64,000 nucleotides of DNA, from NCBI RefSeq assembly GCF_030580915.1, contig NZ_JAUQTA010000002.1:372001-436000 (forward strand), read 5' to 3'. Positions within the stretch are counted from its first letter, which is position 1, and the number at the start of each line of letters is the position of its first letter. The notes under the pieces are model-generated. The model made no database searches and had not been told where the DNA came from. It saw only the letters and a program-made list of their open reading frames with translations. This document shows, piece after piece, positions 1 to 64,000 of this stretch. The DNA is from Nocardioides jiangxiensis (GTDB lineage: Bacteria > Actinomycetota > Actinomycetes > Propionibacteriales > Nocardioidaceae). The translations under genes were made by a program, and so were the position numbers.

Positions 1-640
1 GCCGTTCGGCGACGCGCGCGGCGTCGCCGTCGTCGGCGTACACGGTGAGGAGCGCGGCCTGCACGTCGTCGCGGGCCTCGACCGGTGCGGCGAGGTCGGC
101 GCGCGGGGTGACGGCATACCCCTGGCGGGCGAGGTAGGCCAGGAACGAGTCGTAGACCGAGGGCCGGTCCATGGCAGCGGCGATGCGGTCGCGCTGCGTC
201 CCCGCGGGATAGTGCGAGAAGACGCTCGGGTCACGTCGCCCGAGGACGGCCTCCAGCTCGCGGAACTGTGCGGACTGGAAGCCGCTCGACTGCGCCAGCC
301 GCCCGCGGAAGCTGGTGAACTGCCGCGGCGTCATCGTCTCGAGCACGTCGACCTGGGCGACGATCGTCTTGAGGATGGTCAGGATCCGGCGCAGGGTGCT
401 CTCCGCGTGGGCGGTGCTGCCGCCCTCGAGGTTGCGCTGGAGGTGGGCCAGCTCGTGCAGGAGCTGCTTGAACCACAGCTCGTAGGTCTGGTGGATGACG
501 ATGAAGAGCAGCTCGTCGTGCTCGTCGGAGCGCGGGTGCTGGGCGGCGAGCAGGTCGTCGAGGGCGAGGTAGGAGCTGTAGGTGACCGCGGGGTGGGCGG
601 CACCGGGTTCGGTGTGGGATGTCACCTCGCCATCATGCAT
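1..640 (-). CDS. kynA: tryptophan 2,3-dioxygenase, N-terminal part (cut by window edge)
   Basis: Heme enzyme that opens the indole ring of L-tryptophan to N-formylkynurenine, the first step of the kynurenine route in the cytoplasm. The frame stays open to the left edge, giving about 213 codons of a protein usually near 280. Visible family signatures are YSSYLALDDLL near residue 20, HDELLFIVIHQTYELWFKQ near residues 35-55 and the TPRQFTSFRG segment that follows. The heme-ligating histidine lies in the missing part. The ATG at 640 gives M-H-D-G-E-V; a GTG at 625 is also possible. Its 5' end overlaps the upstream region of the divergent VOC gene. Confidence 0.92.
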   Translation of the reverse strand, partial: MHDGEVTSHTEPGAAHPAVTYSSYLALDDLLAAQHPRSDEHDELLFIVIHQTYELWFKQLLHELAHLQRNLEGGSTAHAESTLRRILTILKTIVAQVDVLETMTPRQFTSFRGRLAQSSGFQSAQFRELEAVLGRRDPSVFSHYPAGTQRDRIAAAMDRPSVYDSFLAYLARQGYAVTPRADLAAPVEARDDVQAALLTVYADDGDAARVAER

Positions 641-651
641 GGACGTCGGAG

Positions 652-657
652 TACCGT
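652..657 (+). promoter_or_regulatory. -10 element (TACCGT) of a probable leaderless VOC gene
   Basis: TACCGT is followed by 7 bases and then ATG at 665, the spacing expected when transcription begins at the start codon. It favours 665 over the in-frame ATG at 635. Confidence 0.5.
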
Positions 658-664
658 GCACGGC

Positions 665-1060
665 ATGGCCTGCCGCATCGGGGAGATAGTCCTGGACTGC
701 CGTGACCCGGAGCTGCTCGCCCGGTTCTGGTGCGAGGTCCTCGACTTCGTGGTGCTGGGCACCGAGGACGACGGGAGCATCGAGATCGGCGCCCGCGACG
801 GCTTCGGCGGCAGCCAGCCGACGATCTTCCTGAGCCGCTGCGCGGAGCCCGAGCCGAGCAAGCCGCGGCTGCACCTCGACCTCAACGCCACCGACCGCGA
901 CCAGGCCGACGAGCTCGAGCGGCTGCTCGCGCTCGGGGCCCGGAGGGCCGACATCGGCCAGACCGGCGAGGAGTCGTGGCACGTCCTCCAGGACCCGGAG
1001 GGCAACGAGTTCTGCCTGCTCCGGCAGCGGATCGCACCGCTGCGCGCCGCGGGAGCCTAG
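665..1060 (+). CDS. VOC family protein (glyoxalase/bleomycin-resistance-like)
   Basis: A 131-residue single vicinal-oxygen-chelate domain. It starts IGEIVLDCRDPELLARFW, the usual first beta-alpha unit, and ends with WHVLQDPEGNEFCLL, the second metal-side strand typical of actinobacterial glyoxalase-like proteins. Substrate unknown; many such proteins are detoxification enzymes or uncharacterised. The frame is open much further upstream, but that stretch lies antisense to the dioxygenase and is not conserved-looking, so the start was placed at 665. It converges with the minus-strand MurD-like gene, overlapping its stop region by 4 bases. Confidence 0.85.
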   Translation: MACRIGEIVLDCRDPELLARFWCEVLDFVVLGTEDDGSIEIGARDGFGGSQPTIFLSRCAEPEPSKPRLHLDLNATDRDQADELERLLALGARRADIGQTGEESWHVLQDPEGNEFCLLRQRIAPLRAAGA

Positions 1061-2397
1061 GGGGCGATCAGCTCGCACAGGTGGCGAGCGCGGTCGGCGT
1101 AGTCCCGGTACTCGTCGAACGACGGGGCGCCGGGGGAGAGCAGCACGACGTTCGCGGGGTTGGCGACCGAGAGGCCCCAGGCGACGGCGTCCGCCATCCG
1201 GGTGAACTCGATCGCCGCGTGCGGCAGGTCGATCGCGTGCTCGCGGCCGAAGCGTGCCCCGGCCGGGCCGATCAGCAGGAGGTGCACGGGGGAGTGCCGC
1301 CCGCGGAGGTACGCCGCCAGGGGTGACAGGTCGAGCCCACGGTCGGCGCCGCCGAGGATCAGGGCGACCGGCTCGTCGGGGAAGACCGAGAGGGCCGCGA
1401 TCACGGCTTCGGGAGCCGTGGCCAGCGAGTCGTCGATCCACCGCCGGCCGTCGCGCGACGGCACGGTCTCCATGCGGTGGGCGAGTGGTGCGAAGGTGCG
1501 CACCGCGTCGAGCAGCTGGACCGCGCGTGGGTCTCCGGACGTGATGTCGAGCGCGACGGCGACCGCGAGGACGGCCAGGGCGAGGTTGTGGGCGTTGTGG
1601 ACGCCGACCAGGGGGAGGTCTCCCGGAGCGATGGCGCCGACGCCGTCCCAGATGAGGCCGGACTGCTCGCGCGCCCCGATCGCGCGCCCCGGGTCCGTGC
1701 GGACGGCGAGGGCCGCGTCGCCCGCGGCGAGGACTCCCTGGCTGGGCAGGTGGGTCAGGTGCAGGGTCGCGCCCTCGGGCAGCGCGGCGATGATCCGGCC
1801 GACCAGCGCGCGGTCGTGTCCGGGAGCGACCACGAGCGAGGCGCCCTGCGAGACCAGCCGCAGCTTGTCGCTGAAGTACCGCTCCTCGGACCCGTGCCAC
1901 GGCAGGTGCTCGGGGAAGAGGGAGGTCACGACCGCGACCCGCGGCGACACCGAGATCGACTGGGCCTGGTAGCTCGACACCTCCATGACGACGGTGCCGG
2001 TGGCGGCTGCGTCGAGCAGGGAGACGCCGATGTTGCCGCCCAGCGACACCTCCTCGCCGAGCGCGCCCAGGAGGTGCGCGATCGCCGAGGAGGTCGTCGA
2101 CTTTCCCTTGGTGCCGGTGACGCCGATGGCACGGTCGGCGTTCTCGGAGAGCCAGAGGTCGGTGTTGGAGGTGAAGGCGACGCCGGCCGTGGCCAGCTCG
2201 GCGTAGAGCGGCGACGACACGGGCACGCCGGGCGACTTCACGACCACCTCGGCGGCACGGAGGACGTCGGCATCGGCGTCGGACTCGGCCACCGTGGCCT
2301 CGATGCCGCGGGCGCTCAGCGCGGCCAGGGCCGCACGGCCCTCGAGGCCGAGCCCCCAGACGGCGACCCGGCGGCCCTCGAGGTCAGAGAACCTCAC
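1057..2397 (-). CDS. murD2: MurD-type ligase, probably MurD2 (UDP-MurNAc-L-Ala:L-Glu ligase)
   Basis: Complete three-domain Mur ligase of about 446 residues. Seen: N-terminal Rossmann motif VAVWGLGLEG, P-loop GTKGKSTT near residue 95, GGNIGVSLLD, EVSSYQAQS, the PEHLPWHG metal/base segment, the carbamylated-lysine region SDKLRL, and the C-terminal SPGAPSFDEY loop. The canonical D-Glu-binding motif DDSKATN reads DDSLATA here (near residues 322-328), so the lysine that contacts the amino-acid substrate in classical MurD is absent. The gene is coupled to the upstream MurL-like gene, overlapping it by 14 bases if the GTG at 2397 is the start (35 if 2418). From the Xanthomonas precedent this pair would add L-Glu and then invert it. 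L-Glu specificity is inferred. Confidence 0.85.
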   Translation of the reverse strand: MRFSDLEGRRVAVWGLGLEGRAALAALSARGIEATVAESDADADVLRAAEVVVKSPGVPVSSPLYAELATAGVAFTSNTDLWLSENADRAIGVTGTKGKSTTSSAIAHLLGALGEEVSLGGNIGVSLLDAAATGTVVMEVSSYQAQSISVSPRVAVVTSLFPEHLPWHGSEERYFSDKLRLVSQGASLVVAPGHDRALVGRIIAALPEGATLHLTHLPSQGVLAAGDAALAVRTDPGRAIGAREQSGLIWDGVGAIAPGDLPLVGVHNAHNLALAVLAVAVALDITSGDPRAVQLLDAVRTFAPLAHRMETVPSRDGRRWIDDSLATAPEAVIAALSVFPDEPVALILGGADRGLDLSPLAAYLRGRHSPVHLLLIGPAGARFGREHAIDLPHAAIEFTRMADAVAWGLSVANPANVVLLSPGAPSFDEYRDYADRARHLCELIAP

Positions 2398-3739
2398 GGG
2401 CGGCCTTCTCGAGGGCACCGGTCAGGAAGTGCTGGTCGGAGAAGGTGAAGAGGGCCTCCACCTCCGCGTCGGTCACCACCGCCTCGCGCAGCGCGCGGTC
2501 GGTGACGAACGGGTGGGTCGACCAGTCGGGGTGGTCCTGCAGCAGCGTGTACGCCGCGCGGCACTCGCTCGGCTCGCCCACGCACTCGAAGGGCTTGTGG
2601 CCGTCGCCGATCGCGAGCAGGTCCAGGAAGAGGTGACGCAGGGGCCCTCCGTCGACGCCGTCGGCGAAGAGGTCCTTGCCGAAGATCGCCAGCATCTGCG
2701 AGGCGGGCACGAAGGGGGAGAGCATCAGGAAGACGAAGGTGCACTTGGGGCACTCGCCACACCAGTTCCGCCGGCGCGAGGCGTCGAGGTGGAAAGCGCG
2801 GTTGCAGGAGGTGAAGACGTCCAGGTAGGGCAGCTGCGCGAAGCGGCGGACGATCGCCAGCTCGGTCAGGGGCCGCAGGAACGACACGTAGTCGACGCCG
2901 TACGGCGAGACCGCCTCGCGCAGCAGCCCCTCGAACCCGATGCCCTTGCTCCACTGGTGGTTGACCTCGACGCCGTGCCACTCGAGGTTGCCGTAGGACG
3001 AGGACGCCTCGTTGGCGAAGACGACCGTGTCCTGGCCGCCGCGCAGCGCCGTCAGGCAGGCGATGAGCGAGTTGACCGCCGTCACCGGGACGTGGCCGTT
3101 GTGGGCGCCCGCCTCGTTGAGGGCGAAGAGCGCCGGGTCGAGCTTGCGGGAGGCCTGAGCGATCGGCAGTCCCGATGCCTCGGCCGTGCGGGTGATCGGC
3201 TCGTAGGAGTTGACCGAGAAGAGCTCGACGTCGGCCATGCGGCGTACGGCCTCGAGGGTGACGATGGAGTCCTTGCCGCCGCCCACGGCGACCAGCGCCC
3301 GCGCGTGGGTGGGCGCGACCGCCGCGGCAGCCGGCGCCGGCCGCTCCGGAGCGGTGATGGTCGGGAAGAGCGCGTCGGGGAGGTCGTTGCGGAACGCGAA
3401 CTCGGCGAGCCCGCCCTTCACGACCTCGGCGAGGAAGTGGCGCTCGGCGGGATCGAGGCCACCGGCCACGGAGATCGTCGCGGGCACCAGGGCCTTGTAG
3501 TACGACGTGCCGGCCGCGAGCGCGAGCAGGCGGGCCAGTGCGCGGAAGCCGTCGCCGACCGGGACCGGGGACTCGACCGCAGGCAGCGTCACGACCTCGG
3601 TGAACGCCGCCACCGGCCCGACCGTGGAGACGTGGGCGATCCGGTAGTCGAGCTCGATCACCGCTCCGTCCGGCGAGATCCGCGGCTCGTCGACGTGGAA
3701 GACGAGCTCGGCGGGGGCGACGTTCAGCAGGTCGGACAC
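2384..3739 (-). CDS. murL: MurL-type epimerase (UDP-MurNAc-L-Ala-L-Glu epimerase)
   Basis: 451-residue cytoplasmic protein with a PP-loop-like ATP site VGGGKDSIVT (residues 152-161), a central SSSYGNLEWHG segment and a cysteine cluster, Cys312 plus NWCGECPKC at 327-333. This combination, with a MurD-like ligase directly downstream, matches MurL. MurL converts the terminal L-Glu of UDP-MurNAc-L-Ala-L-Glu to D-Glu in an ATP-dependent reaction, replacing glutamate racemase plus classical MurD. GTG start at 3739 with a TAGGAT box six bases upstream suggests a leaderless message carrying murL-murD2. Older annotation would call it a hypothetical or ExsB-like protein. Function is inferred from family and context. 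Confidence 0.82.
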   Translation of the reverse strand: MSDLLNVAPAELVFHVDEPRISPDGAVIELDYRIAHVSTVGPVAAFTEVVTLPAVESPVPVGDGFRALARLLALAAGTSYYKALVPATISVAGGLDPAERHFLAEVVKGGLAEFAFRNDLPDALFPTITAPERPAPAAAAVAPTHARALVAVGGGKDSIVTLEAVRRMADVELFSVNSYEPITRTAEASGLPIAQASRKLDPALFALNEAGAHNGHVPVTAVNSLIACLTALRGGQDTVVFANEASSSYGNLEWHGVEVNHQWSKGIGFEGLLREAVSPYGVDYVSFLRPLTELAIVRRFAQLPYLDVFTSCNRAFHLDASRRRNWCGECPKCTFVFLMLSPFVPASQMLAIFGKDLFADGVDGGPLRHLFLDLLAIGDGHKPFECVGEPSECRAAYTLLQDHPDWSTHPFVTDRALREAVVTDAEVEALFTFSDQHFLTGALEKAAREVL

Positions 3740-3745
3740 GCGGCA

Positions 3746-3751
3746 ATCCTA
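3746..3751 (-). promoter_or_regulatory. -10 element (TAGGAT) of murL-murD2
   Basis: TAGGAT on the minus strand, 6 bases before the GTG at 3739. The fit suggests a leaderless mRNA for the MurL-MurD2 pair. Confidence 0.5.
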
Positions 3752-3772
3752 GGGGAGCGTCCCGGAGCGTCC

Positions 3773-3819
3773 GGGGCGTGACAACCGGTTCGCGCACCGC
3801 GTGTCACGCCCCGTACCCT
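3773..3819 (+). promoter_or_regulatory. aroG promoter region with 11-bp inverted repeat
   Basis: GGGGCGTGACA (3773-3783) and TGTCACGCCCC (3802-3812) form a perfect 11-bp inverted repeat separated by 18 bases. The right arm ends one base before TACCCT (3814-3819), a -10-like box lying 7 bases before the GTG of the DAHP synthase. The repeat would lie across the -35 zone, so an operator is more likely than an RNA attenuator. The regulator is unknown. Confidence 0.5.
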
Positions 3820-3826
3820 TGACCGT

Positions 3827-5191
<1,365 letters not shown>

Positions 5192-5194
5192 CGC

Positions 5195-6088
5195 TCAGCT
5201 GCCGAGCAGCAGGACGTCACTGATCGCGGTGGTGTCCTTGCCACCGCGGCCGTCGCCGGGCTTGCTCACCTTGAGCAGGGTCAGCTCGACCCAGCCGGTC
5301 TTCTCGGGTGCGACCTGCATGGTCTGCAGGTCGTCGGTGTCGACCAGGTCCTGCTGGATCGTGGTGCCGTCCGCGAAGCGCCACTGCACCTGCTCGATGC
5401 GACGGTTCAGCGGGTACCAGTCGACGCCGCCGTCGGTCTTGGCATAGCCGTTGACCAGCCCGACCGCGGTCACCGTGCGCTCGCCGCTGAACGTGAAGCG
5501 GATGACCGTGCCCGTGGCGTCACCTGCGAGCCGGTAGGCGGAGTCGCGCGTGCCGTCGAGCATGTTGGTCGCCGGATAGGGGACGCGGTGGCCCGCGAGG
5601 TCGGTGCCCGGCCGGATCGGCGCGGGAGCGTCCACGGTGGCCCCGCGCGCCAGGTCGGTGCCGGCGCGTCCGCTGTCGGAGGGCAGGGGAGTGCTCGCCC
5701 CGGTCGTCGAGGAGGAGGTCGTCGTGCTCGCAGACGTCGTGGCGCTCGCGGACGCGTGTCGCGCGTCGTCTCCGCCGTGCGCCAGGCAGCTGCCCAGGAT
5801 CACCGCGAGCACCACCCCGACGGTGAGGAGGACCCAGCCGGTCCAGTGCGGACGGTCGGAGGCCGGAGCGGCCGCCGGGGACGCGGCGTACGCCGGAGTG
5901 GGCCGGCCGGGGGACGCAGGTGCCTCCGGCGCAGTCGCAGCGGCAGCCGGTCCGACACCGACGACCGCAGGGGCAACGGAGAGGGCGTCGGCGTCGACCG
6001 GTGGCGTGGCGCTGCCGACCGGGGTACCGCAGTTGGTGCAGAACCGCCCCGCCCCGAGCTCGGCACCGCAGTTCATGCAGTACTTCAC
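5195..6088 (-). CDS. zinc-ribbon membrane protein with discoidin-like (NADase-type glycan-binding) C-terminal domain
   Basis: 297 residues. An N-terminal zinc ribbon, CMNCGAELGAGRFCTNCG, is followed by an Ala/Pro-rich linker, one membrane span (WVLLTVGVVLAVILGSCL, about residues 88-105), a Ser/Thr-rich extracellular linker, and a beta-rich C-terminal domain from roughly residue 165. That domain (NMLDGTRDSAYR, IRFTF, VTAVGLVNGY, WPL/NRRIEQ-type strands) matches the discoidin-like module found on many actinobacterial membrane proteins. A surface ligand-binding role is likely; the ligand is unknown. GTG start with TATGGT six bases upstream. It converges with aroG, with only 3 bases between the two stops. 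Confidence 0.8.
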   Translation of the reverse strand: MKYCMNCGAELGAGRFCTNCGTPVGSATPPVDADALSVAPAVVGVGPAAAATAPEAPASPGRPTPAYAASPAAAPASDRPHWTGWVLLTVGVVLAVILGSCLAHGGDDARHASASATTSASTTTSSSTTGASTPLPSDSGRAGTDLARGATVDAPAPIRPGTDLAGHRVPYPATNMLDGTRDSAYRLAGDATGTVIRFTFSGERTVTAVGLVNGYAKTDGGVDWYPLNRRIEQVQWRFADGTTIQQDLVDTDDLQTMQVAPEKTGWVELTLLKVSKPGDGRGGKDTTAISDVLLLGS

Positions 6089-6094
6089 CCGGGG

Positions 6095-6100
6095 ACCATA
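6095..6100 (-). promoter_or_regulatory. -10 element (TATGGT), probable leaderless start
   Basis: TATGGT on the minus strand sits 6 bases before the GTG at 6088 of the zinc-ribbon membrane protein. Confidence 0.45.
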
Positions 6101-6106
6101 ACCGAC

Positions 6107-6604
6107 TCAGCTCGCGCGATGCCGTCCGGTCACCGCCCCGCTGCGCTTCTCGGCCTCGACCCGGATGTCCTCGAGGTCCTGGGCGAGCATCTTGCGGGTC
6201 GCGTTGTAGCTGTGGCCGCCGAAGGCGTTCCACAGGACCTTCTCGGCCGGCGAGCGACCCGAGACGTCCATGGTGGCCGTCACCAGCAGCCGGGTCGTGT
6301 CGTCGCGGTTCGGCTGGATCGACCAGGCCGTGCGGATCGCGTCGTGGCGCAGCTTCGTCTCGTGCAGGGTCCGGCGCGGGGCGTCGCTCTCGGTGACGTG
6401 CAGCTCCTCCTGCCCGTGGTGGCCGAAGAACGTGCGCTCCTCGGACCAGGTGGTGCCCACGTCGTAGCCGCCGTCGGTGAGGAGGCGGGTCGACTTCACG
6501 CTGCGCAGGATGTCGGGGTGGTGCGGGATGTCCGTGAGGACCTCCCAGACCGCCTCGGGCGAGGCGTGGATGCTCGTGTTGAGATGGATGACGTGCCCTG
6601 TCAT
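6107..6604 (-). CDS. SRPBCC (START/Bet v1-like) family protein
   Basis: 165 residues beginning with VIHLNTSIHASPEAVWEVLTDI, the classic first strand and helix of the polyketide cyclase/SRPBCC fold, with later strands TTWSEERTFF, TLHETKLRHD and RLLVTATMDVSG, and a long C-terminal helix (MLAQDLEDIRVEAEKR). These proteins bind hydrophobic ligands in a central cavity; no substrate can be assigned. An AGGAGA ribosome site (about 6609-6614) lies 4-5 bases before the ATG at 6604, so unlike its neighbours this gene has a leader. It may be read from the same strand as the downstream zinc-ribbon gene, separated by 18 bases. Confidence 0.85.
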   Translation of the reverse strand: MTGHVIHLNTSIHASPEAVWEVLTDIPHHPDILRSVKSTRLLTDGGYDVGTTWSEERTFFGHHGQEELHVTESDAPRRTLHETKLRHDAIRTAWSIQPNRDDTTRLLVTATMDVSGRSPAEKVLWNAFGGHSYNATRKMLAQDLEDIRVEAEKRSGAVTGRHRAS

Positions 6605-6663
6605 GTCGGGTCTCCTGACGTCCGGCCCCCGCCGTTCCATCGTGCGCCCGGCCCGGGCAGGGA

Positions 6664-7566
6664 TCAACCCCGGGAAGCGGCCTCTGCGCGCAGCTGCTGG
6701 AGCGTGGCGAGGTCCTCCGCCGACTCGCGCGAGCCCGGCGTCTCGAGGATGAACGGCACACCCTCGGTCGCCGGGTGCGCGAAGAGCTCGCGGAAGGCGT
6801 CGCGGCCGATGTGGCCGGCGCCGATGTTCTGGTGACGGTCCTTGAAGGCACCGCGCACGTCCATGGAGTCGTTGGCGTGGATCAGCCGCAGCCGGCCCTC
6901 GCCGCCGATCTCGACGATCCGGTCGAGCGTCGCCGCCGCGCCACCCTCCTCGTCGAGGGGCGCACCGGCCGCGAAGACATGGCAGGTGTCGAGGCAGATG
7001 CCCGCCTTCGGATGCAGGTCGAGCGCGTCGAGGTATGCGGTGAGGTCCTCGACACCGGCGCAGAGGCTCCGGCCCTGACCTGCAGTCGGCTCCAGGAGGA
7101 GCCACGGCGCGTCGTCTCCCTCGAGCGTCTCGAGGATCGGCAGCAGGCCCTCGCGGACCTGGCGCATCGCTGCGTCGTACCGCTCGGAGGAGTCGCTCGG
7201 GTCGACGAACGACCCCGTGTGGACCACGACGCCCTCGGCGCCGATCTGGGCGGCTCGTCTGAGGTTGTGCGCCACGACGGCGATCGAGTTCTCGTACGTC
7301 GCGGGCGTGGGCGACCCGAGGTTGACCAGGTACGGCGCGTGGATGAACGCACGCGTGCCGGACTGTTCCAGCTCGGTGCGGAACGCCTTGTCCTCGGCGG
7401 GCTTGCCCGCGGAGAGCTTCCAGCCACGGGGGTTGCCGACGAAGACCTGCAGCGTCTCGTGGCCGATCTCGCGCATCGTGGTGAGGGCACCGGCGACGAG
7501 GCCCTTGCCGACCGGGACGTGGGAGCCGATGGGACGGGACGCAGCGGGATCAGCGGGGGAGAGCAC
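6664..7566 (-). CDS. nfo: endonuclease IV (AP endonuclease, deoxyribonuclease IV)
   Basis: Zn-dependent AP endonuclease of base excision repair, cleaving 5' of abasic sites. 300 residues with an AP2Ec TIM barrel: IGSHVPVGKGL at the N terminus, FVGNPRGWK, FIHAPYLVNLGSP, GVVVHTGSF (metal His), LLLEPTAGQG (metal Glu), CLDTCHVFAAG (Asp/His), LRLIHANDS, DRHQNIGAGHIG and a closing FILETPG with the last metal glutamate. All the metal-ligand blocks are present, so it should be active. GTG at 7566 has TAGGGT six bases upstream. Confidence 0.95.
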   Translation of the reverse strand: MLSPADPAASRPIGSHVPVGKGLVAGALTTMREIGHETLQVFVGNPRGWKLSAGKPAEDKAFRTELEQSGTRAFIHAPYLVNLGSPTPATYENSIAVVAHNLRRAAQIGAEGVVVHTGSFVDPSDSSERYDAAMRQVREGLLPILETLEGDDAPWLLLEPTAGQGRSLCAGVEDLTAYLDALDLHPKAGICLDTCHVFAAGAPLDEEGGAAATLDRIVEIGGEGRLRLIHANDSMDVRGAFKDRHQNIGAGHIGRDAFRELFAHPATEGVPFILETPGSRESAEDLATLQQLRAEAASRG

Positions 7567-7572
7567 CCGCAG

Positions 7573-7578
7573 ACCCTA
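7573..7578 (-). promoter_or_regulatory. -10 element (TAGGGT) of nfo
   Basis: TAGGGT on the minus strand, 6 bases before the GTG at 7566; leaderless arrangement. Confidence 0.5.
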
Positions 7579-7587
7579 GAGCACGCC

Positions 7588-9621
7588 TCAGACGAGGTAG
7601 ATCGTCACGGTGCTGCCCTTGGGGGCCTTCTCGCCCTCGCCGGGCTTCACCGACGACACGTAGCCGAGGCCGAGGTAGAGGTCGCTGTGCTTGACGCTGA
7701 CCTTGAAGCCGGCGTCCTCCAGCGTCTGCGTCGCCGCGTCGACCCCCATCGCGCGCACCCGCGGGATGGTGACCAGCTCGGGGCCCTTCGAGACGACGAA
7801 GGTGATCGTGTCGCCCTTGAAGGCGTCGCCCTCGGACGGATCCTGGGAGATGACGTCACCGGCGGCGACGTCGTCGCTGTACTCCTCGGACTTCTCGACC
7901 TTCAGCTTCTTCGACTTCGCCCACGCCGAGGCGTCCTTGAACGCCTTGCCGGTCCAGTCGACGACGGTGATCGGCTTCGGTCCCCGGCTGATGACCAGGT
8001 CGACCGCGGTGTCGCGCGGGACCATCTCGCCGGCCTCGGGCGTGCTCGTGATGACCCGTCCCTCGGGGACCGTCTCGTTGTACCGCTGGGTCGAGTGGCC
8101 GAAGTCGAGGTGGGTGTCGAGGAGCGCCTGCTGGGCGTCGTCCTCGGTCTTGCCGCGCAGCGTGGGGACGGCGTAGCGCTCCTTGCCCTTGGAGATCAAG
8201 GCGTGCACCGTGCCGCCGGGCAGGATCCGGTCCTGCGAGTTGGGGTCCGTGCTGATGACGTGCCCGGCAGCCACGGTCTCGCTGTACGCCGTGTCGCTGC
8301 CGTCGAACTCCAGGCCCGCGTCCTCGACCTTGGTCTCGGCCTGGCCGGCGGTCAGCCCGATCACGTCGGGTGTCGTCGTGTAGCGGGCGAAGCCGAACCA
8401 CCACGCGCCGATGCCCAGCAGCAGTGCGAGGACCAGGGCCGCGACCAGGAGCACCGGCCCGCGGCGCGAGCCGTGCGCGTGGTGCTCCCAGGGCTGTGCG
8501 ACCGCCGGCGTCGAGCGGGTCGCGGCGGACCCGACGACCGCGGTGCCCTCCCAGCCGTCGCCCTCCCAGCCCTCGTCGGTCGCCTGGTCGTAGAGCTCGT
8601 AGGCCGCGGACTCCTCCGTGGTGTGCTCGACGTCGTCGGGCTCCGCGTAGTCCTCGACGACCGGCACAGCGGCCGGCAGCGCGAGGTCGGCGAGCAGGTC
8701 CGGGTCCTCCTGGATGCCCGCGTCCACGGCGTTGCGGACGCGGCGCAGCTGCCGCAGCAGGATGCTGCCGTCGGCCGGGCGCAGGCTGCGGTCGCGCGCC
8801 GTCGCACGGGCGACCAGCGCGTCGACGTACGCCGGCAGGCCGGGGACCAGCTCCGAGGGCGCGGGGATGTCCTCGTGGACGTGCTTGTAGGCGACCTGGA
8901 TCGGGCTCTCGCCCTGGTGCGGCTTCTGGCCGGTGAGCAGCTCGTAGAGGACGACGCCCGCGGCGTACACGTCGGCGCGGGCATCGGCGCGACCGTCGAC
9001 GACGAGCTCGGGGGCGAGGTAGGAGACGGTGCCGATCAGCACACCGCCCGTGGCCGTGTGCTGGGTGTCGGCGCTGACCGCCTTGGCGAGGCCGAAGTCG
9101 GCGACCTTGACACTCTCCGCGGCCGCCCCTTCATTCGAGCGGGCGATGAGGACGTTCTCCGGCTTGATGTCGCGGTGGATCAGGCCCGCGCGGTGGGCCA
9201 CGGCGAGCGCCTCGACGACCGGCTCGAGGAGGGCCAACGCCCGCCGCGGCGGCAGGGGAGCCTCGGCGCGGATGACGTCGCGCAGGGTCTGGCCCGGGAC
9301 GTACTCCATGACCAGGAAGACCGTGTCTCCGTCGGTGCCCTGGTCGAAGACCGCCACCACGTGCGGGTGCGACAGGCGCGCGGCGGCGCGCGCCTCGCGG
9401 ACGAAGCGCTTCGCGAAGTCGTCGTCGGCCGAGCCGTCGCCCATGCCGGGGTGCATCACCTTCACGGCGACGGTCCGGTCGAGGCGGACGTCGGTGGCCT
9501 CGTAGACGGACGCCATGCCACCGCGCGCCACACGGGCACCGATGCGGTAGCGACCGTCCAGCAGACGCCCGATCATCGGGTCGCTGGGGTCCCGTTCGAC
9601 TCGAGGATCCACGGGCGTCAT
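7588..9621 (-). CDS. transmembrane Ser/Thr protein kinase with four PASTA domains (PknB/PknL type)
   Basis: 677 residues. Cytoplasmic Hanks kinase domain, about residues 20-285, with the glycine loop RVARGGMASVY, VAVKVM (ATP lysine), catalytic HRDIKPENV, DFGLAKA and an APE-type PELVVDGRADARADVYAAG. An acidic juxtamembrane linker precedes a single span, VLLVAALVLALLLGIGAWWFGF near residue 395. The extracellular part has four PASTA repeats (starting at TPDVIGL, YAVPTLRG, PITVVDWTG and TIPRVRAMG), which in PknB-like kinases sense muropeptides or lipid II. Position next to an Rv2175c homologue and aroG mirrors mycobacterial pknL, but PknL lacks PASTA domains; this gene may combine both roles. Likely a regulator of cell wall growth. 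Confidence 0.93.
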   Translation of the reverse strand: MTPVDPRVERDPSDPMIGRLLDGRYRIGARVARGGMASVYEATDVRLDRTVAVKVMHPGMGDGSADDDFAKRFVREARAAARLSHPHVVAVFDQGTDGDTVFLVMEYVPGQTLRDVIRAEAPLPPRRALALLEPVVEALAVAHRAGLIHRDIKPENVLIARSNEGAAAESVKVADFGLAKAVSADTQHTATGGVLIGTVSYLAPELVVDGRADARADVYAAGVVLYELLTGQKPHQGESPIQVAYKHVHEDIPAPSELVPGLPAYVDALVARATARDRSLRPADGSILLRQLRRVRNAVDAGIQEDPDLLADLALPAAVPVVEDYAEPDDVEHTTEESAAYELYDQATDEGWEGDGWEGTAVVGSAATRSTPAVAQPWEHHAHGSRRGPVLLVAALVLALLLGIGAWWFGFARYTTTPDVIGLTAGQAETKVEDAGLEFDGSDTAYSETVAAGHVISTDPNSQDRILPGGTVHALISKGKERYAVPTLRGKTEDDAQQALLDTHLDFGHSTQRYNETVPEGRVITSTPEAGEMVPRDTAVDLVISRGPKPITVVDWTGKAFKDASAWAKSKKLKVEKSEEYSDDVAAGDVISQDPSEGDAFKGDTITFVVSKGPELVTIPRVRAMGVDAATQTLEDAGFKVSVKHSDLYLGLGYVSSVKPGEGEKAPKGSTVTIYLV

Positions 9622-9658
9622 CGTACGGATGGCGGGTGGTCGCAGCCGTGCGGCGCGC

Positions 9659-10435
9659 TCAGGCCGGACGCCAGCCGTGCTCGAGACGCTTCTTCAGGTA
9701 CTTCACGTTGGCCACGTAGCGCTCGGTGTCGGCGTAGAGCCCGTGCTCCCGCACCGCCCCGAGACCCTGGTAGTACGCCGCGATCTGCCCACGCGAGGTG
9801 TGGGTGCCCTGGTCGAGGACCTTGAGCAGCAGGACGCCGGCGAGCACGTTGTCGTGCAGCCGGGTGAGGCGCAGGGGGCGGTCGGCGTACATGCTCATCC
9901 AGGTGCCGGTGCTCGGCAGGACCTGCATGGCGCCGATCGCGGAGGCCCATGAGACGTGGTGCATCTGCCAGCCCGACTCCTGCCACGAGATCGCCAGCGC
10001 GAGCTCCGGGTCGACGCCGTGGGCCCGCGCGGTGCGGATGATCTCCGAGCGGACCTGGCCACGCGAGGGGTCGGCGTGCCGCCACGTCTTCCTCGTCGCC
10101 TTGGGCTGGCGGCTGGTGGGGCGGTGCGACGCCTTCTTCGGAGCGTGGTGGAGACGAGCGGTGACCTGGGGGATGACGATGTGCTGGCCGACGTACAGCT
10201 GGCCGTCCTGGCCGAGGTGGTTGTAGCGGATCAGCTCGTCGGTCCACGCGTGGTACCGCACCGCCAGCTCGGTGGCCGTCTCGCCCGCCCGCACCGTGTG
10301 CTTGGTGTAGGTCCGTCCCTGCGGGAGGTCGGCGTGTCGTGCCTCGGCCGGCGCCGCGAGGGCCAGCGTCGCGCCCGTCAGTGCGGTCGCGAGGAGGCCC
10401 GTCAGCAGGCGGTGGATCGTGCGGGTGGCAGTCAT
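9659..10435 (-). CDS. secreted LysM and SLT-type lytic transglycosylase domain protein
   Basis: Peptidoglycan hydrolase, 258 residues from the ATG at 10435. A signal peptide (LLTGLLATALTGATLALAAPAEA) is followed by one LysM module (KHTVRAGETATELAVRYHAW through GQHIVIP), a basic Lys/Arg/Ser linker, and a lysozyme-like SLT domain. That domain carries ALAISWQESGWQ (the catalytic glutamate), SAIGAMQVLPSTGTWM and AAYYQGLGAVREHG. It would bind glycan strands through LysM and cleave MurNAc-GlcNAc bonds. Extra codons reach back to 10498, but they precede a clear signal peptide, so 10435 is preferred. Divergent from the Rv2175c-like gene. Confidence 0.9.
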   Translation of the reverse strand: MTATRTIHRLLTGLLATALTGATLALAAPAEARHADLPQGRTYTKHTVRAGETATELAVRYHAWTDELIRYNHLGQDGQLYVGQHIVIPQVTARLHHAPKKASHRPTSRQPKATRKTWRHADPSRGQVRSEIIRTARAHGVDPELALAISWQESGWQMHHVSWASAIGAMQVLPSTGTWMSMYADRPLRLTRLHDNVLAGVLLLKVLDQGTHTSRGQIAAYYQGLGAVREHGLYADTERYVANVKYLKKRLEHGWRPA

Positions 10436-10548
10436 GTTTCCCCGAAAAGTAGTCCGAACGGCCGATTGACAGTAACCCGTGATTCTGCTGGGGCTCAAGG
10501 GTCTGGAGTGAAAATAGTGAGTGACGGTTGCCGTGGGAGACTGGGCCC
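10436..10548. other. divergent intergenic region, LysM gene / Rv2175c-like gene
   Basis: A 113-base gap. TTGACA at 10466-10471 (plus) could be a -35 for the Rv2175c-like gene, but no good -10 lies 16-18 bases downstream. I looked for a c-di-AMP (ydaO-type) leader, which often precedes actinobacterial cell-wall hydrolases; the gap is too short and does not fold convincingly. Confidence 0.4.
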
Positions 10549-10914
10549 GTGACTGACGCGAACACCGATCTCTCTGTCCTCGTCTCCGAGTGGCTCGACT
10601 GGCACGGAGCCGCCAAGGCGCTCGGCGTGAGCGTCAACCGGGTACGCACGATGATCCGCGAGCACGCGCTCGCCGGAGCCGTGCCGTCCGAGGGCGCGGG
10701 CCAGAAGGTGCCGGCCCTGTTCATCCAGGACGGAGAGGTCGTCAAGGGCCTGCCCGGCCTGCTCACGGTCCTCCACGACGGAGGCTGGACCGACCGCGAC
10801 TGCATCGAGTGGATCTTCACCGACATGGACCTGCCCGGCCGCCCGATCGACGCGCTGCGGGAGAACCGCGGGTCCGAGGTGCAGCGCCGGGCCCGCGTCG
10901 AGGCCTTCAGCTGA
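10549..10914 (+). CDS. Rv2175c-family winged-helix DNA-binding protein
   Basis: 121 residues. An N-terminal helix-turn-helix (LDWHGAAKALGVSVNRVRTMIREHALAG) is followed by a short winged region and a C-terminal helical part (GWTDRDCIEWIFTDMDLPGRPIDALRENR). This layout matches mycobacterial Rv2175c, a DNA-binding substrate of the kinase PknL. In this window the candidate kinase lies one gene away, in divergent orientation across the LysM gene. The GTG at 10549 was chosen; a TTG at 10528 is the alternative. Its stop overlaps the ATG of the RNase gene (TGATG), so the three downstream genes are translationally coupled. Confidence 0.88.
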   Translation: MTDANTDLSVLVSEWLDWHGAAKALGVSVNRVRTMIREHALAGAVPSEGAGQKVPALFIQDGEVVKGLPGLLTVLHDGGWTDRDCIEWIFTDMDLPGRPIDALRENRGSEVQRRARVEAFS

Positions 10915-11399
10915 TGCGGCTGCCGCGCACGCGGAGCCAGTGGGTCGCGGCCGTCCTGGCCCTCGTCGTCGCGCTGGCGACGTACCTCTGGCAGCAGCAC
11001 GGCACGACGGACACGTCGCGACCGACGTCGCAGCAGAGCGTGCGGGTGGACCCGGGCACCACGGTCGGCACGCCGTCACCCGACGCCCGGTCGTCCCGCG
11101 ACGGCACGGACCCGACCTCGGGCCTGCCGCTGGTCCGGCTCTCCGGGCTGCCGGCAGAAGCCGGCGACACAGTCGCGCTGATCGACAGCGACGGTCCGTT
11201 CCCCTACGACCGTGACGGGGTCGTCTTCGGCAACTACGAGGGGATCCTTCCCGAGCACGAGCGCGGCTACTACCACGAGTACACCGTGCCGACGCCCGGA
11301 GAGAGCGACCGCGGCGCCCGCCGGATCATCGAGGGCGAGGCCCACGAGCTCTACTACACCGGCGACCACTACGCCTCGTTCGAACGGATCTCGCGATGA
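10914..11399 (+). CDS. secreted or membrane-anchored barnase-like ribonuclease
   Basis: 161 residues. An N-terminal hydrophobic segment, WVAAVLALVVALATYLW (about residues 10-26), is followed by a polar linker, then a compact microbial RNase (N1/T1/barnase) domain. That domain shows PFPYDRDGVVFGNYEGILPE, the GYYHEYTVPTPG strand that carries the catalytic glutamate, GARRIIEG (arginine) and the terminal ELYYTGDHYASFERI with the catalytic histidine. It should cleave RNA after export. The next gene, overlapping by four bases, encodes a barstar-like inhibitor, so the pair is an RNase/immunity unit. Whether the RNase attacks competitors or scavenges RNA is open. Confidence 0.9.
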   Translation: MRLPRTRSQWVAAVLALVVALATYLWQQHGTTDTSRPTSQQSVRVDPGTTVGTPSPDARSSRDGTDPTSGLPLVRLSGLPAEAGDTVALIDSDGPFPYDRDGVVFGNYEGILPEHERGYYHEYTVPTPGESDRGARRIIEGEAHELYYTGDHYASFERISR

Positions 11400-11677
11400 A
11401 GACCGTGCACCTCGACACCGCCGACACCGACTCGCGCGAGGAGGTGCTGGCCCGGCTTGGCGTCGCCCTCGGGTTCCCCGAGCACTACGGCCGCAACCTG
11501 GACGCCCTCGCCGACTGCCTCGCCGACCTCGCCGAGCCGACCGGACTGGAGTGGTCCGGCTGGCAGACGCTGCAGGCCGACGACCCCGCCGGGTTCGGCC
11601 GGATCATGCTGGTGCTGGACGACCGCACCGAGGCGCAGCCGGCGTTCGCCGTCTGGCTGCTCGACGACGAGGACTGA
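11396..11677 (+). CDS. barstar-family ribonuclease inhibitor
   Basis: 93-residue cytoplasmic protein with the barstar signature LGFPEHYGRNLDALADCLADL (near residues 26-46), whose helix and acidic residues fill the barnase active site, followed by W-G-W-type strand packing and an acidic C terminus (VWLLDDED). It overlaps the RNase gene by ATGA, ensuring that inhibitor is made with the toxin. It protects the producer from RNase not yet exported. It ends one base before the convergent polyprenyl synthase gene. Confidence 0.92.
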   Translation: MKTVHLDTADTDSREEVLARLGVALGFPEHYGRNLDALADCLADLAEPTGLEWSGWQTLQADDPAGFGRIMLVLDDRTEAQPAFAVWLLDDED

Positions 11678-11678
11678 C

Positions 11679-12770
11679 TCAGGTCGTACGCCGGGTGGCC
11701 GCGGCCGCGAGGTCGCGGAGCGTGCCCTTGGCGGCAGGATCGAGCGGCGCCGCGTCGAGGGCGGCGAGCGAGCGCTCGGTGAGCGCGTCGATGAGCTCCT
11801 CGACGCGGGTGTCGGCGCCGGCGTCGGTGATGATCCGGCGCAGCTCGTCGACCTGGCCGCCGGTCAGGGGCGTGCCGAGGGAGGTGTCGAGCACCGTGGC
11901 CTCGGGGGCAGCCGCGCCGTCGAGCGCGATCGCGACGAGGACCGTGCGCTTGCCCTCCACGAGGTCGTCGCCGGCGGGCTTGCCGGTGACCGCGGGGTCG
12001 CCGAAGACGCCGAGCTGGTCGTCGCGGAGCTGGAAGGCCTCGCCCAGCGGCAGGCCGAAGTCGGTCAGCGCCTGGATCTGGTCCTCGGTGGCCCCGGCCA
12101 GTGCGGCGCCGATGTGGAGCGGCCGCTCGACGGAGTACTTGGCGGACTTGTAGCGCAGCACGGTCATCGCGGTCTCGACGTCCGCGACCCCGCGTGCCTG
12201 GACCGAGACGTCGAGGAACTGGCCGGCCACGACCTCGGAGCGGCACAGGTCGAACATGTCGAGCGCCGGTGCGACCTCCGCGAGGGGGAGCCCGCAGCGG
12301 CGCAGCAGCTCGTCGGCCCAGGTCAGCAGCAGGTCGCCGAGCAGGATCGCGGCGGCGGCGCCGTACTGCTGCGGGTTGCCGTCCCATCCGGCGTCGGTGT
12401 GCGCGGTCTCGAAGATCCGGTGGCTCGCGGCCCTGCCCCGCCGTGTGTCGGAGGCGTCCATGTAGTCGTCGTGCACGAGGGCGCTGGCGTGGAGCAGCTC
12501 GAGGGAGGCGCAGGCGCGGAGCAGCGCGCGCTCGTCGGCGACCTCGGGCCGCACCGCGCGGTAGCCGGCGTGGCAGAACGCGGCACGCAGACGCTTGCCG
12601 CCGCTGACGGCGATCCGGGCCTCGGCGACGAGTGCCGCGGCGTCCGTGCCGAGCGGTGCGAGGCGCTCGGCCTGCTCGTCGAGGAACTCGTCCAGGACCG
12701 TCTGGACGTCCTCGCGGAAGCGCGCGGGATCGAAGACGTCGGAGCTGGACCCGGAGTTGGACGGCGGCAC
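11679..12770 (-). CDS. polyprenyl diphosphate synthase (IdsA/GrcC type)
   Basis: Trans-isoprenyl chain elongase, 363 residues. It adds isopentenyl diphosphate to allylic diphosphates; product length is unknown. Both aspartate motifs are visible: the first as LVHDDYMDASDTRRG near residue 100 and the second as LRDDQLGVFGDP near residue 245, with GGKRLRA at the IPP-binding site and GKRTVLV following. Family members make GGPP for menaquinone, carotenoid or decaprenyl products. A CrtI-like gene lies 1 kb away, but no complete carotenoid cluster is in view. GTG start at 12770 with TAGGCT six bases upstream; divergent from metF, matching the Rv2173-Rv2172c neighbourhood of mycobacteria. Confidence 0.92.
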   Translation of the reverse strand: MPPSNSGSSSDVFDPARFREDVQTVLDEFLDEQAERLAPLGTDAAALVAEARIAVSGGKRLRAAFCHAGYRAVRPEVADERALLRACASLELLHASALVHDDYMDASDTRRGRAASHRIFETAHTDAGWDGNPQQYGAAAAILLGDLLLTWADELLRRCGLPLAEVAPALDMFDLCRSEVVAGQFLDVSVQARGVADVETAMTVLRYKSAKYSVERPLHIGAALAGATEDQIQALTDFGLPLGEAFQLRDDQLGVFGDPAVTGKPAGDDLVEGKRTVLVAIALDGAAAPEATVLDTSLGTPLTGGQVDELRRIITDAGADTRVEELIDALTERSLAALDAAPLDPAAKGTLRDLAAAATRRTT

Positions 12771-12776
12771 GGCCCG

Positions 12777-12796
12777 AGCCTAGCGATCCCTACGAT
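12777..12796. promoter_or_regulatory. divergent -10 elements of the polyprenyl synthase and metF
   Basis: The minus strand carries TAGGCT (12777-12782) 6 bases before GTG 12770. The plus strand carries TACGAT (12791-12796) 6 bases before ATG 12803. Both genes look leaderless and share a 32-base divergent promoter. Confidence 0.5.
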
Positions 12797-12802
12797 GGAG
12801 CC

Positions 12803-13687
12803 ATGACGCAGGCCACGGGCAGCATCGCCGAGCGCATCCGCTCCGGTGAGCGCAGCATCTCCTTCGAGTTCTTCCCGCCCAAGGACGAGGCGGGCGAGGC
12901 GCAGCTGTGGCAGGCGATCCGCGAGCTGGAGGACTACCGGCCGACGTTCGTCTCGGTGACCTACGGCGCGGGCGGCTCGACCCGCGACCGCACGGTGGAC
13001 ATCACGCGCCGCATCGTCGAGGAGACGAGCCTGCTCCCGATGGCGCACCTGACCTGCGTGGGCCACACCAAGGACGACCTCGACGAGATCCTGGCGGCGT
13101 ACGCCGACGCGGGCGTCGCCAACGTCCTGGCCCTCCGGGGCGACCCCAAGGAGGGTCCGCGCGCCGAGTGGACCCCGACCGAGGGTGGCTTCGAGCACGC
13201 GGTCGAGCTGGTCCAGCTCGCGGCGGGCCGCGGCGGCTTCAGCATCGGGGTGGCGGCGTTTCCGGAGGGGCACCCGTCGGCGGCCTCGCTGGACCACGAC
13301 GCCGAGGTCCTGGTCGAGAAGGCCCGGGCCGGTGCCGAGTTCGCGGTGACCCAGATGTTCTTCGACGCGAAGGACTACTTCGCCCTGGTCGAGCGCGTGC
13401 GTGCGCACGGCGTCGACCTGCCGATCCTGCCGGGCATCATGCCGATCCTGAACCTCAACGCGATCGCCAAGCAGGGCGAGCTGATCGGCACGTCCGTGCC
13501 GGAGCACGTGGTGGCGACCTTCGACGGGCTGACCGATCCTGCGGAGATCCGTGCCAACGGGATCCGCCTCGCCACCGAGCTCTGCCGTGAGCTGCTCGAC
13601 GGCGGCGCGCCCGGCCTGCACTTCTACACGCTGAACCGGTCCAAGGCGACGCGTGAGATCTTCGAGGCGCTCGAGCAGACCCGCTGA
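12803..13687 (+). CDS. metF: methylenetetrahydrofolate reductase
   Basis: FAD flavoprotein that reduces 5,10-methylene-THF to 5-methyl-THF for methionine synthesis. 294 residues, a single MetF TIM barrel of bacterial length. Seen: SFEFFPPKDEAGEAQLW (with the conserved Glu), FVSVTYGAGGSTRDRT, HLTCVGHTKDDL, VLALRGDPKEG, GVAAFPEGHP, TQMFFDAKDYF, LPILPGIMPILN and the C-terminal PGLHFYTLNRS. The ATG at 12803 is preceded by a TACGAT box at six bases, suggesting a leaderless transcript and excluding a methionine riboswitch leader here. Convergent with the CrtI-like gene. Confidence 0.96.
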   Translation: MTQATGSIAERIRSGERSISFEFFPPKDEAGEAQLWQAIRELEDYRPTFVSVTYGAGGSTRDRTVDITRRIVEETSLLPMAHLTCVGHTKDDLDEILAAYADAGVANVLALRGDPKEGPRAEWTPTEGGFEHAVELVQLAAGRGGFSIGVAAFPEGHPSAASLDHDAEVLVEKARAGAEFAVTQMFFDAKDYFALVERVRAHGVDLPILPGIMPILNLNAIAKQGELIGTSVPEHVVATFDGLTDPAEIRANGIRLATELCRELLDGGAPGLHFYTLNRSKATREIFEALEQTR

Positions 13688-13701
13688 CGCTCGCGCGAGC
13701 G
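13688..13701. terminator. possible weak bidirectional terminator
   Basis: CGCTCGCGCGAGCG is a perfect 14-base palindrome just after the metF stop, between two convergent genes. As RNA it gives only a 5-bp stem with a 4-base loop and no U tract. Confidence 0.3.
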
Positions 13702-13725
13702 ATCCCGCGGACGCCGGCGCACGGC

Positions 13726-15027
13726 TCAGGCGGGGCCGATCTCCTGGGCGACCAGTGACGCAGACAGGCCCACGAAGGGGAGCCCCGAACCGGGCGTGGC
13801 GCTGGCCCCGGCAGCGTAGACGCCCGGAATCGGCGTACGCGGGCCGAGGCGGTGGCGGAGCGTGTCGCGGCCCTGCCACAGCACGCCGAGCGGGGAGTTC
13901 GCGAGGGCGGAGACCTGGTCGCGAGGGGTGCGGTCGACACGCGTGACGACGTTGGCCCGGATGTTGGCGCCCATCCGCGAGAGGGCGAGGACCATGTCCT
14001 CCGAGAGGTGGCCGCGGCCGTAGAGCGTCCAGGCGTGGCAGCCCGCGGGTGCGGTTCCGCCGGTGCGGACCACGATCGTCGGGTCGCCGTGGAACACGGT
14101 CTCCGGCCCGAGGTCCGGCACCTCGCCGTCCAGTCCGACGTGGACGGCGTACGCCGGGATGGCCGGCGTCGTCCGCACGACGTAGGGCGCCAGCGCGGGG
14201 ACCAGGCGCGGGTCGATCGCGCAGACGACGGCGTCGGCGTCGACCTCGCCCGCGTCCGTGGCGACGGCGACGGCGCGGCCCTCGCGCTGGACGATGTCGG
14301 TCACCGTCGTGCCGAGGCGGACGTCCACGCGACGCGTGCGGAGCCGGTCGGCCATCGCCTCCGCGAGCGCGGCCATGCCGCCCGGTGTCGTCCAGGTGCC
14401 GAAGTTCTGCTCGACGTAGGCGTTGACGCCCATCCAGGCAGGGACGTTGCGCAGGTCGTGGCCGTCCATGAAGAAGGGGTGACCGGCGACCAGGCGCAGT
14501 CGCTCGTCGCGGAAGTCCTTCTTGAGCCGCTTGGCCAGCATGGTGCGCGACTGCAGGCGGGCGACGACCTCCTTGCTCGCGATCTCGGGGCGCCACGGCC
14601 GCTCGAGGTACTCGCGGCGGACCACCTCCCAGTCATCGGCGTACGACGCGACGTGGTCGCACCACTGGGCGCCGAGGCCGGCGCCGAGCTCCTCGAAGGC
14701 GTCGTACTGCACGCCGCGGGACCCGCCGCGGAGCGTCACGACGGAGCCGTCGGCGAACCAGTGCTCGCGGATGACGTCGCGCGCGACGAGCTCGAGCTCC
14801 TTCTCCAGCGGCCGCCCGGACTTGCGGAACAGGTCGCGGATGACGGCCGGGAGGAGCGTCATCGTCGGGCCGGCGTCCCAGGTGAACCCGTCTGCCTCGA
14901 CCGTGCCGAGGGCGCCGCCGAGGCGCCCGGACCTCTCGAGGACGGTGACGTCGTGGCCGAGCTTGGCCAGGCGGGCCGCTGCGGCCGTGCCACCGAAGCC
15001 GCCGCCGATCACTGCGATGCGTGCCAT
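13726..15027 (-). CDS. phytoene desaturase-like FAD-dependent oxidoreductase
   Basis: 433 residues with an N-terminal dinucleotide fold, IAVIGGGFGGTAAAARLAKLG, and VLERSGRLGG, then FTWDAGPTMTLLP near residue 50 as in CrtI/NAD(P)-binding amine-oxidase-like proteins. It has a GGMAALAEAMADRL segment mid-protein and the C-terminal FAD motif PGVYAAGASATPGSGLPFVGLSA. It could dehydrogenate carotenoids or related isoprenoids; with no phytoene synthase beside it, the substrate is uncertain. ATG at 15027 has TAGGTT eight bases upstream. Confidence 0.85.
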   Translation of the reverse strand: MARIAVIGGGFGGTAAAARLAKLGHDVTVLERSGRLGGALGTVEADGFTWDAGPTMTLLPAVIRDLFRKSGRPLEKELELVARDVIREHWFADGSVVTLRGGSRGVQYDAFEELGAGLGAQWCDHVASYADDWEVVRREYLERPWRPEIASKEVVARLQSRTMLAKRLKKDFRDERLRLVAGHPFFMDGHDLRNVPAWMGVNAYVEQNFGTWTTPGGMAALAEAMADRLRTRRVDVRLGTTVTDIVQREGRAVAVATDAGEVDADAVVCAIDPRLVPALAPYVVRTTPAIPAYAVHVGLDGEVPDLGPETVFHGDPTIVVRTGGTAPAGCHAWTLYGRGHLSEDMVLALSRMGANIRANVVTRVDRTPRDQVSALANSPLGVLWQGRDTLRHRLGPRTPIPGVYAAGASATPGSGLPFVGLSASLVAQEIGPA

Positions 15028-15035
15028 GGGCGTTG

Positions 15036-15041
15036 AACCTA
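15036..15041 (-). promoter_or_regulatory. -10 element (TAGGTT) of the CrtI-like gene
   Basis: TAGGTT on the minus strand, 8 bases before ATG 15027. Confidence 0.4.
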
Positions 15042-15045
15042 GCGG

Positions 15046-15636
15046 TCAGGCCACGGCCGCGGGGAGGCGGTCCTTCCCCTTCCACCGGCGCCAGCCCCGA
15101 CGGATGTACTTCAGCGCCACGTAGAGCACCGCGAGACCGACGACGAGCAGCACCGCCGCGATGGACGCCGCGATGACGGGGTGGTGCAGGGCGACCACGG
15201 CGACCCCCAGCACGGTGACGTCCTCGCCCAGGCTCGCGACCACGTTGGTCACCGGCTCCGGTGAGGTGTTGATCGCGAGCCTGCTCCCGCTCTTCACCGT
15301 GTGGGAGGCGAGGGCCGTGCCGCCTCCGAGCACGCCACCCAGTGCGGCCTGGAGCGAGGTCGCGTCGCCGGCCAGCAGGACGCCGAGCACCGCCCCCACC
15401 GTGGGCCGGATCGCTGTGGAGACCGCGTCCCAGGTCGAGTCGACGTACGGGATCTTGTCGGCGACGAACTCGGTCACGTAGAGGCCAGCGGCGACGGCCA
15501 GCACCTCCCACCGGCCCAGGACCGCAGGGATGCCGTCGACGCCGGCCCGCTCGGCGATGCCGAGCACGAGGACGACCAGGTAGCTGTTGACGCCACTGGC
15601 CCAGCCGCTGGTGAAGGTCATCGCGAGAGAGTCCAC
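15046..15636 (-). CDS. DUF4126 family membrane protein
   Basis: 196 residues with about four hydrophobic segments: SGVNSYLVVLVLGIAERAG, an LAVAAGLYVTEFVADKIPYVDSTWD block (a family hallmark), a Gly-rich central helix GAVLGVLLAGDATSLQAALGG, and a C-terminal span ASIAAVLLVVGLAVLYVALKYI followed by a basic tail. The family is integral membrane and of unknown function. GTG at 15636 is supported by TAGGTT six bases upstream. Transcribed separately from the CrtI-like gene, which has its own -10 box. Confidence 0.85.
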   Translation of the reverse strand: MDSLAMTFTSGWASGVNSYLVVLVLGIAERAGVDGIPAVLGRWEVLAVAAGLYVTEFVADKIPYVDSTWDAVSTAIRPTVGAVLGVLLAGDATSLQAALGGVLGGGTALASHTVKSGSRLAINTSPEPVTNVVASLGEDVTVLGVAVVALHHPVIAASIAAVLLVVGLAVLYVALKYIRRGWRRWKGKDRLPAAVA

Positions 15637-15642
15637 CCGAGC

Positions 15643-15648
15643 AACCTA
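15643..15648 (-). promoter_or_regulatory. -10 element (TAGGTT) of the DUF4126 gene
   Basis: TAGGTT on the minus strand, 6 bases before GTG 15636. Confidence 0.45.
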
Positions 15649-15671
15649 AGCCCAGCAGGGCCGGGAGCGGG

Positions 15672-16031
15672 TCAGCCGGCGGAGATGACCTTCGCCAGGC
15701 TGTCGGCATCGCGGCCGACCACGGTGGTGCCGTCGGAGGCGGTGAGGATCGGCCGCTGGATGAGGCGGGGGTGCTCCGCGAGGACCTGCACCCACGCCTG
15801 ACGCTGCTCTGGCGTGCGCTCGGGAAGCGTGACGCCGAGACCCCTCGCGTCCGCCGTGCGGGCGATGTGCCACGGCTCCACGCCGAGTCGGGAGAGGACG
15901 TCCTCGATGTCGGCGACCGTCGGCGGCTGCTCGAGGTAGCGCCGCACGGTGTACTCCGCGCCGGCCGCGTCGAGCTCGGACACGGCGGTCCGGCACTTCG
16001 AGCACGCAGGGTTCAGCCAGATCTCGATCAT
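15672..16031 (-). CDS. ArsC/Spx-like thioredoxin-fold protein
   Basis: 119 residues with an N-terminal thioredoxin-like strand and redox motif IWLNPACSKCRTAVSEL (CxxC, Cys9 and Cys12) and the ArsC-type segments YTVRRYLEQPPT, EDVLSRLGVEPWHIART, LAEHPRLIQRPIL and GRDADSLAKVI. It resembles glutaredoxin-coupled arsenate reductases of the YffB/ArsC family. No arsenic operon is present, so arsenate reduction is only one possibility; a general thiol oxidoreductase or an Spx-like role also fits. ATG 16031 has TAGGGT seven bases upstream. Confidence 0.85.
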   Translation of the reverse strand: MIEIWLNPACSKCRTAVSELDAAGAEYTVRRYLEQPPTVADIEDVLSRLGVEPWHIARTADARGLGVTLPERTPEQRQAWVQVLAEHPRLIQRPILTASDGTTVVGRDADSLAKVISAG

Positions 16032-16038
16032 GACCACG

Positions 16039-16044
16039 ACCCTA
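16039..16044 (-). promoter_or_regulatory. -10 element (TAGGGT) of the arsC-like gene
   Basis: TAGGGT on the minus strand, 7 bases before ATG 16031. Confidence 0.45.
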
Positions 16045-16081
16045 GGGGCCGTCGGAGCGGCCATCTGTCGGGGGACGGGTG

Positions 16082-16111
16082 TAGCGTGAGATCCATCGAA
16101 CAGGTGTTCGA
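16082..16111 (+). promoter_or_regulatory. SOS (LexA) box with adjacent -10 element
   Basis: TCGAAC-AGGT-GTTCGA at 16096-16111 matches the actinobacterial LexA consensus TCGAAC-N4-GTTCGA in all twelve specified positions. A -10-like TAGCGT lies at 16082-16087, placing the operator around the transcription start. The first downstream gene with a good ribosome site is the HEPN gene at 16149. The arsC-like gene on the other strand starts at 16031, 65 bases away, and is less likely to be the target. Confidence 0.75.
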
Positions 16112-16148
16112 ACAGATGAGGGTCGACGCCACCGAAGGAGCCCCGCCG

Positions 16149-16583
16149 ATGATGCTGTTGCCCGCCACCACGCACTCCTACCTCGAGCGCTCTGCCGAGT
16201 CGCTCCGGGAGGCGATCATGACCACGGACGCGCCGGCGCGCTACGCGCACGCCCACGTCGCCGCACTCCGCGCGGCAGCAGCGCTGCTCGCCGCGCGGGC
16301 GCATCCGGACCCGCGCCTGCGGAAGCAGAAGAACGCCTGGGTGCTGCTGGCCACCGTGGCGCCGGAGCTGGGGGAGTGGGCGACCTTCTTCGCTGCGGGC
16401 GCATCGAAGCGTGCGGCGGCCGAAGCCGGCTCCGCACGGTCGGTGACGGAGCGCGAGGCCGACGACCTGGTCCGCGAGTCCGACCGGTTCCTGGCCGTGG
16501 TCGAGCAGGCCCTGGGCCTCGCGCCCCACACCTCGGTGGAGGAGGAGATCGTCTTCCGGCCCGCCCTGCGCGCCGGGGCGTGA
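16149..16583 (+). CDS. SAV_6107-family HEPN domain protein, probably SOS-regulated
   Basis: 144-residue, almost wholly helical protein resembling the SAV_6107 HEPN family found beside a methyltransferase and DUF3040 in Streptomyces. An R-x4-H motif (RYAHAH, residues 31-36) lies in the second helix. HEPN RNases use R-x4-6-H, but usually later in the fold, so nuclease activity is uncertain. The ATG at 16149 has a GAAGGAG ribosome site (16134-16140) at 8 bases; earlier in-frame starts at 16086 and 16116 would overlap or crowd the SOS box. That box, about 40 bases upstream, predicts induction by DNA damage. Confidence 0.8.
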   Translation: MMLLPATTHSYLERSAESLREAIMTTDAPARYAHAHVAALRAAAALLAARAHPDPRLRKQKNAWVLLATVAPELGEWATFFAAGASKRAAAEAGSARSVTEREADDLVRESDRFLAVVEQALGLAPHTSVEEEIVFRPALRAGA

Positions 16584-16602
16584 GCCGGGCGCGGGCCACC
16601 AC

Positions 16603-16608
16603 TACTGT
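16603..16608 (+). promoter_or_regulatory. -10 element (TACTGT) of the methyltransferase gene
   Basis: TACTGT, 7 bases before ATG 16616; the gene thus seems to have its own leaderless promoter rather than depend on the HEPN gene. Confidence 0.45.
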
Positions 16609-16615
16609 GGGCGCC

Positions 16616-17338
16616 ATGGCTGGCACTGATCGCCGCGCGACCGTCCTCTGGGCGGCCCTCGAAGACATCCTCGACGAGTTCCCGGGTGCGACCGTGCTCG
16701 ACATCGGCGGAGGCACGGGTGGCTTCGCCGTGCGCCTGGCCGAGCAGGGGCACCGGGTGCGGGTGATCGATCCGAGCCCCGACGCCCTGGCGGCGCTCGG
16801 TCGCCGTGCGGGCGATGCCGGTGTCGCCGACCTCGTGTCGGGAGAGCAGGGAGACCTCGCCGACCTGGCGGCCCTCGTGCCGACCGGGAGCGTCGACGTC
16901 GTGCTGTGTCACGGGGTCATCGAGATGGTGCCCGACCCGGCCGCTGCCCTCGCGTCGATCGCTGCCGTGCTGCGTCCGGGTGGCGTGCTCAGCCTCCTGG
17001 TCGCGCAGCGTCACGCGGCGGTGATCGCGCGGGCGATGGCCGGACAGTTCCAGCAGGCGCGCGACCTGCTCGTGGGCGGCCCCGGTGCTGTGCCGTCGAG
17101 TGCTCGCAGCGCGGGCCGCCGGTTCACGGCTGCGGAGGTCGAGGAGCTCCTCAAGGGTGCAGGATTCACGCCGTCGGCACGCCAGGCGATCCGCGTGTTC
17201 AGCGACCTCGTGCCGGGGGCGCTGCACGACAACGAGCCGGGCTCCGCGGAGGCACTGGCGGACCTCGAGCGGGCGGTTTCCTCGCTTCCCGAGTTCCTGC
17301 CGCTCGCCAGCCAGGTGCACCTGGTCGCGCGCCGCTGA
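16616..17338 (+). CDS. SAM-dependent methyltransferase (class I)
   Basis: 240 residues with motif I VLDIGGGTGGFAVRLAEQGH (about residues 26-45), acidic motif II VRVIDPSPDA, a VLCHGVIEMVPDP motif near residue 105 and ASIAAVLRPGGVLSLLVAQRH as the post-motif strand. The C-terminal half (RRFTAAEVEELLKGAGF, RVFSDLVP) resembles CmoA/tRNA- and UbiE-like methyltransferases that sit at this dcw-proximal position in actinobacteria. Substrate not determinable. Confidence 0.88.
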   Translation: MAGTDRRATVLWAALEDILDEFPGATVLDIGGGTGGFAVRLAEQGHRVRVIDPSPDALAALGRRAGDAGVADLVSGEQGDLADLAALVPTGSVDVVLCHGVIEMVPDPAAALASIAAVLRPGGVLSLLVAQRHAAVIARAMAGQFQQARDLLVGGPGAVPSSARSAGRRFTAAEVEELLKGAGFTPSARQAIRVFSDLVPGALHDNEPGSAEALADLERAVSSLPEFLPLASQVHLVARR

Positions 17339-17419
17339 AAAAATGCCCGGAGCGGGTACCCCGACTGCGGTGACCTGCCTAGACTGGAGACGAACGATCA
17401 CACGCAGGGAGGAGGGCCC

Positions 17420-17701
17420 GTGCCACTCTCGGAAGAAGAGCTGAGGCTCCTGGAGCAGATGGAGCGCGCCCTCAGCGAGGAGGACCCCAAGTTCGCCTCG
17501 ACCCTGCGCGGCAGCTCCTTCCGCCGTGCCGCTCGGCAGCGTGCGATCCTCGCGGGCGTCGTCTTCGTCGCCGGTGTGGCGCTGCTGATGTCGGGTGCGG
17601 TGACGGAGATGGTGCCCGTCGCGGTCGGCGGGTTCCTCGTGATGCTCGCCAGTGCGACCTACGCGCTGTCGGCCTTGCGCAGCCGTCCGTCGCCGCGCTG
17701 A
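17420..17701 (+). CDS. DUF3040 membrane protein
   Basis: 93 residues. The N-terminal LSEEELRLLEQMERALSEEDPKFASTL is the family signature, followed by two membrane spans (ILAGVVFVAGVALLMSG and MVPVAVGGFLVMLASATYAL). Actinobacteria-specific, of unknown function, very often encoded close to the dcw cluster. GTG at 17420 has a strong purine-rich ribosome site around 17406-17416; a TAGACT box at 17380-17385 would start a short leader. Its last 43 bases overlap the convergent transglutaminase gene. Confidence 0.9.
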   Translation: MPLSEEELRLLEQMERALSEEDPKFASTLRGSSFRRAARQRAILAGVVFVAGVALLMSGAVTEMVPVAVGGFLVMLASATYALSALRSRPSPR

Positions 17702-19872
17702 CCCCCGAGGACTGACCGCGGCCACCAGGTGGCGCGTCGCGCGACCCGTCGTTCGGACGCGGAGCGGAGGGCGTCGCTGCACGTCGCGACGTCGTCGCTG
17801 GTCGCCGTGCCGGTCCCGGCGGAGGCGTAGCGGCGCAGCTCGAGCGTCGTGACCACACGGTCCAGCGCCTCGTGCGCCGCGGTCTGCTGCCCGGCCCCGA
17901 GGTGCGGAGCGATGGCGTGCGCCGTCGCACGGGGCGAGCGCCCTGCCGGCCAGGCGAGGCCGAGGTCGGTCGCCGTGGCGTGCAGCTCGGCCCACCACGC
18001 CTCGACGTCGGGTGAGCCGAGCCGCCGTGCCCGCTGCCGGCGCCGGACGAACCACGGTGTGGCTGCCAGTCCGGCCACGAGCACCAGCCCGGTCCCGAGG
18101 ACCAGCGGGAGCGGGACGCCACCGTCGTGGGACCTCGTGGAGACCGGCCCCTCGTCCGGCAGCTTGTTGCCCGGCCGGGGAGCCGCCGACGGGGTCGCCG
18201 TCGACGTTGCGCTGGTGCTGGGCGAGGGCTGGGTGCGCGGCCGTGACCAGGCGGGGAGCGTCCCGGTGTGGCTGGTCGGCGTCGGCTCGAAGCCGACCCA
18301 CCCCACGCCACGGAACCAGATCTCGGGCCATGCGTGCAGGTCGTGTGCGCTGAACTCGTAGGTGAGTCCCGTGACGTGACGGGGGCGCAGGAAGCCGACG
18401 GAGACCCGCGCCGGCATGTCGAGCTCCCGGGCGAGAAGCGCCATCGAGGCCGCGAACTGCTCGCAGTAGCCGCTGCGGGAGTGGTTGAGGAAGTCCCCGA
18501 GCGCGGCGAAGCCACTCCCGGCCGCCGTGTCGGTCGAGTACGTGAAGTCGTGCTGGAACCACTCCTGCAGGTCGACGGCCCGCTGGTAGTTGGTCCTCGC
18601 TCCTGCGGTGATCTTCCGGGCGAGCGTGCGGACCCAGGCGGGACGCGCGGACGGCAGGGCGGTGTCGGCGGCGGGCCGGGTCGGGTCGGGTGGCGTGCTC
18701 GCCAGCCGGGCGGCGTCGATCCGGGGGCGGTACTCGTCGACGATGTAGTGCAGCCCCGCCGTGGTGCCGGGGGTGCCGGCCCGGTGCACGTCGAGCTGGT
18801 TGCTGTCGTAGCGCCAGCTGTCGCCCGTGACCACCTTGACCGTCCAGGTGGGAAGCGGAAGCCAGTCCGACGCGAAGGCCGGCGAGATCGTGACGTGCCA
18901 GGGAACGCGCCGCCCCGGCAGTCCGAGGGCGGGCGCGGCCGGGAACGTGCCGTCGACCCCGTTGTCCGGCGGCCAGGAGCGGGGCCCGGCCCGCCAGGCC
19001 TTCCCGTCGAACTCGTCGAGCACCGTCAGTCGCACGTACGACGGGGGTGCCGCGTCGCCGCCGAGCGTGACGCGCATCAGGTCGATGTCGGTGCCGCGCG
19101 TGAGGTTGCGCCGGAGGTCCGCGACGGGGTCGGCGACGCGGACCGTGCCGGAGGGACCGTCCCCGTCAAGGCGGTAGGGCTCGCGGTGGGGGAGTACGCC
19201 GGGCAGCAGGGTGGCGAGCACGAGTGCCGCGCCGCCGACGACGACGAGCTGCCGCAGCGAGCGGAACGTCGCCGAGCGGCCGTGGGCGGCCACGTGCCCC
19301 CAGCGCCCGCGCTCGACCTGCTCGTGGGTCGCGATCAGCGCCACCCATGCGGCAGCTGCGAGGAGGAACGGGAGCGCGCCCGACGCGGTGCCCAGGACGC
19401 TGACGGGCAGCACCCAGGCCGCGAGGAGCGGGAGGCTCGCAGGCAGTACGCGACCCAGCGACACGGCGACCAGGTCGACGACGAGGTGGACCGCGACGCC
19501 GCCGGCGAGAAGGAGCGGCACGATCGAAGGCAGGCCGCGGGCGACCGGTGACGGGTTCTGTGAGGCGGAGTCGAGGGCATGGACCAGGGCGAGCAGGGCA
19601 TGACGCGTCGACTCCGTCGTGGGCAGCCAGGAGGTCCCCAGCTGAGCCTGCAGGACCAGCAGGGCGGTGAGGAGCTGGCCCGAGAGGGCGAACGGCCACT
19701 CGAGGCCGATCCGTCGCAGGCCGACGCCGGCCGCACACACCAGAGCGATCGCCAGGAGCAGGCGGCCTGCGAAGCCGGCGGTGTCCTCGCCGAGGCGGCT
19801 CCAGGAGGCCAGGACGAGCCAGCTCGCGACCGCGGCCAGCGCGGCGACACGGGGGCTGCGGAGGGTGGTCAT
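17659..19872 (-). CDS. DUF3488/transglutaminase-like membrane protein
   Basis: 737 residues. An N-terminal block of about six membrane spans (residues 5-230, DUF3488/TgpA type) is followed by an extracytoplasmic transglutaminase-like domain with cysteine in NHSRSGYCEQFAASMALLARELDMPARVSVGF, histidine in AHDLHAWPEIWF and a following Asp/Glu region. A Ser/Thr/Pro linker, a further span (VLGTGLVLVAGLAATPWFVRR) and a DUF4129-like cytoplasmic tail complete it. Catalytic Cys-His are present, so it may be an active peptidase or transglutaminase at the cell surface. Coupled by ATGA to the DUF58 gene upstream and then MoxR, the usual three-gene set. Confidence 0.92.
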   Translation of the reverse strand: MTTLRSPRVAALAAVASWLVLASWSRLGEDTAGFAGRLLLAIALVCAAGVGLRRIGLEWPFALSGQLLTALLVLQAQLGTSWLPTTESTRHALLALVHALDSASQNPSPVARGLPSIVPLLLAGGVAVHLVVDLVAVSLGRVLPASLPLLAAWVLPVSVLGTASGALPFLLAAAAWVALIATHEQVERGRWGHVAAHGRSATFRSLRQLVVVGGAALVLATLLPGVLPHREPYRLDGDGPSGTVRVADPVADLRRNLTRGTDIDLMRVTLGGDAAPPSYVRLTVLDEFDGKAWRAGPRSWPPDNGVDGTFPAAPALGLPGRRVPWHVTISPAFASDWLPLPTWTVKVVTGDSWRYDSNQLDVHRAGTPGTTAGLHYIVDEYRPRIDAARLASTPPDPTRPAADTALPSARPAWVRTLARKITAGARTNYQRAVDLQEWFQHDFTYSTDTAAGSGFAALGDFLNHSRSGYCEQFAASMALLARELDMPARVSVGFLRPRHVTGLTYEFSAHDLHAWPEIWFRGVGWVGFEPTPTSHTGTLPAWSRPRTQPSPSTSATSTATPSAAPRPGNKLPDEGPVSTRSHDGGVPLPLVLGTGLVLVAGLAATPWFVRRRQRARRLGSPDVEAWWAELHATATDLGLAWPAGRSPRATAHAIAPHLGAGQQTAAHEALDRVVTTLELRRYASAGTGTATSDDVATCSDALRSASERRVARRATWWPRSVLGGQRGDGRLRKADSA

Positions 19873-21068
19873 GGCATCGCCGCCAGCTCGCGCCACGCCA
19901 CGGCCAGGATCGTGTCGGGGCGGACGGTCACGGCGCGCCATCCGGCGGCCCGGAGCGACTCGCCGGGAGGCGTGCCACCAGCTGAGGCCCAGCGGTCGAC
20001 GTCGAGGGCCAGGGCGACGGCCGGCGCTCCGTGGTGGAGCAGGCGTCGGAGCGTGGCGGCGTCGTCGCGCACGTCGCCGAGGACGGCGACGAGCATCCCG
20101 TGGCGCGCGCCCGTGCTGAGCCACGCGGTGTCGATCGTGGTGCGGCTGGCGGGCTCGACGACCGCGAGCTCCTCGAGCATGCGGTCCGCGTCGGCGGCCG
20201 TCGCACCGTCGTGCCATCCGTCTGCCGACGGAGGCCCGTCCGCGGTCACCAGGCGTACGACGAACCCCCGCGCGGCGAGGTGTGCGGCCACCGAGGCCGC
20301 CGCGGTCACGGCTGCCTCGAGCGACGAGGCCGCACCGTGACCTCGATGCGCACGGGCGCGGTTGTCCAGGAGCACGGTCGCGCGGGACTGCCACGGCTGC
20401 TCCTCCCGCCGCACCATGAGCTCCCCGGTGCGCGCGCTCGTCCGCCAGTGGACCCGCCGGAGCGGGTCGCCCTGGCGGTACTCGCGGACGGTGACGTCCT
20501 CGGCACTTCCGCTGGCGAACGCGCGAGGCCGGTTGTCTCCCGCGCCGGTCCAGGTCCCGGCGCGGCCGACGGCCGGCAGCGTGAGGACGGCCGGCGTCAC
20601 GATGAGGTCGCTCTCCTCCTCGAGGACCCGCGTCCGTACGGCGAGGCCGAACGGGTCGACGGCCCGCACCGTCAGCGGTCCGAGGGGGAACCTCCCGCGC
20701 ACGTCGGAGCGGACCGTGTAGTCGACCTCCGTCTCCCACGCGCCCGAGGCGGCGGGCAGCACGAAGCGGGGACGGACGCCGAGCGCCCACGGCACGCGGT
20801 CCTCGAGGAGCAGTGGTCCGGTGCCGGTGGTGCCGGCGAGTGCGAGGCGCACGTGTGCCGGCTGACCGGTGGGCGTGCACCGCGGCTCGAGCGTGCGCTG
20901 GACGCTGACCGGGTGGTCGCGGCGTACCGACACCAGGCCGAGCAGGGTCAGGGCGGTGAGGAGCACGCCCACCCCGGTGAAGGAGGGCTGCCCGAGGGCC
21001 ACCCCGCCGACGGTGGCGGTGATGCCGGCGGCGAGGAGGGTGCGCCCTCGGGCGGTCAGCGACGCCAT
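19869..21068 (-). CDS. DUF58 (vWA-like) protein
   Basis: 399 residues. Two N-terminal hydrophobic helices (TLLAAGITATVGGVALG and TGVGVLLTALTLLGLV) precede a large domain with VREYRQGDPLRRVHWRTSARTGELMVRREEQP (about residues 195-226), the DUF58 signature, and a vWA-like ATVLLDNRA strand. Together with MoxR AAA+ ATPase and the transglutaminase-like protein it forms a conserved system linked to envelope protein maturation, though its biochemical role is undefined. ATG overlap with the transglutaminase gene indicates one operon. Confidence 0.9.
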   Translation of the reverse strand: MASLTARGRTLLAAGITATVGGVALGQPSFTGVGVLLTALTLLGLVSVRRDHPVSVQRTLEPRCTPTGQPAHVRLALAGTTGTGPLLLEDRVPWALGVRPRFVLPAASGAWETEVDYTVRSDVRGRFPLGPLTVRAVDPFGLAVRTRVLEEESDLIVTPAVLTLPAVGRAGTWTGAGDNRPRAFASGSAEDVTVREYRQGDPLRRVHWRTSARTGELMVRREEQPWQSRATVLLDNRARAHRGHGAASSLEAAVTAAASVAAHLAARGFVVRLVTADGPPSADGWHDGATAADADRMLEELAVVEPASRTTIDTAWLSTGARHGMLVAVLGDVRDDAATLRRLLHHGAPAVALALDVDRWASAGGTPPGESLRAAGWRAVTVRPDTILAVAWRELAAMP

Positions 21069-21084
21069 GGTGCGACCGACGTCC

Positions 21085-22047
21085 TCAGGACGGGGCGGGG
21101 ACGGGGACGCGACCGAGGATCGCGGTCAGCACCGCCTGGGGCGTCCGCCCGGTGAGGGAGGCCTCGACGCCCGGGAGCAGCCGGTGGGCCAGCACCGGCA
21201 CGGCGAGGTCGTGGACGTCGTCGGGCAGCACGAAGCCGCGGCCGGACAGGGCGGCGCGTGCCTTCGCGGCGCGGATGAGGTGGAGCGTCGCGCGGGGTGA
21301 GGCTCCGAGCCGCAGGTCGGGGCTGGTGCGCGTCGCCGTCGCCAGGTCGATGGCGTAGCGGCCCACGGCGTCGGAGACGTGGACCCGCGACACGATCTCG
21401 ATCAGCTTGCTGACCTCGGCGGCGTCCGTGACCGGCTCCAGCTCGTCGAGGGGGTTGGCGGACGTGTGGGCTCCGAGCATCGCCAGCTCGGCCTCCGGCA
21501 CCGGGTAGCCCATCGCCACGCGACACATGAAGCGGTCGCGCTGGGCTTCCGGGAGGGCGTAGGTGCCCTCCATCTCGATGGGGTTCTGTGTCGCGATCAC
21601 GAGGAAGGGAGACTCGAGGGCGAGCGTCGTGCCGTCGACGGTGACCTGGCGCTCCTCCATGCACTCGAGCAGCGCGGACTGCGTCTTGGGCGAGGCTCGG
21701 TTGATCTCGTCGCCGACCACCACGTTGGCGAAGACGCCGCCGGGGTGGAAGTCGAAGCGTCGCGTCTCGGGGTCGAAGACGCTCACGCCCGTCACGTCGG
21801 ACGGGAGCAGGTCCGGGGTGAACTGGATCCGCTTCACCGTGCCGTCGACGGACCGCGCCAGTGCCTTGCTGAGCATCGTCTTGCCGACGCCCGGGACGTC
21901 CTCGATGAGCAGGTGTCCCTCGGCCAGCAGCACGGTCAGCGCGGTGTCCACCACCTCGCGCTTGCCCTCGATGACGCGCTCCATGTTGGCGCGGACCCGC
22001 GCCATGACCCGCGTGACCGTCTCGAGGTCACCAGCTGCCACTCCCAC
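21085..22047 (-). CDS. MoxR-family AAA+ ATPase
   Basis: About 320 residues. Walker A EDVPGVGKTMLSKAL, a Walker B/sensor region VVVGDEINRASPKTQSALLECMEERQ, sensor 1 LVIATQNPIEMEGTYALPEAQRDRF and the C-terminal lid with ASPRATLHLIRAAKARAAL are all present. MoxR ATPases act as chaperones with vWA-domain partners, here the DUF58 protein downstream. GTG at 22047 or 22041 is likely; the open frame runs on to 22236 but that part overlaps the mraZ control region and has no family similarity. The operon diverges from mraZ. Confidence 0.9.
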   Translation of the reverse strand: MGVAAGDLETVTRVMARVRANMERVIEGKREVVDTALTVLLAEGHLLIEDVPGVGKTMLSKALARSVDGTVKRIQFTPDLLPSDVTGVSVFDPETRRFDFHPGGVFANVVVGDEINRASPKTQSALLECMEERQVTVDGTTLALESPFLVIATQNPIEMEGTYALPEAQRDRFMCRVAMGYPVPEAELAMLGAHTSANPLDELEPVTDAAEVSKLIEIVSRVHVSDAVGRYAIDLATATRTSPDLRLGASPRATLHLIRAAKARAALSGRGFVLPDDVHDLAVPVLAHRLLPGVEASLTGRTPQAVLTAILGRVPVPAPS

Positions 22048-22151
22048 GCCCACAACGTAGCGCGAGACGGCCCCGCGCGGCGTCGACAGGAGCCTGCGAG
22101 CGCTGATGAGGGGCACTTCCCGAAAAGGGGAGGGAAACGCCTCCAACATGG

Positions 22152-22217
22152 TTGACGGTGGTGGGAAGTGGAGTAATGTGGAGCGCAGTGGAGGAAGAGT
22201 GGGGGAAAGGGGTGGAG
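22152..22217 (+). promoter_or_regulatory. mraZ promoter with array of MraZ-type boxes
   Basis: A sigma-70-like promoter is visible: TTGACG (22152-22157), 16 bases, TAATGT (22174-22179). Over and after it lies a direct-repeat array of GTGG[G/A]N boxes beginning at 22161, 22168, 22178, 22188, 22199 and 22212, mostly one helical turn apart. MraZ is known to bind such TGG-repeat arrays in front of its own operon, so autoregulation of the dcw cluster is expected. Confidence 0.75.
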
Positions 22218-22222
22218 AACGG

Positions 22223-22651
22223 ATGTTCTTCGGCACCTACACCCCCAAGCTCGACGACAAAGGGCGCCTCTTCCTCCCGGCGAAGTTCCGGGATCAGCTG
22301 GCGGAAGGGCTCGTGGTCACTCGTGGCCAGGAGCGATGCCTGACCGTCTGGTCGATGCAGGACTTCGCGGGCATGACCGACCGGCTCCGCGAGGCGCCGG
22401 TCACCAACAAGGGAGCTCGCGACTACGTCCGCATGTTGTTCGCGGCGGCGTCGCAGGAGGTCCCGGACAAGCAGGGCCGCATCTCCATCCCCGCCGTGTT
22501 GCGCGAGTACGCCTCGCTCGGCAAGGACGTGATGGTGATCGGCGCGATGAACCGGATCGAGATCTGGGACCCGACGGCCTGGGCCTCCTACTCCGAGGAG
22601 CAGGAGCAGAAGTTCTCGGAGCTCTCCGACGAGGTCTTCCCGGGGATCTGA
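22223..22651 (+). CDS. mraZ: transcriptional regulator MraZ
   Basis: 142 residues with two SpoVT/AbrB-like halves, FFGTYTPKLDDKGRLFLPAKFRD and QEVPDKQGRISIPAVLREYA, each carrying the DxxGR core. MraZ forms a ring and binds direct repeats upstream of itself, repressing the dcw operon. The ATG at 22223 has a GGAG site five bases upstream. First gene of the cluster; the box array in its promoter is described separately. Confidence 0.97.
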   Translation: MFFGTYTPKLDDKGRLFLPAKFRDQLAEGLVVTRGQERCLTVWSMQDFAGMTDRLREAPVTNKGARDYVRMLFAAASQEVPDKQGRISIPAVLREYASLGKDVMVIGAMNRIEIWDPTAWASYSEEQEQKFSELSDEVFPGI

Positions 22652-22690
22652 TCCCCGCTCCACCACCACGCACCACCAGAGAAACAAGAA

Positions 22691-22818
22691 CAGCGGATTC
22701 GCAGGACGAGGTCTCGTGCCCACTTCTGCCCGTGCCCTGGGGCAACTTCCCCGGCTCCAGGCCACAACTTCCCCCTCAGCGCGGAAGTGGGCAGGGACCT
22801 GGTCAGGCGAATCCGCTG
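22691..22818 (+). ncRNA. structured leader between mraZ and rsmH (mraW-type RNA motif candidate)
   Basis: Nested inverted repeats span the gap after mraZ. CAGCGGATTCGC (22691-22702) pairs perfectly with GCGAATCCGCTG (22807-22818). TGCCCACTTC (22717-22726) pairs perfectly with GAAGTGGGCA (22784-22793). The apical part repeats AACTTCCCC twice (22744-22752 and 22766-22774). Actinobacteria are known to carry a conserved mraW RNA motif at this position, probably regulating the peptidoglycan genes downstream. The identification rests on position and structure; I could not compare it with the motif model. Confidence 0.6.
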
Positions 22819-22864
22819 TCGTCCTCCGCGACGACACCAACCGGATTCCGAAGGGTCGAGACCA

Positions 22865-23008
22865 ATGAACGCCAGCACCGGCACCCGCGAACAGCGGGTA
22901 CGCGACCAGGCCCGCGAGGCCCTGGCCGTCATGGTGCTGTCCGCGGGGCTCTCGATCGGATGCGCGATGGCTCTGGTCCTCCTCATCGCCGCTCGCGGAC
23001 AGGTCTAG
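22865..23008 (+). CDS. small single-pass membrane protein (47 aa)
   Basis: 47 residues: a charged N terminus (TREQRVRDQAREALA) and one membrane helix, VMVLSAGLSIGCAMALVLLI, ending shortly after in ARGQV. It lies between the structured leader and rsmH, 18 bases upstream of the latter. A GGGTCGAGA-type weak ribosome site precedes the ATG. No family recognised. The charged-helix-membrane layout and GC-rich codon use suggest a real gene; it could be a division-associated microprotein, but nothing proves this. Confidence 0.6.
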   Translation: MNASTGTREQRVRDQAREALAVMVLSAGLSIGCAMALVLLIAARGQV

Positions 23009-23026
23009 GCGAGGACTGATCTGACG

Positions 23027-23998
23027 ATGCGTCCCCTCCACGTCCCGGTCCTGCGCGAGCGGTGCGTCGAGCTCCTGGCCCCTGCCCTCCAGCGCGAGGG
23101 ATCGGTCATGGTCGACTGCACGCTCGGCCTCGGCGGCCACACCGAGGCAGTTCTCGAGGCCCTCCCGAACGCCCGCGTCATCGGCATCGACCGTGACCCC
23201 AACGCCCTGCGGCTGGCGGGGGAGCGGCTCGCGCCGTTCGGTGACCGCTTCGTCGGCGTCCACGCCGTCTACGACGAGATCCTCGAGGTGATCGCCGGCC
23301 AGGGGCTGTCGCACGTCGACGGCGTCCTCTTCGACCTCGGCGTCAGCTCGATGCAGCTCGACGTCCGGGAGCGCGGCTTCGCGTACGCCGAGGACGCACC
23401 GCTCGACATGCGCATGAACGACGGCACGGGCATGACCGCCGCCGACGTCCTCAACACCTACGACGAGCACGAGATCGCGCGGATCCTCCACCAGTACGGC
23501 GAGGAGAAGTTCGCCCGCAAGATCGCCAAGGCGATCGTGCGGGAGCGCGAGATCGAGCCGTGGACCCGCTCGGGGCGCCTCGTCGAGCTGCTGTACGCCG
23601 AGATCCCCGCGCCGGCCCGTCGTACCGGCGGCCACCCGGCCAAGCGGACCTTCCAGGCGCTGCGCATCGAGGTGAACGACGAGATCGACGTGCTGCGCCG
23701 GGCCATGCCGGCCTCGCTCGCGGCGGTCGGCGTCGGCGGTCGCGTGGTCGTGGAGTCCTACCACTCCCTCGAGGACCGGATCACCAAGCAGGTCTTCACC
23801 GAGGCGACCCGCCTCGACGTCCCGCCGGACCTCCCGTTCGTGCCGGCCGGGATGGAGCCGCCGTTCAAGGCCGTCACGCGCGGCGCCGAGAAGGCCGTCG
23901 AGCCCGAGCTCACCGAGAACCCCCGCGCCGCCAGCGTCCGACTTCGCGCCGTCGAGCGCATCCATGCAGACACCCCCCGAAGGAGCCCCCAGCGATGA
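23027..23998 (+). CDS. rsmH: 16S rRNA (cytosine(1402)-N(4))-methyltransferase RsmH (MraW)
   Basis: 323 residues. Methylates N4 of C1402 in 16S rRNA, tuning the P site. Starts [18 protein letters not shown]; the SAM motif is [16 protein letters not shown], followed by [33 protein letters not shown] with the catalytic region, [21 protein letters not shown] and [10 protein letters not shown]. All are typical of the family. The stop overlaps the ftsL ATG (ATGA), so the two are coupled. Confidence 0.97.
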
Positions 23999-24558
23999 GC
24001 ACGCCGCAGCTGTCCCGCGTCCGCGTCACCCGTATCGCCGAGGAGGCCGTCGAGCGGGCCCGCCTGCGCGTCGTCCCGCGCACGCGTGTGCGTGCGCCGA
24101 AGGTGCCGTTCGTGATGCTGGTGAGCGCGATCCTGCTCGCGGGCGTGGTCGGCCTGCTCCTGTTCAACACGACGATGCAGCAGAACTCCTTCGCCGAGTC
24201 CGACCTGCAGGCGCACGCCGACGAGCTCCGCTCCGAGCAGCAGGCGCTGCAGGCCGAGATCGACTCGCTCAACGACCCGCAGCGCATCGGCGAGGAGGCC
24301 AACCGCCTCGGCATGGTGATGCCGGTCTGCCCGCGGTTCCTCGACACCGCGACCAACAAGGTCACCCAGGCCTGCGACGAGCCGGCCACCAAGCTGCCGA
24401 TCGACGCGCCGGCGCAGGCGCGTCCCGAGTCGCTGATCCCCGAGCGCACTGTGGTAAAGGTCAAGGCCAAGCCGACGACGAAGCAGACCGACACGCCGCA
24501 GGGTGGTGCCGCGAAGGCCGTCGGCGTGGGTTCTCATGGAGTCAGCAGCACCAACTGA
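23995..24558 (+). CDS. ftsL: FtsL-like cell division protein
   Basis: 187-residue type II bitopic protein. A basic cytoplasmic tail precedes one span, [19 protein letters not shown] (about residues 38-56), then a coiled coil rich in leucine and acidic residues ([20 protein letters not shown]) with the [14 protein letters not shown] septum-initiator motif. An extended Pro/Lys/Thr-rich tail is longer than in many FtsL proteins. It acts with FtsQ and FtsB in activating FtsWI. Position between rsmH and ftsI supports the call. Confidence 0.88.
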
Positions 24559-24574
24559 CCCCCGAAGGACCCAC

Positions 24575-26350
24575 GTGAACCCCCGCCCCGGCAGCCAGTT
24601 CCGCCTGAAGTTCGGCTTCCTGGTCATCGCCATCGTCCTGTCGTTCTACGGCGCGCGCCTCGTGCAGCTGCAGGCGATCGACCCCGGGTCGTACTCGCAG
24701 ATCGCCTACAAGGAGGGTCTCGAGCAGGTCGTCCTGCCGGCATCGCGTGGCGAGATCGAGGACCGCAACGGCGTGGCCATGGCCGCCTCCATGGACGGGC
24801 TGATGGTGATCGCCGACCCGTTCCTCACGGCGCCGAAGGCCCCCCAGCTCGCGAAGTTCCTCGCCGACCGGCTCGGTGTCGACTACTTCGCGACGCTGGA
24901 GAAGCTCCGGAAGACGACGGGCGACGGCAAGCGCTACCAGATCATCGCCCACCGGATCCCGGCGACGAAGGTGCGCAAGGCCCTCGCCGACGCGGCCGAC
25001 CAGGGCTTCCAGGGCCTCAGCACCGAGCGCGACCCGATCCGGGCCTACCCGCTCAACGACGTGGGGGCCAACGTCGTCGGCTTCATCGGCCAGGACGACG
25101 AGAACGGACCGCTCGCCGGCCTCGAGCGCACCTTCAACAAGCAGCTCGCCGGCGCGGACGGCGAGGCGCGCTACATCGCCGTGAAGGGCCGCCAGGTCCC
25201 GCTGTCCGAGGCGGAGATCACCGAGCCGCGCGACGGCCGGCCGCTCCGCCTCACCCTCGACAGCGACGCGCAGTGGTTCACCCAGCGGACGCTCGCCGCC
25301 GCGGTGCGCAACTGGAAGGCGGCCTCCGGGGTCGCCATCGTCATGGACAGCCACACCGGTGAGCTCCTCGCGTACGCCGACTACCCGTCGTTCGACGCCA
25401 ACGACCCGCAGGCCACCGACAAGGAGTACTACGGCTCGAAGGGCGTGCAGGACCCCTACGAGCCGGGCTCGGTCGAGAAGGTGCTGACCCTCTCGTCCGT
25501 GATGGACTCCGGCCACGCGACGCCGGAGACCCGGCTGACCGTGCCGGACGTGCTGATGCGCGACAACTGGCCGATCCACGACCACGGGCGCCAGGGCACG
25601 GTGAAGCTGACGCTCGCCGGTGTCCTCTCGCGTTCCTCCAACATCGGCACGACGCTGTCGGCGGAGACGATGGAGCCGAGCGAGATCCGCGACTACCTGG
25701 CGAAGTTCGGCCTCGGCCAGCGGACCAACGTCGGCCTGCGCGGCGAGAGCGCCGGCGTGGTGCCCGCTGCTCCGTGGAGCGACATCCAGCGGGCCACGAT
25801 CTCCTACGGACAGGGCATGACCGTCACGCCGCTGCAGATGATCGCTGCGGTCAACACCATCGCCAACGGCGGCGTCCGCGTCTCGCCGAGCCTCATCGAG
25901 GGCACCGCGACCACGGACACCGGTGTGAAGGTCGGCACCTCGCAGGCCACCGCGACGCGGGTGCTGAGCGCGGACACCGCCGAGAAGATGTCGCGGATGA
26001 TGGAGACGGTGCTCGACCCGGAGGAGGGCACCGCGCCCCTCGCCCGGATCCCCGGCTACCGGGTCGCGGGCAAGACGGGCACGGCCCAGGTCAACGAGAA
26101 CGGCAAGTACCTCGACAACCTCAACGACAACTCGTTCGTCGGCTTCGCCCCGGCGGACAACCCGCGCTTCACCGTCTACGTGGTGCTGCGCCACGTCAAC
26201 GGCGGCGCGGGCGGCCTGACCGCCGGTCCGGCCTTCAAGCGGATCATGAGCTACATGCTGCGCAAGTACGGCATCCCGCCGACGGACACCACCGCCACGC
26301 CGTACGAGACGACGTGGGGCGGCCGCGGCACCGGTAACCTCCAGCCGTGA
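24575..26350 (+). CDS. ftsI: peptidoglycan D,D-transpeptidase FtsI (PBP3)
   Basis: 591-residue class B penicillin-binding protein that crosslinks septal peptidoglycan. It has an N-terminal membrane anchor (FGFLVIAIVLSFYGARLVQ), then the dimerisation/pedestal domain starting at ASRGEIEDRNG, then the transpeptidase domain with SxxK in PGSVEKV (serine near 302), SxN in SRSSNIGT (near 353) and KTGTAQ (near 499). All catalytic motifs are intact. GTG at 24575 has GAAGGA 6-7 bases upstream. Overlaps murE by four bases. Confidence 0.96.
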   Translation: MNPRPGSQFRLKFGFLVIAIVLSFYGARLVQLQAIDPGSYSQIAYKEGLEQVVLPASRGEIEDRNGVAMAASMDGLMVIADPFLTAPKAPQLAKFLADRLGVDYFATLEKLRKTTGDGKRYQIIAHRIPATKVRKALADAADQGFQGLSTERDPIRAYPLNDVGANVVGFIGQDDENGPLAGLERTFNKQLAGADGEARYIAVKGRQVPLSEAEITEPRDGRPLRLTLDSDAQWFTQRTLAAAVRNWKAASGVAIVMDSHTGELLAYADYPSFDANDPQATDKEYYGSKGVQDPYEPGSVEKVLTLSSVMDSGHATPETRLTVPDVLMRDNWPIHDHGRQGTVKLTLAGVLSRSSNIGTTLSAETMEPSEIRDYLAKFGLGQRTNVGLRGESAGVVPAAPWSDIQRATISYGQGMTVTPLQMIAAVNTIANGGVRVSPSLIEGTATTDTGVKVGTSQATATRVLSADTAEKMSRMMETVLDPEEGTAPLARIPGYRVAGKTGTAQVNENGKYLDNLNDNSFVGFAPADNPRFTVYVVLRHVNGGAGGLTAGPAFKRIMSYMLRKYGIPPTDTTATPYETTWGGRGTGNLQP

Positions 26351-27876
26351 GCGACGCGATCCCGTTCGAAGCGCCCGTCGGGCGACCCCGCGTGCCCCGT
26401 CGTACCCCGCTGGGAGAGGTCGCGGGCTGGCTCGGCCTGGCGGACCCCGGGGCCGACGCCGAGGTCTCCGGCATCTCGCTCAGCACCCAGCGCATCCAGC
26501 CCGGCGACGTGTACGCCGCCCTGCCCGGCACCCGCGTCCACGGGGCGACGTACGCCGCGCAGGCGGTCGCTGCCGGCGCGGTCGCGATCCTGACCGACGA
26601 GGCGGGCGCCGAGCTCGCCGCCGGCTGCGGTGTGCCGCTGCTGGTGGTCGACGACGCCCGCGCGTCGCTCGGCGCCGTGTCCGCGCGCATCTACGGCGAG
26701 CCCGCCCGCGACCTGCGGCTGCTCGCCGTGACCGGCACCCAGGGCAAGACCACGACGACGCGCCTCGCCGAGCTCGCCCTCGAGCACGCCGGGGTCGCCG
26801 CGGCCGTCATCGGCACCGTCGGCACGCGGGTCAACGGCGAGGACATCAAGACCGCCCTGACCACGCCCGAGGCGCCCGATCTCCACGGCCTCTTCGCGAT
26901 GATGCGCGAGCGCAAGGTGGACGCGTGCGCGATGGAGGTCTCCTCGCACGCACTGGTGCTGGGCCGCGTCGACGGTGTCCAGTTCGACGTCGCGGTCTTC
27001 CTGAACCTCGGGCGCGACCACCTCGACTTCCACAGCGACCTCGCCGACTACTTCGCCGCCAAGGCGCGTCTCTTCACCCCCGAGCGTGCCCGCCTGGCCG
27101 TGGTCAACGTCGACGACGAGCACGGCCGGATCCTGCGCGACCAGCTCGCCGGCGACGTGCACGGCGTACCTGTCCGGACCTTCTCGACGCGGGGTGACGC
27201 CGACTGGCGCGCCACCGACATCGTCGCCGGCCCGGAGGGCTCGACCTTCACCGTCATCGCACCGGACGGGCGCACGGCGCCGACGTCGGTGCCGATCGCG
27301 GGCGACTTCAACGTCTCCAACGCGCTGGCCGCCGTGGCCGCCTGCGTCGAGGCCGGCTACGAGCTCCACGCCGTGGCGGCGGGGCTCGCTGCATCCGGCG
27401 GGGTGCCCGGACGGCTGGAGCGCGTCGAGACCGGTCGCGACTTCCACGTGGTCGTCGACTACGCGCACAAGCCCGATGCGGTCGAGGCGGCGCTGCGCAC
27501 GCTGCGCCCGCTCGTCGCGCCCGGCGGCCGGCTGATCTGCGTCATCGGCGCGGGCGGCGACCGCGACACCGGCAAGCGCCCGGTGATGGGCGAGATCGCG
27601 GCACGCCTGTCCGACCTCGTCGTCGTCACCGATGACAACCCGCGCTCCGAGGACCCCGCGGCCATCCGCGCGGCCGTCCTGGCCGGCACGGCCGAGGGCC
27701 CGGCGGAGGTGCACGAGATCGGCGACCGGCGCCTCGCGATCCGCTTCGCCCTGGCCCGGGCCGTGGCCGGCGACATCGTCCTGGTCGCGGGCAAGGGCCA
27801 CGAGACCGGCCAGGAGGTCCACGGCGTGGTCCACCCCTTCGACGACCGTGAGGTCGTCCGGGAGGAGCTCGCGTGA
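26347..27876 (+). CDS. murE: UDP-MurNAc-tripeptide synthetase MurE (diaminopimelate-adding)
   Basis: Adds the third stem amino acid to UDP-MurNAc-L-Ala-D-Glu. 509 residues with P-loop TGTQGKTTTTRLAE, TTPEAPDLH, AMEVSSHAL, NLGRDHLDFH, the carbamyl-lysine segment AAKARLF, and the amino-acid-specificity motif DDNPRSEDP near residue 427. DNPR is the meso/LL-diaminopimelate type rather than the lysine type; LL-DAP would fit a Nocardioides-like organism, but stereochemistry cannot be read from this motif. GTG start overlapping the ftsI stop. Confidence 0.96.
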   Translation: MSDAIPFEAPVGRPRVPRRTPLGEVAGWLGLADPGADAEVSGISLSTQRIQPGDVYAALPGTRVHGATYAAQAVAAGAVAILTDEAGAELAAGCGVPLLVVDDARASLGAVSARIYGEPARDLRLLAVTGTQGKTTTTRLAELALEHAGVAAAVIGTVGTRVNGEDIKTALTTPEAPDLHGLFAMMRERKVDACAMEVSSHALVLGRVDGVQFDVAVFLNLGRDHLDFHSDLADYFAAKARLFTPERARLAVVNVDDEHGRILRDQLAGDVHGVPVRTFSTRGDADWRATDIVAGPEGSTFTVIAPDGRTAPTSVPIAGDFNVSNALAAVAACVEAGYELHAVAAGLAASGGVPGRLERVETGRDFHVVVDYAHKPDAVEAALRTLRPLVAPGGRLICVIGAGGDRDTGKRPVMGEIAARLSDLVVVTDDNPRSEDPAAIRAAVLAGTAEGPAEVHEIGDRRLAIRFALARAVAGDIVLVAGKGHETGQEVHGVVHPFDDREVVREELA

Positions 27877-29294
27877 TCCCGATCCGCCTCTCCGAGATCG
27901 CGACCATCCTCGGGGGAGAGCTCCACGGGGACGACGCCGTCGTCACCGCGCCTGCCTTCGTCGACAGTCGCGCCGCCGAGCCGGGCGGGCTCTTCGTCGC
28001 GATCGCCGGCGAGCGCGTGGACGGCCATGCGTATGCCGGGGGAGCGGTCGCGGCAGGTGCCGCCGGCGTCCTCGGCTCCCGCCCGACCGATGCTCCGACC
28101 GTCGTGGTCGAGGACCCGGCCGTCGCCCTCGGCGTCCTGGCCCGTCACGTCCGCGACCAGCTCCCGGGGCTGACGGTGCTGGCCCTGACCGGAAGCCAGG
28201 GCAAGACCGGCACCAAGGACTTCCTCGCCCAGGTGCTCGCCGCCGCGGGGGAGACCGTCGCGACCGCGGGCAACCTCAACAACGAGCTCGGGGTACCCCT
28301 GACGGTGCTGCGCGCGACGACGTCGACGCGCTACCTCGTCGTCGAGATGGGTGCCCGCGGCATCGGCCACATCTCCTACCTGTGCGGCATCGCCCGCCCC
28401 GACGTCGCCGCCGTCATCAACGTCGGCACCGCCCACCTGGGCGAGTTCGGCACGCAGGCGGCCATCGCCCGGGCGAAGGGCGAGATCGTCGAGGCGCTGG
28501 CGCCAACCGGTGTCGCCGTGCTCAACGCCGACGACCCGCTGGTGGCGGCGATGGCGGCCCGCACGACGGCACGCGTGCTGGCGTGGGGTGCCGTGGCGGA
28601 CGAGCGCATCGAGCCGGCCGGCGTGCAGTTCGGCGCCATCGAGCTCGACGACCTGGGGCGGCCCGCCACGACGTTCCACTTCCGTGGCCGCGACGACCTG
28701 CCGTTCCAGGGAGCCGGCAAGGCCGCCGTCCAGCTGCTCGAGATCGGCCGGCACCAGGTGCTCAACGCCGCCGCGGCGGCCGCCATGGCACTGGCGGCGG
28801 GCGTGGCCCCGCAGACGGTCTTCACCGCGCTCGGTGAGGCCCGCAGCCTGTCCCGCTGGCGCATGGAGGTCCACGACCGCGCCGACGGCGTGACGGTCGT
28901 CAACGACGCCTACAACGCGAGCCCCGACGCGATGCGGGCTGCCCTCGACACCCTCGGCGGCATCGGCCAGCGGAGCGGCCGCCGCACGGTCGCGGTACTC
29001 GCGGAGATGCGCGAGCTCGGCGCCGAGACGGCGCGCATCCACGCCGAGATCGGCGCCCACGCGGCGAGGGCCGGCGTGGAGGTCCTCCTGGTGATCGGTG
29101 CCGACGCGGCACCGATGCTCGAGGGTGCGAGCAAGATCTCAGACTGGTCCGGCACGGCGGTGTCGGCTGTCGACCGGGCCGCTGCTCTGGCATGGTTGCG
29201 CGAGAACGTCGCCCCCGGCGACGTCGTACTGGTCAAGGCCTCACGGGGGGCCGCGCTGGAGCACGTGGCCGACGGGCTGCTGGAGAAGGAGTAA
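27873..29294 (+). CDS. murF: UDP-MurNAc-tripeptide-D-Ala-D-Ala ligase MurF
   Basis: 473 residues. Attaches D-Ala-D-Ala to the tripeptide precursor. N-terminal IRLSEIATILGGEL with DSRAAEPGGLFVAIAGERVDGH, P-loop LTGSQGKTGTKDF (variant GSQGKT with the lysine kept), NLNNELGVPLTVL, VVEMGARGIGHI, NVGTAHLGEFGT and C-terminal NDAYNASPDAMRAAL. All blocks of a functional ligase are present, unlike the MurD-like gene two positions downstream. GTG start overlaps the murE stop. Confidence 0.96.
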   Translation: MIPIRLSEIATILGGELHGDDAVVTAPAFVDSRAAEPGGLFVAIAGERVDGHAYAGGAVAAGAAGVLGSRPTDAPTVVVEDPAVALGVLARHVRDQLPGLTVLALTGSQGKTGTKDFLAQVLAAAGETVATAGNLNNELGVPLTVLRATTSTRYLVVEMGARGIGHISYLCGIARPDVAAVINVGTAHLGEFGTQAAIARAKGEIVEALAPTGVAVLNADDPLVAAMAARTTARVLAWGAVADERIEPAGVQFGAIELDDLGRPATTFHFRGRDDLPFQGAGKAAVQLLEIGRHQVLNAAAAAAMALAAGVAPQTVFTALGEARSLSRWRMEVHDRADGVTVVNDAYNASPDAMRAALDTLGGIGQRSGRRTVAVLAEMRELGAETARIHAEIGAHAARAGVEVLLVIGADAAPMLEGASKISDWSGTAVSAVDRAAALAWLRENVAPGDVVLVKASRGAALEHVADGLLEKE

Positions 29295-29296
29295 CG

Positions 29297-30376
29297 ATGA
29301 GGGCGATCCTGCTGAGCGGCGGCCTCTCGCTGATCCTCTCCCTGATCGGCACCCGCTACGCGATCCGCGTGCTCAGGGCCAAGGGCTACGGCCAGGAGAT
29401 CCGCGAGGAGGGTCCGGAGTCGCACAAGACCAAGCGCGGTACGCCGACCATGGGCGGCATCGTGATCATCTTCGCGACGCTGCTGGCCTATGGCCTCGCC
29501 AAGCTGCTGACCGGTGAGCTCCCGACCGCCTCGGCGCTCCTGCTGCTCTTCCTCTTCGCGGGGTGCGGCCTCGTCGGCTTCCTCGACGACTTCATCAAGA
29601 TCTACCGGCAGCGCAACCTCGGCCTGCGCAGCCGCGCCAAGATGATCGGCCAGACCTTCATCGCACTCGTCTTCGGCGGCGTCGCCATCTCTCCGTGGAT
29701 GGAGGACAAGGACGGCATCCGCCCCGCGTCGCTCCACATCTCCCTGCTGCGCGACTGGACCGCCTGGACCATCCCGGCGGTGGTCGTGATGGCGCTGATC
29801 TGGGTGATCGTGACCGGCACGAGCAACGCGGTGAACCTCACCGACGGCCTCGACGGCCTCGCTGCCGGCGCCTCGGTCATGGTCTTCGGCGCCTACACGC
29901 TGATCAACATCTGGCAGTCCAACCAGTCCTGCTTCTCCGAGCTCCGCACCCCGGGGCCGAACTGCTACGACGTGCGCGACCCGCTCGACCTGGCGATCGT
30001 CGCCGCCGCGATCACCGGCGCGACGTTCGGCTTCCTGTGGTGGAACGCCTCGCCCGCGCAGATCTTCATGGGCGACACCGGTTCGCTCGCCCTGGGCGGC
30101 GGCCTGGCCGGCCTGGCGATCCTGACCCGCACGGAGCTGCTGCTCCTCATCCTCGGTGGTCTCTTCGTCATGGAGACGCTCTCGGTGATGATGCAGGTCT
30201 CCTACTTCAAGGCGACCAAGGGCAAGCGGATCTTCCGGATGGCGCCCATCCACCACCACTTCGAGATGCTCGGCTGGGAGCAGGTCACGGTCGTGATCCG
30301 GTTCTGGATCATCACCGGCCTGCTGGTCGCCGGAGGGATGGGCCTCTTCTACGCGGAGTGGGTCGCCGGTGCCTGA
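29297..30376 (+). CDS. mraY: phospho-MurNAc-pentapeptide transferase MraY
   Basis: 359-residue polytopic membrane enzyme, about ten spans. It transfers phospho-MurNAc-pentapeptide to undecaprenyl phosphate, giving lipid I. Catalytic signatures: KRGTPTMGGIVII, FLDDFIKI (DD pair), NAVNLTDGLDGLAAG, FMGDTGSLALGG and the HHHFEMLGWEQ motif near the C terminus. ATG at 29297 follows a GGAGTAA site that overlaps the murF stop. Its end overlaps the next gene by eight bases. Confidence 0.97.
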   Translation: MRAILLSGGLSLILSLIGTRYAIRVLRAKGYGQEIREEGPESHKTKRGTPTMGGIVIIFATLLAYGLAKLLTGELPTASALLLLFLFAGCGLVGFLDDFIKIYRQRNLGLRSRAKMIGQTFIALVFGGVAISPWMEDKDGIRPASLHISLLRDWTAWTIPAVVVMALIWVIVTGTSNAVNLTDGLDGLAAGASVMVFGAYTLINIWQSNQSCFSELRTPGPNCYDVRDPLDLAIVAAAITGATFGFLWWNASPAQIFMGDTGSLALGGGLAGLAILTRTELLLLILGGLFVMETLSVMMQVSYFKATKGKRIFRMAPIHHHFEMLGWEQVTVVIRFWIITGLLVAGGMGLFYAEWVAGA

Positions 30377-31382
30377 CGCCCGCGACGTCATGGCCCTGGA
30401 CCGCTCGGGGCCGTGGGAAGGCGTGCGCGTCGTCGTCGCCGGCTTCGGCCGCGCGGGCTTCGCTGCCACCGACAACCTGCTCCACCTCGGCGCGACCGTG
30501 ACGGCGCGGGCGCTGCCGCTCACCGACGACGACCCGTCCGAGGCCGACCAGGCCGAGAAGGCCGAGCTCCTCGAGGTGCTGGGCGCGCGCGTCGAGCTGC
30601 TGCCCGACGCGCTCGCCTCGCTCCCCGACGACGTCGACCTGGTCATCGCCTCGCCTGAGCACCGTGACACACCGCTGGTGGACCAGGCGCGCCTGCGCGG
30701 CGTGCCGGTCTGGGGCGAGGTCGAGCTGGCCTGGCGCCTGCGGGACACCGCCGCCGGCAGTCGCCCGGCTCCGTGGCTGGTCGTCGCGGGCAGCGCGGGC
30801 CAGACCGAGGTGGCGCTCCTCGTCGAGCAGATCCTGCTCGCAGCGGGGCAGCGGCCGGCGGTGGCCGGGCTCGCGGGCCTGCCCCTCGTCGAGGCGGTCA
30901 TGGACCCCGAGCCGTACGACGCCCTCGTCGTCGCGCTCGACGACGCGCAGCTCGCCGGCGTCCGCTCGATGAGCGCGCTCGCTGCCGCCGTCCTGGACAG
31001 CTCGGAGGGTGACGTGGGGTCGGCGGCCTCGCGGGCCGCGGCGTACGAGCACGTGCAGGAGGCCTGCATCTACGTGGCGGCGGACGCGACGACGGAGGAG
31101 CTGGTCCGGGAGGCCGACGTGGTCGAGGGCGCGCGCGCCATCGGCGTCACGCTCGGCATGCCGGGGGTCGGCATGCTCGGTGTGGTCGAGGACCTGCTCG
31201 TGGAGCGGGCGTTCCTGCCGCAGCGCTCCACCTCCGCCGCCGAGCTCACCTCTCTCGAGGAGCTCGGCACCGACGACACCGTGACCGTCACCCGCTCCCT
31301 GGTCGCCTCTGCGCTCGCCCTCGCCGCGGGCGCGACGCCGGCTGCGGTGCGTGACGGACTTCGCAACGCGCGACACGCGTGA
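30369..31382 (+). CDS. degenerate MurD homologue in the murD position (predicted pseudoenzyme)
   Basis: 337 residues aligning with domains 1 and 2 of actinobacterial MurD: VVVAGFGRAGFAA, PVWGEVELAWRLR, and a late VEGARAIGVTLGMPG-LGVVEDLLVERAF block. The P-loop reads GSAGQTEV (residues 141-148) where MurD has GTNGKTT, so the ATP lysine is gone. The SSYQL and DHLDWHG metal segments are replaced (VALDDAQL, DSSEGDVG) and no carbamyl-lysine remains. The chain stops at AAVRDGLRNARHA, exactly where domain 3 should begin. The frame is intact with normal codon use and overlaps mraY by 8 bases, so it seems retained as protein. GTG 30369 used; ATG 30390 is possible. Ligase activity is very unlikely. Confidence 0.85.
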   Translation: MPDARDVMALDRSGPWEGVRVVVAGFGRAGFAATDNLLHLGATVTARALPLTDDDPSEADQAEKAELLEVLGARVELLPDALASLPDDVDLVIASPEHRDTPLVDQARLRGVPVWGEVELAWRLRDTAAGSRPAPWLVVAGSAGQTEVALLVEQILLAAGQRPAVAGLAGLPLVEAVMDPEPYDALVVALDDAQLAGVRSMSALAAAVLDSSEGDVGSAASRAAAYEHVQEACIYVAADATTEELVREADVVEGARAIGVTLGMPGVGMLGVVEDLLVERAFLPQRSTSAAELTSLEELGTDDTVTVTRSLVASALALAAGATPAAVRDGLRNARHA

Positions 31383-31428
31383 GCGCCTACCGCGGACACG
31401 CCGAGGCCGCGGGGGAGGATGGTGCGCG

Positions 31429-32658
31429 ATGACCACTGCCACGCCTGACGAGATCCGCGAGCGACCGCGGGGTCTCGCTGCGCTCAAGGAGGCGCTCGAG
31501 CGCCCCCTGACGCCGTACTACCTGCTGCTCGGGTGCACGGCACTCCTGCTGACGCTCGGCCTGCTCATGGTGCTCAGCGCCTCGAGCGTCTCCTCCTACG
31601 AGGACAGCCGGAACTCCTACGCCGTGGTCGAGCGCCAGCTGATCTGGGTGGTCCTGGGCGTGCCGGCGGCCTGGCTGGTCGCGCGGCTGCCGCAGCGCAC
31701 GCTGCGCAACCTCTCCACGCTGGGGCTGCTGGGCTCGATGGTGCTGCTCGCGGCCACGTTGACCCCGCTCGGCGTCACGCGCAACCACCAGACCAACTGG
31801 CTCGGCGTCGGCCCGTTCGTCATCCAGCCCTCGGAGTTCGCCAAGCTCGCCGTCATCCTCTGGGCGGCGCACATCTACGCCAACAAGGAGCGTCGTCTCG
31901 GCGAGCTGCAGCACATCATCGTGCCGGTCGTCCCCGGCGTCGGTGCGGTCACCGCGCTGATCCTCCTGCAGCGTGACCTCGGCACCGCCCTCGTGCTCTT
32001 CGCGATCACGCTGAGCCTGCTCTGGGTCGTCGGCGCCCCGGCCAAGCTGTTCACGCTCTCGGCCTCGGTGATCGCCGTCGGAGCGTTCTGGCTGGCCACG
32101 ACCAGCGCGGAGCGTCGCCAGCGCCTGCTCAGCTTCACCGACCCGTTCAAGGACTACCACGACTCGGGCTGGCAGGCAGCGCACGGCCTGCTCGCGCTCT
32201 CGTCGGGCGGACTCTTCGGCAAGGGCATCGGCGCGTCCCAGCAGAAGTGGGGCACGCTGCCCGAGTCCTACACCGACTACATCTTCGCCGTGCTCGGCGA
32301 GGAGCTGGGCCTGGTCGGCACGGTCTTCGTGATCGGCCTCTTCCTCACCATCGCGTGGGCGGCGGTCCGCATCGCCACCCAGACGCGCGACCCGTTCGTC
32401 CGCTACGTCTCCTTCGGCGTCATGGTGTGGCTCCTCGGCCAGATGATCGTCAACGTCGGCATGGTGCTCTCGCTCCTGCCGGTCATCGGCATCCCGCTCC
32501 CGCTCGTCTCGTACGGCGGATCCGCGCTGCTGCCCTCGCTCATCGCCCTCGGCATCCTGATCGGGTTCGCCCGCCGCGAGCCGGAGGCGGCCGCCGCGCT
32601 CGCCGCCCGCAAGCGCAACCGTCCCGCCCGTCCCGCACAGCAGTCCCGAGGTCTCTGA
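31429..32658 (+). CDS. ftsW: septal peptidoglycan glycosyltransferase FtsW (SEDS family)
   Basis: 409-residue polytopic SEDS protein polymerising lipid II at the septum with FtsI. About ten spans. Signatures: MVLSASSVSSYE, NWLGVGPFVIQPSEFAKLAVILW (near the catalytic region), QRDLGTALVL, the extracellular SFTDPFKDYHDSGWQ, GLFGKGIGASQQKWGTLPESYTDYIFAVLGEELG, and GIPLPLVSYGGSALL. ATG at 31429; a 46-base gap separates it from the MurD-like gene, the longest gap in this stretch of the operon. Confidence 0.96.
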   Translation: MTTATPDEIRERPRGLAALKEALERPLTPYYLLLGCTALLLTLGLLMVLSASSVSSYEDSRNSYAVVERQLIWVVLGVPAAWLVARLPQRTLRNLSTLGLLGSMVLLAATLTPLGVTRNHQTNWLGVGPFVIQPSEFAKLAVILWAAHIYANKERRLGELQHIIVPVVPGVGAVTALILLQRDLGTALVLFAITLSLLWVVGAPAKLFTLSASVIAVGAFWLATTSAERRQRLLSFTDPFKDYHDSGWQAAHGLLALSSGGLFGKGIGASQQKWGTLPESYTDYIFAVLGEELGLVGTVFVIGLFLTIAWAAVRIATQTRDPFVRYVSFGVMVWLLGQMIVNVGMVLSLLPVIGIPLPLVSYGGSALLPSLIALGILIGFARREPEAAAALAARKRNRPARPAQQSRGL

Positions 32659-33777
32659 ATGCGTGTCCTTCTCGCTGGTGGTGGCACCGCCGGCCACACC
32701 TCGCCCCTGCTCGCGACGGCCGCCGCGCTGCTCCGTGACGACCCCTCGGTGGAGATCACGTGCCTCGGCACGACGACCGGGCTCGAGGCGCGGCTGATCC
32801 CGGAGGCGGGCTTCCCGCTCGAGTTCGTGCCGCGCATGCCGCTGCCGCGCAAGCCGGGCAAGGCGATGCTGCAGTTCCCCGGCAAGATGCGTGCCCAGCG
32901 CGCCGCGGCGCTCGAGATCGTCGACCGGATCAAGCCGGACGTCGTCGTCGGCTTCGGCGGCTACGTGTCCGTGCCGGCGTACCTCGCGGCCCGCAAGCGC
33001 GGCATCCCGTTCGTCGTGCACGAGGGCAACGCCCTGCCCGGCATCGCCAACCGCCTCGGCGCGCGCCTCACGCCGTACGTCGCGACGTCGTTCCCGGACA
33101 CGCCGCTGACCGCGAGGGGTGGTCGCCCCGCCCTCTACACCGGCCTTCCGATCCGCCGGATGATCTCCACGCTCGACCGCACCGCGCTGCGCGCCGAGGG
33201 CCGCTCCGCCTTCGGCCTGGATGCCGACCGGCCGACGCTGCTCGTGACGGGCGGCTCGCAGGGAGCGCAGCGCATCAACGCCGCCGTGAGTGGAGCGGCC
33301 GGGGCGCTCGGGGGAGCGGGCGTGCAGGTCCTGCACGTGATCGGGCCCCGGAACGAGCTCGTCGTGGAGGAGCAGGGCGCTCCCTACAAGGTGGTCAACT
33401 ACGTCGACCGCATGGACCTGGCGCTCGCTGCGGCCGACGCCGTGCTGTGCCGCTGCGGCTCCAACACGGTCACCGAGACCTCCGGAGTCGGCCTGCCGGC
33501 CGTCTACGTGCCCCTGCCGATCGGCAACGGTGAGCAGGCGCTCAACGCCGCTCCCGTCGTCGAGGCGGGTGGTGGCCTCCTGGTCGCAGACGCGGACCTC
33601 GACGCCGCCTGGATCGCCGACAACCTCGTCCCCCTGGTCACCGACCCGCAGCGCCTCGCCGCCATGGGCCAGGCCGCTGCACACGTCATCCCGCTCGACG
33701 CCGACGACAAGCTCGCCGCACTCACCGTCGAGGCTGCCCGTTCCGGACGCAGCGCGCACCGAAGGAAGAACCGCTGA
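32659..33777 (+). CDS. murG: UDP-GlcNAc:lipid I N-acetylglucosaminyltransferase MurG
   Basis: 372 residues. Adds GlcNAc to lipid I to form lipid II on the inner membrane face. GT-B fold: N-terminal LLAGGGTAGHTSPLLATA, DVVVGFGGYVSVPAYLAA, FVVHEGNALPGIANRLGA, and C-terminal VTGGSQGAQRINAAV, CRCGSNTVTETSGVGLPAVYVPLPIGNGEQALNA (with the UDP-GlcNAc binding Glu/Gln). Immediately follows the ftsW stop and overlaps murC. Confidence 0.96.
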   Translation: MRVLLAGGGTAGHTSPLLATAAALLRDDPSVEITCLGTTTGLEARLIPEAGFPLEFVPRMPLPRKPGKAMLQFPGKMRAQRAAALEIVDRIKPDVVVGFGGYVSVPAYLAARKRGIPFVVHEGNALPGIANRLGARLTPYVATSFPDTPLTARGGRPALYTGLPIRRMISTLDRTALRAEGRSAFGLDADRPTLLVTGGSQGAQRINAAVSGAAGALGGAGVQVLHVIGPRNELVVEEQGAPYKVVNYVDRMDLALAAADAVLCRCGSNTVTETSGVGLPAVYVPLPIGNGEQALNAAPVVEAGGGLLVADADLDAAWIADNLVPLVTDPQRLAAMGQAAAHVIPLDADDKLAALTVEAARSGRSAHRRKNR

Positions 33778-35198
33778 TGAGGATCCCCGTCCCGGACCAG
33801 CTGCTGCCGGCTGAGGAGCTCGGTCGCGTCCACTTCATCGGCATCGGGGGCGCCGGCCTCTCGGCGATCGCGCGGATCATGCTGGCCCGCGGCATCGCCG
33901 TCAGCGGCTCCGACGGCACGGACAGCCCCACGCTCGACGCGCTGCGCGCGCTCGGCGCGCGCGTCCACGTCGGCCACGCCGCGGAGCACGTCCACGACGT
34001 CGACACCCTCGTGGTGTCCACCGCGATCCGGGAGGACAACCCGGAGTACGTGGCAGCCGTCGCGCAGGGGCTCCGCATCCTGCCGCGCTCGGCCGGCCTC
34101 TACGCGGTCATGGCGGGCAAGCGCACGATCGCGATCGCCGGCACCCACGGCAAGACCACGACCACGTCGCTGGTCACCGTGGCCCTGCAGGGGGCGGGTG
34201 CCGACCCGACGTACGCCATCGGGGGAGACCTGACCTCGACGGGCGTCAACGCCGCCGACGGCTCCGACGACGTGTTCGTGGCCGAGTCGGACGAGAGCGA
34301 CGGCGCCTTCCTGGTCTACCGCCCGGCCGTCGCCGTCGTGACCAACGTCGACGCGGACCACCTCGACCAGTGGGGCACCGAAGAGGCCTACCAGGCGGCG
34401 TTCACCGACTTCCTGGACCGGATCGAGCCCGGCGGCCTGCTGATCACGTGGATCGGCAGCGACGCCACCCGCAGGCTGGCTGACGAGGCGCGGGCGAAGG
34501 GCCTGCGCGTCGTGACCTACGGCCTCGCCGGCGACGGCGCGGACCTCGAGGCGCACGACATCCGTCACGACGGCACGCGCACGACGTTCGCGATCCGTGC
34601 CGGTCGTGACTCGCTCGGCGAGCTGACCCTGCAGATCCCCGGACAGCACTACGTCCTGAACTCGCTCGCGGCGCTCGCGGTCGGGTTGGAGCTCGGCCTC
34701 GACGTCGCCGGCCTGAAGGCTGGCCTCGCCGGCTTCACCGGCACGAAGCGCCGGATGGAGCTCAAGGGGGAGGTCGCCGGTGTCCGGGTCTACGACAGCT
34801 ACGCCCACCACCCCAGCGAGATCCGGGGCGACCTGCAGGCTGCGCGGTCGGTCGCGGGGGAGGGGCGCCTGATCGTCGCGTTCCAGCCGCACCTGGTCTC
34901 CCGCACGCGGATCTTCGGCGAGCAGATGGGCGTCGAGCTCGGTGCCGCCGACGCCGTCGTGGTCGCCGACGTCTACCTGGCCCGGGAGGATGCCGACCCC
35001 GCGGTGACCGGGGCACTCGTCGCCGACGCGGTGCCGCTCCCGGAGGAGTCCGTGGCGTTCATCCCGGACCTCGCCGACGTCGCAGCCGAGCTGGCCCGCC
35101 GTGCGCGGCCCGGCGACATGGTGCTGACGCTCGGCGCCGGCACGATCACCACCGTGGGCCCCCTGGTCCTGGGCCTGCTCGGACGCAGCGATGCCTGA
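33777..35198 (+). CDS. murC: UDP-N-acetylmuramate-L-alanine ligase MurC
   Basis: 473 residues, first Mur ligase of the pathway. Rossmann-like VHFIGIGGAGLSAIARIMLARG, DSPTLDALRALGARVHVGH, P-loop IAGTHGKTTTTSL, VAESDESDGAFLVYRP, NVDADHLDQWG, FTGTKRRMELKG, VYDSYAHHPSEI and a C-terminal domain ending GAGTITTVGPLVL. Functional motifs are intact. The ATG overlaps the murG stop (TGATGA) and its 3' end overlaps ftsQ by eight bases. Confidence 0.97.
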   Translation: MRIPVPDQLLPAEELGRVHFIGIGGAGLSAIARIMLARGIAVSGSDGTDSPTLDALRALGARVHVGHAAEHVHDVDTLVVSTAIREDNPEYVAAVAQGLRILPRSAGLYAVMAGKRTIAIAGTHGKTTTTSLVTVALQGAGADPTYAIGGDLTSTGVNAADGSDDVFVAESDESDGAFLVYRPAVAVVTNVDADHLDQWGTEEAYQAAFTDFLDRIEPGGLLITWIGSDATRRLADEARAKGLRVVTYGLAGDGADLEAHDIRHDGTRTTFAIRAGRDSLGELTLQIPGQHYVLNSLAALAVGLELGLDVAGLKAGLAGFTGTKRRMELKGEVAGVRVYDSYAHHPSEIRGDLQAARSVAGEGRLIVAFQPHLVSRTRIFGEQMGVELGAADAVVVADVYLAREDADPAVTGALVADAVPLPEESVAFIPDLADVAAELARRARPGDMVLTLGAGTITTVGPLVLGLLGRSDA

Positions 35199-35955
35199 CC
35201 TGCCCTGGCGCAGGAACGCCGGCGCAGGCGACACCGTCGAGGCCTCGCGCCGACGGTTCGCGCGGCGCCAGTGGGCACGTCGCTGGGCGACCTGGCGCGG
35301 CCTCGTCGTGCTCGCGGTCGTCGGCGCGGTGCTCGCCGTGGCGGGGTGGGTGGTCCTGGCCTCCCCGGTCCTCGACGTCCGCGGCGTCGAGGTCAGCGGT
35401 ACGACGTTCCTGCGCCCGGCGCAGGTGCGGAGCGCGGCAGCCGTTCCCCGAAGCGGCCCGCTGGCGCGCGCAGACCTGGACGCCGTTCGCAGGCGCGTCG
35501 AGGCACTGCCGGCCGTCGCCTCCGTGCACGTGTCGCGTGCCTGGCCGCACCAGGTCCGGATCGTCGTGACCGAGCGCGTCGCCGTGGCGGTCGTCGAGGA
35601 CAGTGCGGGACTGCACGGCCTGGACGCCGATGGCGTCACCTTCCGTGACTTCAAGGGGCGCCCGGCCCGGTTGCCACTCATCCGCACGTCGGCCGACACC
35701 CACGCGGACGCCCTGCAGGAGGCCGCTCGCGTCGTCGGCGTGCTTCCGCAGGCGGTGGCGCGGCGGGTCGCCTTCGTCGACGTCCACACGCGCGACGCGA
35801 TCTCGCTCGAGCTCCGCGACGGGCGGATCGTGATGTGGGGGAGTGCGGACCAGGCTGACGCCAAGTCGCGCGTCCTCGGCTCCCTGCTCAAGGCCGTCCC
35901 CGACGCACGGGCGTACGACGTCAGCGTGCCCGGCCAGCCGACCACGCGCTCCTGA
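35191..35955 (+). CDS. ftsQ: cell division protein FtsQ
   Basis: 254 residues. A basic cytoplasmic N terminus, a single span (LVVLAVVGAVLAVAGWVVLASP, about residues 39-60), then a POTRA domain beginning VLDVRGVEVSGTTFLRPAQVRSAA, followed by the FtsQ domain with LPAVASVHVSRAWPHQVRIVVTERVAVAVVED and GLHGLDADGVTFR. It bridges FtsL/FtsB and the FtsWI synthase. Last gene before a 228-base gap that carries the ftsZ promoter region. Confidence 0.93.
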   Translation: MPDLPWRRNAGAGDTVEASRRRFARRQWARRWATWRGLVVLAVVGAVLAVAGWVVLASPVLDVRGVEVSGTTFLRPAQVRSAAAVPRSGPLARADLDAVRRRVEALPAVASVHVSRAWPHQVRIVVTERVAVAVVEDSAGLHGLDADGVTFRDFKGRPARLPLIRTSADTHADALQEAARVVGVLPQAVARRVAFVDVHTRDAISLELRDGRIVMWGSADQADAKSRVLGSLLKAVPDARAYDVSVPGQPTTRS

Positions 35956-36032
35956 CCGGGCCACCCGCACCGCACCGGCCGGCGAATCGCGGCGCAAGAC
36001 GCAGCAATACGCGAAGCGTGGCGTGTCGGACC

Positions 36033-36060
36033 TTTACACCGAGCGCTCGGTCCGTATGGT
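36033..36060 (+). promoter_or_regulatory. promoter with 14-bp palindromic operator, upstream of ftsZ
   Basis: TTTACA (36033-36038), 16-base spacer, TATGGT (36055-36060). The perfect palindrome ACCGAGCGCTCGGT (36038-36051) occupies the spacer and overlaps the -35 box, the usual position for a TetR-type repressor site. It lies 124 bases before the ftsZ ATG. The regulator is not in this window. Confidence 0.5.
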
Positions 36061-36063
36061 CTT

Positions 36064-36113
36064 CCTCAACGCGAGGTTGACATAACTATAACGCTCTAGT
36101 TGAGGGTTAGGGT
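36064..36113 (+). promoter_or_regulatory. second ftsZ control segment: TTGACA and CTCAAC/GTTGAG repeats
   Basis: TTGACA at 36077-36082 is a consensus -35, followed by the only A/T-rich run in the area (ATAACTATAAC), but no TANNNT lies at 16-18 bases. CCTCAAC (36064-36070) and GTTGAGG (36099-36105) form a 7-bp inverted repeat around it. AACGCTC/GAGGGTT form a near-palindrome at 36090-36108. It may be a second promoter or a regulator site. Confidence 0.4.
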
Positions 36114-36183
36114 TTCGTCAGCGGCGCGCACTTCCCCACAACTGCCCACACACAGACGTCCATTCGGGAGAGGCACAGCCGCC

Positions 36184-37371
36184 ATGGCAGCAGCACAGAA
36201 CTACCTGGCCATCATCAAGGTCGTCGGCATTGGTGGAGGTGGCGTCAACGCCGTCAACCGGATGATCGACTTCGGCCTCAAGGGCGTCGAGTTCATCGCC
36301 ATCAACACCGACGCCCAGGCGCTGCTGATGTCGGACGCCGACGTCAAGCTGGACATCGGCCGCGAGCTCACCCGCGGCCTCGGCGCCGGCGCCAACCCCG
36401 AGGTCGGCGAGAAGGCCGCCGAGGACCACGCGGACGAGATCGAGGAGGTGCTCAAGGGCGCCGACATGGTCTTCGTCACCGCGGGCGAGGGTGGCGGCAC
36501 GGGCACCGGCGGCGCGCCGGTCGTCGCGCGCATCGCCCGCTCGCTCGGCGCGCTCACCATCGGTGTCGTGACGCGCCCGTTCGCGTTCGAGGGTCGCCGT
36601 CGCGCCAACTCCGCCGAGGACGGCATCGCCCGCCTCCGCGAGGAGGTCGACACCCTCATCGTCATCCCCAACGACCGCCTGCTCTCCATCTCGGACCGCA
36701 ACGTGTCGATGCTCGACGCCTTCAAGCAGGCCGACCAGGTCCTGCTCCAGGGTGTCTCCGGCATCACCGACCTGATCACGACCCCGGGTCTGATCAACGT
36801 CGACTTCGCCGACGTCAAGGCGGTCATGTCCAACGCCGGCTCCGCCCTCATGGGCATCGGCTCGGCCCGGGGCGACGACCGTGCGCTCGCCGCCGCCGAG
36901 ATGGCCGTCTCCTCGCCGCTGCTCGAGGCGAGCATCGAGGGTGCGCACGGCGTGCTGCTCTCGATCGCCGGCGGTTCGGACCTCGGCATCTTCGAGATCA
37001 ACGAGGCGGCTGCGATGGTCGCCCAGGCCGTGCACCCCGAGGCCAACATCATCTTCGGCACGATCATCGACGACGCCCTCGGCGACGAGGTCCGCGTGAC
37101 CGTCATCGCCGCCGGCTTCGACGGCGGTCAGCCGAAGAAGCGCGACGACGGCACCGTCCTGCGCCGCGACGCCGCCCCGGCCGCCGCGCGCCAGGCGCCG
37201 ACCAACAACGTCGGCCAGGTCGCCGCGACCCGTCCGGCCGCTCCTGCTGCGCCGCAGCCGGCTCCGGTCCAGCAGGCCGCCCCGGTCCAGCCGACGCAGC
37301 CCGTCCAGCCGGCACGCCCGGCCGTGCAGTTCGACGACGACGACCTGGACGTGCCGGACTTCCTCAAGTGA
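36184..37371 (+). CDS. ftsZ: cell division GTPase FtsZ
   Basis: 395 residues; polymerises into the Z ring. [16 protein letters not shown] at the N terminus, the GTP signature [27 protein letters not shown]7 synergy region [22 protein letters not shown], then a Pro/Gln/Ala-rich linker (about 320-383) and the conserved C-terminal peptide [12 protein letters not shown] that binds SepF and FtsW. ATG at 36184 follows a GGGAGAGG site. Preceded by its own promoter region rather than relying only on the operon. Confidence 0.98.
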
Positions 37372-37378
37372 CGCGCGC

Positions 37379-38098
37379 TTGTTCGCCTATCATCTGAACG
37401 CCGACCCCGTCGAGCTGGCCTTCACCGACCGGCTCGGCGGGGTCAGCGCATCCCCGTACGACGCGCTCAACCTCGCGCGCACGAGCGGCGACGACCCCGC
37501 CGCGGTCGCCACCAACTGGGCCCGCGTCCTCGACGTGCTCGCGCCCGACGGCGCGGTGCTCTGCGACATGCAGCAGGTGCACGGCAACGTCGTGGCCGTG
37601 GCCGACCCCGCCGCGGTCGAGGCGCCCGTCTGCGATGCGATCGTCACCGACCGCAGCGACGTCGTGCTCGCCGTGCGCGTCGCCGACTGCGTGCCCGTGC
37701 TGCTCGCAGACCCTGCAGCCGGAGTCATCGGCGCGACCCATGCCGGGCGGAAGGGCGTCGAGCTCGACGTCGTGGGTGCCACCGTCGACCGCATGCGCGA
37801 GCTGGGGGCCACGGCGCTCGCGGCATGGATCGGCCCGCACGTGTGCGGCGGCTGCTACGAGGTGCCGCAGCAGATGCAGGACGAGGTCGCCGCGATCGAG
37901 CCCGCGACCCGCGCCACGACCACCTGGGGGACGCCCTCGCTCGACCTGGGCGCCGGGGTGCGTGCGCAGCTCGAGCGGGCCGGCGTCGCCGTCACGCACC
38001 TCGGGCCGTGCACCCTCGAGCACACCACCCTGTTCTCCCACCGCCGTGACGCCGAGGGCGCCGGACGGCTGGCCGGCCTGATCCGGGTGCGGCGATGA
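37379..38098 (+). CDS. pgeF: PgeF/YfiH family peptidoglycan editing factor
   Basis: 239 residues. Family members remove wrongly placed amino acids from UDP-MurNAc peptides (E. coli YfiH/PgeF) and were earlier called polyphenol oxidases. Metal and active-site residues are visible: MQQVHGN, VRVADCVPVLL, GATHAGRKGVELDVV, WIGPHVCGGCYEV and LFSHRRDAEGAGR. The TTG start at 37379 lies 7 bases after the ftsZ stop. Editing may matter here given the unusual D-Glu route inferred for this organism, though that is speculative. Confidence 0.93.
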   Translation: MFAYHLNADPVELAFTDRLGGVSASPYDALNLARTSGDDPAAVATNWARVLDVLAPDGAVLCDMQQVHGNVVAVADPAAVEAPVCDAIVTDRSDVVLAVRVADCVPVLLADPAAGVIGATHAGRKGVELDVVGATVDRMRELGATALAAWIGPHVCGGCYEVPQQMQDEVAAIEPATRATTTWGTPSLDLGAGVRAQLERAGVAVTHLGPCTLEHTTLFSHRRDAEGAGRLAGLIRVRR

Positions 38099-38808
38099 GC
38101 GTGCCGTCGACGGGGGAGGAGCGCCGTGCCGAGCTCGCCGCCAATCTGGCCCAGGTCCGCGCGCGCATCGCTGCGGCCACGGCTGCGGCCGGTCGTCCCG
38201 AGGGTGATGTCGACCTCGTCGTGGTCACCAAGTTCTTCCCCGCCTCGGACGTGCGCCTGCTGGCCGGTCTCGGGGTGACCGACGTGGGCGAGAACCGCCA
38301 CCAGGAGGCCGAGGCCAAGGCGGCGGAGTCCCGCGACCTGGCCCTGCGGTGGCACTACATCGGCGGTCTCCAGTCCAACAAGGCTGCCGCCGTCGCGGCG
38401 TACGCCGACGTGGTGGAGTCGGTCGACCGGCCCAAGCTGGTCGGCGCGCTGGACAGGGGAGCCGCGGGCCGGTCGGTCGACGTCCTCCTGCAGGTGAGCC
38501 TGGACCCGCCTGGCCGGGACGGGCGCGCCGGAGCCGACCCCGCTGAGCTTCCGGTGCTGGCCGCCGCCGTCGGCGACGCAGAGCACCTCAACCTCCGCGG
38601 CCTGATGGCCGTCGCCCCGCTGGGCGAGGACCCGGCAGCCGCGTTCGACCGGCTGGCCCGGATCTGGCACGACTTCCTCGTCGACCACCCTGAGGCCACC
38701 GTGCTCTCCGCAGGCATGAGCGGTGACCTCGAGCAGGCGATCGCCGCCGGCGCGACACACGTACGCGTCGGGAGCGCGGTGCTCGGCTCACGGAGGACTC
38801 TCAAGTAA
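38095..38808 (+). CDS. YggS/PLPBP family pyridoxal-phosphate homeostasis protein
   Basis: 237 residues, single TIM-barrel PLP protein without known catalytic activity. Lysine Schiff-base segment [14 protein letters not shown] near residue 41, [70 protein letters not shown] with the phosphate-binding loop. It buffers free PLP and affects amino acid pools. The ATG overlaps the pgeF stop (ATGA). Standard ftsZ-pgeF-yggS-sepF order. Confidence 0.95.
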
Positions 38809-38860
38809 TGTCACAAGCAACGCGCCTGATGGTGGCGCAGGAGTATCGGAGGACAGCCGC

Positions 38861-39352
38861 ATGAGCACCATGCGCAAGATCGGTGAGTACCTCGGCCTGG
38901 TCGAGGACACGGGCCGGTACGCCGACGAGTACGACGACTACGACGAGGCCCCCGCGGCCGCCCCGCGCGCAGCCCAGCCGGCGCCGCGTCAGGCCGCTCC
39001 GCGCCCCGCGCCCGTCGCGGACATCACCGAGCGTCGTCGCCCGACCCCCGCCCCGCAGCCCACCGTTGCGGAGCTGTCGCGCATCACGACCCTGCACCCG
39101 CGCACCTACAACGAGGCGCGCACCATCGGTGAGAACTTCCGTGACGGCGTGCCCGTCATCATGAACCTCTCCGAGATGGACGACGCCGACGCCAAGCGCC
39201 TCGTCGACTTCTCTGCCGGCCTGGTCTTCGCCACCCGCGGCAACATCGAGCGGGTCACCAACAAGGTGTTTCTTCTCTCCCCGCCCAACGTGACGGTGGC
39301 CGCTGAGGACAAGGCGCGCATCGCCGAGGGTGGCTTCTTCAACCAGAGCTGA
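38861..39352 (+). CDS. sepF: cell division protein SepF
   Basis: 163 residues. An N-terminal amphipathic membrane-binding helix ([13 protein letters not shown]) precedes an acidic then Pro/Ala-rich linker and a compact SepF core from about residue 75 ([50 protein letters not shown]). It tethers FtsZ to the membrane in actinobacteria, which lack FtsA. A GGAGGA ribosome site (38848-38853) fixes the start at 38861; a second ATG lies at 38870. Confidence 0.95.
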
Positions 39353-39450
39353 CGGCTTCCTGTGCCTGTGGCCGTGACCTTGTGTCGCGGTCACAGGCGC
39401 TATTGTTCTGACAGTTTCTTTTCCGCTTCGACATATGAATGGGTGAGGGC
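39353..39450 (+). other. sepF-divIVA gap; no yggT gene, possible hairpin and promoter
   Basis: Only 98 bases separate the two genes. In most actinobacteria a YggT membrane protein gene (about 290 bases) lies here; it is absent. GCCTGTG (39364-39370) can pair with CACAGGC (39392-39398), or GTGACC with GGTCAC inside it. TATTGT at 39401-39406 could be a -10 for divIVA. Confidence 0.5.
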
Positions 39451-40188
39451 ATGCCGCTGACGCCTGAGGACGTGAGCAACAAGCGCTTTACTCCGGTCCG
39501 GCTCCGCGAGGGCTACGACATGGGTGAGGTCGACCAGTTCCTCGACGAGGTGGAGGCCGAGCTTGCTCGTCTCACCAAGGAGAACGACGACCTGCGTTCC
39601 AAGCTGGCTGCTGCGCAGTCCGGCCAGCCGGTTGCTGCTGCTCCGGTCGTCGAGAAGGCTCCCGAGCCGGTGAAGGCCCCCGAGCCTGTCGCGCCCGTGG
39701 CCGCTCCGGTCGCGCCTGCCGCTCCGGCCGAGGAGATCCGCGTCGTCACCGTCGCGGACGCCTCCAGCGCTGCCGCCCGCCTGCTCGAGATCGCCACGCG
39801 CAACGCTGACGAGCTCGTGGAGGAGGCCAAGAACGACGCCGACAAGATCGTCGGCGAGGCCCGCACGAAGGCCGAGCGCCTCGAGTCGGAGGCCAAGGTC
39901 AAGGCCGACAAGATGGAGTCCGACGCCCGGACCCGCGCCCAGATGCTCGACTCCGAGACCGCCGAGAAGCGCAAGCAGCTCTTCGGTGACCTCGAGAAGG
40001 AGCAGGCCAAGCTCAGCACCGAGGTCGAGCGCCTGCGCTCGTTCGAGCGGGAGTACCGCTCGCGCCTCAAGAGCTACTTCACCCAGCAGCTCGAGTCGCT
40101 CGAGAGCACCCCGGAGGTCGCTCCCGACGAGGCCGCTGGCCAGGGCCCGAAGCGTCTGCGCTCGATCCTCGGCGAGGAGGAGGGCTGA
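39451..40188 (+). CDS. divIVA: polar growth scaffold DivIVA (Wag31)
   Basis: 245 residues. Conserved membrane-binding N terminus LTPEDVSNKRFTPVRLREGYDMGEVDQFLDEVEAELARL, then a Pro/Ala/Val-rich linker (about 55-95) and a long coiled coil (residues 100-225) rich in Ala, Glu, Lys. It marks cell poles and recruits the elongation machinery. ATG at 39451 chosen with a GGGTGAGGG purine stretch upstream; ATG 39439 would add four residues. A strong terminator follows, closing the dcw cluster. Confidence 0.96.
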   Translation: MPLTPEDVSNKRFTPVRLREGYDMGEVDQFLDEVEAELARLTKENDDLRSKLAAAQSGQPVAAAPVVEKAPEPVKAPEPVAPVAAPVAPAAPAEEIRVVTVADASSAAARLLEIATRNADELVEEAKNDADKIVGEARTKAERLESEAKVKADKMESDARTRAQMLDSETAEKRKQLFGDLEKEQAKLSTEVERLRSFEREYRSRLKSYFTQQLESLESTPEVAPDEAAGQGPKRLRSILGEEEG

Positions 40189-40210
40189 GCCCTCGACCCC
40201 TGTCACCGAG

Positions 40211-40240
40211 ACCGGCCGGATCCTGAGGGATCCGGCCGGT
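40211..40240 (+). terminator. intrinsic-type terminator after divIVA
   Basis: ACCGGCCGGATCC (40211-40223), loop TGAG, GGATCCGGCCGGT (40228-40240): a perfect 13-bp GC-rich stem 22 bases after the divIVA stop. No U run follows, as is common in high-GC bacteria. Confidence 0.8.
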
Positions 40241-40294
40241 TCGGCATTTCGGGCCGCCTGCCCCGGACAATCGGTGCCCACCCCGCGAGCCGGT

Positions 40295-40324
40295 TTGATG
40301 CCTGTAGGACGAAACGACTAGCCT
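40295..40324 (+). promoter_or_regulatory. candidate promoter of the DksA-like gene
   Basis: TTGATG (40295-40300), 18 bases, TAGCCT (40319-40324), lying just after the divIVA terminator and 59 bases before the ATG at 40384. Confidence 0.4.
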
Positions 40325-40383
40325 TCCGGCACCCGAGGTGGCGCAGATCACCTTCCTCGTCCCGGTCCAGGAGGCCAGGTCCT

Positions 40384-41181
40384 ATGCCCCGCAGCACCAC
40401 GAAGATCGCCGGCTCTGCCGTCTCCGCCGCCAAGAAGGTGATCGGACGACGCGGCCGCGCGGAGGAGGCCGAGGAGGCCGCCGCCGCTGCGAAGCCCGCT
40501 GCGACGAAGGCCGCGCCCGCCAAGAAGGCGGCCGCGAAGAAGGCCCCGGCGAAGAAGGCGGCCGCGAAGAAGGCAGCGCCGGCGAAGAAGGCGGCCGCGA
40601 CGCCGTCCACCGCAGCGACGGCGGCTGCCACTGCGACGAAGGCGGCGGCCTCCACGACCCGGAAGGCGGCGAGCACGGCGAAGAAGGCCGCGGCGCCCGC
40701 GGCCAAGAAGGCCACGACGACCGCCCGCAAGGCAGCCGCGACCGCGAAGAAGGCCGCACCGGTCCGCAAGAGCGGCCCGGTGAAGCCGGAGACCCTGCCC
40801 TTCAAGGAGGGCGAGGAGGCCTGGACCAAGGCCGACCTCGACGAGGTGATCGCCGAGCTCAAGGAGCACGCCGAGCGCCTGCGCCAGGAGCTGCACGACC
40901 AGGAGGAGGAGCTGGCTGGCCTGCTCAAGGACGCCGGCGACGGCGCCGGCCACGACCAGGCGGACATGGGCGCCACGAGCTTCGAGCGCGACCACGAGCT
41001 GACGGTGGTCAACAACTCGCGGGAGATGCTCGCGCAGACCGAGCGCGCGCTGGACCGCATCGCCGACGGCACCTACGGCGTGTGCGAGTCCTGCGGCCAG
41101 CCGATCGGCAAGATGCGCGTGATGGCGTTCCCGCGCGCCACGCTCTGCATGGACTGCAAGAAGCGCGAAGAGCGCCGCTGA
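40384..41181 (+). CDS. TraR/DksA-type zinc-finger protein with histone-H1-like Lys/Ala N-terminal tail
   Basis: 265 residues in two parts. Residues about 30-135 are almost entirely Ala, Lys, Thr and Pro with repeated KKAAAKK/PAKKAA units, like histone-H1 or HU/Lsr2-associated tails that bind DNA. From residue 145 a coiled coil (DLDEVIAELKEHAERLRQELHDQEEEL) leads to ADMGATSFERDHELTVVNNSREML and a four-cysteine finger, CESCGQ...CMDC (two CxxC pairs), typical of DksA/TraR/CarD-like RNA polymerase regulators. It may act on RNA polymerase while being held on DNA. Start ATG 40384. Confidence 0.88.
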   Translation: MPRSTTKIAGSAVSAAKKVIGRRGRAEEAEEAAAAAKPAATKAAPAKKAAAKKAPAKKAAAKKAAPAKKAAATPSTAATAAATATKAAASTTRKAASTAKKAAAPAAKKATTTARKAAATAKKAAPVRKSGPVKPETLPFKEGEEAWTKADLDEVIAELKEHAERLRQELHDQEEELAGLLKDAGDGAGHDQADMGATSFERDHELTVVNNSREMLAQTERALDRIADGTYGVCESCGQPIGKMRVMAFPRATLCMDCKKREERR

Positions 41182-41273
41182 GCCACCGACCCTGCGCGTC
41201 CGCCGGTCCCTCGTCGACCCCCGGGCGCGCAGGGTTCGTCGCGTCTGGGGCGGTGTGGGAAACTCGCCCCATC

Positions 41274-41804
41274 ATGGAAGAAGCGATCGCCGGCCCCGCC
41301 GTCAGCACGACCTCCCGGCGCATCGCCCGGGTGGTGTTCGCCGCCACGGCGGTCCTGCTCTACCTCGTGGACCTGGCCACCAAGACACTGGCCGTCCACC
41401 GGCTCGCCGACCGTGGGCGCGTCGACGTCCTCGGAGACCTCTTCGGTTTCCGGCTGACCCGCAACCCGGGCGCGGCCTTCGGCACCGGTACGTCGTACAC
41501 GGCCGTGCTCTCCTGCGTCGCCCTGCTCGCCGCCGGTGCCGTGGTCTGGTTCGCCCTGCGCGCCGTCGACCGCGTCTGGGCGGTCGCGCTGGGCCTGCTG
41601 CTCGCCGGCGTGCTCGGCAACCTGACCGACCGGGTGTTCCGCGCTCCCGGGCCGTTCGAGGGCCACGTCGTCGACTTCCTCCAGCTCCCGCACTGGCCGA
41701 TCTTCAACGTCGCCGACATGTGCATCAACGTCGCGGCCCTGCTGATCCTCGTGCAGGCGTTCCGCGGCGTACGCCTCAACGGCACGCGTGACGAGCGGAG
41801 GTGA
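41274..41804 (+). CDS. lspA: lipoprotein signal peptidase (signal peptidase II)
   Basis: 176-residue, four-span aspartyl protease that cleaves the signal peptide of prolipoproteins. Seen: [15 protein letters not shown] (first span and DxxxK), [10 protein letters not shown], the first catalytic aspartate in [40 protein letters not shown] and the second in [12 protein letters not shown] at 41274. It overlaps the pseudouridine synthase start by four bases (GTGA), the common lspA-rluD pairing. Confidence 0.95.
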
Positions 41805-42736
41805 GTGAGGTGGACCAGCGCACCGTGTTCATCCCCGAGGGCCTCGCCGGGGAGCGTGTCGACGCAGCGATCGCCCGGATGTTCGGCCTGTCCCGCACGC
41901 GCGCGGCCGAGCTCGCGGCCCAGGGCCACGTGCAGCTCGACGGCGCCACCGTCGGCAAGTCCGACCGGGTGCACGACGGGGGCATGCTCGAGGTGACCAT
42001 CCCGCGCCTCGCCGACCCGCTCGAGGTCAAGCCCGAGCTGCACGACGGGATCCGGATCCTCCACGAGGACGACGCCATCGTGGTCGTCGACAAGCCCGTC
42101 GGCGTCGTCGTCCACCCGACGGTCGGCTGGACCGGTCCGACGATCGTCGGCCACCTCGCGGCCGCAGGCGTGCGCATCTCGACGAGCGGGGCCAAGGAGC
42201 GCGAGGGCATCGTCCAGCGCCTCGACGTCGGCACCTCGGGCGTCATGGTCATCGCGAAGTCGGAGCACGCCTACTCGGTGCTCAAGCAGGCCTTCCGCGA
42301 CCGCACGCCGGAGAAGACCTACCACGCGCTCGTGCAGGGGCACCCCGACCCGCTCTCCGGCACGATCGACGCCCCCATCGGGCGCCACCCGAAGCACGAC
42401 TGGAAGTTCGCGGTCATGGCCGACGGACGACCCTCGGTCACCCACTATGAGACCCTGGAGGCGCACCGGTTCGCGAGCCTGCTGGAGATCCACCTCGAGA
42501 CCGGGCGCACGCATCAGATCCGTGTCCACATGAGCGCCACCAAGCACCCGTGCGTCGGCGACCCCCTCTACGGCTGCGACCCGATCCTGGCCAAGCGGGT
42601 CAGGCTCGACCGCCAGTGGCTGCACGCGGTGAAGCTTGGCATCACGCACCCCGAGACCGGCGAGTGGGTGGAGTTCGAGTCGCCGTACCCCGACGACCTG
42701 GCGCACGCGCTCGACGTCATCCGTGACGCGCACTGA
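41801..42736 (+). CDS. RluA/RluD-family pseudouridine synthase
   Basis: 311 residues. An N-terminal S4-type RNA-binding domain ([31 protein letters not shown]) precedes the catalytic domain with [20 protein letters not shown], the aspartate motif [22 protein letters not shown] (HRLDxxTSG-type, here QRLD) and [28 protein letters not shown]. Probably modifies 23S rRNA uridines as RluD does. GTG start coupled to lspA. Confidence 0.94.
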
Positions 42737-42737
42737 C

Positions 42738-43244
42738 GTGCCCGACGCCGTCTCCGAGGTCGCGGTCGAGGCGATGGTGGTCCGGCCTGCGGAGCCGGAG
42801 GACGTCCCCGACCTCGTCGATGTGTTCCTGACCGCGCGTGCGGGTGCTCCCATGCCGCCGTCGGTCCACAGCCCCCGCGAGATCGCTGCGTTCCTCGCCG
42901 CACGACTCGACGTCGACGAGACCTGGGTGGCGGAGAGCGGGGGAGTCGTGGTCGGCTACGCCCGCTTCACCCCGACCTGGCTCGACGACCTGTACGTCGC
43001 TCCCGGCGCCCAGCACGTCGGCGTCGGCACCGCGCTCCTCGACCTGGTGAAGGTGCTCCGGCCCGACGGGTTCGGCCTCTGGGTCTTCACCTCGAACCTG
43101 CCTGCGCGCGCCTTCTACGCGGGTCACGGCTTCGTCGAGGCCGAGCACACCGACGGGTCGGAGAACGAGGAGCAGGCGCCCGACATCCGGATGGTCTGGC
43201 CCGGCTCCCGCGTGGGTGCCGGCACTGTCGGTGGGGCCGACTAA
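42738..43244 (+). CDS. GNAT family N-acetyltransferase
   Basis: 168 residues. VVRPAEPEDVPDLVDVFLTAR starts the GNAT fold; GVVVGYARFTPTWLDDLYVAPGAQHVGVGTALLDLVKVL carries the acetyl-CoA pyrophosphate loop (QHVGVGTA in the Q/RxxGxG/A position), and ARAFYAGHGFVEAEHTDGSENEEQAPDIRMVW the closing strands. Substrate unknown. GTG 42738 is placed just after the RluD-type stop; GTG 42723 and ATG 42774 are alternatives. Confidence 0.85.
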   Translation: MPDAVSEVAVEAMVVRPAEPEDVPDLVDVFLTARAGAPMPPSVHSPREIAAFLAARLDVDETWVAESGGVVVGYARFTPTWLDDLYVAPGAQHVGVGTALLDLVKVLRPDGFGLWVFTSNLPARAFYAGHGFVEAEHTDGSENEEQAPDIRMVWPGSRVGAGTVGGAD

Positions 43245-43247
43245 AGT
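43242..43247 (+). promoter_or_regulatory. -10 element (TAAAGT) of dnaE
   Basis: TAAAGT, overlapping the GNAT stop codon (TAA at 43242-43244), 7 bases before the dnaE ATG; a leaderless dnaE message is likely. Confidence 0.5.
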
Positions 43248-43254
43248 GCCCTCC

Positions 43255-46200
43255 ATGTCGTCTGGCTCCGCTGATTCGTTCGTGCACCTGCACGTCCACA
43301 CGGAGTACTCGATGCTCGACGGTGCCTCCCTCCTGGACGGCCTCTTCCAGCGCACCGCCGACCTCGGCATGCCCGCGATCGCGATGACCGACCACGGCAA
43401 CATGCACGGCGCCTACGACTTCTACTCCAAGGCGAAGCGCTACGGGGTCAAGCCGATCATCGGCATCGAGGCCTACATCTCGCCCGGCACGCCCCGTGGC
43501 GAGCGCCGCCGCGTCCGCTGGGGCAAGGGCAACGCGTCCGAGGAGGGTGGCGACGACGTCTCGGGTGGTGGCGCCTACACGCACATGACGATGTGGGCCG
43601 AGTCCACCGAGGGCATGCACAACCTCTTCCGGCTCTCCTCGCGCAGCAGCCTCGAGGGGTACTTCTACAAGCCCCGCATGGACAAGGAGATCCTCGCCGA
43701 GCACAGCAAGGGGATCATCGTCTCCACGGGCTGCCCGTCGGGTGCGATCCAGACCCGGCTGCGCCTGGGCCAGTGGGACGAGGCGGTGCAGGAAGCCGGC
43801 GAGCTGATGGACATCTTCGGCCGCGACAACGTCTTCCTCGAGCTGATGGACCACGGCATCTCCATCGAGAAGCGGGTCCGCGACGACCTGCTCAAGCTCG
43901 GTCGCGACCTCGGCATCAAGCCGATCGCCACCAACGACTCGCACTACAACGCCCCCGAGGACGCCAAGGCGCACGAGTCGCTGCTCTGCGTGCAGTCGGG
44001 CAGCCGCATGGCCGAGCCGACGTACGAGCAGGGCGGCAAGCGCTTCGCGTTCCAGGGGCAGGGCTACTACATCAAGTCCGCCGCCGAGATGCGCGAGCTG
44101 TGGGGTGACCACAACGGGCTCAAGGAGGCCTGCGACAACACGCTCCTCATCGCCGAGCGCTGCGACGTCCAGTTCACCGAGTCCACCGGTGGCTACATGG
44201 CGCGCGCCGACATCCCGGCGGGGGAGACCGAGGAGTCCTGGCTGCGCAAGGAGGTCTTCCGCGGCCTCGAGTTCCGCTACCCCGACGGCCGCCTCACGCA
44301 GGAGGTCATCGACCGCGCCAACTTCGAGCTCGACGTCATCACGCAGAAGGGCTACTGCGGCTACTTCCTCGTGGTCGCCGACTTCATCCAGTGGTCCAAG
44401 GACAACGGCATCCGGGTGGGTCCCGGCCGTGGCTCCGGTGCGGGATCCATCGCGGCGTACGCACTGAAGATCACCGACCTGTGCCCGCTGGAGCACGGCC
44501 TCTACTTCGAGCGGTTCCTCAACCCCGAGCGACCCTCGATGCCCGACTTCGACATCGACTTCGACGACCACCGCCGCGGCGAGGTCATCCAGTACGTCAC
44601 CGAGAAGTACGGCGCGGAGCGCGTCGCCCAGATCGCCACCTTCGGCCGGATCAAGGCCAAGCAGGCGATCAAGGACGCCGCGCGCATCCTCGACCACGGC
44701 TTCGCGATCGGCGACAAGATCAACAAGGCGCTGCCTCCCGACGTGATGGGCAAGGGCGTCCCGCTCAAGGAGCTCTTCAACCCCGAGCACAAGCGCTACG
44801 CGGAGGGCGGCGAGTTCCGCGCGCTCTACGAGCAGGACCACGACGTCCGCACGATCTACGAGACCGCACTGGGCCTCGAGGGCCAGATCCGCCAGACCGG
44901 TGTCCACGCGGCCGGCGTCATCATGTCGAGCGAGCCGCTCATCGACGTCGTCCCGCTGATGGACCCGAAGCAGGACGGGCAGATCATCACGCAGTTCGAG
45001 TACCCGAAGTGCGAGGAGCTCGGCCTGGTCAAGATGGACTTCCTGGGTCTCTCCAACCTCCACACCCTGGAGGACGCGGTCGCCAACATCGAGGCGAACC
45101 GCGGGGAGAAGGTCGTCCTCGAGGACCTGCCGTTCGACGACCGGCCGACCTACGAGCTGATGGGCCGGGGCGACACCCTGGGCGTGTTCCAGCTCGACTC
45201 CGGCGGCATGCAGGCGCTGCTGCGCTCCATGAAGCCCGACCAGTTCGCCGACATCACGGCCGTCTCGGCGCTCTACCGCCCCGGCCCGATGGGCGCGGAC
45301 TCGCACAACAAGTACGCGCACCGCAAGAACGGCCGCGAGCCGATCGTCCCGATCCACCCTGCACTGGAGGAGCCTCTCCAGGAGGTCCTCGGTGAGACCT
45401 ACGGTCTCATCGTCTACCAGGAGCAGGTCATGGCGATCGCCCAGGTGCTCGCCGGCTTCTCGCTCGGCGCCGCCGACAACATGCGTCGCGCGATGGGCAA
45501 GAAGAAGAAGGAGGAGCTCGACAAGCAGTACGCCGGTTTCGAGGCCGGCATGCTCGAGCGGGGCTACCCCCAGGACGCCGTCAAGACGCTGTGGGAGATC
45601 CTGGTCCCCTTCGCCGACTACGCGTTCAACAAGTCGCACTCCGCGGCGTACGGCGTCATCACGTACTGGACGGCGTACCTCAAGGCCAACTACCCGACCG
45701 AGTACATGGCCGCGCTCCTGACGTCCGTGAAGGACAACAAGGACAAGATGGCGCTCTACCTGGGTGAGTGCCGCCGCATGAAGATCAAGGTCCTCCCGCC
45801 CGACGTCAACGAGTCGAGCCACAACTTCACCGCCGTCGGTTCCGACATCCGCTTCGGTCTGACCGCCATCCGCAACGTCGGCGCCAACGTCGTCGACGGC
45901 ATCGTCGAGGCGCGGGAGCAGCAGGGCCGGTTCACCGACTTCAACGACTTCCTGTCGAAGGTCCCCGCGCCGGCGTGCAACAAGCGGCTCGTGGAGTCGC
46001 TGATCAAGGCCGGCGCGTTCGACGAGATGGGGCACAAGCGCCGGGCGCTGGTCGTCATCCACGAGACCGCCGTCGACCAGTACGTCGACATCAAGAAGAA
46101 CGAGGCGATCGGTCAGGACTCCCTCTTCGCTGGTCTCGGTGACGACGACGAGGGCGGTGGCTTCGGCGTCAACGTCGCTATCCCCGACATCGACGAGTGG

Positions 46201-46836
46201 GACAAGATGACCCTGCTCGGCAACGAGCGGGAGATGCTCGGCCTCTACGTCTCCGACCACCCGCTCAACGGCCTCGAGCACGTGCTCTCGCAGGGCACCG
46301 ACTGCTCGATCGGCCAGCTGCTCGTCGACGAGGAGCGTGCCGACGGCTCGTCGGTCACCGTCTCCGGACTGATCACCAGCGTCCAGCGCAAGATCACCAA
46401 GCGCGGTGACTCGTGGGCGATGGTGACGCTGGAGGACCTCGAGGGTGCGATCGAGGTCCTGCTCTTCCCGAGCAGCTACCAGCTCGCCGCGCCGTACCTC
46501 ACCGAGGACGCGATCATCACGGTGCGTGGCCGGCTGTCGCGGAGCAAGGACACCCCCGAGATCATGGGGCAGGAGGTGACCGTCCCGGATCTCTCCGACG
46601 GGCCCAACGGCCCGGTCGTGATCTCGCTGCCGTCGACGCGGTGCACCGCTCCCGTCGTGGAGTCGCTCAAGGACGTCCTGCGCACGCACCCCGGTGTCAC
46701 CGAGGTGCAGCTCAAGCTCCTCGCACGCAACGCGACGACGGTCATGCGACTCGACGACCGCCTGCGGGTCACGCCCAGCGGTGCGCTCTTCGCCGACCTC
46801 AAGCAGCTGCTCGGGCCGGGTTGCCTTGCCCAGTAA
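43255..46836 (+). CDS. dnaE: DNA polymerase III alpha subunit DnaE (DnaE1 type)
   Basis: 1193-residue replicative polymerase. The N-terminal PHP domain keeps the likely metal ligands: HLHVHTEYSMLDG, MTDHGNMHG, IIGIEAY, a following HMTMW, STGCPSG and IATNDSHYNAPEDAKAHE, so it should proofread as mycobacterial DnaE1 does. The palm domain has GPGRGSGAGS and the aspartates of MPDFDIDFDDHRR; YRPGPMGADSHNKYAHRKNGRE and the IVYQEQVM motif follow, then a helix-hairpin-helix and a C-terminal OB fold (VTVSGLITSVQRKITKRGDSWAMVTLEDLEGAIEV). ATG 43255, supported by TAAAGT at 7 bases. Confidence 0.98.
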   Translation: MSSGSADSFVHLHVHTEYSMLDGASLLDGLFQRTADLGMPAIAMTDHGNMHGAYDFYSKAKRYGVKPIIGIEAYISPGTPRGERRRVRWGKGNASEEGGDDVSGGGAYTHMTMWAESTEGMHNLFRLSSRSSLEGYFYKPRMDKEILAEHSKGIIVSTGCPSGAIQTRLRLGQWDEAVQEAGELMDIFGRDNVFLELMDHGISIEKRVRDDLLKLGRDLGIKPIATNDSHYNAPEDAKAHESLLCVQSGSRMAEPTYEQGGKRFAFQGQGYYIKSAAEMRELWGDHNGLKEACDNTLLIAERCDVQFTESTGGYMARADIPAGETEESWLRKEVFRGLEFRYPDGRLTQEVIDRANFELDVITQKGYCGYFLVVADFIQWSKDNGIRVGPGRGSGAGSIAAYALKITDLCPLEHGLYFERFLNPERPSMPDFDIDFDDHRRGEVIQYVTEKYGAERVAQIATFGRIKAKQAIKDAARILDHGFAIGDKINKALPPDVMGKGVPLKELFNPEHKRYAEGGEFRALYEQDHDVRTIYETALGLEGQIRQTGVHAAGVIMSSEPLIDVVPLMDPKQDGQIITQFEYPKCEELGLVKMDFLGLSNLHTLEDAVANIEANRGEKVVLEDLPFDDRPTYELMGRGDTLGVFQLDSGGMQALLRSMKPDQFADITAVSALYRPGPMGADSHNKYAHRKNGREPIVPIHPALEEPLQEVLGETYGLIVYQEQVMAIAQVLAGFSLGAADNMRRAMGKKKKEELDKQYAGFEAGMLERGYPQDAVKTLWEILVPFADYAFNKSHSAAYGVITYWTAYLKANYPTEYMAALLTSVKDNKDKMALYLGECRRMKIKVLPPDVNESSHNFTAVGSDIRFGLTAIRNVGANVVDGIVEAREQQGRFTDFNDFLSKVPAPACNKRLVESLIKAGAFDEMGHKRRALVVIHETAVDQYVDIKKNEAIGQDSLFAGLGDDDEGGGFGVNVAIPDIDEWDKMTLLGNEREMLGLYVSDHPLNGLEHVLSQGTDCSIGQLLVDEERADGSSVTVSGLITSVQRKITKRGDSWAMVTLEDLEGAIEVLLFPSSYQLAAPYLTEDAIITVRGRLSRSKDTPEIMGQEVTVPDLSDGPNGPVVISLPSTRCTAPVVESLKDVLRTHPGVTEVQLKLLARNATTVMRLDDRLRVTPSGALFADLKQLLGPGCLAQ

Positions 46837-47332
46837 GCGCACGGCCCTCGCGGGGCTCCTCGTCGTCGTCATCGTGGCTGCCCTCGGTGCGGTTGCCGGC
46901 GTCGCCTGGTGGGCCTGGTGGAAGCCCGCCCCGGTCGGCCAGGTCTATGCGCACCACCCCTTCTTCCTGCCGGACGAGGAGTTCCGCTCCACCGGGTTGT
47001 ACGTCGGGATCGCCACGGCCGTCGGTCTGGTCACGGGCGTCGTGGGCAGCGTCCTCCTGCGGCGCTCGCCGCTCTTCAGCGTGGTGTCGCTCGTGCTCGG
47101 CGCGGTGGCGGGCGCGGCGGCGATGATCCTCACCGGCTGGCTGCTGGGGCCGGAGAGCGCGGTCGCCCTGGCCCGGCACGCGAAGGACGGGGCGTCGGTC
47201 CACGCCGCCCTCCGCGTGCAGCCGGGCGCGGCGTGGTGCGCGATGCCGTTCGCCACCGCCGTGGGCTGTCTCGGCGTCCTTCTCTCGCACGACCGCGGCG
47301 AACACGGTGGACAGAGCCTGCACGTGGGCTGA
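46826..47332 (+). CDS. four-span membrane protein, DUF2567-like
   Basis: 168 residues starting at a TTG (46826) that overlaps the dnaE stop by 11 bases. Four hydrophobic segments: ALAGLLVVVIVAALGAVAGVAWWAWW, YVGIATAVGLVTGVVGSVLL, SVVSLVLGAVAGAAAMILTGWLLG and MPFATAVGCLGVLLSH, with an external PVGQVYAHHPFFLPDEEFRSTG loop between spans 1 and 2. The layout and place after dnaE resemble actinobacterial DUF2567 proteins. No function known. Confidence 0.7.
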   Translation: MPSKRTALAGLLVVVIVAALGAVAGVAWWAWWKPAPVGQVYAHHPFFLPDEEFRSTGLYVGIATAVGLVTGVVGSVLLRRSPLFSVVSLVLGAVAGAAAMILTGWLLGPESAVALARHAKDGASVHAALRVQPGAAWCAMPFATAVGCLGVLLSHDRGEHGGQSLHVG

Positions 47333-47380
47333 TTCGTCTGTAATCTCCAGTGACTTCCGCCACTGACTCGAGGACAGACC

Positions 47381-48925
47381 ATGACTGATACTCCCGCTCC
47401 ACGTCCCGCCCGTCGCAAGGGTCTGGCGCTCGGCGTCGGCGGCGCCGTGCTCGCTGTCGCTGCCGTCGGTGGCGGTGTCTGGGGCTACAAGGTCTTCTAC
47501 GGCCAGGGCGACCAGCCGGCCCAGGCCCTTCCGGCGAAGGGCCTGCTCGGCTACATGGCCATCGACATGAGCCCCAACGGCGAGCAGCTGCTCGCCGCCC
47601 GGAGCACGCTGAAGAAGTTCCCCGGCATCGCCGACGAGATCAAGCTCGGCGGCAAGGACGACATCCGCAAGGAGCTCTTCGACAAGCTCAAGGGTGACGG
47701 CGACGGCTGCGGGGACCTCGACGACTACGACAAGGACGTCAAGCCGTGGCTCGGCGACCGCCTTGCCGTTGCCGCCCTCGACGAGGGTGAGGGCAAGGAG
47801 CCCGCCGAGGTCGTCGTGCTCCAGACGAAGGACCACGCGAAGGCCAAGGCCGCGGAGTCGGCGATCCTCTCCTGCATGGGCCAGGACCTCGACCCGTCCG
47901 AGGAGCGGCTGTCCGCGGCGTTCTCGGGTGACTGGCTCGTGGTCGCGCAGGGTGATGGCAAGGCGGAGTCCGTGGTCAAGGCCGCCGCCAAGGGTTCCCT
48001 GGCCGATGACGACAGCTACGCGACCTGGACGGATGCGGCAGGCGACCCGGGCATCATCACCGCCTACGGCTCGAAGCTCGGCTACCAGCGCATGATCGAC
48101 TTCATGACCGCCGACTCGTCGATGAAGATCCCGGACGCCGTGGCCGACGAGGCGAAGAAGTTCGCCGGTGCCGGTCTGGTCGGCCGTTTCCGCGACGGTG
48201 GCCTGGAGATCGAGCTGGCGAGCAAGGCCGGCGGGAAGGTGGCGACCTCCGGCGACATCGTCTCCTCGCTGCCGAAGTCCACCGTGGCCGCCTTCGGGGT
48301 CGGTCTGCCGGACGGATGGCGCGACACGGTCGAGAAGTTCTACGGACCCGTGCTCGAGGACGAGGCGGGCGTGAGCCTGAAGCAGGCCGAGGAGATGCTG
48401 ACCCAGCAGACCGGCCTGACCTTCGATGACGTGGAGACGCTGCTCGGCAAGGGCCTCACGGTCTCGGTGGACTCCGGCCTCAGCGGCGACGCGTTCGAGC
48501 AGATGGACCCGACGGCCCTGCCGGTGGGCATCAAGATCAAGGGCGACCCCGACAAGATCGAGAAGGTCGTCGAGAAGGTCCGCGCGACGTTCGGCGCGCA
48601 GGGCATGCCGAGCGGATTCATCGTCAGCAAGGAGAGCGGCGACTACGAGATCCTCAGCGTCAACCCGAAGTACGCCGACAAGCTGGCCAGCGAGCGCGGC
48701 CTGGGTGACACCGAGACGTTCAAGAAGCTCGTCCCGAACGCCTCGGACTCCGTCAGCAGCTTCTTCCTGGACTTCGACGCCCAGAACTGGCTCGACGACC
48801 TGTTCAAGGACCTCGACGCGCCGAAGGACGTCCGCGACAACGTCGCCCCGCTGAGCGGCATCGGCCTCTCGTCCTGGAAGGACGGCGACAAGGCACACGT
48901 CCTGATCAAGGTCGCCACCGACTGA
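47381..48925 (+). CDS. DUF3352 family secreted or membrane-anchored protein
   Basis: 514 residues. A short cytoplasmic Lys/Arg tail and one N-terminal span (GLALGVGGAVLAVAAVGGGVWGY, residues 14-36) precede a large extracellular domain typical of DUF3352: YMAIDMSPNGEQLLAARSTLKKFPG, WLGDRLAVAALDEG, SFFLDFDAQNWLDDLFKDLDAPKD and the final GIGLSSWKDGDKAHVLIKVATD. Function unknown; it may be a surface or lipoprotein-like factor. TAATCT at 47341-47346 and a GAGGAC ribosome site near 47371 give a leadered transcript. A decayed copy follows. Confidence 0.88.
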   Translation: MTDTPAPRPARRKGLALGVGGAVLAVAAVGGGVWGYKVFYGQGDQPAQALPAKGLLGYMAIDMSPNGEQLLAARSTLKKFPGIADEIKLGGKDDIRKELFDKLKGDGDGCGDLDDYDKDVKPWLGDRLAVAALDEGEGKEPAEVVVLQTKDHAKAKAAESAILSCMGQDLDPSEERLSAAFSGDWLVVAQGDGKAESVVKAAAKGSLADDDSYATWTDAAGDPGIITAYGSKLGYQRMIDFMTADSSMKIPDAVADEAKKFAGAGLVGRFRDGGLEIELASKAGGKVATSGDIVSSLPKSTVAAFGVGLPDGWRDTVEKFYGPVLEDEAGVSLKQAEEMLTQQTGLTFDDVETLLGKGLTVSVDSGLSGDAFEQMDPTALPVGIKIKGDPDKIEKVVEKVRATFGAQGMPSGFIVSKESGDYEILSVNPKYADKLASERGLGDTETFKKLVPNASDSVSSFFLDFDAQNWLDDLFKDLDAPKDVRDNVAPLSGIGLSSWKDGDKAHVLIKVATD

Positions 48926-49012
48926 CCCTGACGCACGTCACCTCACCCGCAGTCGCCGGGTGGTCGCCCGAGGCGGCCATCCGGCGTCCTGCTTCCCGGG
49001 TCAAAGCGCTGC

Positions 49013-49452
49013 GGCTCGTGGACCGGCGCCGTTAGCTCCGGCCCCGACTTCCCGGCGGGCGACGAGGGCGGCCTCATGCCGGCGGCAGCCGTACTGCACG
49101 GTGACGCCGGAAGGATGGAGAAGGCACTGACGGCCGCAGCCCACGGCCCGATGGGCGGCGACCTCGTCTGGGAGGCGAAGGGGGACAAGGTCGTGGTTGG
49201 CGTCGACCGCGACTTCGTCACCTCGGTCCTCGCGGGCAGCGGCCTGGCCCGCTCCGCGACGTACACGAAGGTGCTGCCCGGGGTGAAGGACGCCTCGGGT
49301 GTGCTCTTCGTCGACTTCGACGCAGGCGGCTGGCTCGCGCGCGTCGTCGGGAAGCACGACCGGGCGGCGGCTGAGCGCTCGATGCGCTGGGTGTGACCTT
49401 CTCGCAGGTCGGGGGCGAGGACCGGACCACCGCCCGGCTGACCACGGACTAG
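49013..49452 (+). pseudogene. decayed 3' part of a second DUF3352 gene
   Basis: Translating 49031-49383 gives PAAAVLHGDAGRMEKAL, DLVWEAKGDKVVVGVDRDF, and GVLFVDFDAGGWLARVVGK, which align with LPVGIKIKGDPDKIEKVV, GFIVSKESGDYEILSVNP and SFFLDFDAQNWLDDLFK of the intact neighbour. A one-base deletion near 49381 then moves the reading frame; the shifted frame continues ALGVTFSQVGGEDRTTARLTTD to TAG at 49450-49452, matching the end of DUF3352. Upstream homology is lost, so only the C-terminal quarter remains. This is a broken tandem copy, not a functional 106-residue gene. Confidence 0.8.
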
Positions 49453-50123
49453 TTGGGGGACCAGCCGGTCCGTGCGACATCGACGGCCGGCAGCGACGGG
49501 ACGACGTCCATCGCGCGCATCTCCTCACGGAGGAGGCGGGTGATCATCGCCAGGCGCAGATGGGTGTCGTCGGCCTCCAGCAGCGACTGGCGGTCCGGGA
49601 GGGGGAGCAGGGTGGTCGCGGCCAGCGTCCACGAGAGGTACGCCGGGTCCCGCGGGAGGGAGCCGGTCAGCACGTCCTCGCCGTGCAGCTGCGACAGGTG
49701 CCCCCGGTAGCGCTCGAACAGGCTCCTCGCTCGCTCGACGAGCTCGGGCGCGACGACGTCGTCGTGGTCGTCACCGAGCACCTCGACGACGCCCGCAGGG
49801 TAGGGGCGGTCGGTGAGGATGGAGGAGAGCCGGAGCCGGCCGCGGCCGACGGCGACGATCTCGAAGGTTCCGTCGGGGTTGCGCTCGGCCTCGCCGAGCT
49901 GGAGCACGCAGCCGACCCGGAAGAGCGACTGGGCACCGTGCGCGTCGCCGACCTCGAAGCCCTCGCGGATGGCGACCGTGCCGAAGACCCGCTGGGCGGG
50001 GTCGGGCACCTCGAGCAGCTCCTCGACCAGCGTGCGGTAGCGCTCCTCGAAGATGTGGAGGGGCACGGTCATGCCGGGGAAGACGACGGTGTTCAGCGGG
50101 AACAACGGCAGCGTCCGGGACAT
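49449..50123 (-). CDS. Lon-protease N-terminal-like (LON substrate-binding) domain protein
   Basis: 224 residues consisting only of the LON N domain: LPLFPLNTVVFPGMTVPLHIFEERYRTLVEELL at the start, FGTVAIREGFEV, RVGCVLQLGEAERNPDGTFEIVAVGRGRLRL, and a helical second half (RLAMITRLLREEMRAMDV). It lacks ATPase and protease domains, so it is not Lon; stand-alone versions are common in actinobacteria and of unknown role. Its ATG at 50123 and the hisD ATG face away from each other across 23 bases. Confidence 0.9.
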   Translation of the reverse strand: MSRTLPLFPLNTVVFPGMTVPLHIFEERYRTLVEELLEVPDPAQRVFGTVAIREGFEVGDAHGAQSLFRVGCVLQLGEAERNPDGTFEIVAVGRGRLRLSSILTDRPYPAGVVEVLGDDHDDVVAPELVERARSLFERYRGHLSQLHGEDVLTGSLPRDPAYLSWTLAATTLLPLPDRQSLLEADDTHLRLAMITRLLREEMRAMDVVPSLPAVDVARTGWSPN

Positions 50124-50146
50124 GTCCCAGACACTAGACTGGGACC
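50124..50146. promoter_or_regulatory. overlapping divergent -10 elements, LON-domain gene / hisD
   Basis: On the plus strand TAGACT (50135-50140) is 6 bases before the hisD ATG. On the minus strand TAGTGT (50136 down to 50131) is 7 bases before the LON-domain ATG. The two boxes share the TA at 50135-50136. A 7-bp inverted repeat, GTCCCAG (50124-50130) and CTGGGAC (50139-50145), frames them. Confidence 0.6.
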
Positions 50147-51451
50147 ATGATCCGCCGCATCGACCTCCGGGGCGAGAGCCCGAACGCCGACTACAGCCGC
50201 GCCGTGCCGCGTGCTGCCTTCGACGTGGAGCATGCGGTGGAGATCGTGCGCCCGATCTGCGAGGACGTCCGCGACCGCGGTGTCGCCGCCATCGTGGAGT
50301 ACTCCGCGAAGTTCGACGGCGTGGAGCAGACCGACGTGCGGGTGCCCGTCGAGAAGCTGCAGGAGGCGCTCGCCAATCTCGACCCGGCCGTCCGGGCGGG
50401 CCTCGAGGAGTCCATCCGCCGCCTGCGGATCACGTGCGAGGCGGAGATCGAGCACGACGTCCGCACCGAGCTCGGCGCCGGCGCGACCGTCACGCACCGG
50501 ATGATCCCGGTCAACCGGGTGGGCCTCTACGTGCCCGGCGGGCTGGCCCCGCTGATCTCCAGCGTCGTCATGAACGTCGTCCCGGCCCAGGTCGCGGGCG
50601 TGAAGTCGATCGCGCTGACCTCGACCCCGCAGAAGGAGTTCGGCGGCCTGCCGCACCCCTCGATCATGGCAGCGTGCGCGCTGCTCGGCGTCGACGAGGT
50701 CTACGCCGTCGGCGGCGCCCAGGCGATCGCCATGTACGCCTACGGTGCGGGGGAGTGCCGCAAGGTCGACCTCGTGACCGGTCCGGGCAACATCTACGTC
50801 GTCTCCGCCAAGCGCCTGCTCAAGGGGCAGGTCGGCATCGACTCCGAGGCCGGCCCGACCGAGATCGGCATCCTGGCCGACGAGACCGCGGTGGCGTCGT
50901 ACGTCGCGGCGGACCTGATGTCGCAGGCCGAGCACGACCCGCTCGCGTCGTCCGTCCTCGTGACGCCGAGCGAGGCGCTGGCGGCTGCCGTCGAGGCGGA
51001 GCTCGAGGTGCAGGTCGCCGCGACCAAGCACCAGGAGCGGATCACGACCGCGCTCTCCGGCGAGCAGTCCGCGATCGTGCTCGTCGACGACCTCGAGCAG
51101 GGCCTCGCCGTCGTCGACGCGTACGCCGCGGAGCACCTCGAGATCCAGACGGAGAACGCCGCCGAGCTCGCCGCCCGGGTGACCAACGCCGGTGCGATCT
51201 TCGTCGGCAACCACGCGCCGGTCTCGCTGGGCGACTACTGCGCGGGCTCCAACCACGTGCTGCCGACGGCAGGCTGCGCCTGCCACAGCTCGGGTCTGTC
51301 CGTGCGCTCCTTCCTCAAGGCCGTGCACGTCATCGACTACAGCCGTGCCGCGCTCGCCGAGGTCGCCGACCACGTCGTCACGCTCGCCGAGGCCGAGGAC
51401 CTTCCCGGCCACGCTGCCGCGGTCCGCGTGCGCTTCGAGACGGAGTCCTGA
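50147..51451 (+). CDS. hisD: histidinol dehydrogenase
   Basis: 434 residues, Zn/NAD enzyme converting histidinol to histidine in two steps, last in the pathway. Signatures: [104 protein letters not shown] and C-terminal [18 protein letters not shown] with zinc and catalytic histidines. ATG 50147 overlaps nothing upstream; leaderless start indicated. First gene of the his operon; its stop overlaps hisC. Confidence 0.97.
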
Positions 51452-52545
51452 TGACCTTCCCTCCGATCCGGCCCGAGCTGGCCGGTATCGCGCCCTACGG
51501 TGCGCCGCAGCTCGACGTACCCGTGCAGCTCAACGTCAACGAGAACCCCTACGGCCCGTCCGAGGCGTGCCTCGACGACATCGCCGCAGCGGTCCGCGAG
51601 GCAGCCCGCGACCTCAACCGCTACCCGGACCGTGAGTTCAGCGCGCTGCGCGAGGGGCTCGCGGCGTACCTCAACACCGATGGCGGCGTCGGCCTGACCG
51701 CCGACAACATCTGGGCGGCCAACGGCTCCAACGAGGTCATGCTGCAGCTGCTGCAGGCCTTCGGTGGGCCGGGGCGCACGGCGGTCAGCTTCGCGCCGAC
51801 CTACTCGATGTATCCGGAGTACGCCCGTGACACCCACACCACGTGGGTGGCTGGCAAGCGCCGTGAGGACTTCGCCCTCGACATCGACGCGGCCGTGGCG
51901 CTGATCGAGGCGGAGCGCCCGCACGTCGTCCTGCTGCCGAGCCCCAACAACCCGACCGGCACCGCGCTCCCGCACGACGCCATCTCGGTGCTCTGCGAGG
52001 CGCTCGGTGACGAGGGGCTGCTCGTGGTGGACGAGGCGTACGGCGAGTTCCGCCGCGAGGGCACCCCCAGTGCCCTCGAGCTGCTGCCCGTGCACCGCAA
52101 CCTCGTCGTCTCCCGGACGATGAGCAAGGCCTTCGCGGGGGCCGGTCTGCGGCTCGGCTACCTCGCTGCGGACCGGGCCGTCCTCGACGCCATCCGCGTC
52201 GTGCGGCTGCCGTACCACCTCTCCGCCGTGACCCAGGCGACCGCCCTCGCGGCGCTGCGCCACGCCGAGGACCTGCTCGGCAAGGTCGACGAGCTCCGCA
52301 AGGAGCGCGACGAAACCGTAGGGTGGCTCCGCGAAAAGGGGTTGCAGGTCGCCGACAGCGATGCGAACTTCGCCCTGTTCGGCACCTTCGCTGACCGTCA
52401 CGCGGTCTGGCAGGGGCTGCTGGACCGCGGCGTCCTGATCCGGGAGACCGGACCGGACGGCTGGCTGCGCGTGTCGATCGGCACGGCGGACGAGATGAAC
52501 GCATTCAAGAACGCACTGACCGAGGTCATGAAGGAGCAGGCATGA
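51451..52545 (+). CDS. hisC: histidinol-phosphate aminotransferase
   Basis: 364-residue fold-type I PLP aminotransferase. [17 protein letters not shown] and [18 protein letters not shown] at the N terminus, [37 protein letters not shown], the Schiff-base lysine in [18 protein letters not shown] and the substrate arginine in [13 protein letters not shown]. It transaminates imidazole acetol phosphate to histidinol phosphate. The ATG overlaps the hisD stop; the 3' end overlaps hisB by four bases. Confidence 0.96.
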
Positions 52546-53144
52546 GCCGCACCGCCACCATCACCCGTGAGACCAAGGAGTCCAAGGTCCACGTCGAGGT
52601 CGACCTCGACGGCACGGGCAAGGCCTCCATCTCCACGGGCGTGGGCTTCTACGACCACATGCTCAACTCGTTCGCGCGCCACTCGCTGGTCGACCTCGTC
52701 GTCCACACCGTCGGCGACACCCACATCGACGCCCACCACACCGTCGAGGACACCGCGATCGTGCTGGGTCAGGCGCTCGCGGAGGCGATGGGCGACAAGA
52801 AGGGCACCCGTCGCTTCGGTGACGCGACCGTGCCGCTCGACGAGGCGCTCGTGCAGGCCGTCGTCGACATCTCGGGCCGCCCCTACTGCGTGTGCACGGG
52901 TGAGCCCGAGGGCCAGATCTACGTCCAGATCGGCAACGACGGGTACGTCGGCTCGCTGACCCGTCACGTCTTCGAGACGATCGCGTTCCAGGCGCAGATC
53001 GCGCTCCACGTCCGCGTCCTCGCGGGTCGCGACCCGCACCACCTGGTCGAGACCCAGTTCAAGGCCTTCGCGCGGGCCTTCCGCGACGCGATCGCCCTCG
53101 ACCCGCGCGAGACCGGCATCCCCTCGACCAAGGGCGTCATCTGA
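52542..53144 (+). CDS. hisB: imidazoleglycerol-phosphate dehydratase
   Basis: 200-residue monofunctional HisB (no phosphatase domain, as in most actinobacteria). Mn-binding motifs [37 protein letters not shown], a central [26 protein letters not shown], and second-half [16 protein letters not shown] (HHxxE region). It dehydrates IGP to imidazole acetol phosphate. Overlaps hisC. Confidence 0.97.
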
Positions 53145-53146
53145 CG

Positions 53147-53782
53147 ATGAGCCAGCCCTCTGTCGCCGTCCTCGACTACGGGTCCGGCAACCTCCGCTCC
53201 GCTGTGCGTGCGGTCGAGCGCGCCGGCGCCGACGTCACGCTGACCTCCGACTTCGACACCGCGCTCGAGGCCGACGGCCTGCTCGTTCCCGGCGTCGGCG
53301 CGTACGCCGCGTGCATGGCCGGACTGCGCGAGATCAAGGGTGACCGGATCATCGGCCGTCGCCTCGCCGGAGGCCGTCCGGTGCTCGGCATCTGCGTCGG
53401 CATGCAGATCCTCTTCGCGCGCGGCGTCGAGCACGGCGTCGAGACCGACGGCTGCGACGAGTGGCCCGGAGTCGTCGAGCGGATCCAGGCGCCCGTCGTC
53501 CCCCACATGGGGTGGAACACCGTCGATGTCGCCGAGGGGTCCGCGCTGTTCGCCGGTGTCGAGGGAGAGCGCTTCTACTTCGTGCACTCCTACGGGGTCC
53601 GCGAGTGGACGCTGGAGACCAACGACCGCACCAAGGCGCCCCTGGTCACCTGGGCGGAGCACGGCGGCGACCGTTTCGTGGCAGCTGTCGAGAACGGTCC
53701 GCTGTGGGCCACGCAGTTCCACCCGGAGAAGTCCGGCGACGCCGGCGCCCGGCTCCTGCGCAACTGGATCAGCACCCTCTGA
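53147..53782 (+). CDS. hisH: imidazole glycerol phosphate synthase, glutamine amidotransferase subunit
   Basis: 211 residues, class I glutaminase supplying ammonia to His[35 protein letters not shown], nucleophile cysteine in [32 protein letters not shown] and the catalytic His-Glu pair in [17 protein letters not shown] are all present. Its partner hisF lies 2.7 kb downstream, beyond a minus-strand insertion and priA. Confidence 0.97.
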
Positions 53783-53785
53783 CGG

Positions 53786-54694
53786 TCAGCGTGCACCGCA
53801 CGTCGCGCAGTGCGGCGTGCCGACGCGTCGCGGCTGGTCGCAGGTCGCGCACGCGGCGATGACCTCGCGCCCGCAGCCCTCGCAGTGCGGGCCGTGGTCG
53901 CGCACGGGGTAGCCGCAGAACGGGCACTCGCCCTTGCGGGTACGTCGACCGGGGATGCGCGCCACGAGGCGTCGCTGCACCGCCACGAAGGTCAGCACGG
54001 TCACCGCGGCGCCGAAGGCCGCGATGACGATCGGCCCGAGGTCGAGCGGGTTGATGTAGTCGAAGACGTAGTCGCCGGCGAGGACGATGCTCAGGACCGC
54101 TCCGGCCGCGACCGTGGCGAAGCCGAGCGGGAGGTAGCGGGACTCCGCGTGCCGCAGCCGGCGGACGAAGCCGAACGACGCCGCGATCCAGCCGCCGACG
54201 AAGAGCAGACGCAGGCCCGCGATGACCCAGCCCCGCGCGTCGTGGATCCGGTCCGCCCGGTCCTCGACGTCCTGGTAGACCTGGTTGGCGGCGTCCTGGG
54301 CCTTCTCGCTCCGGGCCTGGGCGGACGCGGCGGCAGCGGCGGCGACGTCGTACTGCCGCTGGGCCACCTCGTAGTCCCGCTTCAGGCCGGCGACCGGATC
54401 ACCGGCCTGGAGGGCGACCTCGTAGTCGGCGCGCGCCTTGTCGAGGGCGGTCGTGGCCGTCTCCTGCTGGCGCATCGCCTGGTCGGCTGCGATCGAGGCG
54501 TCCTCGGCGGTCTTCACGATGGCGTGCTGCTGCGCCGTCATCGAGGAGTACGGGTCATCTGACTCGATCCAGTCGCCGATCTTCAGGTACATCCAGATGC
54601 CGCCCACGAGCAGGAAGACGGTGAGGATGACGGCGAGGAACTTCTCGGTCCGGGTCGACTCGATCTCGTCGGTGTCGAGGCGCGTGGTGGTCAT
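53786..54694 (-). CDS. membrane protein with coiled coil and double zinc ribbon
   Basis: 302 residues. Span 1 (FLAVILTVFLLVGGIWMYL, about 18-36), then an extracytoplasmic coiled coil (residues 60-145, Ala/Gln/Glu-rich: QQETATTALDKARADYEVA), three further hydrophobic spans between 155 and 245, then a cytoplasmic C terminus with paired zinc ribbons: CPFCGYPVRDHGPHCEGCG and CATCDQPRRVGTPHCATCG. No family recognised. It overlaps by four bases with an XRE-type regulator gene upstream, so the two form an operon, inserted between hisH and priA. Confidence 0.75.
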   Translation of the reverse strand: MTTTRLDTDEIESTRTEKFLAVILTVFLLVGGIWMYLKIGDWIESDDPYSSMTAQQHAIVKTAEDASIAADQAMRQQETATTALDKARADYEVALQAGDPVAGLKRDYEVAQRQYDVAAAAAASAQARSEKAQDAANQVYQDVEDRADRIHDARGWVIAGLRLLFVGGWIAASFGFVRRLRHAESRYLPLGFATVAAGAVLSIVLAGDYVFDYINPLDLGPIVIAAFGAAVTVLTFVAVQRRLVARIPGRRTRKGECPFCGYPVRDHGPHCEGCGREVIAACATCDQPRRVGTPHCATCGAR

Positions 54695-54951
54695 GGGGTC
54701 CTCCTGGCGGTGTGGGGTCGGGTGCGGGGGCGGAGGGTGACCTCCAGGTCGCAGTCGAGGGCGGCGGCGAGGCGCAGCAGCGTGTCCAGCCGCGGGGGTC
54801 GGACCCCCGACTCGAGCCGAGCGATGGCGGACTGGGTGGTGCCGCAGAGCTCGGCGAGCTCGCGCTGGGACAGCCCCCGCAGGGTGCGTTGCTCGCCGAC
54901 CTGCCGGGCGATGCCGGCGTAGAAGTCGCTGTCCTCCGGAAGGGTCCGCAT
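54691..54951 (-). CDS. XRE-family helix-turn-helix regulator
   Basis: 86 residues. Helix-turn-helix QRTLRGLSQRELAELCGTTQSAIARLESGVRPPRLDTLLRLAAALDCDLEVTL spans most of the protein, with the usual VTLRPR tail. Likely a small DNA-binding repressor; the partner gene downstream (membrane zinc-ribbon protein) overlaps by ATGA. ATG 54951 with TACCTT six bases upstream. Repeated GCAA/TTGC elements just upstream (54964-54976) could be its own operator. Confidence 0.85.
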   Translation of the reverse strand: MRTLPEDSDFYAGIARQVGEQRTLRGLSQRELAELCGTTQSAIARLESGVRPPRLDTLLRLAAALDCDLEVTLRPRTRPHTARRTP

Positions 54952-54957
54952 GTCTCG

Positions 54958-54963
54958 AAGGTA
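54958..54963 (-). promoter_or_regulatory. -10 element (TACCTT) of the XRE-family gene
   Basis: TACCTT on the minus strand, 6 bases before ATG 54951. Confidence 0.45.
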
Positions 54964-55055
54964 TTGCAGGTTTGCTATGTCCGACAGGGTCTTCCGGCAG
55001 GTCGAGCAGGGGTACTCAGGACCCTGATGTGGGTGGTCGGTGCCATGGTGGGGGC

Positions 55056-55718
55056 ATGGCGACCTATGTACTCGTGCACGGCTTCTGGCTCGGTGGCGAC
55101 TCCTGGGACGCGGTGCTGCCGCCGCTCGAGGCGGCGGGCCACGACGTCGTCGCGCTGAGCCTCCCCGCCAGTCCGGGCACCACCTTCGCCGAGCACCTCG
55201 CGGCCGTCACGGACGCGATCCGGACCGCCTCCGGGCCGGTGGTGCTCGTGGGCAGCAGTGCCGCAGGCAAGCACGTGCTGGCCGCCTCCGGTGAGCTGCC
55301 GGAGCGGATCCTGGCGACGGTCTACGTCGACGCGCTTCCCCAGCCGACGACGACGTCGGACGAGCACGACGGAGACGTCATCGCGTTCGACTGGGACCTG
55401 CTCACGGAGCAGGAGCAGCGCGACCTCACCGACGAGCAGCGCGCCTGGATCGAGCAGACGGCGGTTTCCTATCCGGCGCAGGTGACACGCGACGGCTGGG
55501 AGCTGGACCCGCGTGCGTACGAGGTGCCGGCCCTGGTCGTCGGCACCGGCTTCGACGAGGCCACGCTGGGGGAGTGGCGGAGGCAGTGGCCGGCGTCCTT
55601 CACGGTCATCGATGCCCTCGCCGACCTGCGCTGGGCGTGGCTGCCGACGAGCCACTGGCCGCAGCTGACCCGGCCCGCCGAGCTGGCCGGTCTCCTGCTC
55701 GCGACGGTGCCCGCCTGA
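55056..55718 (+). CDS. alpha/beta hydrolase
   Basis: 220 residues. TYVLVHGFWLGGDSWDAVLPPLEAAGHDVVAL is the strand and oxyanion-hole loop of the fold. The nucleophile elbow reads LVGSSAAGKHV (G-S-S-A-A in place of GxSxG), near residue 70. An acidic residue in VPALVVGTGFDEATL and a histidine in PTSHWPQL complete a possible triad. Similar to small esterase-like proteins; substrate unknown. It lies within the hisH-priA interval on the plus strand. Confidence 0.8.
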   Translation: MATYVLVHGFWLGGDSWDAVLPPLEAAGHDVVALSLPASPGTTFAEHLAAVTDAIRTASGPVVLVGSSAAGKHVLAASGELPERILATVYVDALPQPTTTSDEHDGDVIAFDWDLLTEQEQRDLTDEQRAWIEQTAVSYPAQVTRDGWELDPRAYEVPALVVGTGFDEATLGEWRRQWPASFTVIDALADLRWAWLPTSHWPQLTRPAELAGLLLATVPA

Positions 55719-55789
55719 ACCGACACCGTGGCGCGTCGCCGGCTCGTCCGCCGTACGGCGCCACTGCGCGTACGTGAGTCGGCGTTCCT

Positions 55790-55795
55790 TAGGAT
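55790..55795 (+). promoter_or_regulatory. -10 element (TAGGAT) of priA
   Basis: TAGGAT, 7 bases before ATG 55803, which favours 55803 over ATG 55794 as the priA start. It gives priA-hisF a promoter of their own. Confidence 0.5.
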
Positions 55796-55802
55796 GGCGG
55801 GC

Positions 55803-56537
55803 ATGAGCGACTACCTCGAGCTGCTGCCCGCCGTCGACATCAAGGGCGGGCAGGCCGTCCAGCTGGTGCAGGGCGTGGACGGGTCCGAGAAGGTCTTCGG
55901 CGACCCGATCGAAGCCGCGCTGCGCTGGCAGGAGGCGGGGGCCGAGTGGCTGCACCTCGTCGACCTCGACGCGGCGTTCGGCGTCGGGCAGAACCGCGAG
56001 CTCCAGGCCGAGATCGTCGGCCGCCTCGACATCAAGGTCGAGATGTCCGGCGGCATCCGGGACGACGAGTCCCTCGAGGCCGCCATGGCCACGGGCTGCC
56101 GCCGCGTCAACATCGGCACCGCCGCGCTGGAGCAGCCGGAGTGGTGTGCGAAGGCGATCGCCACGTGGGGCGACCGCGTCGCCATCGGCCTGGACGTCCG
56201 GGGCACCACGCTGGCCGCCCGGGGCTGGACGCGCGACGGCGGCGACCTGTGGGAGACGCTGGCCCGCCTGGACTCCGAGGGTTGCGCCCGCTACGTCGTC
56301 ACCGACGTCAACAAGGACGGCATGCTCCAGGGCCCGAACCTCCAGCTCCTGCGTGATGTCGCCTCCCGCACCGACCGTCCGATCGTGGCCTCGGGCGGCG
56401 TGACGACGCTCGACGACATCCGGGCGCTCATGACGCTGGTCGGCGAGGGTGTCGAGGGTGCCATCGCGGGCACTGCGCTCTACACCGGCCAGTTCACGCT
56501 CGAGGACGCGCTGGCGCTGACCAAGGGCACTCTGTGA
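55803..56537 (+). CDS. priA: bifunctional phosphoribosyl isomerase A (HisA/TrpF activity)
   Basis: 244-residue TIM barrel. [90 protein letters not shown]...[30 protein letters not shown] and [15 protein letters not shown] match actinobacterial PriA, which serves both histidine (ProFAR isomerase) and tryptophan (PRA isomerase) synthesis. The RGW tryptophan and both catalytic aspartates are kept. If no separate trpF exists elsewhere, it covers both pathways. ATG 55803; hisF overlaps by four bases. Confidence 0.93.
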
Positions 56538-57304
56538 GCCTCGCCGTCCGCGTCATCCCCTGCCTGGACGTCGATGGCGGCCGGGTGGTCAAGGGCATCA
56601 ACTTCAAGGACCTGCGCGACGCCGGTGACCCCGTGGAGCTGGCCCGCACGTACGACGCCGAGGGCGCCGACGAGCTCACCTTCCTCGACATCTCCGCGTC
56701 GACGGATGCCCGCGCGACGACCATGGAGGTCGTCTCCAAGGTAGCCGAGGAGGTCTTCATCCCGCTGACCGTCGGTGGCGGTGTCCGCACGGTCGCCGAT
56801 GTCGACCGCCTGCTCCGGGCGGGCGCGGACAAGGTGGGGGTCAACACCGCCGCGATCGCGCGTCCCGAGGTGCTGGCGGAGATCGCCGACCGCTTCGGCA
56901 ACCAGGTGCTGGTTCTCTCCGTCGACGCACGGCGCGTGACGGGTGGGACCCGCACCGAGTCCGGCTTCGAGGTGACCACCCACGGCGGTCGCCAGGGCAC
57001 CGGCATCGACGCCGTGGGCTGGGCGACCAGGGCTGCTGACCTCGGTGCCGGCGAGATCCTGCTCAACTCGATGGACGCCGACGGCACGCGCGACGGCTTC
57101 GACCTCGAGCTGATCCGCCTGGTCCGGGCCGCGGTCGACATCCCGGTGATCGCCTCCGGCGGAGCGGGTGCGGTCGAGCACTTCGCGCCGGCTGTCGACG
57201 CGGGCGCTGACGCCGTCCTGGCGGCCAGCGTCTTCCACTTCGGCACGCTGCGCATCGGTGAGGTCAAGGCCGGTCTCGCAGCGGCGGGTCACCCCGTCCG
57301 CTGA
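56534..57304 (+). CDS. hisF: imidazole glycerol phosphate synthase, cyclase subunit
   Basis: 256-residue TIM barrel that uses ammonia from HisH to form IGP and [110 protein letters not shown] and [33 protein letters not shown] are all canonical, including the two catalytic aspartates. GTG start overlapping the priA stop. Confidence 0.98.
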
Positions 57305-57316
57305 GCGGTCAGGCGG

Positions 57317-58276
57317 TCAGACGGTCCGCTGAGCGTGGGGGATGCAGCCGGCCTGCAAGCCCACGGCACGGAAGGCGCTGAGGTCTCCGGCCCCCATCAG
57401 GTGGTTGCGCGACGTGGCCGAGCCGTACATCAGCTGGCTGCTGCCCGCCGCGTGCCCGAGGCCGAGCACGTGACCGAGCTCGTGCTCCATGATCTGGCCC
57501 CACGTGGCCTCCCCGGAGGTCGTGAAGCCGGTGCGGAGGTGCTCGGAGCGGTCGAGGGCGAGGGTGCCGTGCAGCATCTCCTCGTAGCCGTCGTGGATCG
57601 ACCAGGTGCCGCCGCCGCGACCCGCGACGGTGCCGCTCAGCGACGACACGAACCCGACGGTGATCGCGACGCTCCGGTCGTACTGCCCCGATGCGGGAAC
57701 CACACTGGTCGTGCCCTTGTAGGCGAACGTCAGGCCGGTGGCCTGGGCCAGTCGGCGGAACGCACCCTGGACGTCGTCGAGGGACGCCGCGTAGCCGCCG
57801 TTGCGGTTGAACTTCCAGGTGATGGCGCGGCAGGGGTTGTACCGCGGGTGGTCACCGTCGGTGGCCAGCCAGCGCCAGTCGCTGCTCGACCCCGACGGGG
57901 TCCAGCCCGGCTTCACCGTGAGGGTGCGTGCTCCCGTCCACCCGGACGCGGCGTCCCCTGAGGCGGGAGCCACGACCCGGAGGTCGTGCCCGCCGATCCA
58001 CTGGCTCGGTGCCGCCATGCGGTAGGCGCCGGTGCTCGAGGTGGTGGACGTGGTGAGGGTGCGCCATCCGGAGGCGATCCTGACGTCGAGCCGGACGTCG
58101 CGCCCGGCGGGGCCCGAGGCGGTGCCCGAGATGGTCGTGGTGCTGCCGACCTTGACCGTCGAGGAGGAGAGCGTCGCCGTCACCGTCGTGCTCGTCGCCG
58201 CGTGGGCGGGCGCCTGGAGGAGCAGGCCCGACACGAGGGGGAGACAAGCCGCGAGGGCGAGGGCGGAGCGCTTCAT
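57317..58276 (-). CDS. secreted matrixin-like (M10/M12-type) metalloprotease
   Basis: 319 residues. Signal peptide MKRSALALAACLPLVSGLLL...APAHA, then an Ig-like beta domain (about 25-120, TVTATLSSSTVKVGSTTTISGTA), a linker, and a metzincin catalytic domain from about residue 140. The zinc motif is IMEHELGHVLGLGHAAGSSQLMY (HExxHxxGxxH with a Met-turn M), and RYNPCRAITWKFN resembles the first strand of matrixins. An exported zinc protease; target unknown. ATG 58276 with TACGTT eight bases upstream. Confidence 0.9.
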   Translation of the reverse strand: MKRSALALAACLPLVSGLLLQAPAHAATSTTVTATLSSSTVKVGSTTTISGTASGPAGRDVRLDVRIASGWRTLTTSTTSSTGAYRMAAPSQWIGGHDLRVVAPASGDAASGWTGARTLTVKPGWTPSGSSSDWRWLATDGDHPRYNPCRAITWKFNRNGGYAASLDDVQGAFRRLAQATGLTFAYKGTTSVVPASGQYDRSVAITVGFVSSLSGTVAGRGGGTWSIHDGYEEMLHGTLALDRSEHLRTGFTTSGEATWGQIMEHELGHVLGLGHAAGSSQLMYGSATSRNHLMGAGDLSAFRAVGLQAGCIPHAQRTV

Positions 58277-58284
58277 GGACAAGG

Positions 58285-58290
58285 AACGTA
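58285..58290 (-). promoter_or_regulatory. -10 element (TACGTT) of the matrixin-like gene
   Basis: TACGTT on the minus strand, 8 bases before ATG 58276. Confidence 0.35.
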
Positions 58291-58405
58291 CGGGCGTGAC
58301 GTCCATGACACAGTCCGCCGTTCGGGCATGGACCTGTCCTCCGCTCGGACAAAAATGTCGTGGCGAAATTCCTTCGCGCCACGAACGATCTGGCATGCTC
58401 CTCCC

Positions 58406-59089
58406 ATGACCTCCCTGACCCGCGAGGGCGACGTCTTCGTCCTCGACATCAGTGACACTCCCGACGACGACCACCGCTTCACCTTCGAGCGGATCGCCGC
58501 GCTCGACGCGGCGCTGACCGAGGTGGAGGCCACCGAGGGCCCCGCTGCGCTGGTCGTGACCGCCCAGGGCAAGTTCTTCTCGAACGGGCTCGTGCCCGAG
58601 CTCTTCGTCGATCCGGAGTACACCGCGGCGTACCAGGCGATGGTCGCGCGCTACCTCGTCTCCGAGGTGCCGACCGTCGCTGCCCTCAACGGTCACTGCT
58701 ACGCCGGCGCGCTGCTCTTCGCACTCGCCCTCGACGAGCGGATCGCCCGCACCGAGCGCGGCTTCCACTGCCTGCCGGAGGCCGCCATCAAGGTCCCGTT
58801 CACCTCGGGGCTCGCGGCCCTGACGATGGCGCGCCTCGCGCCGCAGGTCGCGCACCGTGCGATGGTGCTGGCCCACCGCTTCGACGCCGACGCCGCACTG
58901 GCGGCAGGGGTTGTCGACGCCGTCGCCCCCGTCGAGGATCTCCTGCAGACCGCCGTGTCCCGCGCAGCCGAGCTCGCGCCGCTGCGCGGCCCGGTCGTCG
59001 GCACCATCAAGCAGACCCGGTACGCCGGTGTCGTCGAGGCCCTGCACCGCAGGGAGAAGCTGAACATCGAGGAAGGGGCAGGGGCATGA
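58406..59089 (+). CDS. enoyl-CoA hydratase/isomerase family protein
   Basis: 227 residues, crotonase fold. FVLDISDTPDDDHRFTFERIAALDAAL, LVVTAQGKFFSNGLVPELF (oxyanion loop in place of GxxFSxG), VAALNGHCYAGALLFALALDERIA (second oxyanion GHCYAGG-like loop) and GLAALTMARLAPQVAHRAMVLA. The canonical catalytic glutamate positions are not clearly conserved, so it may be an isomerase or a non-hydratase relative. Overlaps the SDR gene by four bases, suggesting one lipid-type operon. Confidence 0.8.
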   Translation: MTSLTREGDVFVLDISDTPDDDHRFTFERIAALDAALTEVEATEGPAALVVTAQGKFFSNGLVPELFVDPEYTAAYQAMVARYLVSEVPTVAALNGHCYAGALLFALALDERIARTERGFHCLPEAAIKVPFTSGLAALTMARLAPQVAHRAMVLAHRFDADAALAAGVVDAVAPVEDLLQTAVSRAAELAPLRGPVVGTIKQTRYAGVVEALHRREKLNIEEGAGA

Positions 59090-59913
59090 CCAAGCGACTC
59101 GAGGGGCGCACCATCCTGATGTCCGGCGGAAGCCGCGGCATCGGGCTCGCGATCGCCGTCGCGGCGGCGAAGGAGGGTGCCAACGTGGCGATCCTCGCCA
59201 AGACCGATGTCCCGGACCCGCGCCTGCCCGGCACCATCCACACCGCGGCCGCGGAGATCGAGGCGGCGGGTGGCCAGGCACTCGCGGTCGTCGGTGACGT
59301 GCGCGACGAGGCCTCGGTGGAGAACGCCGTCGCCCGCACCGTCGAGCGCTTCGGCGGTATCGACATCGTGGTCAACAACGCCTCGGCCATCAACCTGTCC
59401 AAGACCACCGAGCTGCCGATGAAGCGCTTCGACCTGATGATGTCGATCGAGCACCGCGGCACGTTCCTGCTGACGTCGAAGGCGCTCCCGCACCTCGTCG
59501 AGGGCACGAACCCGCACGTCCTGACGCTGTCGCCGCCGCTCAACATGAACCCCAAGTGGCTCGGTGCCCACCCCGGCTACACGCTCGCCAAGTACGGCAT
59601 GTCGCTGCTGGGCCTGTGCTGGGCCGAGGAGTACCGCGAGGCCGGCGTCGCCTCCAACACGCTCTGGCCGGAGACCCTGATCGCCACGGCGGCGGTGCAG
59701 AACCTGCTCGGCGGTGACGAGGCGATCGCGGTCTCGCGGACGCCCGAGATCATGGGCGACGCCGCGGTCGAGGTCCTCGTGCAGGACTCGCGCGCGTGCA
59801 CCGGCAACTCGTTCCTCGACGTCGACGTACTGGCCGCGGCCGGCGTCACCGACCTCACGCCGTACGGCGGCACGGGGAAGCTCGAGCTCGACATCTACGT
59901 CGACCCGCGCTGA
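59086..59913 (+). CDS. short-chain dehydrogenase/reductase (HSDL2-like)
   Basis: 275 residues. Cofactor motif SGGSRGIGLAIAVAAAKEGANV, NNASAI, a serine before the catalytic pair in VLTLSPPLNM, YTLAKYGMSLLGL (YxxxK, with K) and a PETLIATAAVQNLL tail. It resembles the HSDL2/SCP2-fused dehydrogenases but lacks the sterol-carrier domain. NADP versus NAD cannot be told safely. Operon partner of the crotonase-like gene upstream. Confidence 0.9.
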   Translation: MTKRLEGRTILMSGGSRGIGLAIAVAAAKEGANVAILAKTDVPDPRLPGTIHTAAAEIEAAGGQALAVVGDVRDEASVENAVARTVERFGGIDIVVNNASAINLSKTTELPMKRFDLMMSIEHRGTFLLTSKALPHLVEGTNPHVLTLSPPLNMNPKWLGAHPGYTLAKYGMSLLGLCWAEEYREAGVASNTLWPETLIATAAVQNLLGGDEAIAVSRTPEIMGDAAVEVLVQDSRACTGNSFLDVDVLAAAGVTDLTPYGGTGKLELDIYVDPR

Positions 59914-59923
59914 CCTCGACCGA

Positions 59924-60451
59924 TCAGCGCCGGCCTGGCGCGTACGCCGGCTCCCGGCGTACGCGCCAGGCGAGCACGAGGAACCAGATCCCCACGGCGA
60001 AGGCCGTGACGGCCAGGACGACGACCACGGGTGCCAGGTCGCTGTGCACCTGGACCTGCCCGCCGTCGACCGCCGTGAACGCGACGAGGCCGACAGCGGT
60101 CAGCGCGAGGTCGATCCAGCGGATCACCTGGGCGGCCCGTCGATCGCGCTCGGCCGCGGACAGGGCGAGGATCGCGGTGCAGGTGCCGAAGACCACGCCG
60201 GTCATCGCGACCGACTCGAGGGTGCCCAGCAGTGCCCCGGGTGGCGCGGTGACCGAGCCGACCGAGAGCACCAGCCCCACGACGCTGGACAGCGCGGCGA
60301 CGGTGAAGCCCGGATGCAGCCGGGTGAGGCCGGCGAGCCCGACGAGGACGAACATCCAGCCGACGGGGTCGCTGATCACGTCGAAGCCGTCGAAGCGCAG
60401 GTCGGCGATGACGACGAGGAAGCCGCCCACGAGCATGCCGAGGCCGGTCAT
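59924..60451 (-). CDS. five-span membrane protein of unknown function
   Basis: 175 residues with hydrophobic segments MLVGGFLVVIADL, VGWMFVLVGLAGL, FTVAALSSVVGLVLSVG, MTGVVFGTCTAILAL and APVVVVLAVTAFAVGIWFLVLAW, ending in an Arg-rich tail. Its last codons contain a perfect 18-bp inverted repeat (59933-59971). No family recognised. Its ATG overlaps the stop of the TIGR03085-type gene upstream (TGATG). Confidence 0.7.
   Translation of the reverse strand: MTGLGMLVGGFLVVIADLRFDGFDVISDPVGWMFVLVGLAGLTRLHPGFTVAALSSVVGLVLSVGSVTAPPGALLGTLESVAMTGVVFGTCTAILALSAAERDRRAAQVIRWIDLALTAVGLVAFTAVDGGQVQVHSDLAPVVVVLAVTAFAVGIWFLVLAWRVRREPAYAPGRR
59933..59971. terminator. strong hairpin between convergent genes (likely bidirectional terminator)
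   Basis: 59933-59950 and 59954-59971 form a perfect 18-bp stem with a CTC loop: left arm GCCTGGCGCGTACGCCGG, right arm its exact complement. It lies 19 bases after the SDR stop and inside the last codons of the convergent membrane-protein gene. No U tract. Confidence 0.6.
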
Positions 60452-61083
60452 CACAGCCCCAGGTCGGCGGACTTGAGCGCGGTGATGTGCGCGTCCGGTC
60501 CCTCGAAGGCGACGTCCGCCACGCTGCCGCGCCCGTAGAGGTAGAGCACCAGCTCGGCGACCTCGCCGACGAGCACGACGGGGTGCGGTCCGCGGCGCAG
60601 CTGGAGGGTCGCGCCGGTGTCGGTGCGCCGCAGCTGGATCGGGATGTCGGCGTCGCGGACGATCAGGCGGCCGACGAGGGGGAGGGCCCGCCAGAGCGCC
60701 TTCACCGTCGCGTCGGGCAGCTCCCGCGGCGACCATGCCGCACCGGCCCGGCGGCGAATGTCCTCGTGGTGGACGAAGTACTCGATGGTGTTGGCCAGCA
60801 CGTCGACGCCGGGCAGTGCCAGCGGCGAGCGCGCCGCGCGGACCGCTCCCACCGTCGTCGCGAAGTCCTCTCCCGCCACGCGGGCGACGGCATCGTCGTG
60901 CCGGGACGCGAACGCCCGGGCGACGATGCCGACGGCGTTGTGCGGCTGGCGGTCGCGGACCAGGAGGTGGGCCATCAGGTGGCGCACGTCCCACTCGCCG
61001 CAGAGTGTGGGCGCATCGGGACCGGTCGCCAGGGCCAGGTCGCAGAGCTGCTCACGTTCGAGGCGTGCGGGTGACCGGGTCAT
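60451..61083 (-). CDS. TIGR03085-like mycothiol-dependent-type enzyme (maleylpyruvate isomerase family)
   Basis: 210 residues. LEREQLCDLALATGPDAPTLCGEWDVRHLMAHLLVRDRQPH is the DinB/mycothiol-dependent N-terminal metal motif, with later HHEDIRRRAG, a long helical middle and C-terminal GPHPVVLVGEVAELVLYLYGRG. The family acts on mycothiol conjugates; this subgroup is of unknown substrate. ATG 61083 with TACGCT seven bases upstream. Its C-terminal stop overlaps the next minus-strand gene. Confidence 0.82.
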   Translation of the reverse strand: MTRSPARLEREQLCDLALATGPDAPTLCGEWDVRHLMAHLLVRDRQPHNAVGIVARAFASRHDDAVARVAGEDFATTVGAVRAARSPLALPGVDVLANTIEYFVHHEDIRRRAGAAWSPRELPDATVKALWRALPLVGRLIVRDADIPIQLRRTDTGATLQLRRGPHPVVLVGEVAELVLYLYGRGSVADVAFEGPDAHITALKSADLGL

Positions 61084-61090
61084 GCGGGCC

Positions 61091-61096
61091 AGCGTA
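61091..61096 (-). promoter_or_regulatory. -10 element (TACGCT) of the TIGR03085-like gene
   Basis: TACGCT on the minus strand, 7 bases before ATG 61083. Confidence 0.45.
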
Positions 61097-61149
61097 AGCC
61101 CACTGGCCGTCACGGGAATGCCGTGCGCCCCTGCGGTGGTTGCGACCAC

Positions 61150-62928
61150 GTGACGCAGCTATCCGGACGGCCGACCTCGACCCTCGGAGACGGCTTCGCC
61201 GTGCTCGGAGTCGCGATCCGGCGCGAGCCCTGGATCTTCACCGTCGCCACCATCGGCAGCGCCCTCTTCGGCGCGCTGACCGTGGCGGACGCGTGGGTGC
61301 TCGGCTGGTCGACCGAGCACGCCGTGCTCCCGGCCTTTCGCGACGGGCGGATCTCGGCGGGTCTGCTCGGGGCCGTCGTCGGCCTCTTCGTCGGCGTCGC
61401 CATCCTGCGTGCGGTGGGCATCGTGGCGCGCCGTCTCGGTGCGGGCCTCATGCAGTACCGGCTGCAGGCGCGCGACCGGCGAGCGGTCACCCGCCAGTAC
61501 CTCCGGCTCCCCATGGAGTGGCACCAGCAGCACCCGACGGGTGAGCTCCTCTCCAACGCGAACGCCGACGTGGAGGCCGCCTGGAGCCCGATCGCGCCGC
61601 TGCCCATGGCAGTCGGCACGGTCGTGATGATGCTCATCGCGATCGGCCAGATGTTCGCGGCCGACGTCGTGCTGGCCGTGATCGGCCTGGTCGTCTTCCC
61701 GCTGGTCATCGGCACCACCGTGCTCTACCAGAACGCCTCCTCGCCGCTGATGACCCGCGCCCAGGCCCTGCGCGGCCGGCTCAGCGCCATCGCGCACGAG
61801 TCGTTCGAGGGCGCGCAGGTCGTGAAGACCCTCGGCCGCGAAGGCGACGAGACCGAGCGGTTCGCCGCCGTGGCCCACGAGCTGCGCGACGTCAACGTGC
61901 GCGCCGGGCGGATCCGTGCGGCGTTCGACCCGGTGATCGCGTCCGTGCCGTCGCTGGGGGTCCTGGTCGTGCTCGCCGTGGGCGTCGCGCGCGTGGAGGC
62001 CGGGCACACCGACCCCGGTGACGTGGTCACCATCGGCTACCTGCTGACGATCGTGGCGATGCCGATCCGGTCGATCGGCTGGCTGCTCGGCGAGTTCCCG
62101 CGCAGCGTGGTCGGCTTCCGCCGGGTCAGCCGGGTCCTGGCGGCGACCGGCGAGATGCAGTACGGCACGGAGCAGCTGCCGGGTGCCGGGGCCGCGACCC
62201 TCCGGGTCGACCGCCTCTCCTACGCGTACGACGCCGGCGTGCCCGTGCTCGCCGACATCGACTTCGAGCTGGCGCCGGGACGCTCGGTCGCCCTCGTGGG
62301 CGCGACGGCGAGTGGCAAGAGCACCCTGACCAACCTGATCACCCGTCTCGTCGACCCCGACGACGGAGCGATCAGGGTCGACGGCGTGGACCTGCGCGAC
62401 CTCGCCTCCGGCGAGCTGGCCCGGTCGGTGGCCGTGGTGCCGCAGACGGCGTTCCTCTTCGACGACACGGTCCGCGGCAACGTGACTCTCGGCGCCGACA
62501 TCGCCGATGCCGATGTCTGGGCCGCCCTCCGCACCGCCCAGGCAGACGGCTTCGTGGCGGCCCTTCCGCACGGTCTCGACACGAAGCTGGGCGAGCGCGG
62601 CACCTCGCTCTCCGGCGGCCAGCGCCAGCGGATCTCGCTGGCGCGGGCCCTCGTCCGTCGGCCGCGCCTGCTCGTGCTCGACGACGCGACCTCGGCGGTC
62701 GACCCCGAGGTCGAGGCGCGCATCCTCGGCGCGCTGCGTGAGGGCGGGGGAGCCGCGACCCTCGTGGTCGTCGCCTACCGCAAGGCCACCATCGCGCTGG
62801 CCGACGAGGTGCTGCACCTCGCCGACGGGCGCATCGTCGACCGCGGCCCCCACGCCGAGCTGCTCGCCCGCTCCGCGGCGTACGCCGACCTCGTCAACGC
62901 CTACGAGACGCAGGAGGAGGACGCGTGA
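61150..62928 (+). CDS. ABC exporter half-transporter with degenerate ATP site
   Basis: 592 residues. Six-span N-terminal domain (about 30-310) followed by an ATP-binding domain. Walker A GATASGKSTL, the Q-loop PQTAFLFDDTVRGNV and signature LSGGQRQRISLARAL are normal, but Walker B ends VLDDATSAVD (Asp in place of the catalytic Glu) and the switch histidine is replaced in VVAYRKATIAL. This is the degenerate half expected of a heterodimeric exporter, whose other half (62925 onward) should carry the active site. Substrate unknown. GTG 61150 chosen; an earlier GTG lies at 61123. Confidence 0.88.
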   Translation: MTQLSGRPTSTLGDGFAVLGVAIRREPWIFTVATIGSALFGALTVADAWVLGWSTEHAVLPAFRDGRISAGLLGAVVGLFVGVAILRAVGIVARRLGAGLMQYRLQARDRRAVTRQYLRLPMEWHQQHPTGELLSNANADVEAAWSPIAPLPMAVGTVVMMLIAIGQMFAADVVLAVIGLVVFPLVIGTTVLYQNASSPLMTRAQALRGRLSAIAHESFEGAQVVKTLGREGDETERFAAVAHELRDVNVRAGRIRAAFDPVIASVPSLGVLVVLAVGVARVEAGHTDPGDVVTIGYLLTIVAMPIRSIGWLLGEFPRSVVGFRRVSRVLAATGEMQYGTEQLPGAGAATLRVDRLSYAYDAGVPVLADIDFELAPGRSVALVGATASGKSTLTNLITRLVDPDDGAIRVDGVDLRDLASGELARSVAVVPQTAFLFDDTVRGNVTLGADIADADVWAALRTAQADGFVAALPHGLDTKLGERGTSLSGGQRQRISLARALVRRPRLLVLDDATSAVDPEVEARILGALREGGGAATLVVVAYRKATIALADEVLHLADGRIVDRGPHAELLARSAAYADLVNAYETQEEDA

Positions 62929-64000
62929 GCACCCCCGAGCCGACGGTCGGCACCGGCGCCGACATCGCCGCCCTCGCCACGATCCGCCGGGGCATGCGGA
63001 TCTCGCCGGAGCTGCGCGACGGCCTCGGCGTGACACTGCTGCTGGCCCTGGTCGCCACCGTCGGCCAGGTCGTCGTGCCGATCACGATGCAGAAGACCAT
63101 CGACCACGGCCTCGCCGAGGGGCGATCCGTCGACCTCGGCTACATGCTCGGCATGGGCGTCGTCGCGATGGCTGCGATCCTGGCGACGGGCGTGGCGTCG
63201 TACCTGATGACGAGCAGGCTCTTCACCCAGGCCGAGCGTGGGCTGGCCACCCTGCGGATCAAGGCGTTCCGCCACGTCCACGACCTGCCCCTCCTGACCC
63301 AGAACACCGAGCGGCGCGGGGCTCTCGTCAGCCGGGTGACCAGTGACGTCGACCAGGTGTCGCAGTTCCTCGTCTTCGGCGGAGTCTTCGCCATCGTCAG
63401 CATCGGCCAGATCCTGGTCGCGACCGTGATCATGCTCGTCTACAGCTGGCAGCTCTGCCTCGTGGTCTGGGTCTGCTTCCTTCCGCTCTTCCTCAGCCTG
63501 CGCTGGTTCCAGCAGCGGCTCTCCGACGCGTACGGCGTCGTGCGTGCGCAGGTCGGCGTGATGCTCGGCGCGATCGCCGAGCCCGTCGTCGGCGCCGCCG
63601 TCATCCGTGCCTATGCCGTCCAGGAGCGCACGCAGGCCCGCATCGACGAGGCGATCGCCGCCAACCAGCTCGCGGCCACCAAGGCCCAGGGCTTCACGGC
63701 GTTCTCCTTCTCGCTGGGCGGCCTCTCGGGTGGGCTGGCCAATGCCGGCGTCCTCGTGATCGGCATCTGGCTCGGGTTCGCCGGCCAGATCACGGCCGGC
63801 GAGGTCATCGCCTTCGCCTTCCTCGTCACCTTGTTCGTCGGCCCCGTCCAGATGGGCACGCAGGTGCTGACCGATGCGCAGAACGCCCTGGCAGGCTGGC
63901 GCCGCGTCATCGGCGTGCTCGACACCCCGGCGGAGCTGGTCGACCCCGGCGCCGACGGCGAGGTGCTGCCGCGCGGCCCGATCGACGTCGCCTTCCGTGG
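62925..64000 (+). CDS. second ABC exporter half-transporter (cut by right edge)
   Basis: At least 358 residues of a type IV exporter. Six membrane spans from GLGVTLLLALVATVGQVVVPITMQKTIDHGLAEG to AGVLVIGIWLGFAGQITAGEVIAFAFLVTLF, with the cytoplasmic coupling-helix region ERRGALVSRVTSDVDQVSQFLVFG and AQVGVMLGAIAEPVVGAAVIRAYAVQE. The ATP-binding domain begins near the edge (PIDVAFR). GTG overlaps the stop of the first subunit gene by four bases. It should supply the complete ATP site of the heterodimer. Confidence 0.88.
   Translation, partial: MSTPEPTVGTGADIAALATIRRGMRISPELRDGLGVTLLLALVATVGQVVVPITMQKTIDHGLAEGRSVDLGYMLGMGVVAMAAILATGVASYLMTSRLFTQAERGLATLRIKAFRHVHDLPLLTQNTERRGALVSRVTSDVDQVSQFLVFGGVFAIVSIGQILVATVIMLVYSWQLCLVVWVCFLPLFLSLRWFQQRLSDAYGVVRAQVGVMLGAIAEPVVGAAVIRAYAVQERTQARIDEAIAANQLAATKAQGFTAFSFSLGGLSGGLANAGVLVIGIWLGFAGQITAGEVIAFAFLVTLFVGPVQMGTQVLTDAQNALAGWRRVIGVLDTPAELVDPGADGEVLPRGPIDVAFR

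Follow-up and report, generated by a model that had tools for sequence, protein, structure and literature searches.

In the stretch of Nocardioides jiangxiensis DNA analyzed here (64,000 nucleotides, hereafter the window), the murD slot between mraY and ftsW encodes a protein that, judging from its sequence, is rightly described as a MurD-derived pseudoenzyme (Table 1). Comparable truncated proteins, consisting of MurD domains 1-2, occur in other members of the genus, and in the truncated clades these two domains are under purifying selection as strong as that acting upon active MurD. Our findings suggest that MurD had a second, non-catalytic job in the cell-wall or division machinery.

Table 1. 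Features of the window that are discussed in the text, numbered from the first nucleotide of the window.
Feature	Position	Strand	Remarks
MurD2	1057..2418	-	TIGR01087, 277.7 bits; E182, R348, P414, F416
MurL homologue	2384..3739	-	NF041275, 346.6 bits, E 1.6e-103; the cut-off of 700, that of a Xanthomonadales model, is not reached
mraY	29291..30376	+	upstream neighbour of the slot, 8-base overlap; tree marker together with ftsW
MurD domain 1-2 pseudoenzyme (slot gene), 337 aa	30369..31382	+	murD slot between mraY and ftsW; MurD fold, P-loop GSAGQTE
CGACACGC box, contains GACAC (WhiA motif)	31371..31378	+	overlaps the slot gene at its final codons (R-H-A)
GAGGAT, -10-like partner of the CGACACGC box	31415..31420	+	36-nt spacer; ftsW ATG 8 nt downstream
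ftsW	31429..32658	+	downstream neighbour of the slot; likely start ATG at 31429, picked by eye

The presence of a MurD pseudoenzyme in the murD slot, with domain 3 deleted at a clean boundary, had been proposed in an earlier note on this DNA, and both observations are confirmed. The AF2 model of the slot protein is a high-confidence MurD domain 1+2 fold (pLDDT 93.4), whereas domain 3 is absent, such that the three-domain architecture of MurD is not attained, and the score against the curated MurD model TIGR01087 (83.3 bits) falls below its cut-off of 211.95. In the alignment, Q occupies the column of the P-loop lysine and R that of the carbamylated lysine. Among the 40 alignment rows, which partly overlap, K198 is lost from all 40 and G73 of the sugar-phosphate loop is acidic in 25, while the P-loop lysine is retained in two of the 20 truncated genomes (G223 and G258). 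Truncated frames end at most 10 residues from the VRDGL-type motif that closes domain 2, or 15 residues in G258. A profile search of the window slot protein yielded no MurT model among the matches listed, and in the open-licence literature we found no report of a Mur ligase pseudoenzyme or of a truncated MurD in Nocardioides peptidoglycan.

The same note had assumed a relocated ligase, which turned out otherwise: the sole ligase exceeding the MurD cut-off in the genome of the window, located at 1057-2418 (-), is MurD2, another enzyme, which adjoins MurL and carries all four L-Glu-specific residues. According to the available text of PMC8788868, E, R, P, and F at these four positions distinguish the L-Glu-using MurD2 from MurD, and MurD2/MurL constitute an alternative route to D-Glu stem peptides (Feng et al., as reviewed there). 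The search for D-Glu formation in this genome (G000) was one for MurI only (TIGR00067) and gave no match. Likewise, MurI exceeds its cut-off in none of the 25 genomes with a true MurL (defined below), seven of which have sub-cut-off matches of 21-29 bits vs. a cut-off of 146.65, and it is present in all three genomes with a weak MurL match and all seven MurL-less relatives searched. Thus, gene content indicates that the MurD2/MurL pathway has replaced the MurD route in the genome of the window, and it would be due to this switch, with MurD2 and MurL gained and MurI gone, that MurD became dispensable. In three genomes, G223, G076, and G158 (L060-L062), a divergent MurL of 43-46% identity adjoins a MurD2-like frame of ~36%, which suggests that the pathway may have been acquired more than once in the genus. 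In G219 (L059, L066), a 99% complete genome with an open slot gene, MurL is split over two overlapping frames, due to either a sequencing error or a real frameshift.

When examining the distribution of these genes among 215 genomes of the genus (191 of good quality), MurL was matched in 28. Three of these matches are weak and were not counted as true, because their identity is 30-34%, no MurD2 is found at E 1e-60, and MurI is kept. This leaves 25 true MurL genomes, 24 of good quality. A MurD2 search at E 1e-60 finds 20 of the 25, and each of the five missed (G182, G194, G223, G158, and G076) has a MurD2-like frame beside MurL. The domain-3 query matches 191 of the 215 genomes; among those of good quality, domain 3 is present in 171/191 and absent from 20 (19 according to the query, plus G338). 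MurL is encoded by all 20 good-quality genomes without MurD domain 3, whereas none of the 167 without a true MurL (164 without any match and the three with weak ones) lacks the domain. The four remaining MurL genomes, G220, G242, G245, and G281, keep a complete MurD. The resulting table (20, 4, 0, 167) gives a Fisher p of 1.7e-23, and a comparison of independent pairs on a 54-genome tree finds the traits together eight times and against each other zero times, with one tie (p 0.0078). Below the quality filter are four more genomes without a domain-3 match: G295, which was left out of the counts (70% complete, with a frame-broken slot and a broken MurL), and three others, which have no good MurL match either among the matches listed. 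Domain 3 is kept in 76 of 80 named loci and likewise in Pimelobacter simplex ATCC 6946.

The 54-genome tree was built from mraY and partial ftsW; its 30 genomes without a true MurL are not a random sample, but rather the 27 top scorers of the slot query and the three weak-MurL genomes. On this tree, the 20 truncated slots require 10 changes, of which 8 are forced by well supported branches. A single origin of the truncation was rejected on the flanking genes, as placing the truncated genomes in one clade lowers the log-likelihood by 775 (AU p 4.8e-8). The tree of the slot itself, which has long branches, needs 4 changes, 2 of them forced. It is safe to state that domain 3 was lost several times independently, and the most likely number of losses is about eight to ten.

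Does the shortened gene survive as a protein, or is it a dead gene whose frame, in a genome of high GC content, merely happens to be open still, its loss pending? The remaining domain 1-2 frame is free of internal stops in all 20 truncated genomes, since the TGA flagged in the G214 match is the gene's own stop, beyond which the match extends a few codons. The earlier note had taken an intact frame as a sign of retention and had expected decay to appear as frameshifts in relatives or as a dN/dS near 1. Its expectation of selection on the protein is borne out on both counts, the one broken slot being that of the incomplete G295 assembly, although an intact frame counts for little here, given how easily GC-rich DNA keeps frames open. 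Codon substitution is the more informative measure. M0 fits to domains 1-2 yield an omega of 0.056, 0.035, and 0.043 in truncated clades T1-T3, one of which holds the window gene, vs. 0.041, 0.028, 0.040, and 0.038 in four full-length clades; fixing omega at 1 in T1-T3 is worse by >200 log units at kappa 1-3. A further clade, T4, also gives 0.035, but it includes one full-length member and was not counted as truncated. Because synonymous sites are near saturation, absolute omega values are uncertain, and the solid result is the comparison between clades. Nei-Gojobori ratios are 0.11-0.43 for truncated pairs and 0.08-0.26 for full-length pairs. Differences at codon positions 1, 2, and 3 number 193/165/690 in seven truncated pairs (2279 codons) and 186/134/690 in nine full-length pairs (2993 codons), with some pairs sharing genomes; the ratio of positions 1+2 to position 3 is 0.52 vs. 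0.46, which indicates that truncated forms evolve somewhat faster. Among the 20 truncated genomes, 77 positions are invariant, and the domain 2 block 241-300 is conserved nearly as in active MurD. Constraint has been lifted near the active site (e.g. residues 136-165 and 181-225) and largely retained elsewhere. The slot of G258 carries 22 private changes, whereas its relatives have 5 and 3, and neither mraY nor ftsW shows a matching excess. This excess in the slot is relaxation at the switch, and the low omega found in truncated clades of greater age points to constraint having returned afterwards. Both the acceleration in G258 and the complete absence of the slot gene from nine genomes of other families are as one would expect of slow decay. 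Nevertheless, substitutions fall mostly at third positions and three clades that are truncated throughout have the omega of active MurD, from which it follows that the slot gene is not dying; we consider slow decay very unlikely.

Outside of the genus, the outcome of the pathway switch is different. MurL was found at E 1e-60 in 20 of the 393 actinomycete genomes searched, 16 of them outside the genus, and in 13 of these 16 no domain 1-2 was seen, while the other three keep a full MurD. In nine, mraY is followed by ftsW without murD, with ~165-570 nt between the matches. Only a C-terminal piece of domain 3 is left in two of the 16, and another two have no murD, slot, or ftsW match within 1.5 kb after mraY. 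In G514 and G588 (L147, L148), an open 113-codon frame behind mraY encodes the C-terminal part of domain 3 and nothing else of murD, which is opposite to what is seen in Nocardioides. In G490 and G366 (L140, L144), mraY is followed not by murD or ftsW, but by an open frame of ~290-300 codons that resembles a YfiH/laccase-domain protein by eye. These searches had limited reach, as the MurD query gave no match at E 1e-12 in two of the 16, not even to MurD2, and a very divergent remnant could still be encoded elsewhere in such genomes. The 13 genomes rule out a general need for domains 1-2 in MurL bacteria, and due to them we regard the retention of domains 1-2 as lineage-specific and any structural role of these domains as less than universal. 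Keeping domains 1-2 would therefore be a trait of the genus, as far as sampled.

A separate possibility is that the DNA of the slot is kept rather than the protein, either because it couples the translation of ftsW to that of mraY or because it contains an ftsW promoter. A promoter-like element does exist. The two-part pattern CGACACGC-N34-36-GAGACT type, which was drawn from the family, occurs once in the window (31371-31420; 0.07 expected), while the CGACACGC 8-mer by itself shows no enrichment in the window (9 found vs. 14.6 expected). In all 34 full-length slots of the tree set, CGACACGC lies at the same domain-3 site, 270-279 nt past the domain-2 motif, where it forms the codons CGA-CAC-GCN, even though CGA accounts for 3.5% of the arginine codons in the remainder of these genes. 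Exactly 34 nt after the box, 33/34 of these slots and 75/80 named loci have GAGACT or a variant close to it. After the loss of domain 3, CGACACGC still precedes ftsW in 19/20 truncated slots (0.85 expected from shuffles), G108 being the one without the box, and 16 of the 19 have the partner box at 34-36 nt; the exceptions are G211, with a spacer of 50, and both G194 and G182, which have GAGACTTG, outside the pattern. By eye, the box pair is also apparent in the mraY-ftsW gap of murD-less genomes from other families, with a spacer of 33-34 in five and as a variant pair with a spacer of 40 in three; it was not seen by eye in G370, nor in G366 and G490, in which ftsW does not come next to mraY. 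WhiA exceeds its cut-off in all 24 genomes searched. In S. venezuelae, ftsW is activated by WhiA bound to GACAC 269 bp upstream of the gene, which the authors of PMC3781837 read as an ftsW-specific promoter; the word murD does not occur in the main text of that paper. By analogy, the conserved element is a putative WhiA-bound ftsW promoter; a search of the open-licence literature for "ftsW promoter" found no mention among the matches listed. The survival of the element favors retention of the DNA, but the element is found where the truncated gene ends or farther on, outside domains 1-2, nine genomes dispense with murD at the mraY-ftsW junction altogether, and coupling would leave the amino acids unconstrained. 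Since gene loss is tolerated and retention is, as far as sampled, genus-specific, the evidence favors a lineage-specific function of the protein over translational coupling, and we give little credence to retention of the DNA for its own sake.

If the protein is what matters, its partner could be MurD2 or MurL rather than the MraY-FtsW side, in a heteromer or as an allosteric partner. Pseudoenzyme-enzyme pairs are a known kind, and among good-quality genomes domain 3 has been lost only with MurL. However, MurD2 and MurL lie ~27 kb from the slot gene on the opposite strand, and domains 1-2 were not seen in 13 of the 16 MurL genomes from other genera. Furthermore, truncated forms conserve largely the same domain 1-2 positions as full-length MurD, so there is no sign of a newly conserved interface. 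The earlier note had also entertained an allosteric subunit, in favor of which nothing was found in this analysis, and we regard a MurD2/MurL subunit as rather unlikely. New chemistry or ligand sensing is a further candidate function, with the Rossmann-like domain 1 binding another nucleotide or a precursor and reporting on it. The GFGRAG segment is a GxGxxG turn, the window protein has weak dehydrogenase-type Pfam matches, and in a relative (P0008) such matches narrowly exceed the cut-offs (AlaDh_PNT_C, 26.8 vs. 23; NAD_binding_7, 22.4 vs. 22.1). The matches of the window protein itself are below cut-off and full-length MurDs share the same turn (GFGVSG), such that NAD-type binding was judged unlikely. 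A precursor sensor is less likely as well, because the nucleotide and sugar-phosphate sites are both lost, the latter as the acidic loop described above; overall, a sensory or new chemical role appears highly improbable.

We modestly favor the explanation that the MurD2/MurL swap freed MurD from catalysis and that domains 1-2 were kept as a non-catalytic binding partner. As gene content indicates, the lineage gained both MurD2 and MurL, while MurI was lost. MurD catalysis would then have been dispensable, allowing the deletion of domain 3 and the decay of the ATP, sugar-phosphate, and carbamyl-lysine sites evident in the alignments, while domains 1-2 would have been held by the purifying selection measured in the truncated clades. 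Presumably, they dock into the cytoplasmic Mur/division assembly, with MraY, MurG, FtsW, SepF, or Wag31 as candidate partners, and this structural role may already have been borne by MurD before catalysis was lost. The conserved and putative ftsW promoter inside the domain-3 coding sequence would have been spared, and in its present position it borders on the end of the truncated gene or overlaps it. Judging from these comparisons, the role of the slot protein in the Mur/division complex would be non-catalytic and probably one of scaffolding. Studies of other species are partly in agreement. In M. tuberculosis, fragment-complementation assays described in the accessible portion of PMC3605390 detected contacts of the Mur synthetases, including MurD, with FtsZ, FtsW, FtsQ, Wag31, and the SepF orthologue, and of MurD with MurI; no interaction of the Mur synthetases with one another was detected, which counts against our explanation. 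In T. maritima, MurG and MreB are bound by MurD/MurE/MurF, according to the part of PMC6420597 that was available. The four MurL genomes of the genus that still encode a full MurD also count against the overall explanation. A broader and more tentative proposal, to which we assign slightly less than even weight, is that actinobacterial MurD has two functions, as a ligase and, through domains 1-2, as a structural component of a division/wall-synthesis complex; catalysis would have been shed on some eight to ten occasions within a single genus, with the structural half kept and the ftsW promoter within the discarded domain spared.

Since Mur ligases are essential, it is difficult to test whether they have non-catalytic roles in a multi-enzyme complex. 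In the environmental species described here, the ligase function has been lost in evolution whereas the remainder of the protein persists, which would make the structural role testable by simple deletion. The slot is also a case in which the overlap between an essential coding sequence and a likely cell-division promoter is tight enough for the promoter to have outlasted the domain. In addition, the MurD2/MurL route and MurI loss are placed in Nocardioides as recurrent events.

Several known systems invite comparison. As in the described MurD2/MurL pathway, the window has adjacent MurD2 and MurL and its genome is without a MurI match; a truncated MurD leftover is unmentioned in the available text of the review, and Nocardioides is absent from its main text (PMC8788868). 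With the WhiA-activated ftsW promoter of S. venezuelae, the genomes examined here have in common the presence of whiA as well as a GACAC box ahead of ftsW, but the element described here is known by conservation only, and its fixed spacing to a GAGACT-type box and its survival after domain-3 loss are features found here and not in the available text of PMC3781837. The slot protein shares with the MurD ligase its domain 1-2 fold, its gene position between mraY and ftsW, and its descent, whereas it lacks domain 3, the P-loop lysine, and the carbamylated lysine, and scores under the family cut-off. A further parallel is MurT of the lipid II amidase MurT/GatD, which is likewise derived from a Mur ligase and acts together with another partner; unlike the slot protein, MurT is an active, ATP-using enzyme.
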